From: Cristatella mucedo
Lineage: Eukaryota; Bryozoa; Phylactolaemata; Cristatellidae
Direction of reading: 5' to 3'
Assembly: GCA_009760855.2 (NCBI GenBank)
Contig: WPIO01000014.1
Location: 3,026,001-3,090,000, forward strand
Length of the DNA stretch: 64,000 bases
A program made the translations under genes and the position numbers. The number at the start of each line of letters is the position of its first letter. Within the stretch, counting starts at the first letter, position 1. The notes under the pieces were generated by a model, which ran no database searches, was not told the DNA's origin, and saw only the letters and a program-made list of their open reading frames with translations. Shown here in pieces: positions 1 to 64,000 of this stretch.

Positions 1-139
1 TAGCGCTCATAGAGAGCTTTGGAAGTATTAGTCGAATGATTATTACCGCCGTAGCATACAACTAATTTGCGATGCTCGTGCCTCTTGAGATTTTTAACTT
101 GGCAAAACTGTTTGTGGTTATATGATCGGTGGAATACCG

Positions 140-318
140 GTTAGCCCAGTTTGCTGTGTCTTAGCCCAGCATGTAATCTACTCCCTCTTCACGACCCAGA
201 TCGTTGGTTCGAGACCTGCAGCAGGCAATCGTGTATTGCCCACTTCAAGCGGTGGTGATAGCCGTTAAGGCTCTTCTACCGCTAGACAAATGAGGCTGTT
301 AGATCAGCTAATCTAAGA
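140..318 (+). mobile_element. tRNA-derived SINE family 2
   Basis: TTAGCCCAGCATGTAATCTA, TTGGTTCGAGACCTGCAGCA (B box) and GCGGTGGTGATAGCCGTTAA are followed by the tail ACAAATGAGGCTGTTAGATC. Confidence 0.75.
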
Positions 319-423
319 GAGGTTTATTAGCCATGTTTGTTGACTTGATAATAATATACATTTGTATAGTGCCCTCAGGGAACTCTTCTTGTCTTTTATC
401 CAGGCATCTACATATTATTTGTA

Positions 424-545
424 TAGCTCATTAAGAAAACTTGATCTCAGTCCAGGCACTTTATATATGCCACAGGGCTCGAACCAAGGACGTAGGTTGC
501 TAAAGGCAAGCACCTTATTCCTGGGCCAAACCAGTGCGAAAGTGT
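424..545 (-). mobile_element. SINE family 1, degraded
   Basis: CAGGGCTCGAACCAAGGACG, GCAAGCACCTTATTCCTGGG and CCAAACCAGTGCG are the reversed tRNA-like head. A second tail piece lies at 357-400. Confidence 0.65.
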
Positions 546-715
546 CGTGTGTGCTATGGGACCAGGATTAGTGAGGCTTGCTTCAGCCCTGGCGGTAGTT
601 AAGCCATTCGTACATCATGGTGCCAGAAGGAAGTTTTGCAATCAAGTCATGATGGTTATTCTGTCCTATTGTATATATGTGTATTTATAAAATGCAAAAT
701 GTGTACGTACGTGTG

Positions 716-950
716 TGTTTATGTGTCTACGTACGTGTGTGTGTGTGTGTTTGTGTTGTGTGAGTGAGTTTGCACAGATGAGTATATTCAGATTGCATTC
801 ATTAGCTCACAAAGCGAGTCTCCTCCTCCCCTCCTTCTTCTTTTCTTCCTCCTTCTCCTCTTCCTCCTGCTCCTTTCTTCTCCACCTTCTGCTCCTGCTC
901 TTTCTCCCTCTCTTCCTGCTTCTTCTTACTTTTCAATTATACGTATATAG
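716..950. repeat. TG microsatellite and CT-rich low-complexity tract
   Basis: TG-rich sequence at 716-760 is followed by a pyrimidine tract at about 820-935. A Phe/Leu/Ser-rich reading frame here is a composition artefact. Confidence 0.9.
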
Positions 951-1465
951 CATTACGCTATTTGCATATATCGGCAATACGTCTGTTGAAATGTGCCTCA
1001 TTTTCCACCGAATGTCTGCTGATCTGCCTGGCTTGATCGGGCAGATGCATCTTTAATCCTAGAGCCATAATCCTGTATAGCCTTAGGAGCATAGAACTGC
1101 CGGTGTATTCATTGTACTAAACTTTCACTGCTCCGTGCTACTGGGGCTTCACAGTGCACTCGAAACTATGCGGCTCGGTCTAGGCACTGCAGCTAGTTCG
1201 ACATTCTTAAATTTTGAAAATTTGACCAGATTTGTGCGCTAAAATAAAAACATCTGATTTAACAGCTTTGTTTTTTATGTAGCAGCAGAAGAGTCTTGGG
1301 GGGGCCTTCGAGTCTCACTAAGACAAGTAGCTGCTGCTTCGGTAGCACTGGCCACTTTTCACCAGTCAGCACTCTCCTTAGAACTGAACTGCTCTCTCTT
1401 CTACCGTGTTGGCACTACGTTCTTGTAATTGGCTAGTACCTGCTTGGTGAGATCGTAATAGAGAA

Positions 1466-1763
1466 TGTTTACCCCAGCCTAGGACAGTGCCTTGCCTAGG
1501 TGACGTCTGCCGGTACTAGGCTGGGGGGCCTTCCCGACCTTGACTGACCAATCGAGGCGCAGCGTTCCTGCTGCTGTCATTAGCAGCAGCGTTGGCCAAT
1601 CGGAGCTCAGCATCCCTGGGTGCAGACGCCGGAATCTCCGGTTAGATGAGAACGTTGGCGAGAGTTGATGATTAAACATTGTTGAGTTCGGTTGTGTTCT
1701 GAGTGCTCCTAGTCGTTTGCTGTTTAGCAATGTGCGCTCACACACACACACACACTCACAACA
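1466..1763 (+). mobile_element. LTR-like element of the same family
   Basis: It starts TGTTTACCCCAGCC, shares GCCGGTACTAGGCTGG, CCTTCCCGACCTTGACTG and GTTGAGTTCGGTTG with the 39.25 kb copy, and ends CTCACAACA after a short CA microsatellite. I see no clear target duplication. Confidence 0.62.
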
Positions 1764-2807
1764 ATTCGATGGTAGGAGTCAAACCTTCTAGAGTGGTCAC
1801 AGCCGAGTGAGCGATAGGCAGACTTGCACATTATTTTAATGCAAGCTATGTAATAAACGAATGGCCTAACCATAGGCTTTCCATTTGACAAGTTGCTCTG
1901 CTCACCGAAAAGGTATTGGAAACACTAGTGAAGCACAGCACAGCACAGATCTGGGTATAAAGTTACTGAGCCGTTTCAGGTGAGTTAGTTTTTTTGCCGA
2001 GTTCTGGGAGGCCAACATTGCACACGAGCTAGACTTTGGCGATCATGCTCTCGGTTGCCCTTGAGGAATAGACCAAGCCCATTTATAAAAACAGTGAATC
2101 TACCACACTAGAAGCAACAGTTGCTGCTGTCTAGGAGGCAAACCATTGGTTGACAGGTTGAGGTCTTCCGCATCTTGACCATGCTGCGAGTCCACCGATC
2201 GATGGGGCTTCGGGGCCTGTGAAGACTGTTCTTTCGGTAGGCAACTGGCCGGCACCAGCTGGCCTGGCCGGCCAGTTAATCCACTTGACCTGTTAGGCTA
2301 GTGACATGTTGTTCTACTCATCTCCAGCTGCCAAGCAACAGTGCAGTGGCTGCACTTGTACGATGTGTCAATCATAGCAGAGCAGTGGCCAGCCAAAGCC
2401 ATTCGACTGGTCGCACCCTTAGAAAAAGCTTCCAGTGCATCTGGGAAAATCTATTTTTTCGAAGGATATTTGCAGACATTGGGAAGCAGTAGATGATGTC
2501 ACCACACTTTGAGGTAGGGTAAGGGCCATGTCCACTCTTTGTGGAGGGCCAGGAGTTTGTTTCACTCCTTCGGAAGTTTTCACCTTGCCCTCCTCGAATC
2601 CTTGACTGTTGCTCAACCTCGCACCTCTGAGTGATATCGCCCTGGTGGTTGCAGGCAAAATTTTGCAATGTTTACATTTAAATTTGTTTATTTATCGCCT
2701 TTTTGATTGTGTGCCCTCGTCTTTGAATGAGGGATGGAGGTCTTGCAACCTGACCCTCTTGGCGAGCAATTGGCCTGTGTAGCCTTGCTCACCTTTTGTA
2801 TGTATCT
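1764..2807. other. No gene recognised
   Basis: The only candidate here is the weak in-phase start exon 2493-2513 for the C22orf39-like gene. A GC-rich palindromic stretch, CTGGCCGGCACCAGCTGGCC, lies at about 2246-2265. Confidence 0.5.
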
Positions 2808-3065
2808 CCGTCAGTAACTCCACAAAGTCATAAAGACCATGTGGGTGTTACGCAAGAGAGTTTTGTATAGCGCACTCACTGCCTAAGCGGCTTTCGGTAC
2901 GCATTCGGTAGCCAACAGACTTTGTCTCACGCAACAAAGAGAAAGTGGGAAGCATAGCAGAGTTAGGAGAGCAGTTGAGGTAGTGAGTAGCATAGAAGTA
3001 GCAGTTCAGGACCACTGAAAAAGATGTGCCATAGCCGGCAGTTGGAGAGTATATGTCTTTGTAGG
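2808..3065 (-). mobile_element. LINE family A, 3' end fragment
   Basis: It contains the family 3' end (ATGTATCTCCGTCAGTAACT, CACTCACTGCCTAAGCGG, CGCATTCGGTAGCCAACAG) and stops after about 250 bp, close to the next copy of the same family. Confidence 0.75.
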
Positions 3066-3136
3066 CAGTTGGCTGTGCCTAGTATATTATCGGACCAATG
3101 TGATCGTGTTTTTAGCTTCGTCATGCATGATTAATG

Positions 3137-4128
3137 TAATGTATCTCCGCCTGTAATTGTACAAAGCCGCAAAGACCATGTGTGTGTTACGCAGAAGAGT
3201 TTTCTATAGCACTCGAAGCCTAAGCTGCTTTCGGTATGCATTCGAAAGCCAAAGACGTGACCGCACGCGATAAAGAGAAATTGGGAGCATAGTTGAGTCA
3301 GGAGAGCAGTTTAGTTAGTGAGTAACATGGAACAGCAACTCAGTTTGGCTAGAAAGGGATTTGCCATAGTGCACAGCAGGAGAGTAGTTGTAGTTGCATA
3401 AGAATTGTGGAAGTGGGTGCCACAGTTTAGGACTTAAAGAGCAAAATCTTCTGTAGCTAACGGTCTTTAAATGGAGGGATGAAACAGCCAATTTATATTC
3501 CATACAGGACCTGAGGACACGAGAAGGCAGTAATTGGTGCAGTGGTTCAGCTAGGTATGAAGGAACCGAACCGAAGCAGGCCTTATGGGTCAATGTAAGA
3601 CCTTTGCTCTGTATCTGTTACTCAACTCGCAGCCATCTAAGCTCTTTCAGCAATGAGGTACATGGTCAAACCTCTGGGATTTGTAAACTAGCCGTGCAGC
3701 CATATTCATCGCCAGCTGCAGTCGCCTAGTGGGTTTTTTCGGTAGCTCAGCCAAAAGGGAATTACAATAATCAAGCTGAGACAGAACTAAGGAGCTAGTT
3801 AAATTTTTTGCAAGCCACAGTGGAAGACAGCTCCTACACTTCAATAGGGATCGGAGGTGATGGCTAGCTGTAGAAGCAGTCTTCTGAATGATGCTTTTAA
3901 AATGTATGCAGCTGTCGAAAACGACACCTAAATTTCGAGTACGTGGTGATGGTCGCACATCATCTATTTGAAGAGCAAAGCCTTTTAATCTAGCCACACG
4001 CTTAGGGTGTCTTAATAAGCTCATGTAACGGCTGGCCAGCACAGCTGGAACGAATTTAAAAGCATAAAAATAATAGTAAAATGCATATTGTATTGCTTTG
4101 AGAGAATTGAGTCTCTTTGTAAGCACTT
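3137..4128 (-). mobile_element. LINE family A, 3' part, minus orientation
   Basis: Minus-strand translation gives RHPKRVARLKGFALQIDD, LSQLDYCNSLLAELPKKP, MAARLVYKSQRFDHV and THKACFGSVPSYLAEPLHQL, with a frame break near 3600-3650. At its 5' edge (about 4050-4128) lies a piece of LINE family B 3' tail (CTAATATTATTTTTATGC-like, AGAGACTCAATTCTCTC), so it is a nested or chimeric insertion. Confidence 0.82.
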
Positions 4129-4662
4129 CAGTTAGGCCAGGAAGATAGTAAATTAGAGGATTTATGATGGTAACCAGCTCAAGTGAGTTACAGACGATTC
4201 ACTTGGACAAAAAAAGTCCCTAGTTTTGTGAACATCTGGTGGGGTGCTTTTAGCTTGGCTTTAAAAGGCTAGGGACATAATGTGGCATTAAGGCATCTTT
4301 GATGGTGGCTGGTGTGAGGGAACATGACCTGCAGCCTTTGAGCACTGGGTGGAGACCCTACGAGTGCTCAGACTGCCTAAGCAGCCTGCTGGGTATTCTG
4401 AAGCTAGGCTTGCCGATCTAACTGCTGCATAGCTGGTTGACAAGAACTGGGCGCACTGCTGCCAGAGACTAGTGATACCGTTTTTGTGACACTGTTTTTT
4501 GTGACTCAGTGTGCAGCTGCATTGTGTTGGCTAGCTTGCTCAGTTCTCCAGGTGTTTATGTTGCTAACGCATTGGCCCAAAGACGAGTCCTAATTGCGCA
4601 GCAATGTGTTAGTATAGTAAAAGCGCTACATTTGTGTTGACTCACTTTGAATTTTCCCTCAG

Positions 4663-7600
4663 GTTAGGCCATGTGAAGTTTATAAAGAAGAATACAAGGA
4701 GTGCAAATGTAAGTCCTTAAGCCTGTGTCTTCGCTTTTTAATCACGTAGGATTGCCTCTTATGTAGTCTGCTTTCTTTACTTGCTGTTCCTGTGATTTTC
4801 ACTCGGAGTGCCAAACAGGATCATGCTTGTTTGCAGCCTGGCTTGTGCATGATATAAAAAGGTGCAAAAAAAATCTTGACCGTGTACTTAGCTGCTTTTC
4901 CGTCGGAGGTCTGAGGCAGCATTCTCTGTTGAAAGCTATCTTGTGGCCTGACGTCATGGCATTCTACCAGCAAATGTGTGATACCATTGTACAATTTGCT
5001 AATAGTGGACTCGTTATAATTGGGGTCTCGTTCCAGTATGGGTCACTTGTTAGGTTTTCCTGTCTGTGCACTCCTCAAACTGGGACCAAATATGTATAGC
5101 GACTAAGGTTGCCGAGTTCGGTACTTTGCTTGGTTATCACATGTCTGCACCTGACTGCGTTGGAAGATGCGAATAACTGGGGTGGGCAGTATTGCTGGGT
5201 CGACATGGTGCGGTTTGTGCGATCGGAACGGCCTATATAATTCAAACATAATTCATTTGTATAGCGCCCCAAGAGAACTTATTCTTTATTCATGCGCTTC
5301 ACGTATGCCTCGGGGCTCGAGCCCACGACTTCAGCCAGACCTTGGTCGGGGCGAGCACCATAACCGTGGACCAGTCCAGCTCCGAACCCTAAGCTTCTCT
5401 GGTTTTGAAGCTTGCATGCTTTGCTTATCAGCAAAGCCTTCCGTAGTCCTTGATCTCCATTCAAAGTTTTCTTTACTGTCGATGCAGGCAGGCTGTCTGG
5501 TGATAGGGAGAATGCGTCAGAAAGACTTCTAATCGGCTGCAGAAGAGCCTTCGCGTCTCTCACCCTTTGCAACTAGCAATAAAGGATTGTCTGCAGTAGG
5601 ACTTTAACCAACAACCTGAGTCGTGAAGTTCGAGCACTTATCCCGTAGGCTTAGTTTCCCCGTAGAAGGATAGCAGCAATAGTCGATGACACTAAGTCAA
5701 AATCTCCCTTTTGTGCTGTGGCGGCTGCGTGCAAATGAAGTAGACCACCTGGATGCTGCCTAGTTTATATTCCAGGGACTACAACAGACGAACAAAGGAC
5801 TAAGCTTACAAAGAAAAGCAGCTTTCTGCTTTGCATTTTCTTCTATCATTTTCTAGCTACTCTTCATTGCTAGCTCGAAGCTATAGCTCCCTTTTGCTAC
5901 TATGGAATGCTTTAATAATTAATTACTCTTTGTTCACTCTGTTCTCCAATGTAAGCTATGCTTGCCACTTCAGCCTTGTTGGGCAAGATTTAGGTTGTTG
6001 GTCGTCAGATGCAGAAAGAAGAGCATATAAGTTGGAGGACTGCAGCGTTCGAGAAGTGAGTAGCTGTGAGAAGTGAGCAGTGAGTCACTATTTGAAGATT
6101 TGCAAAGTCCACCATAGTTGCCCGTGAGCTGTGTTATTGCTGAGCTAGCAAGAAAGATCTGCTTGAAAATAAATATACAGCTTATGTAAAGTGTCTAGAA
6201 AGAGATTTAAGTTCTCAGATGGCATTAAACAAATTTTTTATTATTATGATATTTGAATCTGCACAGTGAATTCCTCGGTTTCTCCTTCATCTATTTGAAT
6301 CGCCTTGTGTGTGCTTATTCATACTGCAATCGTGTATGTTATTGTCACTGTTTAATTCATTTTTCTCTTTTTCTGTCTTGGTGGAATAAAATATGCATGC
6401 ATGAGATTTAGTTCTTTCTGTATTCCATGCAAATGTGTTGTTAATATTATCCTTTGGCATCTCTCGCTCACAGATCATCCTCATACTTACATTGCTGTTG
6501 TCAAAGGTTAGGCGCTGGCATGAGAAAGTAATATTTTAAGGTCGACTTTGAATTTGTTAGAGATAAAGCTCAAAGAAGAGCAGTGTTTTCTGACAGGCTT
6601 CCTGGTAGGCTATAAAATGTTGTATTGCCCCATTTATCAAAAAGTTACTGAAGCCACTGTATGCATTTGAACTGCATGGCCCCGACGGGTCGGCAACCTC
6701 TCGTGCTGACAGGTCATCACTGGCTGCCAGTCGAGCAGGAAACTCGGCTCAAGATGCTTGTATTTCTCTCGGCGGTTATTGAGGACCCGATGAGGCAGAC
6801 CTCTAGTTACCTAGCTGGTGCTGCTTAGCAGCAGTCTCGAGTTATTATAGGGTCCACAAAAATAGACTGCCTGACTAGACTGACTGTTCCGGTCAGCTAT
6901 CTCGAGATGAGTTAGGTCATGTGACTGTCGTGCCTTGATGCTATAGAATGTATTGCCGTATTCCGCTCGGTAGTTACCTGCTTTCAAGCTTTTCTGCTTA
7001 GCTGATAGACAGGCTTTTTCAAAGTAGCTTGTGGAATTGGCTTTTTCAAAGTAGCTTGTGGAGTGGCTTGGCAGTGGACTCGAGCAAGGCCGTAGACACA
7101 CAGACCCACCAAAGACAGTGATCGTCAATTCATTGAAATGAACTAGGCTCCTCTGCCTTCTTAGTGCTGTGCAAGTCTGTTCGTGGTTATTCACAGCAAG
7201 TGTTTACCAACTTAGTGAATGTTAATTTGGGCCTTGCAGTTGTCAGCTTTGAATGTATGCAGGAGCCAGTATCAAGTGCCGATATGTGAGTCGTAGGTGA
7301 CCTTTTCGTCATGCTGGAGCCACTGAATCATTAAATGTAATTGCTGGATACCTTCTTGGTCTTCTTCTTTTTTGCAGTCATGCGGCCTTTGAATTGTTCT
7401 CGAATCCTGTGATGGCAAAACTGTGTGTGGACTCATTATATTGCAGTGCTTGGTAAAGCAACCAGCGCTTGCTTATTCCTAACTAAATTATATAAACCTA
7501 TATTTCTTTTGTGGATCCCAACATATCTTCATTGTCTGAGGATGTGCCTTTTGAAATCACTAAATATCTTGTGGTGTCTGTATTTGTTTTACCTCACTTT

Positions 7601-9403
7601 CTGTTATTGCAAGTTAGGTCAATATTACCATACATACTTTTACAGCGATACGAGGAAGATTTCATCACTATTACATTTATGGGACACAGAAGGATTGCAG
7701 CTCGTGGTTTGAAGATTGGAAAAGTTGCATGAATTATCAGAAGACGAACGACACGACTGCTTTGGTAATTAAAACTATTTGTATGGAGACCTATGTAACT
7801 AATACAATTTTTAGAAAGTAATGCAAATGTTGTGTAAATTATGTTTCTACTGATAAATTTGTCATTTATAAAATTAGCAGAGCTTGTCAGACATGCTCAA
7901 TAGCTTTGGATCACAATGCTGCGATTGCAAGCTATTTCTATGGAATTTTATTAGTTCCAATTGAGAAATAAAAAAAAATTCAACATTAAAAATAATAATA
8001 GAAGTGGTATAGTACCTTCAGAGAACTTAATCTTTTTCTAGGCACTGTAGGGATGCTGTAAAGGAAGCATGATCAAATGGTTATTGGCAACATGCGAAAT
8101 TTTAACAAGCATATTGTTAGAGTTGACATGCACATTGTCAACGTGAAAATATGGTTGGTCGTAACATACCCAGAGTCGGCACACATAAGCACACAATGGA
8201 CAAATCACAGGGACCCACCAAATGCTGCGAGAAACAGATTTTTTTGCCTATTCTTATACGTCATGGCAAGGGTAATTCGGGAGTGGGTTCCAGCCTATGG
8301 AAGCATACAAGCTTAAGGCACTGTCTCCAAAGGATTTGAGTTTGGTTCGAGGCAGAAATAATCAATTTGAGTCAGAAAAGTATGTGGTACTATGCCTAGG
8401 CTGGTTTGGGAGTAATTCTGGTAGGTCGGCTGGAGCCAGCAAATGAAGGAACCTAAAAGTGAATATGAAGATTGGGGGCCTGATTAGGAGCCTAGGGCGT
8501 ATATGTATACGTTAATGCTGTACTGCTGTACGTACCAGTTATACATTAGCTTTCATGCTGTACTCATGAGTTGTACAGTGGTAAAAACCAGTGTCCCTAT
8601 TCGTGTAGTTTATTTAGCATTTAAACTATATTCTGCCACCGGAAATTTATAAGCTGGCCAACAGTGCGCGACAAGTTCTAAAATTTTTCAATCTAGCCGT
8701 TTGTATTAGTTAGCTGTACAATTCCTCACGAGAAGCAGCACTTTTGGATACCTGTGTTTTTTTTCTCGTTTGGACCCATGTTTTCTATCGGTCCGTAATA
8801 GCATAAGCGTCATTGCCATCCAACAGTAATCCTAGTCGTAGCTAAAGGGATATATGTATCATTTGTTGCAAGAAAGCCGTAATTGCCACTTTGCCTGCAA
8901 GGCACGACTTTTTTCTTTGGAAAATCTCTAAATTTTCGCTATATTGAAGGCAGTATTTTGTTGACGTGAACTATGTCGTTCGCGTGTGTGACTATGCTTC
9001 AATGAAGCATGGCAGGCTACCTTGTATCTTCATGTCGGGTGGTGTCAAATGTTGTATGTTATTACGTCATTCACAGACTTGTTTTATTTAGCACATGTCA
9101 TTGTATGCTTTGCTGGCTTTTCACCTTTCGATTTTTCTAGTTGCATCAAAGCTGACGTTATCTAGTTGTCCATTGAAGGATGGCATCGTTGAGCATGAGA
9201 AGCATCGAAGAGCTTTGCGTCTTAGTGCAGCCCGAGGCAATGATACCTGGGAATACCGAAAGAAGCCTCCGCCCGAGTGGGACTCCTCGTTGCAAGGGCA
9301 TCTTCAGAAGGTAGACACCGGACTGTTTGAAGCCTACGATCAGAGACGTGAAGTGGAGGACCTTCCACCTTTGGTCATGCCGACAAGCTGCATTATATTG
9401 TGA
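4663..9403 (+). CDS. C22orf39: C22orf39/PANTS-like twin CX9C protein (UPF0545), 5' end unresolved
   Basis: Three exons join in phase: 4663-4708 (after a pyrimidine-rich acceptor, donor T|GTAAGT), 7646-7764 (donor TTG|GTAATT) and a last exon ending at the TGA at 9401-9403. The last exon starts at 9179 (AAG|GAT) or 9152 (AAG|CTG); both keep phase. Visible motifs are CEVYKEEYKEC, then FHHYYIYGTQKDC and CSSWFEDWKSC, that is two CX9C pairs around a HHYY core, then a charged helix and PPPEWDSSL. This order matches the small C22orf39 family, in which vertebrate members (PANTS) act at synapses; the role here is inferred only. The first coding exon is not certain: 2493-2513 (ATG ATG ... GAG|GTAGGG) would join in phase but has a weak donor. 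The protein ends in CIIL, a CaaX-like tail. Confidence 0.8.
5243..5390 (-). mobile_element. tRNA-derived SINE family 1
   Basis: The reversed tail (ATTTGTATAGCGCCCCAAGA), GGGGCTCGAGCCCACGAC and GGTCGGGGCGAGCACC are present. The A box side (AACCGTGGACCAG) is mutated. Confidence 0.8.
5530..5660 (-). mobile_element. SINE family 2, degraded
   Basis: GCAGAAGAGCCTTCGCGTCT, AATAAAGGATTGTCTGCAGT and AACAACCTGAGTCGTGAAGT resemble the reversed family. Confidence 0.55.
6178..6246 (+). mobile_element. LINE family B tail fragment
   Basis: GTGTCTAGAAAGAGATTTAA, TTCTCAGATGGCATTAAAC and TTATTATTATG show a short 3' tail only. Confidence 0.6.
7985..8470 (-). mobile_element. LINE family B 3' end in the C22orf39 intron
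   Basis: AATAATAATAGAAGTGGTAT, CTTCAGAGAACTTAATCTTT, GTAAAGGAAGCATGATCAAA and ACAGGGACCCACCAAATGCT mark the reversed 3' end of this family. Confidence 0.8.
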
Positions 9404-10061
9404 CTTTGAGCAGCTGCTGCAGTTGCCGTTGCCTCTGCTAGTCTGACTTTGGCATGTATCGAAATTTCTTGACAGCCACTTTTGTGTCCAATGCATCTGT
9501 GAGAAGTGAGCAAGCACTTACGGTAGTCATGAATACGAAACATGTGATCGCAGCCTCTTCGGCCGTTTAATTCTGCATGTATGGCTGAGACGTCGAATAG
9601 GTGAGCCACCTGGAGTGAGCCACCACATATGTCAAATCCAATGAAGAACCCTAGGCGGGCCAGCTCGGCATCACTTCCAGACGAATTTGGATTAAGCCTG
9701 TGCACGACTTCTCTTTAATAGTTTCTGTGCACAAACATTAAAGTGAGCATGCCAACCTCATATGGGCCCCATCAGCGTTTGAAGTAATCAGCGAATCGAA
9801 CCAAGCCGTCCTTATTGTGTATTGCATAATGCAATGAGTAGGCTCCGTTTGTGTATTCACAGGCAGTCGTTGTGATCGAGGCACTTCCTTCATTCAGTGA
9901 CTTACCTTCTGTGGTTTAGGTTTTACTCATTTATTAACTAGTTGTTGCAGTCTCAAAATGCACAGAAGTGTAGTGTTGAGCAGTCTTTGAGTACGGCAAT
10001 AGCATCTGTCCAGCTGTTATTCTCAATATAAAAATTGATAAAAAAAAATTGCTGATCTATC

Positions 10062-10215
10062 TGCCTCTTTTGTATGGCGACAGAAGAGCCTTTACGGCTA
10101 TCACCACTGCTTGCAGTGGTGGAAAAGGATCTCCCACCACAGGATTCAAACCCACAACCTCGGGATCGAAGTCGTGAAATGCTACCGCCTTACTTGGTGT
10201 ACCATCATTCCTGTA
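10062..10215 (-). mobile_element. tRNA-derived SINE family 2
   Basis: CTCTTTTGTATGGCGACAGA, ATCACCACTGCTTGCAGTGG, GGATTCAAACCCACAACCTC and CCGCCTTACTTGGTGTACCA mark a full reversed copy. Confidence 0.82.
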
Positions 10216-11199
10216 TGATTATAGCATCGCCCTAGAATGTTTATATTTCTTTCTGTTTTAATTGAACTGCCGTTCAGCACTTTCTGTGTGTCATTAGTGT
10301 GTTTGAAGTTCGTCTAGTTACTGTGTACCAGGGATATGTGACACTTTGAGCATAGGTCTTTATCGGTAGTACTACCTTGGCATTATCGAGTCTCTAGTTC
10401 AGACTCGTAGAGCAAGTTTCTGCATCTTGTAGCTAATCAAACCCAATCTATAGCTCAGGGTGGGCTTCCCCTAAAAGTTCCAAGTGTCCAGCTAATGCAA
10501 AGAAAATCGCCGGAAATGACCGATACCGTGACATTAGGAATTGACTTAAAAGTAAATGAGTACTATGGTGCTGAACAAACGAACTGCATGATCTCCTTAA
10601 TCCTTGTGTGGTGGTTTTTTCTCTATTGCAGTAATTTTACTTTAAAATGTTTCGTTCTGAGCCAGTGGTCTGCTAAGGGCATATTGTATCAGCTTTAAGG
10701 GTATGCTAGGCTAACAAAGTTGCATTGTAAATGTTGTATAAATATGTGTAAATTTAAGTGATCCTCAAGTAATAAATTTGCATCGCTAAGAAGACCCAGC
10801 TTGGGCAGTAAGGGGCAATTTAAACAGGCGGCTTTTTAAGTTCAGTGTAAGTAGTGAATGCAAAAATCAGTAATGACGATAGCTCAGTTGGTAGATAGCG
10901 ATCAGTAAGAGCTTGAAGCCTGTGAACAGCCTGTGTCAGTTCAGCCTGGCACAGCAGATGACTGTATGGATATATATATATATATATATTTATTTATTTA
11001 TATGTTTATATATATATGAGCCGCATAAACTCGTTAAACCTTGAAGATTTTCAAGCATAACCCTTGGTGTAAGCAGGGATCATTAGGCATGGGCTCGGCT
11101 TCAGTGTTACAGGATCGCTTCTCTTCTTAAGGTAGTTTCAAGCTCTTTTCTCTTCTTGACTTAGTTTAACCTATAATACAGATAAAGAGGTGTCATGGT

Positions 11200-11368
11200 G
11201 TCATGCCCCTGGATCGTAGCCCAGGAGGTAAGGTGCTCGCTCTTCACGATCCAGGTCGTTGTTTTGAGTTCTGCCGTGGGCGACCCTTTATTGTCCACTG
11301 CAAGCGGTAGTGATAGCCGGGGAGGCTCTTCTGCGCTTTACAAATGAGACTGCTAAATCAGCTTAACT
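11200..11368 (+). mobile_element. tRNA-derived SINE family 2
   Basis: TAGCCCAGGAGGTAAGGTGC, GTCGTTGTTTTGAGTTCTGC and CAAGCGGTAGTGATAGCCGG are followed by the tail ACAAATGAGACTGCTAAATC. Confidence 0.8.
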
Positions 11369-11369
11369 T

Positions 11370-13120
11370 TATTTACTTTATTAGTATCTATTCGTGTTTA
11401 ATACTGCATTAATCCTTATCGGCAGTCAGATGAGCTGTTATCTTGCATCTTCAGTGTAACTGGCTTTAGGGGGAAATAAGTCGGGGGACACACAATGTCC
11501 GGGATATTCTGTCTGAACTTTTAGTGATAAAAAATATCACATACCCACCGATAACGATAACAATAATAAAGCGTTGTAAAGTGAACTACGAAGTAAAATG
11601 TGTTTCTAGGCATTCTTGAAAGGCTGGAAGAGAAGCATATCAGATAACTGATAATAGATAATGACTGATAGCAGCATGCACGATTGCTGCAAGCGTAAGC
11701 ATATTAAGAGCGATTCAAACGGATGAAGCATATGCTGTGAGGAATACGTTGATAAGAGTGCTGCCGTGATTTTGGCATGACGGCTAAACCTAGATCTTGT
11801 AGGATGTAAATGTCAAGCCCTATATCTTAAATCTTCCCGGAAATGCTCTTTCGCTATTTTATTTGCCGAATGTGGGCCGCTCAGAAGCTTCGTTCGACTT
11901 ACTTTTCAAAAAAGGAATATATGCTCATTTGAAAAGTCTGAAGCTGTAGGCAGATGTTAAGCGCCTAAATTTCTAGAGCCTGAAACCTCGAAGTCAGGCC
12001 TCGTTAATCTTACTAAAAAGATTAGCACATCTAAAAGCATGTTCACCCTTTTGAAAAACTGAAAGCCTCCATTGGAATCCGATCCTGAACGTTCAAGTCG
12101 AGGCGCTCTTCATTCTAGCATTCTTTTTAGCCGCAATCTAAAAGTAAAGTGTGTTAAAAATAGAAAGTAGGTAATATTCAAAGCCTCGGTTATTAATTTT
12201 TAGCGATATAGTGTCTATCAGTCTTTACTTAGCTTGCAGTGGGCTGCCTCGTTGGGTAGAGCAGCCCGGCCGTGCCCCGTCATTCAGAGGGATGGGCTTT
12301 AGTCCCCCCACCCACCTAACACCCTTTCTGGGGGGTATTTAGTTAGGCATTAAAGGTAGTCGATTCAAAGAATGCGATGCCAGTCGGTAGATAGTCTAGG
12401 CTTGAAGGCCGAAGGAACTAGGAGCTAGATTCCTGTCAATATTGGAGGCATCCCCTTCGAGCATATTTATGAATCATTAACTTGGACCGATGAAACCATC
12501 ACTGCAAATTGGTAAATGCAATTAAGGGTAGCATTAACTATTTTTTGTATATAGCTATAACTATATAACTATGACTGGATGTTGACCTTCTGATGACCTT
12601 TAAGAGTCAAGGTCATTGTTATCCGCCCACACAAGGCCAAAATCTTGCAAAATCAAGAAATTTCATACTATGCAGCACAGTAAAAATATGCTGACTCCGT
12701 AAGATACATGACAATTGGCCTTACACTTAGATCAAGCGAGGAAAGAATTCCAAAATTTATTAGACACGTAAAAATGTGAGTAGATTAGCAATATGAAGTT
12801 CGATGACACATGTGGATTTGTAAAGTTATATTTACTCAAACCACACCAAAGATTATCAAGTCTATAATATAGCACTAGCACACCCCAACTTATATTCCAA
12901 ATTTCACAAAGATTAGAAAGTATTGGACAAGCTACGGACCTTGCAGGATACCAATGACGACTAGAGGGTGAAACACTTCGAGAATACATGGGGAATGTCA
13001 AATAATTGCAATGCTTGTGGCAAAGCACAAGATACTCTGTATAGGCCATAAGATATTCAAGCGTATACCAAGGAGCCTGTGCTCTAAAATACATATTAAC
13101 TGGATCCCAGTTAGCTGACA
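11370..13120. other. Gene-free stretch
   Basis: I see no coding, RNA or repeat family I can name beyond an imperfect tRNA-like sequence near 12243-12310. The sequence is moderately AT-rich. Confidence 0.5.
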
Positions 13121-13124
13121 TGTG

Positions 13125-13500
13125 ACATTTAATAATAATTATAATAATGCACTTGATAAAGCTCCCTCAGAGAACTTAGTCTCTTTCTAGGGGCTTTACA
13201 TTTGCTGCAAAGGGACATGCAATTGAATGGTAAGTAAAATCATGCTTGAAAAACAAACAAAATGAATAGTATGGTTAGGGGTGACATGCACAGGGTCAGC
13301 GTGCAACTGTGGTTAGTGGCAGCATGCACAGTGTCCGCACGCATAAGCACATCAAGGACCAACCACAGGGACCCACTAAATGCTGTCCTAAATAGGTGTG
13401 GGACATTTGCAAGACACATGAGAAGCATGGTGATAAAACACTATGCTAGACAAATTGCCAGCCTTCCAACCAAGCTAGTCAACGTAACACTGTTCAGTAA
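13125..13500 (-). mobile_element. LINE family B 3' end, minus orientation
   Basis: It starts with AATAATTATAATAATGCACT, then CCCTCAGAGAACTTAGTCTC and CAGGGACCCACTAAATGCTG, the same 3' end as at 7985 and 42530. Confidence 0.8.
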
Positions 13501-13877
13501 GCCCTAGGAGACGGCTCGAATGATGTCGAAGCACAAAAACATCACACATTTAAAGGTTATCGGAAAACTATTGTTTGTTATGACATCTGCAAGACACAAG
13601 GGGTGGCAGTTGACAAAAGCAGAATCTGTGGGTGGGGATTGATGAAGGCAAGCTAGACAAGTATGCCAGCGTTATGCCTCGCACAAATCATTTTCTATAT
13701 AGATACACTTTTAGGACTCTCTCGACCTTACAAGACCCGTTAGATTCACAGCCCACCGTTCGGATTTCGACCGCAGTTTACAGTGACTAGTGCACCTATA
13801 CAAACGCAGCTATAAACAGTAAAAATAACTCCCAAGCTCTTTCAACGCACGACCTGCCCATTTGTATAGATACATAA

Positions 13878-14139
13878 ATAATTCATTCATTTGTATAGCG
13901 CCCCAAGAGAACTAAATCTCTATTCAGGCGCTTCACGTATGCCTCAGGGCTCGAGCCCACGACCTCAGCCAGACCTTAGTCGGGGCGAGCACCTTAACCA
14001 CTAGATGGTTTGGCCCAGTGGTTAAGGTACTCGCCCCGATCAAAGTCTGGCCGAGGTCGTGAGCGCTCGAGCCCGTGGCATATGTGAAGCGCTTGAATAG
14101 AGATTCGAGTTCTCTTAGGGTGCTATTCAAATGAATTAT
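13878..14139. repeat. Head-to-head pair of tRNA-derived SINEs (family 1), about 260-bp palindrome
   Basis: 13878-14000 is a minus-oriented SINE and 14010-14139 a plus-oriented one. Each has a B box-like GGGCTCGAGCCC (GCGCTCGAGCCC in the right copy), an A box TGGCCCAGTGGTTAAGG, and the tail AGAGATT..AGTTCTCTTAGGG. The centre is ACCTTAACCACT - spacer - AGTGGTTAAGGT. Confidence 0.88.
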
Positions 14140-14194
14140 ATATAAGTAATCACTCTCTTCTTGCTCATCATAGAGCTGTGAATTCTTCATCCCA

Positions 14195-14572
14195 TTGCCC
14201 AGCAGCTTCTCGGCGTTTCAGTTGACCTGGGTCAAACCAGAAAACTCACCCACTTTCTGGCTCGATCGCTGCCGGTTTACCTTATGTCGACCATATATAT
14301 GTCGGAGCTCGGCTGCTGAGAATGTGGCTGATGGCGTACAGTGTCTGCTCGCAGGATTGTTCAAAAAAGTCAATGCTGGTGTTTCAGATATTCATTGCGG
14401 TTGCCATGACTACAGACTCGTATGCAAGTGCAGTCTCTTCTCAGCTGGTGCGAATGGACTGCGTTGCTCGCGCGCTGCGAATCCACAGAATAGATCTAGC
14501 ATAGCCTCTTCGATGTATACGCTATTGCTCCGATGGCTCATTGCAGGACATTGCATAAGAAGTTTTAGCTGA
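14195..14572 (+). other. Unrecognised 125-codon open region
   Basis: An open frame follows a possible acceptor (CTTCTCGGCGTTTCAG) and has Cys-rich content. It has no motif I know, no clear donor and no neighbouring exon. It may be a decayed retro-copy. Confidence 0.2.
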
Positions 14573-15022
14573 GACGCGAAAGAGTGATGCTGGATAGTAT
14601 TACAATGAATCATGGACAAACCTAATAGTATTAACATAAATCATGAACCCAAGGTTTTAGCAGATGTACTCGTGGCAATATATTTGCCACCAATTATCAG
14701 TAGTGATTGCTACACACCATTTCACAAAGCGCTGAAGAAGTAGTGCAAAATTTTCTGAATGTCTCCATTATCGATGCCAGTAGCAAACATCTCAGTAACC
14801 CCACCAGTACGACGAGTTAAATATGCATGTATCTGCTTTCGAGGGCTGCTTGCATTCTGAAAAAGCCCGGTCTTTGAATTTTACTTTAATTAAGTGTTCT
14901 AGCGCTATTCGCGATCGAAAATGTAAAGTAAGGTATCAACCCACCTGGAAAAGATATGCAATGGGGTTTCATCAATAATTAGCTAGAGTATACTACACGG
15001 GTAAAAGAAGGAAAATGCCTTT

Positions 15023-15359
15023 TTATGTAGCTATTGAGGCCCAAAAGAGATTGCGAACTGCTCTGAAAAGTTCATGGACCGTAAGTGCATAGCCGCCACC
15101 ATGGCCATCTCTTGTTGTTCCAATGGCGACCGCTCGTTGCAAGGGACTAGCTCTGTACAAATATGCTGTAAGACCTTGCGGAGGTTTACTTGCAAGGGCT
15201 AGCGAAGATTTTGGTACCGGTGGCGAAACCTTGAGCGGCGTAGCACTAGGACCTCTCTTCGAAATATACTCAGAAAAGTTTAGCCCCAGTGAAAACTGGT
15301 TATTTGTAACTCTTGTCTTTACTTCAATCATTAAATGTATGTACCAGTTTAATTGTTAA
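15023..15359. other. Unresolved open region, both strands open
   Basis: The + strand is open from ATG 15123 to TAA 15357-15359 (78 aa) and ends with a hydrophobic stretch (NWLFVTLVFTSIIKC) like a membrane segment. The - strand is open for 102 aa (KSSLALASKPPQGL, TRDGHGGGYALTVHEL). I recognise neither. A GCCGCCACCATGG match to the animal translation-start consensus at about 15094 opens only a 31-codon frame. It may be a small gene, a processed pseudogene or chance. Confidence 0.3.
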
Positions 15360-17039
15360 AGAAATTGAAATACAGTTCCGTGCTGAACACGAGCCACCGA
15401 ATAACCCTTTTTAGCGAAATATTTATCGCCCTTATTCGGAGAGCCTGAGGCAGTGCAGAGCACCGCTCGGTAGGCCGGTAACAGTCCTAACATAACTAGT
15501 TGCACACGCCAACTTCAGTTTGTTTGGCTACTTGCGTCTAGTTGCTGTCTGTTTTTCTTAGCTGCTACCACGGGACATTATTCCATTATACGTGCCATTC
15601 AGAAAATTTGTCCATGCGGCACGGTGCTGTACGGTGGGTAGAAAATTTCGTTTTTGCTTGCAGTGAACTATTTATGGTAGAAATCTAACAGCAGATCTTC
15701 ACGCAAACTCGCAAATTAAAAAAAGTAAAGCAAACGCTCGCGTAACCATTTGATGAAAGATGAGCTCTTGCACTGGTGATAATCACTAGGCGAAGTGAAA
15801 GTGTAAGATCAAGTAGCGGCCAGAAAAGAGGCAAGAATTCCTGCAGCGGTCACAATAGTGGCTGGATTTGGAAACTGGAATAATAATGAAACCATAAAAG
15901 AATCTTAAAAGCTTCTGCTAACTTCGTAATTTCTGCAGACAGGAACCCTTTGAAGACTCTGGGGTGATTTTCCAACGATCCAACTTATTGTAAAATGCCA
16001 TTTCCAATAGTCAGTTCTTTACTACTAGATGAGCCACTCAACAAATTTGAGTATGCGGGGCTGGGTACGCTTGTTAGACAAAATTGCATCTTACTTTGAA
16101 TTTTGAACAATTGGTTGCATTTCGAACATTTGGCAAGTGATGAGCGTACGGGGAATGAATGAATGCTTAGCTGACGAGAACAATTCACTCGCATTGGCCT
16201 GCAGACCTCCTTATAACTCCCATATATTCAGTTTCTGCGCTGCAGATTTTCCGTTGAACTCTTATAACACGATATTGCAATGCTCGCGTCGTTAGACAGT
16301 AGAGTGGGTAGCTCGACTCTTCTTTATCGGGCTCCAACTCTTGGGGCGGAGCTACCCAGCCAGTAACTTTGTTACCGTAAACGGCACTGACCGATATCAA
16401 GCAGCGCTATGATTGGTCTTAGATTTAAAAAAGGTACTTTCTTCCTAAGCGGCAAATATTTTCTAACCATGAGAACTATATTCAAAATCTAATTGAGTCA
16501 AATCTACCTCTGCCTACAGACCACTCGGCACCACAATTCAACAAGGTTCACACTCTCTTCAAATGACGTTAGACCGGAGAGAAGGTCGACGCGGACGTGC
16601 TTATTCCGACATGGGACAGCACGCTGCACGTGCCTGTCCAGCATGAGTGACAAATAAAAAAAAACTGACCTGATCCACGCTCTCATCTGACTCTTGCACA
16701 GAAGCATGTGGACGACTATTGCTGGCTAAATGTTCAATAGTCTGCAAAGTTAACCCGTTTTATGATAACGAATAACAACAAGGAAAGTAATTTCACCAAA
16801 CTGCCGTGGTTCGCTAAGTGCGTCAGTTAAACTTGAAAAACTGAGCTCGACAAATGAAATGATCTAATAGCAAAGCAGGTGCTACGCAGCGCAATGGACA
16901 ATTCCTTGGCTTGTAAATGAGCTAGGCCATTAAGCGTCCACTTTCTCAAAGGACATGACGAAGGAGTGGCAAAGCAATTCTTTAGCAATATAATATTACT
17001 GGATAGGTTGGTTTTTAACGAAACTCATTATTACACTTT
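15360..17039. other. Gene-free stretch
   Basis: Only short reading frames without motifs are present. It is probably old repeat sequence. Confidence 0.5.
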
Positions 17040-17284
17040 TTAAAACCTTATCTTGTTGTTTAATCATATGTTCCAAAGCCCGGAGCTCATTCCCAACTGA
17101 CGTCACGACATCCCATGACTTGACCGCATCTAAAAAGAAGCTTAAAACGCACCTATTGATCGCAGTATTTAGTGTTTCCTTATGACTTCTCCTTTGTATG
17201 CTTATGCATGCTGACACTTTGCATGCTGCCACTAATAAGCTACATAAAATTGCTAAAATTCGTGCTTGTGTAGGCAGAGATACC

Positions 17285-18010
17285 ACATTTAAATTGATCC
17301 ATGCATTTGCGGATCCCGTCTTGACTTCTGTAAGTCACTGCTGGATGGTCTAGCGGCCTGTGCACTCAGACGCCTTTCGCTGGTGCAAAACTTTGAGGCC
17401 AGGCTTGTCTGTAGTGAGCGTTGCAGTTGCCCCATCACACCACTTCTCGCCGACCTGCCCTGGCTCCGGTCAAGCAGCGAATCAACCTCGAGGTTTTGTC
17501 GCTCACTTTTAGGTCCCTTCATTCATTTGCTCCAGCCTACCAATCATATCTACAACCCCACCAGGATTAGCATCGAACCATTTTCGGAATTTAATCTTTT
17601 ACATATACCTCATCGGAACCTCAAATTCTTTGGAAGACGTGCCTTTAGTTCGTATGCTCCAAAGCCTGTAACTCACTTCGACTTGCATCGCGACATCCCC
17701 CGACTTGACCACGTGTAAAAAGAAACTCAAAACGCATCTGTTTATGAAAGCATTTATTGGTTCCCTTTTATTTTTCCTTTATATGCTCATTCGTTCTGAC
17801 ACTGTGTATGCTGCGACTAACCACATTTGCATGCTAACCTTGTGTGCACGTCATCTTTAAACTCGTTATGCTTGTTAACGCTGTATACGCTCTCGCTAGC
17901 AATGTGATCGTGCTTTCTTTACAGCCCCTGTAAAGAAGGCCCAGAAAAATTGTTTTATGAGGGCGTTATGACATTTTCTGTTATTATTATCATTATTATC
18001 ATTATTTTTA
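17285..18010 (+). mobile_element. LINE family B 3' part ending just before DDX52
   Basis: LVQNFEARLVCSERCSCPIT, PLLADLPWL and FKAFI-like traces are followed by the 3' end CTGTAAAGAAGGCCC...GAGGGCGTTATGAC and an ATTATTATC tail. Another fragment of the same family and strand lies at about 17040-17240. Confidence 0.82.
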
Positions 18011-18110
18011 CGGACTGTATTAAGTAAACGAAGTGCCTACCGTACTTCACCCATCATGCCACGGATATCCGGCGGTATTGTCCGTGACCTTCGAGTGTCG
18101 CGTTTACGGC

Positions 18111-21100
18111 ATGGATCCCTCAGCCTTCAATCGACTGTGCGCTGGCGTAAAGTTCGACTTCCACCGTTTCAGAGCGGACGCAGAGAAGCTCCAGGTAGAG
18201 CCTCATTGTGCAAATGAGGTCTTCTAACGTGATGCGGCTCATCAGGTGCACGTGGCGCACTGGGCGCATCGCCCGCGGCTCGCTCCGGTGCTCGGCCATC
18301 CTCGGTCGCCCCCAGCTGTTACTTTCGCTCCGTTCCTGCGGCCGTCCTGTACCCTCACTAGCTTTAGTAATTACTGTGGTTTTGATTATAACTCTTCTTG
18401 GTTTTCCTATGTATTTTTTTCGATTCTTTAATCGTCCTAATGTGATTAGCCCTAAGCACTCGGTGCTGAACTGTTCCTAGTCCACGATAATTATGTACTA
18501 CATACCTGTTGTGCGGATGGCAGATCATATAAAGAAGTTCATATACGGGCTAAAAGAATAAATGGTCGAACATTTTATCCAATAGACTTGTGTAATTTTT
18601 ACTGCATGTAAGATACTCGGAGCTCATATTTATCCTCTGAAATGTAAAAGCAGTACTGAAGCCTCACTTTTCGCTTTATAACTTTCACCGCTGCGTTCCA
18701 GCAACTGGTTGCCTTTGGCTACTGATTTTCAAGATTTATTTGCTTCTCATTTTTCACTGTTACAGATTCTTCGTGCGAATGTATCACAGAAAGACGAGAA
18801 ACTTGTAGAGAGCTGCAACCCAGCGCCCGGCAAAGTGCGGCAGAGCCCTGACGCTGTTGCTGGAAAGCACAGTAAGCGTTGCTTCAATGCATTGATCGTG
18901 AGCTGCATATGGTCCCAGACTGCGAGCCGCCGAATATCAACAAGCTCGACCTCTTTTCTTTCAGACCCCCCAAGTCACGGTAGCCGCTCCGAGAGCATCA
19001 TGGAAGGACCGGCTGAGCATGCCTCGGGCGCCCAGCTTAAGTTGCTGGGTAGCATGACGGTTGCAGCAGCTGCTTCTCGCAAGCTAGAACAGCGTAAGGC
19101 AAAGAAAAAGAAGCAAAAGTCCAAGTCACAGCAGCTGCTGGCTGATATGATGCAGGAAGAGGTAAGTTCGGTATCTATCTCGGTTCCCTAATGTGCACTT
19201 ACGGTCTTGATGTATTGGTTAACGTTCGAGTTGTATCTATTAAGTCTGACTTCTCATTGTATTTTTTGTTTGGTTTGAGTATCACCGTCTGCTCATTTTG
19301 GTTTTGCTCAGTCAAGCACTCTCTGCTTCGTCCTTGCTTGTTTCTCTGCTACACCAGCTGTTGATCTGAATGGAGGAGGTCTGCTAGGCAAGGAAAGTGA
19401 AGTTGTGTATCGGTTGTTTTTCTTCGAACGTGCTACCCGGTATAGTGCTGCAATTTGGCAGTTGTATATACTGGATGATTTTGTTTCCATAAAAATAGAT
19501 ATATAGATATATTTCATTTGTATAGCACCCTATGAGAACTAAATCTCTGTTGTGGTGCTTCATATATGCCTTGGGGGCTCCAGCCCACGACCTCGGTCAT
19601 CAAATACATTCGCCTTGGCCAAGACAAGCATCTTTACTACCTCCATCTTGGTGTCATGGAATCTTAACTGTTTTTGGTTTGTATAGCCCTATCGTAATGC
19701 TCTCTATATAGCTAGCTTTTAGGAAGCGCACACCGGGTATGTCGTTGGAAAATTCAGCTTGTAGAACCCTTCGACGATGACAGCATGCGTCGGTACAATG
19801 CAGCTTGAATGTTTGTACCCTAAATTGCCATCTAACATGTTTCTTCTGTTAATGTGGAACTGTAATTTTTCAGTTAAGATGCAAGCAATGGGAAGTCATG
19901 AACAACATAGACCTTATTCGTCTTTTGCACTTTTCAGCTGAGGAATACAGCCTGCTTGTATTATAGATATCTGGCATATGCCACGTCTCTTTTGGTTGTC
20001 ACACAACCAATAAAGCTTTGATCCTATATAAATATACTGCATACACACACGATCGAGTGTCAAAGTAGCGGCAAGGCTGCTTATAACTGCAGCCTGACCC
20101 AAAAAGTTCTAATAGTGGTTTAGAAATACGGCTACCTGCTGTAGTAATATCCAGTGTTTAAAAATAGCTTACCTAACACGGAAGCAAAGTTTCAGCATAA
20201 GTATGTTAATTTGTAGTCCTAAAATTAGGTTGTACTATCGTAGTAAGCAATAACCTGTGTGAGTCTCTCAAGCATAAAGTGAACTAAGCATTCCCAAATA
20301 TCTGGCTTTATCACCCTCCAAACTTTATGTAAACTTGGTAAAAGCAAATCTTCAGATGTGATACGACCCAGCTGAGCTCCGAGCCTTCCATCTACTTAAA
20401 AAAAATATTGAATTGGCTTAGCTGCATGCTTAGGGTCATTTTTGCTCTCTAGGAAAAGAAAATTATCTTCACGAAGGCTCATTGCATTACGGACTGCATG
20501 GTGCTGGAGTGGTTCTAAATAAACGCCTTTCGTCGTGATGTCATGTATCTTCTATAGAAGCATCACCATGCCATAACTTGTTTGTCGCCAAATTTCACGT
20601 CTACTGATGGCAGTTATCATTGAAACCATCATCAGAGCCACTGCAAAGGTAATACTAATACTAATAATAATAATACATTTGATGAAGCACCCTCAGAGAA
20701 CTCATCTCTTTCTAGGTGCTTTAAATTTGCTGCAAAGGAAGCACGATCGACTTCATACATTATCAGTTACCAAAATTGGTAAACTACTCTCATCGCTATA
20801 TTCGATTCGCTTCAGTCTTTGTGGGTCTCCTGTACTCTCATCCTAGCCCACTTTAAACTAGCTACGTCATGCTTGATAGACAGAAGTGGCTTTTTCGCTT
20901 TCCAAGCAGACATATCTTGTTGGTCTAGTCGACGCCTAATCGTATCTCGGCCAACTAACTTCCCAGTAACAGCCTAAACACTTTGAGCGTGAACCCCCAA
21001 AGGCATGAAATGCCTCAAGTTTCACATTTTGAGACCTGGCGGTCGTACTGAAATGTGGATAACCGGGTCTCTTTGCATTATAGATGATACCAGTCATAGC

Positions 21101-24100
21101 CATCTTCTCAGGTTGTGCCTCAACAAGGTCTCACCAATTTGCAATTGTATTGCAATTGCAGCATTGTCTAAGTCGCTTGTGTCAAAGCCTACATCTGGCA
21201 CTCTGTAGAGGCTGTAAACTGGATAGCGCTTGGCTTGCCGATTAACTATATCTTGGGGCTGAGAAATGAGCATAGCCGGTGGGTGTACTGGGGTTTTCAT
21301 ACTACTGCACATATCTGCATACTATCAAAAACAGAATGCAGTTGTTTTCAAGGTGCTTTAAGATGGAAACAATTCTCCATTTGTGAATTAAAATAATTTT
21401 AAGGGCCGAAATCCTTCTCTCATTAGTTTTTGGGTGTGTAAAATTGTTCGTGAAAGCCTCCATCACGAAAGGCACTATGTTGAGCTAATTGGGTGCATTC
21501 GTTCTTTGTGCATCAGTCTATTGTTTCTTGGTCGAATGCCTATTATTCATCACAGACAAAAGGCCATCGATACTTGTGCATTCGAGTGTGTGTGTGTGCG
21601 CGCATTCGCTCGCATTCTCATAATCGTTTAGGGTATCTCTCGTGTAGATCCTTCATATTTGGCAGTTTAACGACCCTCTTTGTTATAATTGCCAGTCTTA
21701 TCCTATTGGTGGCGTATTTGCACCCATCAGTCACCCGCATTAATGAGCAAAATGTGTGCTTGTGATGCCCTTCAGTGGGGCTTGACATTTGCTGATGGCT
21801 TTTCAAGGTGAATCACCTCCGAAATCAGCTGAAGATACACGTTTATGGGACCGATGTAGCTGATCCCATAAAAGGTTTCTCTGACCTTGTCACTGAGTAT
21901 GGCATGAGCAGTGTCCTTCTTCACAACATAGTCAGCTCTGGCTATGTGCATCCTACTCCCATTCAGGCGCAAGCTATACCCGTTATGCTGCAGGTAAGAT
22001 ATCCGCATCCTGCCTTCCCATTGTAAACCCCAAAAATGTGTACTGTTATACCGATGTGTAACTTGCAGTCATTCAACTTCGCTCGTGTGGCGTTTATTGT
22101 TCAAGTTATATGCCCACTAATACAATCCCTTTTTGTAAACAACCCCATATGAAGTATATCTTTTCTAGCACCGGCAAATATTGGCCTGTGCGCCAACGGG
22201 TTCAGGCAAGACAGCAGCGTTTGTAATTCCCATTCTTCATACATTGAGTGGCACATCTGGCGAGGGTGGCATACGGTCAGTAGCACTGGCACCAACTCGT
22301 GAACTTGCTCAGCAGGTACAGTGGCTTTTGAAGTTATATGTGTCTAGGCCTAATTTCTCAAAGCTGCTGGCTAATTCGCACACGTACGAAGCTCTGCGCT
22401 GGCATGTTTCTTGTTCTTGTAGACTTACCATGAGTTCTGTCGACTTGGTGAAGGTCTGAACTTGCGTATATATCTTATTGACAAGGTCCTCAAGGCTTTA
22501 AAAAACAGAAAGAACTATCAAGATATAGGCAAGTTGCTGTTGTGTAACCGTTGCTGCCCGAAGCTGTCATTGCACTGAGAGGGTGAATGGTGGTAGCTGT
22601 TGATAATAATTGCATTGTTAGACAATAGGCAAGATCGTGTTTAACAGCAGCCTGAAAGGTTTCTGTGGCTTTGCTATAGCCTTCTGGTTGCTGTAGATAT
22701 TTTGGTAACCACACCGAAGAAGCTTGTGCATTTGCTTGAGGAAAAACCACCTGCCATAGCGCTGGACAGGTATGCCATTAGAAGAGCTAGCGAAGCAGCT
22801 GTGTGTTGCCTATGTATGTTCCTGTGCCCTGCTGTAGGTTGCTTGCCACTGTTTTGCTTGTATGGGCATATTGCACCAAATTCATGATTATTTACTGCAG
22901 CTATGCGATCGCATTGACAATTTTAAGTGGCTGCCCTCTAGTATAGAAGCTGTTTGCTCTGCAGGGTCGAATGGCTGATCGTGGATGAATCCGACAAGCT
23001 GTTTGAGAAAGGAAAAGAAGGTTTTCGTGATCAGGTGTGTCCGTGTTGAACGTATTGGTTGAAAATGGATAAAGCCTTTGCGTCTGCCTGGGATTCTCTT
23101 GAAATGTGGCTGATGACTACTAGGGTCTATTTGCTACTCGTTTACTCCCTGCCGCTGCCTTTGTCTTTTATATCAGTGGCTGGAGCTGGCTGGTTGTGGC
23201 TTGTAGTATCGAATCACTTGTAGATTTTCAAAGTTTCACCAAAAATTAGCACGGGAACAGATTAGACCATTCTGTTGTCACGATTGTTTTACTAATTGGT
23301 GTATTGCTTGCAATTGAACTATGTAACCTGCAGTCACGAACGGACGCTTGTCAATCCTTTTAAAACATGTCATATTTATATGAGATCACGTAGTTCCACT
23401 CGTAGCTCTTCCCCTGCATGCATTCGTATCATTCCAATTATAGTAACTAGAGTGAAAAATCAGCTATACATTGTCGCTAGATGTCACTCGACCTCTGATG
23501 GAGCAACCGTTGTGCTGGAAATAAAATGGTCACCAGAAATGGTCCAAGCGCTATGCTGCCGACACAAGTGAGCACGTGAAGTGGCAAAGAGCATGTTTAC
23601 CGGCCCACGTATATGCACAGAACGGTCATATTGCATTTACTTTAGCAATTGCAAAGTCTAGAGGTAAAAGAAAACTGTTGAACTGCATAAGTTAAGTAAT
23701 GTCACTAGAAGCACCCCCGTTGGAAATGCACTAGCTTGCATTTAGGCTCGGCCAAGTCGGCCATTCCTTTTATATTTAAAGGTGCAATGAAATACCCAAA
23801 GCAAAGATTCAATGCCCCTATGGTCTTGTGTATAGGCTGTTAGTTATATCGGGCTTTACATTTGATTTGATAAGCCGGATTGGGTGCATCTCTGATATGT
23901 GTAATGTCAGTATTGTTTTGTGTCACTGAAAATAGCAGGGTTTCGTCTGACTTGAAATGTATCTGATGAGTGGGATTGAACGAAGTGAAGTAACATCGGA
24001 TGCTTTCCAGGCTTGCTTCCACATGCCAGGCACTTTGCATTATTCTAACCAAGGACAGAAGTTGTCACAGGCAAATATGCAAGGTCGTTTGGCCACGAGT

Positions 24101-27100
24101 GCTGTTAAGCATATAGTAGAAGAACTTTGAACAAGCCTAAACTTTAAGTTGCATGCCATTGTCAACGCACTTCTGCAGCAATACTGCAGCTTGGAAGAAT
24201 TCTTTTTTGAGCTGTTTTTATTTGTATTAGGTGAAATTCCTGTTTAAAATCAGTGATGTAAGTCTTGTCGATGTGACGATTTCTAAATTGCTTAGTTTTG
24301 GCTACGTTATTATTAATCCCATGCAAAAGCTGTCTGTTCTTAGCTTGCTAATTGCTAAGCAGATAAATGTACAGGCTAGTAGTTTTAACTTGGTGGCTGT
24401 GAAATTATCTGAATACTGCTGGCAGAAATGCTGCTATACCATTAGATAATAACACTTCACTCGAGCTCCCTTTGAAATGGGCCTTATTCTTGGTAGATTC
24501 ACTTCTTTTAACATAGTGTGTTTTCAAAGCATGAACCGGTGTACATGATTCTAGACCTCCATAAGGATAGTTGACATCTGAAATAATTGTTTTGATATGG
24601 TTTTTCGTATTTAAGTCTTAGGCTGAGTGACTCCTTAATTTCTTTGTTGTATTATGACTGCAGCATATCTGCTTATGATAGCCACTGAGTATTGCAGATA
24701 GCCCCATTATAAGAATACTTTGTTTCTAGTTGGCGTCTATCTATGCTGCATGTGACTCAGCTGCAGTACGTCGTGCTATGTTCAGTGCAACTACTGCTGC
24801 CGATGTAGAAGAATGGTGCAAGCTCAACCTTGATGGCCTAATTACCATGTATATTGGCATGAGGCAAGTCGTGCTAGAATATTGCATGCTCCATATCTAG
24901 TTGAAATGGAGATTTTGTTTCACCGTTTGAGCTACTGCTGGATCAAAAAGTTGGATAATGAATTGTTTAACCTGCATTTAGTTTTTCTGCATTATTCTTC
25001 TGCCTATGGAAAATTGGGTCACTTAGGCTTTAAGTTGCAATCATAGAGCTCTTGAGTAATGTAATGTAATGTATCTACGCTGTAACTCCACAAAGCCAAA
25101 AAGACTATGTGGATGTTACGCAGGAGAGTTTTGTATAGCACACTTACAGCCTAAGCGGCTTTCGGTACGCATTCGGTACCCAACAGACTTCGTCTCACGC
25201 AACAAAGAGAAAGTGGGAAGCATTGCAGAGTCAGGAGAGCAGTTGAGGTAGTGAGTAGTGTGGAAGTAGCAGCTCAGGTCTGCTGAAAAGGATGAGCCAT
25301 AGTCGGCAGTAGGAGAGTAGTTGTCGTTGCATAAGAATTGTGGAAGTGAGTTCCACAGTCTAGGACCTGCAGAGCTAAAGCTTCTATCGCCAACGGTCTT
25401 TAAGCACAGGAATGGAACCGCTAATTTATTGTCACTACAGGACATGAGGGCGCAAAGAGGCTGAAACTGGTGCAGCAGTTCAGCTCGGTATGAAGGAGCC
25501 GAGCCGTGGCGGGCCTTGTGGGTCAGCGTAAGAACTTGGCTCTGTATCCGTTGCCCAACCGGCATCTATCCTAGCTCTTTTAGCAAAGGAGACACGTGCT
25601 CAAATCTCTGGGACTTGAAGACTAGCCTTGCCAGCCATACTCATAGTCAGCTGAAGTGGCCTAGTTGCTTTTTTTGGTTGCCCAGCTAAAAGGGAATTAC
25701 AACAATCAAGCCGAGACAGAACTAAGGAGCTAGTTGAATATTTTGCCAGCCGTTGTGGAAGACAGCTCATAATCTTGGATAGGGATCGGACACGGTGGCT
25801 AGCTGTAGAAGCAGTCATCTGAATGAAGCTTTTAAAATTGAGGCAGCTATCGAAAACGACATCTAAGTTTCGAGCACGTGGTGATGGTTGCACAACAGCA
25901 TCATTTATTAGAAGAGCAAAGCCTTTTAATCCAGCCACAGGGTGGAGGGTGTCCTGTGAGCAGCAGTTCGAGTAGAGTTGTTGTATGAGAAATATCATGA
26001 GCATTGCTGTAATAGTATTGTGCATGTACCCAGAATTATTCTCATTGAATTTTGACCTCTCATAGGGACCGCTTTGTTCTAAGCATCACTCAACAATGAA
26101 ATCGTTCGTGATCTCCAAAAAATCCGACTGCAAATAGCACTGACCAACACCAGGCTAGATCCAAGATAATGTGGTATATACAAATTGCCACAATAAAAGT
26201 CTAGACTATGAAGTCGAAGAGCAAAAAGCTATCTTAATCAATAAAATGATGTATATATGCACCTGTCAACCAATCAAACACTACAGCTTTTGATGGCTGG
26301 TGAAACCTTAGCTAATCAATAACACTTTAACTAGGTGTGTATGATGATGCATAGCTGGTGTTCCCGAACAAGACTCTACGTAGCACGTCGTTCGGGAATT
26401 GATATTCATAACATACAATGGAAAGTGGAGTATTTTATAAAAATTACTGTATGCTCTTTTTAGGCAAGATTAAGCAGATCGACATCGGCTTTTAAGTTCG
26501 TTAAATAGTGAAGACCGTTGGCGACAGAACCTTTAGCTCTGCAGGTCCTAGACTGTGGAACTCGCTTTCACAATTATTATGCAACGACAACTACTCTCCT
26601 ACTGCCGACTATGGCTCATCCTTTTCAGCGGTTCTGAGCTACTACTTCCATGCTACTCACTACCTCAACTGCTCTCCTAACTCTGCTATGCTTCCCACTT
26701 TCTCTTTGTTGCGTGAGACGAAGTCTGTTGGCTACCGAATGCGTACCGAAAGCCGCTAAGGCTGTGAGTGCGCTATACAAAACTCTCCTGCGTAACACCC
26801 ACATGGCCTTTATGACTTTCTGGAGTTACTGACGGAGATACATTACATTACATAGATAATCATTCCTTTGCTCTTTGATGCCTATCTGAATTTCTTACTG
26901 CTCACGTTTGGCCTCTTACCACCCAGTCGTCATATTTCAATCTTTAAGCCGTGATTCTAAACCGCCACAAATCCTTTGGAGATTGTGTCTTCAATTCCGA
27001 TGTCTTAAAGTCTGGAATCAGTTACCGACTTACATCATGCCATTACCTAGCTTAACCACACTTATAAGACAGCTTAACAACTACATGTTCCTCATAGCAG

Positions 27101-29076
27101 TTGCTCCGTCTATGTGAGTTTTCACTTATTTGCACAAGCATGCTTGCAATTATGCATATTATCGGTTGACATGCTTCCTTTCGAGCCTGTATGAACTGCC
27201 CAGAAAGAGATTTAATCTTCTTAGGATGCTGTTTAGGTGCATTATTATTATTATCTGTTTTGTTTGTTCACCGTGCAAGAAAAACCGAAAACCAAAGTGT
27301 CAAATGACAAATTTGCATTGGCAAATTTGCATTGCATTCGTTTGACAAATTTGCATTCGGAAGAACAAGCCGTGGTTGCCCAATTGTGTGCGACCCAAGA
27401 CGACCATGTGTTTCTGTTGTACGGCTTTTTCTGCCATTAGATAGCTCTTTTGTCAATTACCTTACATCAGTAAATAAATGTAAATATAATTCATTTGTAT
27501 AGCACCACCATAAGATAGCGTTATCTCTATTTGCGTGCTTCTCATGTGCAGCGGGGCTCGAGCCCACAACCTCGGTAATCAGATACATTCACCTTGACCT
27601 TGGTTGGGGTGAGTACAACCACTGCACCAAACCAGCACAATACTTTAATTGCAACCCTTGACGTTTGTGCATGTCATCTTCTTTAATAATGATATGGCTA
27701 TCTGTGCTGTTAATACTAGTGTGGCCTTTCCTTTTTATTTGATGCCTTGACGTATTTAATTTTTGAGCCTGAATTTGTTTCTTTTGCCCGAAGTTAATAC
27801 GGTTCTCCAATGTGTCTTGCCGTTTAAAGGAATGTTGCTGTTTCGGATGTTGAGCAGGAGCTTGTCTTTGCTGGAAGTGAACCAGGCAAGCTACTTGCTC
27901 TGCGGAATCTGGTTCGAAGGGGTTTGTCACCACCAGTGCTCATATTCGTTCAGTCTCGTGACCGCGCCAAGCAGCTCTACTCGGAGCTTGCATACGAAGG
28001 AGTTAAAATTGATGTTATCCACTCTGGTCGTCCACAGCCGGAGGTTTGTAAGGAACAAAGTGTGCGCCTAACCAGCTGAGGCATTGACTTAGTAGTTGCC
28101 AGTGGACTTGCAATCAAGTGCTCCAATGCTTTCTGAAACCTGAGCAGGGCTAAGATATTGATAAGCACTTATTTGGAACTTTAAATTCCTCTTGCTGCCT
28201 AACAAAGAACATCTGCAATGGCAGTTATGGCTCAATCGTATCTTGCAAAAAAACGTGACAGGTGTAGCCATTTCAGCAGAGAACAGTCTGACACCGGTTC
28301 GGCTGTTTGATGTGGCTATAAAGTATGCCGGGCTTTATCCTGCATAACCATGTTGCTGTTTCTCCTTTCAGCGTGATGTCGTGGTGCGTGAATTCCGTGC
28401 TGGTAAGACCTGGGTCCTTGTGTGCACTGAAGTGATGGGCCGTGGTATAGATTTCAAAGGTGTGAACCTGGTAATTAACTATGACTTCCCACTGACTCCA
28501 GTAAGCTACATTCATCGCATTGGTCGCACGGGCAGAGCTGGCCGCAAAGGGAAAGCCATCACATTTTTCACGGAACAAGATCTTCCATATCTGCGTGGGT
28601 AAGATCGCTACTCTGTAACCTGCGTACCTCTCATTATCTGTTGGCTTTCACCTGTCTATACTCTTGCATTTTCCGTGTATCCATTTATGTTTTACTAGCC
28701 ACCATCCTGATTGCAGTATTGCCAACCTGATGAGGGAATCAGGCTGTCAAGTGCCCGAATACATGCTACGAATTCCTAAGCCAGGGAAAAAAGCTAGGCG
28801 GAAGCTGGCTACAACAGTCCCTGAGCGAGACGCGATCACCACCATTCCTGAGAAGAGGTTGCTGCTCGATGTGGTCAAAGGACGTAAGGCTTTCACCCGA
28901 CGAAGGTGAGCTACAGAGTAGTTTGTGCTAGGCATTCTTCATTCCTCTGTCATTACGGCACACCGTTGCCAACTGTGTGAACAACTGAGGTTTGAGAAAT
29001 TTATTCTGCCATAAGTTTTACCACAGTGATTACTTGCCGACCATGGTTTATCGTTGTTCACTGACGGTAGAACTGG

Positions 29077-29108
<32 letters not shown>

Positions 29109-32100
29109 GTACTCTATATTTTAGTGTCCAAAGTCAACTAAATATCTATCTAAGTGCTTTACAATTGCAAGATAATCAATAACCAATGGTAAAGTGGCAT
29201 GCATGGTATCATGCTTAGAGACAAACATGCAAAAGCGAACATGTATCATTAATAAATAAATAAATCCTAGCTGATTTAACAGCCTCTTTTTGTATAGCGA
29301 CAGCAGAGCCTTTACGGCTGTAACCACCGCTTGCAGTGGTGATAAAGGATCGCCAACCGCAGGAATCGAACCCACGACCTCGGAACTGAGGTCGTGAAAG
29401 CAACCGCCTTACCTAGTGTGCCATCACGGCTCACCATATCATGCTTAGGCCACGATGCTAATGCAGCAAGAAGACACTTGGGGCACCGGTTAGTAAGGCC
29501 TCTAGCTAGTAAAATGCACTGAATCGTGCACGGGTTATCACGCAAAGCCCAAAGGGCAAAAAAGAGACTTTCACTGGGTCAAAGTGAAAGCTGAGCCGAA
29601 CCTATGTGTCTTTTGGTGAGACTTGCATGAGCCATGTGGCCCACTAGGTAAGGCGGTTGCTTTTCACAACTTCTTCCCAAGGTCGAGGGTTCGAATCCTG
29701 CAATGGGCGATCTTTTATTGCTGCTGCAAGCGGTGGTGATAGCCTTTAAGTCTCTTATGTCGCTAAAATAAAGAGGCTGTACAATCAGCTAGTATTTTTT
29801 TGATTATGCAAGGTCGCTGCAGATGGTGATTGTAGCTGGAAGCGAGTATCAGACTTTCGGTACATACTAGCTGAAGTAAAGTTAGCCTTCTGAAGAAATG
29901 GTGTTAGTAAGTTAATGCTGTTAATGATGAAGTAAAATCTGCTAGCCTGGCGAATAGTGGCCCAATCGACGAGGATTGTTGTAATGGTAGGTAAAGAGCA
30001 GCCGATTTAAGTCAAATTGTTTAAGTGACAAAATAGCCTTAGGTGCTTTTATCGGTTTCCGGCAGGCGACAAAGAGTGGCCTGCTGAAAGATCCCACGGC
30101 CAGGGTCATGATGTCCGAGAACTTTACAGCTGGGCTCAGAGTATTGTATAGTTTGTATGACGATGTTCGTTGTGGTGGATCTTCATTCAATGTGGATCGT
30201 AAAGATAAAATGATTGATTTGATAAGAATTAGTAGTAAATGAAGAGCTTGTCGCCAGATGGTAGGTATGAACTTGGAGCTAGACCTGCTAAAATAAAAGC
30301 TGCTTTGCTAGAGTATAATTGTATGAATTGCTTTGCAAGGTTTCGTAGGCAAAAAACCCAAAGCAAGAAAACTCCTTGGGTATCCGAATACTCTTCACTG
30401 TCAAGACAACCATGAGATCAATAAGACTATCTGCTACACAAATAGCAAAACTATTTACGAGATTTTCTTTACATTCAGTTCACGACATGCATGACATGTC
30501 CATCTATATTAAGTTCACAAGTATTTATGCAACACCTCTCACTCTATGGCAGACCAAGTCTGTCGAATGGCAGTCAAACTAGAGTCGCGAGCTACAAAAG
30601 CTGCCTACGATATATCATAGTTGCTATTAATCAGAAGGAAAATAAGTGCAATTATTAACTTCCTATTCGATAAGAATTAGGTTTACTGTTGATCCTAATG
30701 ATCGCATCAATGGCACCAGCTTCTAAGCTGTTGTATTCTAAGATGCTGTTTACTTTACATTCGGAAGTAGGCAGATTTTGATTGCTTCTCAAGCGCTAGT
30801 CAACGTCATCCCTAAGATGCTTTATAGGGTTTTATCGGACGGCAGCCCAGACCAATCCACGACGGTTACAAACGATCATAGCTATTGTATTTTTTTTTAC
30901 CCAATTCGCGGCCTGCCTTGGGTGATTGTCATGCGAAAACATACATTTACTTTCCTTATAGCTGGCAGAATTCCCACGGTCTGAGACATAGCATCGAGAT
31001 GCCTGCGCCAGAAACGGCGATTCTGCCACTCAGCTTTTCTTTGGCTGACACAGAGGCAGCAGTGTTCGATGGATATTGTGCCCCCCCCCCCGACAAACTA
31101 CACAGATGGTCCCCCCCCCCCAGTATCAGGCACTCATTTTGGCATGTTGATCCAACACCCCGGGACATATGTCCCTGCCTTCTTGGTATGCCACTGCATA
31201 GAGGCAGCGTTTTTTTTCTATTCCAAAGGAGAATAAATTTGCTCTTGTTGTTCCACTATAATGAGCACCGGTCTTTAACCATCGATGTCACCCATATCAC
31301 TCGATCGGCTTTCCACCGTTTTATTCAGGTATTCGGCTTTTCACCACTTGTCGCAGAAAGATGCTCAAGGGCAAGCTGACAACCCACTGTTTGCCAGCCA
31401 ACTCATTTCCGTGTAATGGCTTCTCCCGTGACGGTGGCGTCACGCTGGGCTTAATATGGGACAGTGCAGGTCTAGTGATTGTTTCTCCATCTGCTACCCA
31501 CCCTGGCGAATGGCAGAGCAGCTGCCTGCGTTTGCCTGCTGGTACTAGGCGTTTCGCCCCGACGCTGGCCAGCAAATTGGAGCATGGCATTCCTGTTGCG
31601 GGGTGGAGCCACGACGCTGGCGAATCGAAATGGCTGATGGACTGACCTGCTAAAAAGGTCAGCTGATTCAACAGCCTCATTTATATAGTCATCTTGGTAC
31701 TGTTTACAATTTACATGGTAATGTCGGATCAGGCTTATGGGAATAAATGTTAGCTTGTGACACCACGCATGGACTGCACAGGTAAACGTAGCGGTAGGTC
31801 CCACCTACCTCTCTGATCCTTGGCTTGTGTGTGCTCATGCGCTGCTAGCTTTGGGATCGATAATCTAGATATGCTCTAGATCTTGCGACTGCTCGAGAAA
31901 AGGATAACTCCCTATGTTCGTCCACCTGGTATTGTGGTCAGCTGATTGCCTTCGGTTTGCAACAGATTTTACTGCATAGTTGCTTATGCAAGGTTGTTAC
32001 TGGCACAACCTTTTGCTACACGAGACAGTTAATGTCTTCTTGTTCAGCATCGATTAGTAGACGTGGCTGGATATGAGGTATTTCAGCTGTGCATGCTGAG

Positions 32101-34614
32101 GTAAAAGTCCTCGGTGATACATATGTAAAGTGGCTACAAAGAGATTGATTTCTCTGGGGGCACTATACAAATGTATTATTATTATTAAGCAAAGGTCACT
32201 TATAGCAATTTCAGCACTTCAATTGGAATCGTTCACTGCTGTCTTTGCTAATAGTAGTTGGACCTACTGTTGTCGCAATTTATGCTCTCCCTCTTGCCTA
32301 TGTAATCGCCCAGAGCAATTGAGGCTTTTAATTGTATGCAGATGGCCATTTAGCTGTGCCTATTCCTTGATCCAGACCTTCCTTTCCGCATGTGGAACTG
32401 GCATGACTCCCTTGAAGCATGTCTTGCTACCATTAGCACTTGGATGGCAGCAAACCATCTAAAAGTGAATTCCAGTTAAGCCAACTTGCTTCTCATGGGC
32501 AAACCAAGTGTTGCTCGGAAATGGGAAGACCTAACTCAAGGGTGGCTCTCCCAGCATATCTCCTATAGCGTTTGCACACAATCTAAGTTTCCTGTTCCAA
32601 AGTGACCTTTCACTAGAGAACCATATCAGCTCCGGAGTCCGGCCTGCTTACTCTAGCTGTTCCATTCCTCCACTTAAAGACCGTTGGCGACAGAAACTTT
32701 AGCTCTGCAGGTCCTAGACTGTGGAACTCGCTCCCACAATTTTTATGCAACGACAACTACTCTGCTACTGCCGACTATGGCTCATCCTTTTCAGCGGTCC
32801 TGAGCTGCCACTTCCATGCTACTCACTACCTCAACTGCTCTCCTGACTCTGCAATGCTTCCCACTTTCTCTTTGTTGCGTGAGACGAAGTCTGTTGGCTA
32901 CCGAATGCGTACCGAAAGCCACTTAGGCTGTGAGTGTGCTATACAAAACTCTCCTGCGTGACACCCACATGGTCTTTATGACTTTGTGGAGTTACAGACG
33001 GAGATACATTACATTACATTACGTACGATTGCAATCATTCGTGTCCCCTAAGACAAGATTACCACATCCACATTGGTTCATGCATTTATGACATCGACTT
33101 GTGTACCTCACTCCCTGTAGGCCTTCCAGCCTGTGTAATCAGGCGCTTACAGTTGGTACACAACTTTGCACCCAGGCTTGTCTGTCATGAACTTCAAAAT
33201 TGTCACATAACACCACTTTCACCGACCTGCACTGGCCCCCATAGGGAGCTAAAAAGAAGCTAAAGCCTGCCTCTAACCTGTGGTTTTTCTGTCGTGAACA
33301 CCGTAGCTCCCACATCGCTCAGTACACCACTTTTCATTTGCTTACGCGAGCTCTCCATCAAGCAGCATCAAGCAGACTTCAAGGTTTTGTCACTCACTTT
33401 TAGGTCTCTTCATTCTCATGCAGCTGCCGACCTGTCTCAACTACCAACCCATCAGGCTTGGCATCGTACCACCCGTTCTTCTGACTGAAGTCGTTCAGCT
33501 ATGTCTTGAATCAACCTCAAATCTTTGAGTGACATGCTGTTAGCTCGTTTGCTCCCAAAGCCTGGAATTCCTCTACCCTGACGTAAAGACACTCCCTGAG
33601 TTGACGACATTTAAAAAAGCTAAAGACCTGTTCCTCACTAACGGGTTTAAGTTCTGAAGCAGGCAATTCTATATTGCCCACTGCAAGCAGTAGTGATCGC
33701 CTCTAAGGCTCTTCTGCTGCTATATAAATGAGGCTGTCGAATCAGCAGACCGTTACTTTTCACTGTAGAACGTGTGCTTGTTCAACGTCAATTGTTCTGA
33801 GTTTGCCTATGCATGCTGACTCTGTGTGTGTGTTATCACTAACCATAATGCTTTCATTACTCCAAATGCAACGTGCCTCGAAAGAGAGGATTTTTTCTTA
33901 AGTTGCTTAAAAATGTCAGGTTATTATTATTACTTGCTTGAACAAACATTTACATATTTGCAAAATTAACCAAGTAGGCGATTTCAGTCGCCAGCTTGTC
34001 ACCTACCCATTGTAAGAACTGCATTGTTCATCCTATTTACCTTCTAGCCACGAGCTGGGTAGCTGGTTGACCAAACCCGGAAAAGCCAGATTACTTCTTA
34101 TGCCCATCGATTAAGTCGAGATTTTTGTACTAACTGGTTGATAAAGACCATGCTTATATTAAATATAGGCTACTGTCAAGTGCGTTCCAGATGTTCATGC
34201 AACTGCTTCCACCCAAATCCCCTTTGCCTCTGCTGTTTGACGGTGAGATCGTGGGAATCGCTGAGATAAGCAAGTGTATTGACAACTGTGACTTTGCTTT
34301 TCAAGAGATGGTGATCAAGCCGCACTATTGAGCTCACTACCTAATTTCATTGTTTTCACTACCACCATGTCTCGTTTTTCAGTGCAGAAGTTATATTCTG
34401 TCTTTACAGGATAACTCCCTTGAGCACACTGTAGCTGGCAAAATGTCTTTATCAGCTGCAATACACAGTCACTGTGTCCTATTAAGCATTGGACATTGTA
34501 GTCATAGCTTTGATGTAAGGCCCCTGTCAGACTGACTGGGTCATGACTCTTACCGACAATCAACACTAAGTGGACTCCCCTGTTTCTGGAGCTAAGTAGA
34601 TATGATAGTGTATT

Positions 34615-34694
<80 letters not shown>

Positions 34695-35245
34695 GTTGTA
34701 AAGTGTTCTCGCTTCACTACCTAGACATGGGTTCGAATTCTGCTGTAGGCAATTCTTTATTGCCCATCGCAAGCAGAGTGAAAACTGCAAAGGCTCTTGT
34801 GCCCCTGTACAAGTGGGCTGCAAGTAAATTGAACGTTATAAGCTGTTTTGGCTGCTCTTTGTTAGTTTATCCTCCCGGCTGGTGGAGAGCATTCGCAGTG
34901 TCTGCTCGTTTGCTTGGTATCTATATGAGTAGCTTTGGGTGCCCTTCGTAACAGTATGCTCTGCACTATGCAAACAGGGCTAAGTTTCGTAGCCGATGGT
35001 GAATGTTTCTTGTGTTCATGGACCTCAAGTCACCTCTAAAAAAATTTCTACCGGACCAGTCTCTTAACATGAACTGCAAGTCGCTTTGGGCTCCCATGCG
35101 TCCTGTGAATTATTACGTGTCCGTGCACTTTGCCAAACTATTTTTTTTTTCTTTCAGGCCAAATGATAAGCGAGGCAGCACTGGCTCAGCTGGAGGGAAG
35201 AGAGAGCACAGCCGCCGCGCATGCTCGGTACCAGAGGGTGACTGA
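18111..35245 (+). CDS. DDX52: DDX52/Rok1 DESD-box ATP-dependent RNA helicase, 12 exons, complete
   Basis: Exons: 18111-18194, 18766-19161, 21808-21993, 22169-22315, 22423-22528, 22697-22769, 22965-23034, 24730-24863, 27830-28043, 28372-28598, 28717-28905, 35158-35245. They sum to 1914 nt, an exact open frame of 637 codons plus stop; human DDX52 is about 600. Exon 1 encodes the family-specific start [18 protein letters not shown]. Helicase motifs in order: Q ([13 protein letters not shown]), I (APTGSGKT), Ia (APTRELAQQ), Ib (TTPKK), II (VDESDK), III (FSATT), IV (LIFVQSRDR), V ([16 protein letters not shown]), VI ([13 protein letters not shown]), then a basic tail. In yeast and human this family remodels pre-40S particles in the nucleolus (established). 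Exon 2 carries a Lys-rich nuclear-localisation-like stretch. Introns after exons 5 and 8 have GC donors. The last intron is 6.25 kb and full of repeats. Tyr/Lys replaces the usual TPxR arginine in motif Ib. Confidence 0.93.
19508..19645 (-). mobile_element. SINE family 1 in DDX52 intron 2
   Basis: CATTTGTATAGCACCCTATG, CTAAATCTCTG and CCAGCCCACGACCTCGGTCA mark the reversed SINE. The A box end is poorly kept. Confidence 0.75.
20645..20760 (-). mobile_element. LINE family B 3' tail fragment in DDX52 intron 2
   Basis: TACTAATAATAATAATACAT, CCCTCAGAGAACTCATCTCT and GCTGCAAAGGAAGCACGATC are family B tail sequence. Confidence 0.75.
25058..26012 (-). mobile_element. LINE family A in DDX52 intron 8, minus orientation
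   Basis: Two open minus-strand segments (25116-25565, 25600-26025) carry [25 protein letters not shown]-like and [33 protein letters not shown] tail lies at the low-coordinate end. It is intronic and antisense to DDX52. Confidence 0.85.
26505..26855 (+). mobile_element. LINE family A 3' fragment in DDX52 intron 8, plus orientation
   Basis: It is homologous to the 3' 350 bp of the copy at 40.5-41.3 kb ([18 protein letters not shown]) and ends GATACATTACATTACAT. With the 25.06-26.01 kb copy it forms a large inverted repeat in the intron. Confidence 0.85.
26880..27265 (+). mobile_element. LINE (family B-like) 3' end in DDX52 intron 8
   Basis: [18 protein letters not shown] resembles the C-terminus of CR1/L2-type RT proteins. 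The 3' end is CCCAGAAAGAGATTTAATCT and ATTATTATTATC. Confidence 0.72.
27309..27358. repeat. Short tandem CAAATTTGCATT repeat
   Basis: Three near-exact units lie in DDX52 intron 8. Each unit carries the octamer-like ATTTGCAT. Confidence 0.8.
27487..27642 (-). mobile_element. SINE family 1 in DDX52 intron 8
   Basis: TCATTTGTATAGCACCACC, GGGGCTCGAGCCCACAACCT and ACTGCACCAAACCAGCAC show the full head and tail. Confidence 0.82.
29081..29108. repeat. (TAA)n microsatellite
   Basis: About nine ATA/TAA units lie in DDX52 intron 11, possibly a LINE tail. Confidence 0.9.
29278..29438 (-). mobile_element. tRNA-derived SINE family 2 in DDX52 intron 11
   Basis: Full reversed copy: GCGACAGCAGAGCCTTTACG, ACCACCGCTTGCAGTGGTG, AGGAATCGAACCCACGACCT, ACCGCCTTACCTAGTGTGCC. 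It pairs with the + copy at 29632. Confidence 0.85.
29632..29795 (+). mobile_element. tRNA-derived SINE family 2 in DDX52 intron 11
   Basis: TGGCCCACTAGGTAAGGCGG (A box), GAGGGTTCGAATCCTGCAAT (B box) and GCAAGCGGTGGTGATAGCCT are followed by the tail GAGGCTGTACAATCAGCT. Confidence 0.85.
31081..31121. repeat. Two poly-C runs of 11 in DDX52 intron 11
   Basis: C-runs at 31081-31091 and 31111-31121 are 19 bp apart. There is no gene signal here. Confidence 0.9.
31530..31640 (+). mobile_element. Decayed fragment related to the LTR-like family
   Basis: CCTGCTGGTACTAGGCG, GCTGGCCAGCAAATTGGAGC and GGCATTCCTG resemble the cores of the 1.47 and 40.19 kb elements. The ends are not recognisable. Confidence 0.4.
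32112..32190 (+). mobile_element. LINE family B tail fragment in DDX52 intron 11
   Basis: GTGGCTACAAAGAGATTGAT, GGGGGCACTATACAAATG and ATTATTATTATT show the family tail. Confidence 0.7.
32670..33020 (+). mobile_element. LINE family A 3' fragment in DDX52 intron 11
   Basis: It has the same 3' end as the 26.5 kb copy (GACAGAAACTTTAGCTCTGC to ACATTACATTACATTACG). It directly abuts a LINE family B copy that starts at about 33040. Confidence 0.85.
33040..33935 (+). mobile_element. LINE family B 3' part in DDX52 intron 11, with SINE insertion
   Basis: [36 protein letters not shown]-like residues and [19 protein letters not shown] are visible with frame breaks. A piece of SINE family 2 (about 33652-33752) interrupts it. 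Confidence 0.8.
33652..33752 (+). mobile_element. SINE family 2, 3' part, inside a LINE
   Basis: GAAGCAGGCAATTCTATATT, CTGCAAGCAGTAGTGATCGC and ATGAGGCTGTCGAATCAGC interrupt family B LINE sequence. Confidence 0.75.
34617..34693. repeat. (CT)n microsatellite, about 76 bp
   Basis: This is an uninterrupted CT run in DDX52 intron 11, immediately 5' of a SINE remnant. Confidence 0.98.
34693..34830 (+). mobile_element. SINE family 2 next to a CT microsatellite
   Basis: CATGGGTTCGAATTCTGCTG (B box), CAATTCTTTATTGCCCATCG and AAAGGCTCTTGTGCCCCTGT are visible. The 5' head is replaced by the CT repeat. Confidence 0.7.
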
Positions 35246-37100
35246 CGTTTGTTCGACTTTGCTAGAAAGGTGTTCCCACAAAGCAGAATGATGGACGTGT
35301 CGCTGTGGGGAGGGGCAAGAAAAAACGCTTTCTCGAAAGTTGTCTATTTTGAGACACGAGGTTAACTTCGTGCTATCATGCCAGTTAGTCATTGGCATAC
35401 TGCTCCGGGCCGCCATGCTATTGTGAATATGGTGCGTTTGTCGAAGCTGCCTGCATGATTGGTTTGTTCTCCGAGATTGTGCTCATTTGGTCAACGGTAT
35501 TTTAGTTACTTTCCCGAAACATAAGGCCGCCTTCATAAAACGATTACATGTACCTGCCTATTGCTGAACTGTAGACCTAAAGCATTTTGAGGCAGTCGAC
35601 TACGAGCAACTTAGCTCAGCTGAGTTACGAATGTACGTCCGTCTGTACATTTGCAGTCCTTCGACGACTACATGGTTGTTACAATTTCTAGTTTTCTGTA
35701 GTGCAGTCAAGACACTGGGTGGCTTTTGATGCTCACCTAATACATCCAATCAAGTTTGGTTCCATTAAAACTCGCGAGACTATTGTCACTGGGCGAAGCT
35801 TGGTCTTTGTCGAGCTGCACCGATAGACCGCATTCCTCACCCTACCTTTTTTGCATTGTTCTTGCTTCACTCAAGCCTGTATTTTTTTTAGCCACTGACT
35901 GATGATTGAATTCCTAGAAGCACGGCATCTTGCAGATTATTTACCCGGTATTCACTGGCGTCCTTGATTTCAGGTTAATGGGCAAAAAAAACTAACTGTT
36001 GGTGCTTTTAGGCAAATGTATATTTCATTGTGAGCGAGTTACCGGAGAAAGTATGATCTCTAACTGGCCTCGTGCTCAATTCAAGACGACTGTGTGGTAT
36101 GTGGGCAGGCAGCACTGAACTTGCTACAGAATGCTTAGCAGACCACCAACGGACGGAGACCCGACATCAATATGATACAATCCATCACAGAAGTGTGGCA
36201 ACTGGTAACAGCTGTATATGGGCTCGGAAGGCTGCAACTTTGAGAATACGCCCTGGTTACTGCCCGTGATGAAAATGGTCAAGTAGCTGAGAGGCAATGC
36301 TGACAAGCAGGCGGTTCATGCAGCCAAGCCCTCACTGCTCGAGAAAGCCGTGAGCTGGCAGCAAGAAGGCGCGACCTGGCAGTAAATTGCTACTGCTAGA
36401 CGACGAACTACATTCCAGCATTGGCATTATGCTGTGGCCTGGCTGGAAATTTCTACCGGTAGTGATCGCAGTTGCAACAGTAAAGTGGCCAAGGCAGGTA
36501 ATGCAATGTCGTAGCCTGACTTCATCATTCACATTAGCTGTGGGTTTAATGCGTTTGGTGCAGTTTTGATCGTGGCTAAAGACAAAGCAGTCGCCTAACG
36601 ATGAAGGGGACCGGCGGTTCGATCGACAAACGTTGATCTACATTTCTGTATTGTTCACCTTAAAGGATTTTGCAAAGGGCGGCCAGACTCATATTGGGCA
36701 ACTTTGATGCTTCCTTTATTTTTTGAAAGCTGAATTCCTGCCAGTCGGACCCGAAACAGATTTATAAGATGGTAAACTATTTACGAGCCAATGCTGAGAG
36801 GTATGACTCTCCAGATATTAACGGATCGGCCTAAAAGTTTACAGCCTTTACTGAAAAAATTCGGGGCTACATAAAGCTCCCTCTGACTAAAATTGACAAA
36901 ATGACAAAAATTAAAATAATATAATAAAAATAACAATGACAGCAATTGTGGAATCACAATCTGTGACCTTACTTAAAAGGTTTTCCGAGGTTTCTGCATG
37001 CGATGTGACTACCTTATTAAGGTTTAGCAAAAAGAGCTGAAGACCTCATACCTGTGGTCTTCACTGGCAGACCAACTTGCCCTACCATAACCGATTTGTA
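35246..37100. other. 3' flank of DDX52, no further gene
   Basis: The 3' UTR must start here but no canonical AATAAA stands out in the first 500 bp; ATTAAA occurs at about 35763. The rest is unassigned. Confidence 0.45.
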
Positions 37101-37104
37101 ATGC

Positions 37105-37870
37105 TTCTGTGGTTAAAGGGGTCGTCCCCAAGTCCTTCAAATCGGCAATCGTTAGACCCATACTTGAAAAACCTGGATTAGATACAGAGGTCCTTGCTAA
37201 CCATCGCCCAGTTTCCCTTCCTTTCTTGTCAAAGATTCTTGAAAAAATTGTTGCTAAGCAGCTGGTTGAACATATTTAAAAGAATGAAATGTCAGAAATA
37301 TTTCAATCAGGGTTCAAGAGGCTGCACTCCACGAAAACTGCTCTCCATGTTGACAATGACATTCTACGTGGCAACGATAACGGAAATGTCCCTGCCCTAG
37401 ATCTGCCAGTTGCCTTCGATACCATTATTCACGGATTTTCTACTTAAACGATTGAGAAAAACGATCGAAATCGCAGACGAGGCACACTGGCATGGTTTAA
37501 ATCGTACTTGTCTGATCGTGTTCAATCCGTGCCGTGTGAAGGTCAGGTCTCACACACGAAACGGGTCACCTGTGGAGTCCCTCAGGGGTCCATCCTCGGT
37601 CCCTTGTTGTTCTCTATTTATACTCAACCTCTAGGAAAAGTGATTAAGGACAATGAAATAGGATATCACTTTTATGCTCTGTATTTGTCATTCAAACCGT
37701 CGGAATGTGCTGCAGCAACTGAGAAACTGAATGCTTTCCTTGCTAATATTTGATCATGGATGTCGGAAAACTTCTTTAAACTAAATGACGATAAAACAGA
37801 ACTGCTTCTCATAGGACACCCGAAGCGTGTGGCTGGATTAAAAGACGTGGCTCTTCTGTAGCCGAGTTCC
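37105..37870 (+). mobile_element. LINE family A, reverse transcriptase domain, broken
   Basis: In several frames one reads [62 protein letters not shown], then NFFKLNDDKTELLLIGHPKR. These are RT motifs of the CR1/L2 type. The catalytic YADD box reads YALY, and stops and frameshifts interrupt it (for example at 37278 and 37752). The HPKRVAGLK end joins family A copies elsewhere. Confidence 0.85.
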
Positions 37871-38599
37871 GGGGATCTGAGACTAATTCCCGCCCAGCCC
37901 CTCCATACTCCGGCCACGCTCGCCAAGTTGCTGAGGCTTAGCGAGCGTAAGACGAGCGGCCGTCAGGTTGGACCTCTTTATAATATCGCATGCGCCAACA
38001 ACAACAGGGGAACTAAATAAGTGTACATGGAGGGACCTGTGCACAGTAAACTATAGGGGCGGAAGATGGTGACGCCAGTGTGAACGAACATGTTAGTTGG
38101 TCAGTCGGCTTCCGAAGTCCCGCCACTGTACCGACTCCGTTCCAACAGTACGAGCATACACCATAAAAGATCTAGCTAAGAAACTGCTTGGCTAGTTAGA
38201 GTCGACGTCCACCACAATCGAGAGCTTCCGCCGAAAGTCAACTCGCGGGGGGGGGGGGCCACTAACATGCTATACGGGAAGCGAGGGAAATACAAGTCAC
38301 AACAGCGAGCGCATTATCCAGCTCCGCTCGGGCATTAGGTACTCCTTGAGCACCCAAAGTGAATTCAACTGCTATCTAGGGAAAACTTTACCCGTACTAG
38401 ACATGAAGCATGTCAACTAATTGGAGATACCAAGTAAAGCGTCAGCACTCGTGAGCGAACTAAATTGCTTCTTTTATAGCGTATATAAAGTGCCTAGAAA
38501 GGATAGTAGACCTAGCTAGTTTGATCTCTGTGGTTTGATCTTTTTGATATTGTGTGCATATTCAGAGGAGAGACCGTAATCTAGAATGCCTACTAGTGT

Positions 38600-39249
38600 A
38601 CTATTTTAACGTTGCACCAGTCACGATACAACATCAACATTGTCCCATGCATTTGTGACGTCCCGTTTGCACTTCTGGAAATCAATACTTATAGGTCTTC
38701 CGGCTTGTGCAATAAGTTGCCTAATCTAAAACTCTGAAGCCAGACTTGTATGTCGTGAGTGTTGCAGTTGCCCGTGAAGCCACTTTTCGTTAACCTGCAC
38801 TGGTGTTTAATCAAGCAGCGCATTGAATTTAAGTTTTTCACTCACTTTTAGGTAGATTTATTGATTCTCTTGATCAAACTTACCTATAGAAAATACTCTC
38901 CACCAGGTCAGGCGTCGTACAACCCGCTCTTTGGACTAGGTCGAATAGCTGTGCCTCAAGCCCACCTCCAATCGTATGAAGAATGTGCACTTTAGTTCGC
39001 ATGTCCCCAAGGCACGGAAATCCCTCCCGAATGATATCACAATGTTCCAACTTGACGTTTAAGCAGAAGCTAAATAAGCCTTTTTTCCTGAATCGTTGCA
39101 TGATATATGCCAATAATTCTTCGTGTGCTTAGGCTTGCTGACACTGTGCACATCACCACTAACCCAATCGACGAGCTCCCTTTTTATTAAAACTAAGATC
39201 ATTAGAATGCAATTTAGTTCTCTGGTGGCTCCATACGAATGTAGTATTA
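38600..39249 (+). mobile_element. LINE family B 3' part, plus orientation
   Basis: Similar to the copies at 17.3 and 33.06 kb (CATGCATTTGTGACGTC, CTGGAAATCAATACTTATAG, CACTCACTTTTAGGTAG). It ends TTCTCTGGTGGCTCCATACG followed by ATTATTATT, where an LTR-like element is inserted. Confidence 0.78.
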
Positions 39250-39253
39250 TTAT

Positions 39254-39590
39254 TGTTGTGAGCGTGAGTATTGCTAAACAGCAAACGGCTTGGAACACTC
39301 GGAATTCAACCGAACTCAACAACGTTTAATAGCCAACTCGAAGTTCCACAGACGTTCATGTTAACTGGAGCTTCCAGTAGTCCGAGGGCTCAGGAACGCT
39401 GCGCTCCGATTGGATAGCGTTGATGCTAATGCCTAGCAGTAGGAACGCTGCGATCCGATTGGCTAGCGTTGATGCTAATGCCTAGCAGCAGGAACGCTGC
39501 CATCCGATCGGCTAGTCAAGGTCGGGAGGGCCCTCCCGCCTAGTACCAGCAGACATTTGGGCGCAGAGCTGTTGTAGGCTGGGGTATGCA
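39254..39590 (-). mobile_element. LTR-like element related to the 40.19 kb copy, TSD TTAT
   Basis: Plus-strand ends are TGTTGTGAGCG and GGTATGCA, with TTAT on each side (39250-39253, 39591-39594). It sits in the ATT-rich tail of a LINE. The minus strand contains the same TGGTACTAGGC...CCCTCCCG core as the copies at 1466-1763 and 40189-40480. A 49-bp unit (AGGAACGCTGCG...CCTAGCAG) is tandemly repeated about 2.4 times near 39391-39515. Confidence 0.72.
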
Positions 39591-40188
39591 TTATCACATC
39601 GAGATCTCAAAAAGTGCCGCTGCCTAGCTAACGAAAGAAGCTTTCAGAATTTCAATTTGGCTCAAACACGGGTTTCAGGATACCCAGCAAACACCACGCA
39701 GTTTCGAAAGAGGCAAGCTACATGTTGGACTCGGACAGATTGCATGCACTTACACACCACTGGGCGGACAGATCGGCCACCGACAAAATCTTGCCTGCTT
39801 CCTTGAGAAATTTCTAATAAGAAAATAAGCAATGAGAAAAGCATTATTGAAGCACAAGTGAATGGCATTAGATTCGACCGCCAAATGGCATCGAAATCCT
39901 GAATACCTGGAGCTGTAACAACCGTCAATGCTTTTAGCAGTGCTATCAAGTGCTGGTTTTTCCGCAAGATTTTGCATGCGAACTCGCGAAATGTGACAGT
40001 CACCAGCGAAATTCGAGAGATTGATAAAAGACAACAGCTTCGCTCTCTACAAAGAGGCTCATCCACAACTTGCCTCCCTATAATGCATTTATCTTCGAGC
40101 AGGAAGGGCACCGTAGTTTAACAAATGAAAAATATTAACTGAGCAATCTCGTGTTCGAATCTTATTCCAGAACTTGTTGGAGAATTAC

Positions 40189-40480
40189 TGTGGTTTTTGT
40201 TTATGTAGACCGCAGTCGGTGACAGCACCTAAATGTTGTTATCTGCCAGTACTAGGCTGGGTGGCCCTCCCGGCCACCGGTTAGGCAATCGGAGCGCAGC
40301 TAGGCGTTGGCAACGGCGCCAACAAATGAGAGCGCAGCGTTCCGGTACCGCAGAGGACAGAAGGGGGCGACGTTTGCGTGCGGTAGTGCTTCCGCCGGCT
40401 GTGAGTGTGGAGGAAATAAACTGGTGGTGTTCCTCGTTGGCTAGCGTGCTGTGCCGCTCGCGACGACAATTTAGACTACA
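40189..40480 (+). mobile_element. Solo-LTR-like element, 292 bp, TSD ATTAC
   Basis: The element begins TGTGGTTTTTG and ends GACTACA, flanked on both sides by ATTAC (40184-40188 and 40481-40485). Inside are an AATAAA at 40415-40420 and a core with TACTAGGCTGG and ACGGCGCC. The uninterrupted site survives at about 53236-53250 of the inverted sister arm as GGAGAAGTACAAAGCG on the matching strand. TG...CA ends, a 5-bp duplication and a polyadenylation signal are what an LTR retrotransposon solo LTR shows. No coding part is present. Confidence 0.82.
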
Positions 40481-40533
40481 ATTACATAGCGCATTTACCA
40501 GCTAGCACTGTGGGAATGAAAATTTGTTCGAGC

Positions 40534-41318
40534 AGAATTTCAAAAGCTTCATTCAGAAGACTGCCTCTACAGCTAGCCATCACATCCGATCTCTATCCAA
40601 GATTAGAAGCTGTCTCCCACAGTGGCTTGTAAACAATTTAACTAGCTCTTTAGTTCTGTCTCGGCTTGATTATTGTAATTCCCTTTTGGCTGGGCTACCA
40701 AAGAAAGCTATTGTGCCACTACAGCGGACTATGAATATGGCTGCAAGGCTGGTCTTCAAGTCCCAGCGGTTTGAGCACGTGTCACCTTTGCTGGAGGAGC
40801 TAGGATGGTTGCCTGTTGAGCATAGGATACGGAGCAAAGTTCTTACGCTGACCCACAAGGCCCGCCACGGCTTGGCTCCTTCATACCTAGCTGAACTGCT
40901 GCATCAGTTTCAGCCTGTTCGCGCCCTCAGGTCCTGTGTGGACAATAAATTAGCTGTCCCATTCCTCCGCTTAAAGACTGTTGGCAACAGAAGCTTTAGC
41001 TCTGCAGGTCCTAGACTGTGGAACTTGCTTCCACAATTCTTACGCAACGACATCTACTCTCCTACTGCCGACTATGGCACATCTTTTTTCAGCGGTCCTG
41101 AACTGCTACTTCTATGCTACTCACTACCTCAACTGCTCTCCTGATTCTGCTATGCTTCCCACTTTCTCTTTGTTGCGTGAGACGAAGGCTGTTGGCTACC
41201 GAATGCGTACCGAAAGCCGCTTAGGCTGTGAGTGCGCTATACAAAACTCTCCTGCGTAACACCCACATGGTCTTTATGACTTTGTGGAGTTACTGACGGA
41301 GATACATTACATTACAAT
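40534..41318 (+). mobile_element. LINE family A (CR1/L2-like), 5'-truncated copy
   Basis: It encodes the C-terminal part of a reverse transcriptase polyprotein ([48 protein letters not shown]), which is open from 40524 to 41144. A 3' untranslated part and a TACATTACATTAC tail follow. The intact sister arm at about 53165-53205 shows the empty target, so both junctions are defined: 5' after GTTCGAGCA, 3' before ATGTCGGCATC. It is the best-preserved family A fragment here. Confidence 0.88.
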
Positions 41319-42459
41319 GTCGGCATCACACGCTAAGCCCTAATCAAGTTAAAAACCTGCCAATTGATATTGCACCCGGTTTGAAAAACTGCATGAAGCT
41401 TATGCATTGTTGGTTGAGCTTAAGTGGCTCCAAAATCTTTTTCATTGCTATTTCTGGAAAAATCCGCCCCCTTACTTATGTGTTCGACGCTTACCCGTTA
41501 CAAATTTGATCCATATCATAGAAAATATGATCGGTATATGCTACGTGCGTTGTTGACTATCTGAAGGTTACCAAAAAAGCGTGTCTGAATGAGCCTGTAG
41601 AAATGACCAGATTGCTGCGACGAGGTTCCATTTGACTTGCTCGAGAAGTACTGCTCTGATATGAAGCCACTGTTGGGATCATTTCGGCGAATATGCAAGA
41701 GGGCGAAGGCCGCAATGCAGAGATAGGTGCGGCCAACAGAGTGTCCAACGTGATTACAATTCTGGTTACTCACCTTAAATAAACTAGATGATTGTCGAAC
41801 CTTTATCACTTGTTTAAGGCCTTCTGATGACTTCCCAAAATTTAAATGTCTCAGGCTTAGGGGTGTCGGTGCAGCTCGCCTATGCTTCCATTCACCTGTT
41901 GTGACGTTCACCGTGTACTAAAAGTAAAAGAAACTGAAATCATGTTTTGGAAAAAGTGTATTACTTCAACTCAGTATTATATCAACATGTGCTTCCATAT
42001 TTTTTGAGGACTGTTTCTGAAATCAAAAAATATCTTATTCCTTCTCTGACCAAAGACTTAGTTAACGAGATTCGTTGACAACTGCAAATTAGTTCGAAGA
42101 GCAGGAAGCTTTGTCGACGAAAAGTCAATGACTCGTACCTGTGGCAGCAGGCGTCAACCGTGCTGGGCAATCGTGGTCACAGCTTCCAGAATGAACTGAA
42201 ACTCCAGCTCGGTAATGAAGCAGGCAAAGCTGAGCCTCACAAATCCTGGCCTACAAGATGACAGACACCCAGTCTGAGAGTCCTGCCTTGCATCTCGCAT
42301 CGACGATATGCTGAGAGCGAGTGTGGTTGCCCCACATGACAAGCAAACGGAGTGAACTAGGGTTCAGTGATAAATGCGTACCTCATTACATTCATAGCCG
42401 GCAATTAACCCTCGAAATCTTCACCAATACACCTGCAAATACGAAAACCCAAATATCTC

Positions 42460-42482
42460 CTCTCTCTCTGTCTCTGTCTCTG

Positions 42483-42521
<39 letters not shown>
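42460..42521. repeat. (CT)n / CTGTCT microsatellite
   Basis: CT-rich simple repeat lies between the inverted aminotransferase duplicate and the family B LINE. It marks the edge of the duplicated block. Confidence 0.95.
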
Positions 42522-42523
<2 letters not shown>

Positions 42524-43154
42524 AGACACTGCATGTGTGCTGAAAGGAAGCACGATCATATGGTTAGCAATTGTTTGCGAAATGTCAAGGATAACATGGA
42601 TAGAGGCGACATGCACAGGATCAGCCTGCAAAGGTGGTTAGTGGCAGCATGCAGTCATGCAGTGTCATCATGCATTAGCACAGAAAAAAAATCACAGGGA
42701 CCCACTAAATGTTGTGACAAATCGGTGCATTTTTAGTTTTTCTGTAAATGTCAAGTCGGGGAATGTCGTGACATCAGTTGAAAGTGAGTTCCGGGCTTTT
42801 CGGAGCATACAAACTAAAGGCATGGTCTGTACAGGATTTAAGGTTCGTAAGAGGTATGGCTTAGAGGTTTGATTCAGAAAAGCTGGCGGTACGTCAATAC
42901 GCTGCTTGATTGGAACCCAGTGAAGTCCACAAGAAATGGTGCGATGTGGCAGCTGCGAGGCTCGCGGCAGACAAGCCTATCTGCCGATTTTTGCACCAAC
43001 TGTAAGCGCCTGATTGCACATGCTGGTAGAACAGCAAGTAGTGAGTTGCAGAAATCGAGACGGTATGTTACAAATGCATGGATCAATTTTTCGTAGTATC
43101 CTTGCCTAAGAAAACCCGAATTTAAGCAATGTTGCGTTGCTGAAAGTAGGCATA

Positions 43155-43217
43155 CTTGACTGTGGAGCTGAAGTGATCTTCTAGTCACGAGAGGATCACT
43201 TCAGCTCCACAGTCAAG
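43155..43217. repeat. Perfect 24-bp inverted repeat at the hAT insertion edge
   Basis: Arms 43155-43178 and 43194-43217 are exact reverse complements around a 15-bp spacer that includes the left 8-bp target duplication. The left arm is original LINE sequence; the right arm is an extra inverted copy placed between the duplication and the transposon terminus. Confidence 0.95.
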
Positions 43218-43218
43218 T

Positions 43219-43404
43219 CTGTGGTTCTCAACCTTCCTAATGCCGCTATCTTTTAATACAGTTCCCCATGTTGTGGCGACCCCTTACCATAAAATTATTG
43301 TATGAAAAATGTGGAAATGCGTGTTTTCCTATGGTTTAGGCGACCCCTACGAAAGGGTCGTTCGTCCCCTAAAGGGGTCGCGACCCACAGATTGAGAACT
43401 GCAG
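43219..43404 (-). mobile_element. SPIN-like hAT MITE (short non-autonomous DNA transposon)
   Basis: The left end reads CTGTGGTTCTCAACCTTCCT and the right end, read inward, CTGCAGTTCTCAATCTGTGG followed by GTCGCGACCCC. The interior has GTGTTTTCCTATGG, GGCGACCCC, GAAAGGGTCGTTCG and ACCATAAAATTATT. These are the hallmark sequences of SPIN (Space Invaders) hAT elements as I remember them. An 8-bp duplication TTCTAGTC/TTCTAGTG lies at 43179-43186 and 43405-43412, the expected hAT length. The surrounding LINE reading frame becomes continuous across one copy of this site, which confirms the insertion. At about 186 bp it is internally deleted relative to standard SPIN MITEs and encodes no protein. 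Confidence 0.88.
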
Positions 43405-43989
43405 TTCTAGTGCAAGGTCACTTTGATATAATAGGTGTCGTGTTGCACATAGATTTCGTGCAGATGCAGCAGGAGATGTGCTGACACAGTCAATTTTGAA
43501 CGTTAAGATTTCTAAATTCGGAGTTACGCTTGGTTTTCCCATAATTAATCAGTTGGTTTTGTCGTCATTTAATTTGAGAAAATTTGCTGCCATCCATGTG
43601 CGGATTGCCATACATGTAACCAGGGTGCATAGAGAATTCGACGTGCTTGAGGGCTGGGAGTGATCAAAGCGAAGGTACAACTTAATGTCATCTGCGTACA
43701 AGTAACAGCCTAGATTATGCTTGGAAATTACACCGGCAAGAGGGCGAGTATACAGTGTGAAGAGAAACAGACCGAGCACGGCGCCCTGATGTACCCCATA
43801 CTACAGTGATTACTCAACGACCTTATTCTGTTATATCAATACTTTGACGCCTCTCTTTGAGATGGGACTTAAGCCATTGTAGTGCAGCGCCAGTGTTGCC
43901 CAGGGGAGATGAAAGGCGCTCGTGAAGGACTTGCAATCGATAGTATCGCACGCTGCCGAAAGATCAAGCAAAGCAGACAGTAAAGTCCG

Positions 43990-44150
43990 TCAAAATCGGC
44001 TTGGGGTTGAGAAGTTTCACAGTTTTGACAAGAGTTTTAAAATATTTTAAATAGATTAACGTGTCAATATATATGTATCAGTTTCGTGAGCTCTAATGCT
44101 GAAGCCGCTTATTGTGATAGCGAAGCTGTAACGCAAGTAAACTTCTAAAC
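43990..44150 (-). repeat. Outer block of the inverted duplication (matches 51195-51355)
   Basis: The reverse complement of this block aligns with the + strand intron sequence at about 51195-51355 of the aminotransferase gene. Shared stretches include CTTCGCTAT(T/C)ACAATAAG and CTCAACCCCAAGCC. Identity is lower than in the 39.7-42.45 kb block. A LINE copy (42530-43985) fills the space between the two blocks, and the exons at 51541-51955 have no counterpart here. Confidence 0.7.
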
Positions 44151-45361
44151 AATTAAAGTAGATGTCAGAATTGAGCTTTTTTTACTTGAACAAAGTGGCA
44201 CTACGTTTTACCTTTTACGGCCAGCTCATCTTTTCAGGTCACCAGACGATGTAATCTGCTGCTAAGGTCTCCGTTCATCTCCATAGATAATTTCAGCAAA
44301 GTTGAAGACACGCATTTTAATTTAGTTAAAAGGTTTTTGAAAACATTTAGATGCAAAAGCAAATGATTAAAATTCTCTACATCGATGATGCAGCTCCTAT
44401 GAATAAGGAGGCCACTCATTTACTTGGGTCGGCACGATTCCGTACACTGCCGTGTTTCCTAACATTAACAGGCGGAGACAGATCGTAGATGACAGCTAAT
44501 ACTATTTCACGCAATCGTCGCAATTTTCGGCAGCTTTAGCTGTAAGTGTATTTTCCGTCATAAATGGTGTGTCGTCACTAATAAGATGACGTAATCGACT
44601 CGACCAAGTACCTTGAGATTGTACAGTTGCCAGTACGGTAGCAATCACAGAAGGAACTCTACTCACGAGGTCAAGACAAGTTGAATTTAAAAAAACTCGA
44701 TTATGGCTTACAAAGGTATGCTACATTTAAGGCTTATTTAGCAGTATCACTTTGATAACATTTATACTGACCAATGCAGTAGATCGTTACCAACAGTATA
44801 ACATGTAAACTGCTTCAGATAATGCATCTACTTGAATATTATACATTAGTTATTTAAAAACATTGTACAGATAAATAAGTATCAGATATCTTTGAAAGGT
44901 AGGAAATTTAAAAGACCGCAGGGGTCGCTCACTTAAGAACTAAGGTAAATGCACAGACTTTTGAAATGCAAAGCCTCAGTTTTGAGGAAGGCAAAGTGCT
45001 CAAATGATTGAAAGCCGTATTTTTCGACTGCAATTGTAAACACGGCCGGAGACATTTTTTTAGCTCTACTAGTAATTGGTTGCATACTTTCTATACTAAC
45101 GGCAAGATTCAAGCAAATGCGTTATAATACTCAAATAAGTGCTCGCTAGACGCACTTAAAAATGTTTTTAGCCAATGTCTGTACTCTAACAAAGACTGTC
45201 TTTTTTATAAATTCTAATTAGCTAAGCTGTGAATTCAAATTTTAAATTCCCCAATCAAAGTTCTTGGTTTATTGCTCGACCAAGATGTCCATCAACTGGA
45301 AATTTGCCTTAGTTGTTTTTCATAAGGGCACTTGTTACACTGCAATTTCAGTCTGTGCAGA
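44151..45361. other. Upstream region of aminotransferase copy 1
   Basis: AT-rich, with no repeat family recognised. If the 45362 start exon is right, the promoter lies here; I cannot define a core element. Confidence 0.45.
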
Positions 45362-48300
45362 ATGACGCATCAAGCAGATTGCGAGAGTGAGGTGAGAAAA
45401 AACTTCTTAACACAGATGCCTGAGAAGACCATGTTATAACCTTGCAGCGATGACCTGACGCAGCACATTATCAAAGAGTCTAAAAAATATAAGACAAGTC
45501 ACTATTTTACAGCAATTAAATACATAATAGGAAGAGAATAAAACCAACTGCTTTGCAAGGCCATCAAACATAGTCTTCTTTCCCTAACACACCAGGCACC
45601 TTAGATGATTTTATTTCTGTCCTTTGCTTGCAGTTACAGCTGCTAGGATATCGCCGCATTATTCCTCACGAGGATCTGGCTTCATATAAAAAGGCATGGG
45701 TTTTTTCATTCTTTGCAGAGTACTACAAAAATTTTATTCGAAATGCAAGAATTCCGACCGAAGGCCTGTACACGCCATTAATGAAGAAAGTGCACGATAA
45801 CGTCATTGGCGACGGTGCGGCTTTCGAAGGTCCGTTTGGGAGCCGAGCAGGTATGACAATGGACATTACAAAGCTTTCCATGGGCCGGCTAGTTGAGACC
45901 TCACAAAAGAACCAGCGAATACAGTACGCTTAAACTGACCAGCTCCTGTATTCGAGATGTAATGGATGTGTGTACACTAGTTTGCTTTGTAGTGCGCAGT
46001 ACATCACTTACGTCCACTGCACTGTAATAAACGTGCCATGGTGACTGCATTAAGGGGAAAGGCTGTCAGCACCGATAGTGCCTGTTCTGATTAGCTGAAC
46101 AATCCGCCAGCTCAACTTGCCCTTCAGGGCCGGCGGTAGATCAACAGGAGCGGCAGTTTATCTACTGGAGAGGCTGTAGATCTACAGGAACGGCAGTATA
46201 TCTGCTGGAGAGGCTGTAGATCAACAGGAGTTGCGGTAGACCTTTAGGGCTGGCCCGGCGGTAGATATTCTGGGCTGGTTGTAATAATAGCAATAATAAT
46301 AATAATACGTTTGATACATTGCCCTCAGGGAACTCAATCTCTTTCTCGGCAGTTTACATTTGCTGCAAAGAAAGCACGATCTAATGGCTATTGGTAGCAT
46401 GCTCAATAAGCAACAAGAATAACATAAGGGTCAGGTCAGCATGCAAGTTTGGTTAGTGGCAGCATTCAGCGTCAGCACGCATATGCAATCACGGGGACCC
46501 ACTGATGATGATGATAGATGAGTTATATATAGATGCGTTTTTATTTACTTTTCTAAATGTGGACAGAAGATTACGGAAGTCGGGAGTGAATTCCAGGCCT
46601 TAGAAGAGTACGAACTAAAGACACGGTCTCCAAAGGATTTCAAGTTTTTACGCGGTATAGGTTAGTAGTGATAATAGTTAATAATGATTCCGGAAAGCAT
46701 ATGGTACGATGCTTAGGTTGACTGGGGATTAGATCTGATAGATAGGCTGGAGCCAAAGAATGAAGGGTCCTAAAAGTGAGTGACAAAACCTGTTGATGCG
46801 TTGCTTGACTGGAAGCTACTGCAGGCCGGCGAGAAGTGGTGGGATGTGGCAACTGCGACGCTCACGACAGATAATCCTAGCTGCAGACTTTTGATCAGCT
46901 GCAAGCGCCTGAGTGCACAGGTCGGTAATTCAGCAAGCAGTGATTGTACAGAATAGATCTTCTGGTCCGGCTGTAAATATTCTGGGCGCATGGCGGCAGA
47001 TATTGTGGCCCAGTGGTAGATTTCTAAAAGCTAGGTAATCTTACCACCAGTATTGCTATGTTCTTTGAATGGCGTTGTATTCTCGTTAACGACACTGCGC
47101 CAATGCTGGTACTTGCAGAACCGATTAACTTTTCGATTCCTCTCAGCATACATAATCGTTTATTCTACCGTTCTTTATAAGTTGGTGAGCTCTTTTTTAG
47201 GTTCAACGTGTCTTGAAACTTGGCATATAACATATTATATATTTGACTAGAGTTACATTTTAATTTTCCTTTCTATTAATACGCTTCTTAATGTTGTACT
47301 TGTAGTTCTATATTGTGATTACATAGCGTCTGGAAGGTAAGGCGCTGAATGAGTTAACCTAGAGGTTACGCTGGCGCAAACTGAAAGCCAAAGTGCCTTT
47401 CATGAACACTTCTAGCGCGCACAAACATCGTGTGTTTCTTTTTGCTTTGAAGGCCGCTGGCATTTATTGAAGAGTACATTGACGAGTACGTTAAAAAATT
47501 CTACGCAAACACGCACACGACGACCTGCATCACTGCTAGGCAGACCACCAAGTTCCGCCATGATGCTAAGTAAGCTACAGCTTGACACCGCCCTTTTCCA
47601 CCTCTGCGATTCATAGTTGATGGACTCACGTCGAAAGGCCAAGTGGGAGAGAGAGGGGGAGGGAGAGGGAGAGAGAGGTAAAGAAAGGAGGGAGGGGGAG
47701 AGAGAGAGTGAGAGAGAGGAAGAGAGAGGAAGAGAGAGGAAGAGAGAGGAAGAGAGAGGGAGAGAGAGAGGGAGAGAGAGGGAGGGAGAGGGAGGGAGAG
47801 GGAGGGAGAGGGAGGGAGAGGGAGGGAGAGGGAGGGAGAGGGAGGGAGAGAGAGGGATTGTGATGCAGTTTTCTATATAAACAGGGATATTATTCGAGAG
47901 TCCGTCAACTGCGGATCGGATGACGTTGTGATATTTGTCGGCAGTGGTTCAACAGCCGCCGTCAACAAACTCGTCGCGGTGCTGGAGCAAACCGCTGTCG
48001 ATGGGCAAGACACCGTGAGTTACACCCGGCCAACTGCACAGCATGCACATGCTTCGCACACCTTCAGAGGTAGAGCATTTTTTGTGGAAGTCTTACCGGT
48101 CTTTCCGCGATTTTGTTCCTCCTCTAGGTTGTTTTTGTAACCACATTTGAGCACCATTCGAATCTGCTTCCTTGGATTGAAGCAGGCTTCGAGGTAGGTT
48201 TCGCTGTTATGCTGACGCTCTTCCTGCTGCTGCTGAATACCCAACTTTACTAAGACTATCAACTGTGTGACTTCGGAAAGTTCATGAAACGCGCTCGTTT

Positions 48301-51300
48301 AAGCTGAGCATGGTATCTCGATGCAGGTTGTTAGGATAAATGAAGCGAGCAGCGGCTACCTTGACATGGAAGACCTCGAAAAGAAGCTCAAGGTGTTGTA
48401 TGCAGCACGGCTATAGTAGCTGTCAACTTACAGCCGCCGTTGCCCACCACGATACCTAATCTTTTGTTTGCATGCCAACGCCCTAATATGCTTCAGGACT
48501 ACGAAAACAGTGGGAAAAGACTTATGGCCTCATTCAATGCAGCCAGTAACATCACCGGTATAGTAACTGATACTGTCGCTGTGGCCGAATTACTTCATAA
48601 ATATGGCGTCTACTCATTTTGGGACTTCGCCACAGCTGCTCCTTACCTCGACATTGACATGAATGCCACGCCGACGGGGTACGTAGTCCCTAGGCGATGA
48701 AGACCATGAACGTACACACAATGCTCCGTATCGCCATCTGCCCGGGTGGGGGTAGGGTGCTCTCACAAAGATGGCGGCTACGGTTGGCCGCCCTAGCTCG
48801 GTCGGGTTATGAAATATGCTGTTACTTGCGTTTCAAGTACCATAACGCGGGTCAAATGAGAGGTTGCTGTTAAGCATGAAAAGCGTTGTGCAGGTTGAAA
48901 TGCACTCTCTGACGGCCGACGAAAAATGCAGCTTACTCATCTTTTAGGTACAAAGATGCTGTTTTCTGCTCACCTCATAAATTTATTGGTGGCCCTGGAA
49001 CTCCTGGTAAGTCGTTTCGACATGCTAAAAAATTTCAGGTCTGCATTTCCATTGTCAAAGCTGTCGGCAGTCAGCGTTCGTGAGTCGGAAGCCTTCGGTG
49101 CAATTAAAGGAGGGGGCGGTTTCGCGTTTTGATTGGATACCATGATGAGCGAGGTGTAGCGGCTCCTGTGCTAACGTCATTGGCCCTAAGCATATCGCTC
49201 GAGGCTGCGCCAGTCCTTACCGGTGCACGGAAAATAGCTGCGAAGCCCGGAGCCTCGGAGCGGGGCTAGCGACCTGGTCGGTGCTCTGCACCAATGCACA
49301 TGCAGATACGCCGACACAATGACGGAACACGGCAGCGCGGAAGAGCGCCCGTACATCAAAATAAGATGTCCACGTCCATTTTTTTCAACAGCGATGGAGG
49401 CTTAGTGCACCGGCCTTAGCATACTGCAGTTATCTCACGCGGTGCATAGGGCACGACTGAACTGCCAGCGAACGGCGCTAAGCCTTGGGCATAACTCCTC
49501 CCGACACGAATGCTATGGCAGTCTCTAGCCGAGTTCTAGCTGCATGCGTCCTGGACATGGACTATGGCATAACCGGCTCCTATTCATCATAATTTAAGAA
49601 CCGCGAATACAAATTGTTGGAAGTCATAATAATCCGGCATATTATACGCCACCATTTCAAGACAGAGAACGTATAGCCTTATGTCCCGCTGTTTTCCTTG
49701 GAGAGTGATAGGGCTGGTGTGTGCGATACCCTGCATACAGTTACGGAATGCTTGTTCAGCCCTTTACTTTAGACTTGCTTTAACGTGACTTTAAATAAAT
49801 GCACGGCGGCCCGCCAGTGTCTGGTCACATGTGCTTCCCTTAATTCTCTTTTATTAATCCAGGTGTACTGATTGCAAAGAAGCACTTGTTTCAAAACAAA
49901 GTTCCCGTTGGTGCAGGCGGCGGCACGGTGCTCTACGTAAGTCGAATTTAGGTTGTCAAGCATTTGAATTTTGCGTGAGCATAAAGCGTCGCAGGAGTCA
50001 TGTATGTAGCATTTTATTTATATTTAATTTAATTGTTGAATTTATATATGATGAGGTATTATTCGAACGCTGACGTTTTCGGTACTAACCGAGGGATGCC
50101 TTGAGAACAGTTAATAGAAAAAGAGGCTACATAACAGTGCGACCTAAATTCCGGCTAGGATGCTGTGCATATTTTCGAGAAAACAAAATTCAATCTGAAT
50201 AGAGTACTAGAAGAGTTTACTATATTTCTAGGCACTTTATTTACACTATAAAAGAGGCGTGTTGGTGAATAAGCAGAAACATATTTTGCCGGAAATTGCA
50301 GCTGCAAGTGCAGACAGTAGCCTTCGTTAAACTATACTCAACTGAAAGATGTTCTTTTTCTCAAACATAGCGATAGCTTACTTCATATTTTGATCTTGTA
50401 TTCAAATTTGTGTACACATGGCCTTTATCCGAAAACAGGGGCGTGAGAGCATCACAAATGCAGAAAAAGTTATACGAGAGCCGCACAAATGCATCTCGAG
50501 CTGCCGCTTGCAAAGCTTTAACAGTGAAGAGAGAGAGAGAGCGATGCAGCAGCAACAAGCCTTTTAGTTTAGATAGGCATAGTTAAGAGTTTAATAGGTT
50601 TAGAGAAGCATCGATATATGTATATATGATCTAAATATGCATACATTTTTACTTCCACCAAGTACTTAAAAGCAGTTGGCATATTGAATTAATTCAATTG
50701 CCAACGAAAGCCTCGTCCTGATGTTTCGATGATTGGCAGCCGTCTATAATAGACCTTATAACCGAGTGGGTCAACTTAGTCCGTATCTGCCTAACGGTCT
50801 GGGAGAAAAATGGCAGCCTCAAAGTATTCTTCACTGTTCTTTCCTTTCCTTTTACCAAAGGCTCACAACGATATGATGATGAATTGTAATTATGTTACGT
50901 TTATGAGCTATTTCAACGTTTGCCGCTATAACAAGCATACGGTAGCAATGGCATTTCGGAGTGTTCGTGAACCAGCCGTAGCTGTCTGTCTGTTAGATGC
51001 TTGGTTGCAGACTTAGCCCACTTTTCTAGGTTATAAGTGACAGGCACAAGTATCTGGAAGATATTGAGGCCCGCGAGGAAGGGGGAACTCCGGCCATAAT
51101 AGAATCAATCCGGGCTGGAATGGTTTTCCAGTTAAAAGAGGTAAGTGTGACGGCTATGCAGCTGACTACTGTACATCGGATTATGACACCTCGTTTAATT
51201 TTCGGGACTTTACTTGCATTATTGCTTCGCTATTACAATAAGTGGCTTCAGCACTAGAGCCCACGAGAATTATAACTAAACACCGGCAAGTTTATCAATT

Positions 51301-54028
51301 AAAAAAATTTGAAACTGTTGTCAAAACTGCTAAAATTCTCAACCCCAAGCCTTTCTATCGGCATCATTCGATTCAAGTTATTCTCGAGCACGAACAAGGT
51401 GCCTAGAAAGAGATTACGTTCTCTGAGAGAACTATGCAATGAAGCATTATAATTCCTGTTTCAGCTCGTTCTGCATTTTTATATTTATACTATGTAATAA
51501 TTACTATTTTAAGTTATTATTTTATTTTTTCCGTTAACAGAGTATAGGCCAGCACCGCATTGAGAACAGAGAGGAGCTTTTGTATCGTAGGGCCAGAAAA
51601 GAATGGCTCAAAGTCAAGAATATGATTATTCTTGGAAGGGGCTCGGTCAAGCGATTGCCGATCTTTTCTTTTCTCATATGGAACCCGGAAACTAAGAAGT
51701 TTCTGCATCACAACTTCGTTTCTTCCGTGCTAAATGACCTATTTGGTATACAGACTCGAGGCGGCTGTGCATGCGCTGGACCCTATGCCGAGGTTTGTAT
51801 GTACATTCCTGCTGCTCATGGACGCTGCCTTCAGCAGGTGAACTCGCATTTAACGACCTGATTGTTGCCCTAATTATTCAGTGCTTACTGGGAATCAACG
51901 GCGGTGACTACGTCGCATTTCTAGAAAATTCTTCGGCAGTGGGCAGCTGCAGCCGGTAGGAAATTCTTTGTACCAGATAATTCCTGCACTTATTTGATAC
52001 CCAGTCTTTAAAAAGTACCAGCATTACCTACAAGGATTTGGGTTTTCGTACTTCCAGGTGTATTGGTGAAGATTGTTCTGAGGAATTCCCGGCAATAGAA
52101 GTAATGAAGTACGTATTTATCACTGACCCCTAGTTCACTTCACAGTTTGCTTGTCATCCTTATACCACTATTTTATGCACGTGGGGCAACCACACTCGCT
52201 CTCAGCATATCGTCGATGCGAGGTGCAAGGCAGGACTCTCAGACTGGGCGTTTGTCGTCTTGTAGGCCAGGATTTGTGAGGCTCAGCTTTGCCTATTTCA
52301 TTACCGAGCCGGAGTTTCAGTTCATTCTGGAAGCTGTGACCATGGTTGCCCAGCACGGTTGGCGCCTGCTGCCACAGGTACGAGTCATTGACTTTTCGTC
52401 GACAGAAGCTTCCTGCTCTTTGAACTAATTTGGAGTTGTCAATGAATCTCGTTAACTAAGTCTTTGGTCAGAGAAGGAATAAGATATTTTTTGATTTCAG
52501 AAAAAGTCCTCAGAAAATGTGGAAGCACATGTTTATATAATTGAGTTGAAGTAATACCCTTTTCCAAAAGATGATTTCAGTTTCTTTTACTTTTAGTACA
52601 CGGTGAACGTCACAACAGGTGAATGGAAGCATAGGCGAGCTGCACCGACACCCCTAAGCCTGAGACATTTAAATTTTGGGAAGTCATCAGAAGGCCTTAA
52701 ACAAGTGATAAAGGTTCGACAATCATCTAGTTTATTTAAGGTGAGTAACCAGAATTGTAATCACGTTGGACACTCTGTTGGCCGCACCTATCTCTGCATT
52801 GCGGCCTTCGCCCTCTTGCATATTCGCCGAAATGATCCCAACAGTGGCTTCATATCAGAGCAGTACTTCTCGAGCAAGTCAAATGGAACCTCGTCGCAGC
52901 AATCTGTTCATATCTACAGGCTCATTCATGCACACTGTTTTGGTAACCTTCAGATAGTCAACAACGGGCGTAGCAAATATCGATCATATTTTCAACATTT
53001 GGGTCAATTTTGTAACGTGTAAACGTCGAACCCATAAGTGAGGAAGCGGATTTCGCTAATAATGGCAATCAAGAAAACTTTGTAGCTTAAGCTCAACCAA
53101 CAATATACTGTTTTTCAAACCGGGTGCAATATATATTCGTGGTTTCTTTTACTTGATTAGGGCTTAGCGTGTGATGCTGACATTAAATGCTCGAGCAAAT
53201 TTTATTCCCACAGTGCTAGCTGGTAAATTCGCTTTGTACTTCTCCAACAAGAACTGTAATTAGATTTAAACACGAGATTTCTTAGTTAATATTTTTCATC
53301 TTTCAAACTACGGTGCCCTTCCTGCTCAAAGATAAATGCATTATAGGGAGGCAAGTCGTGGATGAGCCTCTTTGTACACAGCGAAGCTGTAGTCTTTTAT
53401 CAATCACTTGAATTTTGCTGGTGGCTGTCACATTTCGCGAGTTCGCATGCAAAATCTTGCGGAAAAACCAGCACTTGATAGCACTGCTAAAAGCATTGAC
53501 GGTTGTTATAGTTCCAGATATTTAGGATTTCGATGCCATTTTGCGGTCGACTCCAATGTGATTCAAAAGCATTCAAACCTACTTCAATAATGCTCTTTTC
53601 TCGTTGCTCATTTTCGTAGAAAGTCCTCAAGGAAGCAGGCAAGATTTTGTCGGTGGCCGATATTTTCGCAGCGGTGAGTGAGTGCAAGCAATGTCCCTGT
53701 AAGAGTCGTCGTCAGACGCCTGTCAGATTCCGCCAATATGCTTCAGCATGCGATGAAAGTACTTCCTTTTTTTAAGAACGTCAACTTTGAAAGAGACGAA
53801 ACTATGCGGGATCTGGTTGAGCAGGGAAAAGAGAGCTACGTGTGGTTCTTGGAGCCTCGCGATGCAGCGATACACGTCATCTCCACTCCAGCAAGCGCCG
53901 AGGACAGCGACCGGAAGAGATCGCGATTCTCCTTTATATCCAAGAAATCACCTGTGAAGATTTCCACGCGGTATTTTAGGCCTACAAAAATGAGCAAAAG
54001 TAGCATACTATCGCCTAAACAAAATTGA
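45362..54028 (+). CDS. Class V PLP-dependent aminotransferase / cysteine-desulfurase-like protein (copy 1, apparently intact)
   Basis: Exons: 45634-45850, 47306-47336, 47453-47569, 47885-48014, 48128-48193, 48327-48392, 48497-48678, 48948-49006, 49863-49936, 51030-51140, 51541-51792, 51882-51955, 52266-52377, 52597-52740, 53620-53673, 53747-54028. The sum is 1971 nt, fully in phase (656 aa plus stop). A start exon at 45362-45391 (ATG, donor GAG|GTGAGA) fits phase 0 but is tentative. Class V fold-type-I features: DYIASGR, FYANTHTTT, phosphate-binding VGSGSTAAVNKL, FEHHSNLLPW, the WDFATAAPY aspartate, and SPHKFIGGPGTPG with the expected PLP-binding lysine. RGGCACAGPYA has a cysteine placed like the SufS/CsdA active-site cysteine. 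A C-terminal region of about 160 aa (TTGEWKHR, WFLEPRDAA) lies beyond the fold. The substrate is unknown; cysteine desulfuration is an inference from the motif. A polyadenylation signal AATAAA lies at 54268-54273. Confidence 0.85.
46130..47030. repeat. GGCNGTAGATCTACAGGAG-type minisatellite split by a LINE
   Basis: Units such as GGCTGTAGATCTACAGGAAC and GGCAGTATATCTGCTGGAGA repeat at 46130-46262 with a period near 40 bp. Related units (GGCTGTAAATATTCTGGGCG) resume at 46966-47030 beyond the LINE. Confidence 0.75.
46268..46960 (-). mobile_element. LINE family B 3' part in aminotransferase intron 1
   Basis: Plus-strand edge TAATAATAATAATACG followed by AGGGAACTCAATCTCTTTCT is the reversed LINE tail. 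The minus strand gives LTFRTLHSLAPAYLSDL and CALRRLQLIKSL-like residues with frameshifts. It is inserted in a local minisatellite (46130-47030). Confidence 0.82.
47306..47336 (+). other. 31-nt microexon of the class V aminotransferase
   Basis: The exon lies between acceptor TGTACTTGTAG and donor AAG|GTAAGG. It begins in phase 1 and ends in phase 2, and encodes only the (V)LYCDYIASG(R) motif, which corresponds to the YADxTASGR signature of the family. Skipping it would shift the frame (31 is not a multiple of three), so it must be included for a full product. The call rests on phase, on splice sites on both sides and on the family motif. Confidence 0.85.
47645..47856. repeat. Purine-only GGGAGA-type minisatellite in an aminotransferase intron
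   Basis: About 210 bp of G and A only (apart from two T near 47679), ending in repeated GGAGGGAGAG units. It fills most of the 315-bp intron 47570-47884. The long homopurine tract could form triplex or G-rich structures. Confidence 0.95.
49140..49500. repeat. GC-rich dispersed repeat in aminotransferase intron 8 (relative at about 56990-57210)
   Basis: CACATGCAGATACGCCGACA, CCATTTTTTTCAACAGCGAT and GGCACGACTGAACTGCC match in order ACATGCAGGTTCGCCGACG, AATTCGTTCGACAGCGACGG and AGCACCACTGAACTGGCG near 57020-57200. Both are diverged copies of an unnamed element. Confidence 0.5.
49937..51029. other. Aminotransferase intron 9
   Basis: It is a 1.1-kb AT-rich intron with no recognised exon or element. 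Confidence 0.6.
51395..51440 (+). mobile_element. LINE family B tail remnant in aminotransferase intron 10
   Basis: GGTGCCTAGAAAGAGATTAC and GTTCTCTGAGAGAACTATGC are all that is left. The longer LINE copy at 42530-43985 occupies the corresponding place in the inverted duplicate. Confidence 0.65.
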
Positions 54029-54267
54029 TCTGAAGGCTTTTGGTAGCAAAATGCGCTAATGCGACATTAACCAAGCACCATTGACCAACAATTAACCAAT
54101 TATTTGACCTGACATTCTGGCAAGAGTAAAACGATGAATGGAAAAAACTACTACTCAATGTCATATGAGTTCCTCTTACACTTTCATAAAGCAGAGGATC
54201 CAACAGACTAGAGGCCTGCATGATAATGGAAACACCAAAGTGCGATTGCATAGGTATTATTCTCAGC

Positions 54268-54273
54268 AATAAA
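54268..54273 (+). promoter_or_regulatory. Likely polyadenylation signal AATAAA of aminotransferase copy 1
   Basis: It is a canonical hexamer 240 bp after the stop codon at 54026-54028, placed as expected. No transcript evidence is available here. Confidence 0.5.
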
Positions 54274-54499
54274 GTAAAATGGGTACGGCAATTTGCATAA
54301 TATCGGCAGTGCTTGTAGAATCCGTGCACGCGAATAAGATCGCGTCGCTGTCCCGTGTCAGTAACTTGTCACTGAAAACTAGACACGTAACCGATATCCA
54401 GTATCTTGCAGAACGGTTCTCCTAGGCGTGCGAAAAAGGGTGCTTGCTCGTCGATCGGTGACCCGCTCAGCTAGCTAACAGTCACTTGCCCCTGGCTAA

Positions 54500-55330
54500 T
54501 AATAATAAAAAAAACAAGAATAATACATTTGATATAGCGCCCTCAGAGAGTCCCTTTCTAGGCACTTTACATTTGCTGAGAAAGAGAAGGCCCTAAGGCA
54601 GCGCCTCATTTATTATTTCTGTGCGTACGGTGCTGTTTAAATCCCGAAAATTTATTGGGTCAGTTCTAACAAACAGTTGCTTCAAAGATGGCTTGGTCTG
54701 TGCCCAGGAGGCTTTACCGCCGTATTAAAGCTCACTGCCTGTGGACTCGCTTCACTGAGTCATATACATCTATTCCACGCCATTCCCGGAAGTACTATGT
54801 GGGTGTTACGTAGGAGAGTTTTGAATAGCGCACTCACAGCCTAAGCCTAAGCATAAGATCATTCACAGGTATCCAGCAAAGTTTGAGGACAAAGTTTGTA
54901 TTTAGCCTCAGCAATTTAAAGGTCAGGGGACGTTCTGTTGTCACTTGGGAGTGATTTCTTTGCTTTGGAGGAATAAGAACTAAATGCACGGTATTCAAAG
55001 GATTGATAGTGGGTTCGAGGCATAGCAATGAGTCCAAAGAGCGGGTAGTACGATGCCTAGCCTGGTCAAAGGGTCTTCCTAAAGGTAGGCTGCAACAAGG
55101 AAATGAAGGAACCTAAATCTGAAGACCAAAACACTGCTTGATTGAACACCAGTGCAGGTCTGCTAAAAGTGGTATCAGGGGGCAACTGCGAAACTCACGA
55201 CAGACAAGTCTGGCTTCAGAGTTTTCTATTATGAAACTTATTGCACAGACCGGAAGACTTACAAGTACTGATTTCCTGAACTCCAAACGGAAAGCCAAGC
55301 ATGCATTGGTTAATTTGAATGTTTTATTCT
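54500..55330 (-). mobile_element. LINE family B 3' part, minus orientation
   Basis: The tail ATAATACATTTGATATAGCG with CCCTCAGAGAG begins at about 54500. C-terminal coding traces (VCREFRSCPLIPLLADLHW) appear at 55140-55290. It is heavily mutated. Confidence 0.78.
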
Positions 55331-55334
55331 AGCT

Positions 55335-57250
55335 GGTGCTCGTTAAAGCATGACACTATCACCTCCTGTTAATAAGCACACAATATCAAAGATATCAAAG
55401 TGCGTAGGTCAACATAGCTTGGTCTTCTTCTCTTTTCAAGCACATTATATATTCTGTAAAAGAAGCAATTTATCGCGCTCATGAGTGCTGATGCTTTACT
55501 TGGTATCACCAACCAGTTGACATGCTTGTTGCGAAGGTGCTTCTGCTGTTGAACTCACATCTGTGCCCGTTGGCTGGAAGTGGCGTCGCTATGCCTCAAA
55601 CACGGCGGGCAGCAATGGATTATTATTAATTCATCACAGTTTCCATCCACTGATAATAGCATAAAAAATGTCAGGGGCAGTTGTCATTTCTAATTAAGTA
55701 CTTATAAGAGATCTTCACAGACAAACAGCTCCTGAAGTCACACATACGATCATTTTCTTGGGAAAATTATGATGAAGTTTTAGTAAATTTGACCGCGATG
55801 TTCTGTTATTGCATAATGCTAATTTCCCGTTAACATTGAGGGACTCAATAGTTCAGAAAACTCAAGCTTACAATGTTCTGCAACTTATTGCTTTGCTGCC
55901 GATAACGAAGCATGAAATGCATGCCAAGCGATTATGTGACCTGTCCATTCGAAGATGAACAGGAGGTTCGTGCCACCTAAGGACCATGTTCAGCTTCATG
56001 CAGTAAAGTTTCACTAACTGTTTTGCTCATGTGTGATTTGAATTGGTTAATAACCACACTAGTCACAGCACAAGTGTATTACCATAGTCTGTGTTTCATG
56101 TATTAGCTTCTGAATAGCATTTGCTCTGTATCAGCAACTGATTTTCTTGATTAGTCGTTTTAGGGTTGATGATAATACAAGCGATGCTGTCGACGATGGC
56201 AGCTGAATCGTAGTGCTAGTACAGTGAGGGTACACACGGTGGATTTGCTGCCTACGAAATCCATGAATAGTCTTACATCAGCATTCAGCCTTAAACCAGC
56301 ATATAATTTATTGGCTCCCGCTTCTCGCATCTGGTGAAACTTGGATTTATACTGCACACCCGTGAACTTAGCGGCACATACTTTGCAGTAGGTCAAGCAA
56401 GTTATTTTAGTTATGATTTTATTTAATTTTGAAGTGTACTTTATGTTTGAAGTGATATTTCTTCACATAACGGCAGGCTTGTACGCACTATCACCAAACT
56501 GGCTTACTGCAGCGTAGGAGCACTCAGATCTTAGTATCCAGGTATTGAGCGGGGCCTTGGTGCCCTTTGCATCAAAGCAGCGTACCGGAAGCTCTTCCGT
56601 AAAATATGTGTGAGCGATGTGGCGTGCGGCAGCACCAAGGTGTGGGCCTAGTTCTCCCCCAGAGGGAAGCAACCATGCTGTCGTTCAGCACGGTGACGCT
56701 CAGCTCGCGGGAGGACGGCGAACGACCGACCTTCGCTTGTTATATCTATACTATCTAATAGAACATACTTTTTCATCTTACAATAGGTATTGCCATACGG
56801 GTCCATCATTGCAAAAATAAGCCCCAGGTTTTTGACATTAACTTTTCGATATCTCGTGAATCACACTATCGCGCTATCTCGTACATCGCCGATGCTTCAG
56901 TTGTGTCGGGAGAGCCGCCGAGCTAGGCTGCAGCTGGCGGGGCGACGAAATATATATTTCGCTTGGTGCTCGTGACAAAGCTTCACTTGATCACAGCTTT
57001 GTTAGCTCAGACCGAACACATGCAGGTTCGCCGACGTAGGTTGCGGGACGCTGGCAGCAGCGACGAGTGCCCAAAATCGTTAAGGTAACCAGTCCTTATG
57101 CCTAGAAGCCCATAGAAATTCGTTCGACAGCGACGGAGGGCTTCATGCGTCTAGCACCAGAAATTGCTTACAGAGGCGCCCAGAGCACCACTGAACTGGC
57201 GACTGGTGAAAAGCCTCGAGGGGGCCGCAACTACCGCCCGGCCCAATGCC
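55335..57250. other. Intergenic region between the convergent paralogues
   Basis: It contains a diverged GC-rich repeat near 56990-57210. Otherwise nothing is recognised. Confidence 0.5.
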
Positions 57251-57254
57251 TAAA

Positions 57255-57413
57255 TATAATTCCTTTGCATGACGCCCTAATAGAACGAAATCTTTGTTCA
57301 TGCGCTTCACACATGCGACGGGGCTCGAGCCCGCGACCTAATTCGTTAAATACGTTCACCTTGACCTTGGTCTGGGCAAGCACCTTAACCAGTGGGCCAA
57401 ACCAGTGCCGAGA
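57255..57413 (-). mobile_element. SINE family 1
   Basis: AATTCCTTTGCATGACGCCC, GGGGCTCGAGCCCGCGACCT and CCTTAACCAGTGGGCCAAAC mark the reversed SINE with both boxes. Confidence 0.82.
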
Positions 57414-57835
57414 TATTATTTACGCTTGCTGTATCGGTCTAGTCCATGCAAAACGAACTCGCGACCCCTTAGTAACGGTGGGCAGGGCAGTGCCAGAAAC
57501 GCTGTTGGCGAGGCAACCTACTTATTTCTCGTAGCCGGGCAGCGAATGAACAGCCGGCAGTTGGCTACGCTGCTTGGTAATCGGCGAGATATGCCTCCTC
57601 CGCCAGGCGGTCAGTGTTACAAACATCTTGAGCGAAATTGAGGGAACATTACGTGACTTGAAGTTGTATTGCGCCTAATCCTATATGACATAACCGGTTT
57701 CGACCAGTTATAATTGATAAACCTTTTATAATAATTCGGTCGTTATTATTTTCCTGATCTAGCTGATCTACGCCGAAGATTAATAATTTCATCTTCATAT
57801 GTAACTAAGTAAAGCTATGCCATCTAAATTGGTTG

Positions 57836-58190
57836 TTACTTTAGGGAGTTTTTCTTTAGCACACTCAAAGTCTCAGTGGTCTTCTGTACGTAGATGGTAG
57901 CCAACAGACTCATTTCACACAGGAAAGAGAAAGTAAGAAGCATGCCTGAGTCAGGAGGGCAGTCGAGGAAGTGAGTAAAGTGGAAGTAGTAGCTCAGGAC
58001 GGTTGGAAAATGCGCCAAAAAACAAAACACCAAAGGCCTTTGTTAGAAAAAAGAATGAAACCGCTAATTTATTGCCTATAGAGGATTAGAGGGCGAGAGG
58101 TGGCTGAAAATGGTTCAGCAGTTGAGAGTGAGGTATAAAGGAGCCAAGCCGTGACAGAGCTTGATTGGTCTACACCTATGGATAAGGACT
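57836..58190 (-). mobile_element. Decayed LINE family A fragment
   Basis: GTAGCCAACAGACTCATTTC, AGAAAGTAAGAAGCATG, AGTCAGGAGGGCAGTCGAGG and AAACCGCTAATTTATTG match the family 3' region with many substitutions and small deletions. Confidence 0.7.
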
Positions 58191-58856
58191 TGTCATGTTG
58201 AGGTCTATGGGCGCTCTTCCGTAGCTGTCTTGTTCTGCCACCATTGGCTTGTCAGGGCCTGTTGGTGCTCCACCAACAAGTCGTTCACCGAGCTTTTAAG
58301 GCTCAGGGATTAACCGTTAATAGCTAAACTCGGTGAGGACTATCATCGTTACGGAAGCTTGAGGCCTGAGGACATTTATGCATTTACATCGAGCCGTCAA
58401 CACTGTCTCTACTCTTCTTCAGGCAGATATGATCATTTCTTACCCAGTGCTATCGGTAGCTTTAGCCACAATGGCTCTTCTGCCCCTACACAAAATCGAG
58501 CCGTTGAATAGGCTGATCATTCGAACCTTCAAAGCCTTGCTCGGCATCCGACTGATTAAATTCCATTTCACCTTGCATCGATGACATGTGCTCTTAGATG
58601 GCCGCTAACTTCCGGATGCTTAACGACGATATGACCTACTTAATAGATATGGGAAAGCATAGTTCCAAACTCAAGATTTAAGACTTGACCATCAAGATTA
58701 TAATATCTATAACGCCTCCAGAAAGACTGCCCGGAATCTACTCTCGTGCTTTTCTAAATGAATTTTCTAATGAGCACGCCACCTCAACCACCAGGTCGGC
58801 ATATTTTCAGCTTAAAAAATCAGAGCCTGCTTATACAGTCATCCCCCAACTACGGC

Positions 58857-59905
58857 AGTTCTTGTGGAGTCTCACGGAGGCACAAGCTCGGACGTAAGCG
58901 AAAAAAAATACTTCACTCACACTTGGCTATATGCGAGCTGGCAGACTCACTGCATATGGGGAATGCGCTGCGGCGGGCAACGTGCCCAAAATCGAAGGCC
59001 GGCCGGCTGCGCCTAGTGAATGACTGCTCCCCCCCCCCGCCTGCGACAGGCGGGGCATACATTAGTGGCCGGACGGTTCAACCTGCGAAAATACAAAGAA
59101 ACGAACTCTACCATGGTCGCGCATTAATATTAATAATCGAAATGTATCCAGGAAAACTTTAAAAATCCGCGCGCGGTCATAGATTTGACAAAGCCGCAAA
59201 CAATAGGAAGAAAACGATGGTGGACAGTTATGCATTGCGGGTACTGAGGGCTCTCTTATGCTTTCGTGACTTGCTAGAGGTAAGACGTATTCAGAGCGAT
59301 CTCCTGCGTTCTCATATTTTTTTCGTGACTTTACCGTTAAGCTATTAAATATAATCTAATTTACTTGTTCTGATTTATTTCTTATTTTTATGTATTTGTA
59401 AAAAAAATCAACTCAGCCTTACTGTATTTTTTCAGAACGTATCATTGTAGAACGTATCGTACATATACCATTTCCGACTTACGAAAATTTGATTTCCGTC
59501 AGGTTTTTCGGTCCCTATCTGTTTTGCAAGTCATGTACTGACTGCACAAGAGTAAGGCAGCAGCACTAGTTCGCGCTTTTTGTGAAATTGCGCCTAGATT
59601 ACTGATTTGTAATACTTTCTTTTTCTGAAAAGTACCATTCCAGAACGTGGCTCGCTTGGCACCGCCGCCCACGACAGGCGAAGCGTTCTGTAACTCCGGT
59701 GTCGGCAGTTCTTGTGGAGTCTCACGGAGGCACAAGCTCGGACGTAAGCGAAAAAAAATGCTTCACTCGCACTCGGCTATATGCGAGCTGGCAGACTCAT
59801 TGCATAGGGCGGCGGGCAACGTGCCCAAAATCAAAGGCCGGCACGCTGCGCCTAGTGAATGACTGTCCCCCCCCCCGCCTGCGACAGGCGGGGCATCGAT
59901 CGGGA
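58857..59905 (+). repeat. Direct repeat of about 200 bp: 58857-59070 and 59706-59905
   Basis: Both copies start AGTTCTTGTGGAGTCTCACG, include GCTCGGACGTAAGCG, GGGCAACGTGCCCAAAATC and GCGCCTAGTGAATGACTG, and end in a C-run followed by CCGCCTGCGACAGGCGGGGC, a perfect short hairpin. The second copy lacks about 12 bp. No convincing protein is encoded. Confidence 0.9.
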
Positions 59906-60834
59906 AGCAGCAGCATTTCACCCAGAGCGAAGAGGAGCTTGGCCGTCTTGACGGCAACCGCAACTGCTGTTGCTTCTCCTTGCGGGCAGCAGGTCGAGTC
60001 TAGAGCTGCGGCCAAATCACCGGGCCTTCGAAGCAACGCCAGTGCTGAAGATGCTAACGTAACGCAGTCGAGAGTGAGGCGCCGAAAGCCGCCGCCCCCC
60101 GTCACGCCTCCTGGACAGCAGCAATATTACCTGGTCAAACGCGAGCGTCTAGTGAACCTTATTCTATTTCACTCGGCCAACTATCCAGGGTGACTTGTTC
60201 GAGTTGATCGTCGACAGCTAGACTGGCGAGCAAAGCCGCAAATGCCGAAAGCAGCGCGCGGATCGAAGAGCTCACTCACTGCCAATGGCGAGGCTAACGC
60301 AACGTAACTCATTCAGAAGAGGACAGTTCCGCTGAAGGTGAGCCCGTGCATTGGGGTCAGTGAATATTCTCTTGCTATAACTCTGGGGGGTTAGAAGCCC
60401 ACCTCACCATGGCGAACGCCTACCGAGGGTTGGACTTGCATTAAGTCTACTGCAAACTGTATCCCGTGCTACATAAGGCGCGTGCAGGCTAAGCGTGCGG
60501 GCGCAATCCAAAGAGATTGTCGTTGCAGCCTGCTTACCACAGCCGAGGAGCAGCTTCCTGAAAAAACCGACCGGAAATGAGCACACTTTTGCCACCGTCC
60601 CGTCCCATCACCTGAAGAATGGGCTTGTAGCCGGCGAAGGTAGTCGGGCTTTGGTTTATGCCACTCAAGCCTACTAGGTCTGATATGGCACCCATTGTTA
60701 TTCAGCTATATCGTATCACCCAGAAACATTGCGAAATTATGCGGATTACTCCGGCGAATGACCGTCGTATATTTCTTTTAAGGTTTCTCGTCACAATGCA
60801 AACTGACTAGCAGAATGCCGGCTACATTGCCAAG
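59906..60834. other. GC-rich 3' flank of aminotransferase copy 2
   Basis: A 164-codon frame (59699-60193) is Ala/Arg/Pro-rich and overlaps the direct repeat, so I do not call it a gene. No clear polyadenylation signal for copy 2 lies within 300 bp of its stop. Confidence 0.45.
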
Positions 60835-63206
60835 CTATTTCTGAGTGTGTCTGGGTTTCAGCGTGTATGTGCTGCTTCTGCTCATTACTCGTGGCCTAAA
60901 AGAATGCATAGACCTGTTCAGCGTGGATGTCTTCGAACTAAGAGAGTAAGCCGACTTCGACCTCTTCGCAATAGCAGAGCTGACAGCGGAGCTCTCTAAA
61001 ATTACATGCAGCGCCGCCTCGCGGGGCTCCAAGAACCAGATGTGGTCCTCTTTACCTTGCTCCACCAGGCACTGCAGGTTGTCATCGTATTCGAAGTTAA
61101 AATTCTTCATAAAAGAGAAGCGTAAATGCGACTTTGCATGCGCGTCCATGGAGTGCAGCTGGCGCTAAGTGGCTCCAAGCGGCTCCTAGCGGCAAAGCGT
61201 TAGTGGTCAAGCGAGCTAAAAGTACACGCCGACACTCACCATCGCACAGGAGCCGGCCGCAGCTAGCACCTTGCCAGCTTCCTTCAGAATTCGCTAGAAA
61301 AAAAACAATGGAAGTGAATCTCAACGGAAACTACACGGATTTTGCTTTCACTGTGCAGCTGGAGCGAGGCTGCGCTTTACTCGTTTCGATTGGCTCTCGA
61401 AATTGGTGCGCATTCCTTGGCAATTCGGTCTCATAAAGCTCCAATTTAGTGATATGCCAAGCGAGGTGACCGGAATTGAGGATTTTTATTAGGGGCAAGA
61501 GCAGAAAAGCAAAAGAGAGAGAGAGATGCCTTTGCTTTGTCGCGAGTGAGAGAGAAGAGTAGTTTGGTGCAGCAGTGACGTACTTGCGGAGTTTTACCAA
61601 TAGTTGCTTTTAACAGCAGAAGGATCGGCATGTGAACTTGGTAGCTTACTTGCGGATGAAAATCTGCCTGCGGTTCCTACTGCACTCGCCTCATCGCGAG
61701 CGGCCGTGGCTTTTTTGCGGGCAAAGTCGGGAATTTCCGACAGTCGCCGAGCGGACTCGCTGCGCCACACCTCTGCTGGCATTATACACATTCATGCCAT
61801 CCAATAGTGAAACGCAGCGCTACTACCTATTGTTGCAGAGTTTTCTAGTGCAAACGAGGATTGTGATAGTACGGCTCACTCACTCAAGCGAATCGTCGAT
61901 TGATAGAGTTAGTAATCCCCGGCAATACATGCTGCACGCCCAGAGTCGTTGCATCATCAGTCTGAATTAAGCTTGCTCCCGATTCCCAGAAACGCATAAA
62001 ATGACGTATAATAACGACAAATGATATCTTAAATGAAATTGCAGGAAAGATTAAAATCTTAAATTTTTTGTGGCCATTGTTCAAAGAGGATCTACGAAAT
62101 TGAATACGTTTACTAGCCAGGTAAGATATCTGAATAGAGATAAACGTTAGTCTATTTTAGCTGCCCCAAACACTTAACAACACAAACAACAAAAAACACT
62201 TAACAACTGAAATACTTTGCCATCTATACAGGCAATAATACCATCACAAGTGCGCTTCGTAATTGCACGATTTACAAGCGACTCTAAATTATTTGAATGA
62301 CAAGAGCCGTGGCTGTTCCGCTAGTGTTCTTATAATTTAAGTTGACATTCGTATTTTGGCTTGCATTTTGTTTCCTGCCAGCCTTATTTGAATATTGTGT
62401 ACACGAGCACTGTGTCGCCATATGCTCAGACTGCTCAGCGCTCAGCTCACATGCTTGCTCGGAGCTCACCTCAAAAACTTTCGACGTATTTTTTACTTTC
62501 TTCACTTGCTTGAGGTCTTTCGCCAATTCAAGTCCATTCTTGCCAAATGATATTTCCATTAGGCTTTGGGGCTGCGGTATGGCTTTCCTGTGCTTCCATT
62601 CGCCCGTCGTGATGTTCACGGTGTACTAAAAGAACATCAATCAGTCTTGCCCAATCTTGCCTAATCCTGAAATAACTCCTAATCGATATGAGCGCACGCG
62701 AGCGTCCTCGAAATTAGCTTGCGCTTCTTTCAGCAGAATCGCTCAAATTCAGCCGTGTCGCTCCCGTGAGATCGGGACGATGGCGGGCAGCTTACCGGGG
62801 GGGGGGGCGCTCGCTTAAAGACAGCTGACAGCCGACACTCATGGAACGTACCTGCGGCAGCAGGCGCCAGCCGTGCTTGGCAACCATGGCTACGGCTTGC
62901 AAAACGAACTGAAACTCCTGCTCAGTCATGAAGAACGGCAAGTTCAGCCTTACACAACCCGGCCTACAAAATGGCCAGCGAACTCTCGGACGCGAGACTC
63001 GCGCTCGAGAGCACGGCTCCTCTCCGGATATTCGCACCCTCGCTTCTCTCCAATTCCACCGGGCGCTTCGCAGAGCTGCAGGCTACGAGCGGGCCCGCAA
63101 CGCTCGTTTCGGCGTAGAGCACGACCGGCGAGTAAACAGAAGAGCAGCAGCAGCAGCTGGTGGAACGGACCGGACGTACTTCAGTACTTCCATGGCGGAA
63201 TGGCAG

Positions 63207-63262
<56 letters not shown>

Positions 63263-64000
63263 TCTATCCACCGCCGGGCAGCTGCAAATAAGAAGCAAAG
63301 GCCCTGCAGCTCACGCTTGGCTGTCATGTCTCTGGGTTTGTGGAATATGCCTCGAACTAAGAAGCACGACGGCTTACCTGCCGCCGGCACCGACTGCAGA
63401 CGGACTCTTCACGAAGCTGGCGTAGTCGTGACCGTCGATTCCCAGCAGGGACTGAATCAATAAGTGCGAAAAGGGCACGCATGGATTTCCTTCTTCGATG
63501 TCAATTTCTTCTCTGATGTCCGACGCGCAATGACGCGCTCGCGCGCGCGCGCCTACGCACCTCAGCATAGGGTCCGGCGCACGAGCTGCCGCCCCTGGTC
63601 TGTATGCCAAAGAGGTCGTTCAAGACGGACGACACAAAGTTGTGGTGAAGATATTTCTTCATTTCCGGATTCCATATTAGAAACGAAAAGATCGGCAGTC
63701 GCATAACCGACCCGCTTCCGAGAATGATCATATTATTTAGCTTCAGCCACTCTTTTTTGGCTCGTCGGTACAGGAACTCCTCTCGAGCCTCGATGCTCTC
63801 CTGGCCAATGCACTGCCAAAAATGGCGGAAAGCGTCAGCAGCTCGCCGCCGGTCCATTTGACAATTTTTCTCGTGCGGGCAGTGCGAGTGGCCTAAAGTC
63901 ATAGCCGCCACTTGTCCTCCTCACAGCGCAGCTTCGTAACAAGCCGATCTTGCCGATCTGCTCGTAGCAGTGGCTACTCACCTCTTTCAGACGGAAAACC
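60835..64000 (-). CDS. Class V aminotransferase paralogue (copy 2), 3' exons, runs off window
   Basis: Read on the minus strand, exons in transcript order are 64000-63982 (partial, ends VFRLKE), 63812-63561, 63451-63378, 62963-62852, 62625-62470, 61293-61240 and a last exon of about 61158-60835. Lengths match copy 1 exon for exon (252, 74, 112, 54 nt), except the 156 versus 144 nt exon and the last one. Protein similarity is high in EEFLYRRAKKEWLKLNN, IFSFLIWNPEMKKYLHHN and WFLEPREAALHVI. The desulfurase-like motif is RGGSSCAGPYAE: the second cysteine of copy 1 is kept, the first is replaced by Ser. The last-exon acceptor is ambiguous (CAG|CTG at 61158 or AAG|TCG at 61131, both in phase). The gene converges on copy 1, and its 5' part lies beyond the window. 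Confidence 0.87.
63208..63262. repeat. (CGC)n trinucleotide repeat, about 18 units
   Basis: It lies in the intron 62964-63377 of aminotransferase copy 2, where the sense strand reads (GGC)n. The long poly-Ala, poly-Pro and poly-Gly reading frames here are products of the repeat and are not genes. Confidence 0.97.

Follow-up and report, generated by a model that had tools for sequence, protein, structure and literature searches.

SPIN (SPACE INVADERS) elements are hAT transposons whose non-autonomous forms, SPIN_NA, include murine URR1, and they serve as a standard example of transposons that have moved between distantly related animals. A target duplication of the form nnnTAnnn is the mark of the Buster group. 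SPIN has been reported from the painted turtle (PMC4054807) and in Rhodnius prolixus (PMC11614815), and a SPIN-like hAT with ~1,000 copies was described in the snail Biomphalaria glabrata (PMC5440852). Each well-supported invertebrate SPIN host helps to trace the route of transfer.

The evidence for DNA hairpins of hAT elements comes from biochemical work and from empty sites after repair. The Hermes and Kat1 hAT transposases close the flanking DNA as hairpins (PMC4763223). Footprints of Ac/Ds carry palindromic P-nucleotide insertions that derive from hairpin resolution and have as their centre the complement of the transposon-bordering base; in the cases described there, the palindromes lie at sites vacated by the element and not beside a resident one (PMC5873905). 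A non-exhaustive literature search brought up no report of a hairpin scar next to a hAT element that is still in place.

The locus presented here lies in the bryozoan Cristatella mucedo, in a stretch of 64,000 nucleotides of contig WPIO01000014.1 (C55:3026001-3090000 of the assembly), referred to below as the window. It has in common with the Ac/Ds footprints (PMC5873905) an inverted repeat whose central base is the complement of the bordering one, and it differs from them in that the element is still resident, the arm is 32 nt long against a maximum of 20 nt (yeast) and only one end is affected. With Hermes and Kat1 (PMC4763223) it would share the hAT chemistry that places the hairpin on the flanking DNA; there, the hairpins are biochemical intermediates and not a genomic scar.

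Identity and Extent of the Element

Alignment to a consensus built from 40 further copies in the genome delimited a non-autonomous hAT element (MITE) of 186 bp at 43219-43404, without assigned strand. The original prediction had taken the whole interval 43187-43412 as one SPIN-like hAT; its family assignment stood, and its extent had to be reduced to the element proper. The motifs that it quoted were all present, with GGGTCGCGACCCC on the minus strand, and the terminal inverted repeats (TIRs) that it reported were found at both ends as imperfect repeats. The left TIR is CTGTGGTTCTCAACCT (43219-43234, plus strand; family consensus CAGTGGTTCTCAACCT) and the right TIR, read on the minus strand, is CTGCAGTTCTCAATCT (43389-43404; family consensus CAGCGGTTCTCAACCT). 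The window copy differs from the host-genome consensus at 17/186 positions (9.1%), the mean divergence of the other 40 copies in the consensus alignment being 5.8%. Its ends read CTG...CAG and not CAG...CTG, the same A-to-T change being present at TIR position 2 of both ends (43219-43221 and 43402-43404).

An 8-bp target site duplication had also been claimed, and its left copy had to be corrected. The right copy, TTCTAGTG (43405-43412, plus strand), is TA-centred as in the family and abuts the right end of the element. The proposed left copy, TTCTAGTC (43179-43186), lies 32 nt from the left TIR and only seven of its eight bases belong to the duplication: the sequence and the paralogous empty sites described below place the left copy at 43179-43185 (plus strand), where it reads TTCTAGT and the eighth base, G, is absent.

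The reference used for family membership was a provisional 225-nt sequence, not drawn from a database record, which we take to be that of vertebrate SPIN/URR1; its letters were fixed before any genomic copy besides the window copy was known. The window copy agreed with it at 163/186 aligned columns (local score 209, against no more than 29 in 500 shuffles), so that the similarity spanned the whole element, beyond the terminal 15 bp, in line with the SPIN assignment first proposed. The agreement was 178/187 for the consensus of the 40 other copies, with 85/85 in the first end block and 80/81 in the last. The window copy departs from the consensus at 18 consensus positions, including one gap; there the provisional reference equalled the consensus 17 times and the window copy not once, which indicated that this reference had not been shaped by the window copy.

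Two longer SPIN-ended siblings, intermediate between the MITE and a full element, were observed in the genome, L059 (1501-2623; 1,123 bp, the longest SPIN-ended copy seen) and L076 (1501-1982; 482 bp), each with its own TA-centred duplications. The internal SPIN block that is missing from the MITE was recovered in L076 at 52/54 aligned positions with a single gap of 3 nt (score against the provisional reference 89; shuffles, n=300, at most 24), and in L059 at 51/60 (score 66; shuffles at most 36).

Measured against the provisional reference, the window element almost certainly belongs to the SPIN family. The competing assignment, to another hAT family of the Charlie/Buster kind that has only the TIRs in common with SPIN, draws on the start CAGNGGTTCTCAA, which is common to other hAT families, and on the use of a provisional reference in place of a vertebrate SPIN record. 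This assignment is highly unlikely in view of the end-to-end agreement of the genome consensus (178/187), the internal block in L076 and the fact that the reference was fixed before any other copy from the C. mucedo genome was known.

With SPIN, including SPIN_NA and URR1, the element shares full-length similarity including the subterminal GGGTCGCGACCCC block, the TIR, the 8-bp duplication, the MITE form with an internal deletion and a high copy number. The deletion form is the host's own, with a consensus of 187 bp in C. mucedo against the 225 nt of the provisional vertebrate form. Further differences from SPIN are the invertebrate host and, in the window copy, the T that replaces A at the second TIR position of both ends. 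An invertebrate host is also the point in common with the B. glabrata and R. prolixus cases.

SPIN Copies Across the Host Genome

The search space was the 572-Mb assembly of 688 contigs. The right-end 15-mer GGTTGAGAACCGCTG had 540 exact occurrences, against 3 for the same pattern read backwards as a control. In a similarity search with the window element, in which the best 40 of 2,188 candidates were scored, the matches listed were the window copy and 39 others at 86–89% identity; one further match was that of the window's own left arm with its inverted copy.

Among the 100 places listed for the 15-mer, 94 were examined (30 loci, 62 places in 60 stretches and 2 others). At E 1e-8, 128/130 loci gave a hit, 134 hits altogether, from which 113 full-length copies were kept (111 distinct in sequence, the window copy included) and 21 partial hits were set aside. 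Only partial matches were obtained at 17 loci, and L110 was without a match even at E 1e-3.

An adjacent 8-bp duplication matching at 7/8 or better flanked 76/111 copies. The TA centre (nnnTAnnn) was present in at least one duplication copy in all 76 and in both copies in 68/76. The window copy was among the 35/111 without an adjacent duplication at 7/8. The copies began with CAG in 87/111 cases and ended with CTG in 103/111, 72 of the 111 having been selected via an intact right-end 15-mer; in the remaining 39 (window copy included) the CTG end was found in 33 and the CAG start in 31. The mean identity to the consensus was 90.8% over the 111 copies, and 89.0% (73.9–96.3%) for the 72 copies picked by the intact right-end 15-mer and not by likeness to the window copy. 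The window copy itself is ordinary for this genome; its left junction is not. Two displaced duplications were observed elsewhere: in L039, a non-palindromic filler of 14 nt stands between the aligned right border and the right-hand 8-bp duplication, which is identical to the left one, and L098 shows a weaker case, with a 7/8 match at 38 nt.

The Interrupted LINE and Its Empty Site

The original prediction had placed the insertion inside the reading frame of a LINE, and a degraded LINE was indeed found around it, with SPIN in antisense orientation. The downstream part of the LINE fragment, with a RLQLVQKSADRLV-type tail, occupies 42877-43178 (minus strand), and the upstream part of the same fragment, the reverse transcriptase end with a YADD motif, degraded by stops, occupies 43405-43998 (minus strand). 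Both parts were named by eye; the interrupted sequence was identified as a LINE from the YADD motif and the tail and, again by eye, as CR1/Rex-like. The tail piece gave no Pfam match. Another LINE fragment in the window, at 37448-37750, matched RVT_1.

When the flanks were joined with a single TTCTAGTG, an uninterrupted LINE strand was obtained, reading ...LLYQSDLALEDHFSSTVKYAYFQQRNIA... and then running into stops. A search with this joined site, in which the best 40 of 7,068 candidates were scored, listed among its matches 39 other genomic LINE copies at 75–78% identity. All 39 matched across the junction, with an overall length too short for SPIN. Six LINE paralogs were aligned: the 33 nt that precede the left TIR in the window (43186-43218) were absent in 6/6, five being gapless at the junction and L149 having a single-base insertion there. 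SPIN and the 33 nt were thus both added to a normal LINE copy. It was the genomic LINE paralogs that decided on the empty site, the alignment to the LINE proteins of the window being indecisive.

A Palindrome at the Left Junction

The 33-nt insert (43186-43218, plus strand) opens with a C, which complements the missing G. Its other 32 nt (43187-43218) repeat, in inverted orientation, those at 43154-43185 (plus strand), a template arm made up of LINE flank and the 7 nt of the duplication. The two arms matched as inverted repeats at 30/32 positions around the single central base C43186. By parts, the flank stem matched at 25/25 and the duplication part next to the tip at 5/7. The insert ends exactly at the first TIR base.

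This palindrome is not a chance structure. No other centre in the 64-kb window (spacer 0 or 1) reached 24/32, and no other perfect 16-nt inverted pair with a spacer of up to 44 nt was found in the window outside the palindrome. Across the 222 SPIN ends of the 111 copies, the window's left end scored 26 and the next best 5, with 555 control positions at 7 or below; none of the other 221 ends showed a comparable palindrome. In a looser scan of 41 copies with longer spacers, the best score besides the 26 of the window was 8 (L015 and L041); in L015, the inverted pair measures 8 nt, has a spacer of 11 nt and lies two bases off its border. L013 and L015, whose left ends also read CTG, were considered as further hairpin scars and rejected, with palindrome scores of 0 and 0.

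As single-stranded DNA, the palindrome had a predicted fold of -32 kcal/mol, against -8.3 for shuffles, and if transcribed it would give a stem of ~30 bp. Sub-threshold Rfam matches, mostly to microRNA families and on both strands, were recorded at 43151-43221, all of them on the palindrome. A microRNA reading was dropped, because any perfect stem resembles a microRNA precursor.

Origin of the Palindrome

Our preferred account, to which we assign a probability of roughly 60%, is that of a SPIN MITE in a LINE that underwent an aborted one-ended excision followed by a distant opening of the hairpin. The MITE inserted into the antisense LINE and left TTCTAGTG (8 bp) duplicated. At a later time its left end, and no other, would have been cut by a SPIN transposase. 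By known hAT chemistry, the flank would be nicked one base outside the element, leaving TTCTAGT without its final G, and the 3' end of the flank would be joined to the opposite strand, giving a closed hairpin with C at its tip. The hairpin would then have been nicked ~33 nt from the tip rather than near it, unfolding to a long palindromic tail that would be rejoined to this element at the left end that the cut had set free. The product would be flank, TTCTAGT, C, inverted flank and TIR.

The observed junction follows this order closely. The rule for hAT elements predicts ...GATC-TTCTAGT-C-ACTAGAA-GATC..., and the window reads ...GATC-TTCTAGT-C-ACGAGAG-GATC.... The centre, 43186, is C, the complement of the G of TTCTAGTG that borders the element. 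Under the hairpin model, the one-base mismatch between the two duplications is explained, because the G would have left with the element and the C would have come from the opposite strand. Both changes were assigned to the inverted arm, because the left TTCTAGT still equals the right duplication. We read the 33 nt as probably a long P-nucleotide tract, the scar of an excision that began at one end and was aborted. With odds slightly better than even, 43186-43218 would be the genomic fossil of a hAT intermediate, a flank hairpin at a SPIN that never departed, opened ~33 nt away and resealed. With A changed to T at position 2 in both TIRs, the element may have remained open to cutting and yet unable to complete the jump.

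Several observations speak against a hairpin scar. Both differences in the palindrome fall within the 7 positions at the tip, the part for which the model makes its most specific prediction; the arm, at 32 nt, exceeds the yeast Ac/Ds footprint maximum of 20 nt given in PMC5873905; it is a single case in 222 ends; and no SPIN copy that encodes a transposase was identified. In addition, a footprint is left where the element has gone from the site and here SPIN is still resident; since it is still in place, the structure is described as scar-like and not as an ordinary footprint.

The same tip mismatches would be compatible with an imprecise switch point in a replication template switch at the left junction of an ordinary SPIN, by which the nascent strand would jump to the opposite strand, copy ~32 nt backwards and return. 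Inverted duplications of such a size are generally known to be yielded by template switching. This origin is possible but rather unlikely, since the switch would have to start no more than one base from the end of the duplication and to return exactly at the first TIR base; by our own arithmetic, the window has ~128,000 centres, of which ~10 are as near as that to a SPIN border (~8e-5). Nor does a template switch predict the loss of the last G and its replacement by C.

An inverted copy placed exactly between duplication and TIR would also result if the palindrome had been made during insertion, the 8-nt gap being filled and the new 3' end folding back, copying the flank and then being ligated. 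We consider this improbable: fold-back priming with a one-base loop is, on general knowledge, sterically unfavourable, the predicted single-strand fold of the palindrome has a 7-nt loop, and no like palindrome was present at the other 221 ends. Finally, an assembly or sequencing artefact from a fold-back read is extremely improbable, as the inverted arm carries two differences from the other (2/32 positions), and the insert, only 33 nt long and situated within a 7.25-Mb contig, stops precisely where the TIR starts.

If the aborted excision with distant hairpin opening is true, SPIN-group transposases hairpin the flank with the geometry of Ac and Hermes, one-ended cleavage occurred in the germ line and the host opened the hairpin far from its tip. 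From a scar at an element that stays in place, failed excision would be readable in the sequence alone. Screening for such scars would then be possible in any genome rich in SPIN, so that the rate of abortive excision and the hairpin-opening distance would become measurable.

Putative Transposase Source

The hAT dimerisation domain had at least 138 matches in the genome and DUF4371 at least 46. A transposase-encoding SPIN copy was not identified; two places with hAT domains were compared with SPIN and lacked SPIN ends. A young, uniform hAT family was observed outside the window: 55 of the 138 listed dimerisation-domain matches have the identical score of 76.8 bits, and two of its copies, L145 and L146, show 99.3% identity across 3,034 aligned bp and contain an open frame of 640 aa with a BED finger and a hAT dimerisation domain. 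This family was rejected as the SPIN source, as the two copies compared had no SPIN ends.

Possible Horizontal Transfer and Host Range

The host contains hundreds of SPIN copies, with consensus ends nearly identical to those of the provisional vertebrate reference: the two end blocks agreed at 165/166 positions. Taken against this reference, the match would be the kind of signal that is read as horizontal transfer, in this case no more than a possibility, as is the standing of C. mucedo as a new host that extends the range of SPIN.

Strict SPIN patterns were searched for in viral contigs and genome contigs and gave no match, and the same was true of a SPIN 19-mer. A looser 17-mer gave six loci, where the match did not exceed ~21 bp and was taken as chance. 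SPIN patterns had no match in plasmids. In eight related Rhizobium phage records, one 34-bp match (E 0.6) was likewise taken as chance.

Other Features of the Window and the Assembly

An aminotransferase class V domain lies in an exon-like frame of the window at 48365-48697. Frames resembling this one by eye lie at 41519-41917, 52597-53019 and 62287-62625, and this recurrence suggests tandem gene copies.

Additionally, a mitochondrial contig, C688 (L053 and L054; 21,008 bp, of which 20,000 were read), showed strongly rearranged genes. The strand of COX1 carries COX3-ATP6-COX1-ND3-ND1-ND6-CYTB-ND4L-ND4-ND5 and the opposite strand ND2, COX2 and 16S; ND1, ND4L and ND6 were assigned by eye, there being no Pfam match for ND6, and ND2 by a general domain. 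Taken by itself, the block from ND1 to ND5 would suggest a lophotrochozoan, perhaps a gastropod; a domain search for mollusc haemocyanin gave no match, a negative that carries no weight. A unit of ~2.1 kb is repeated in tandem near 11–15 kb of this contig and occurs once, inverted, near 2.5–4 kb. COX1-like fragments were also present on other contigs besides C688.
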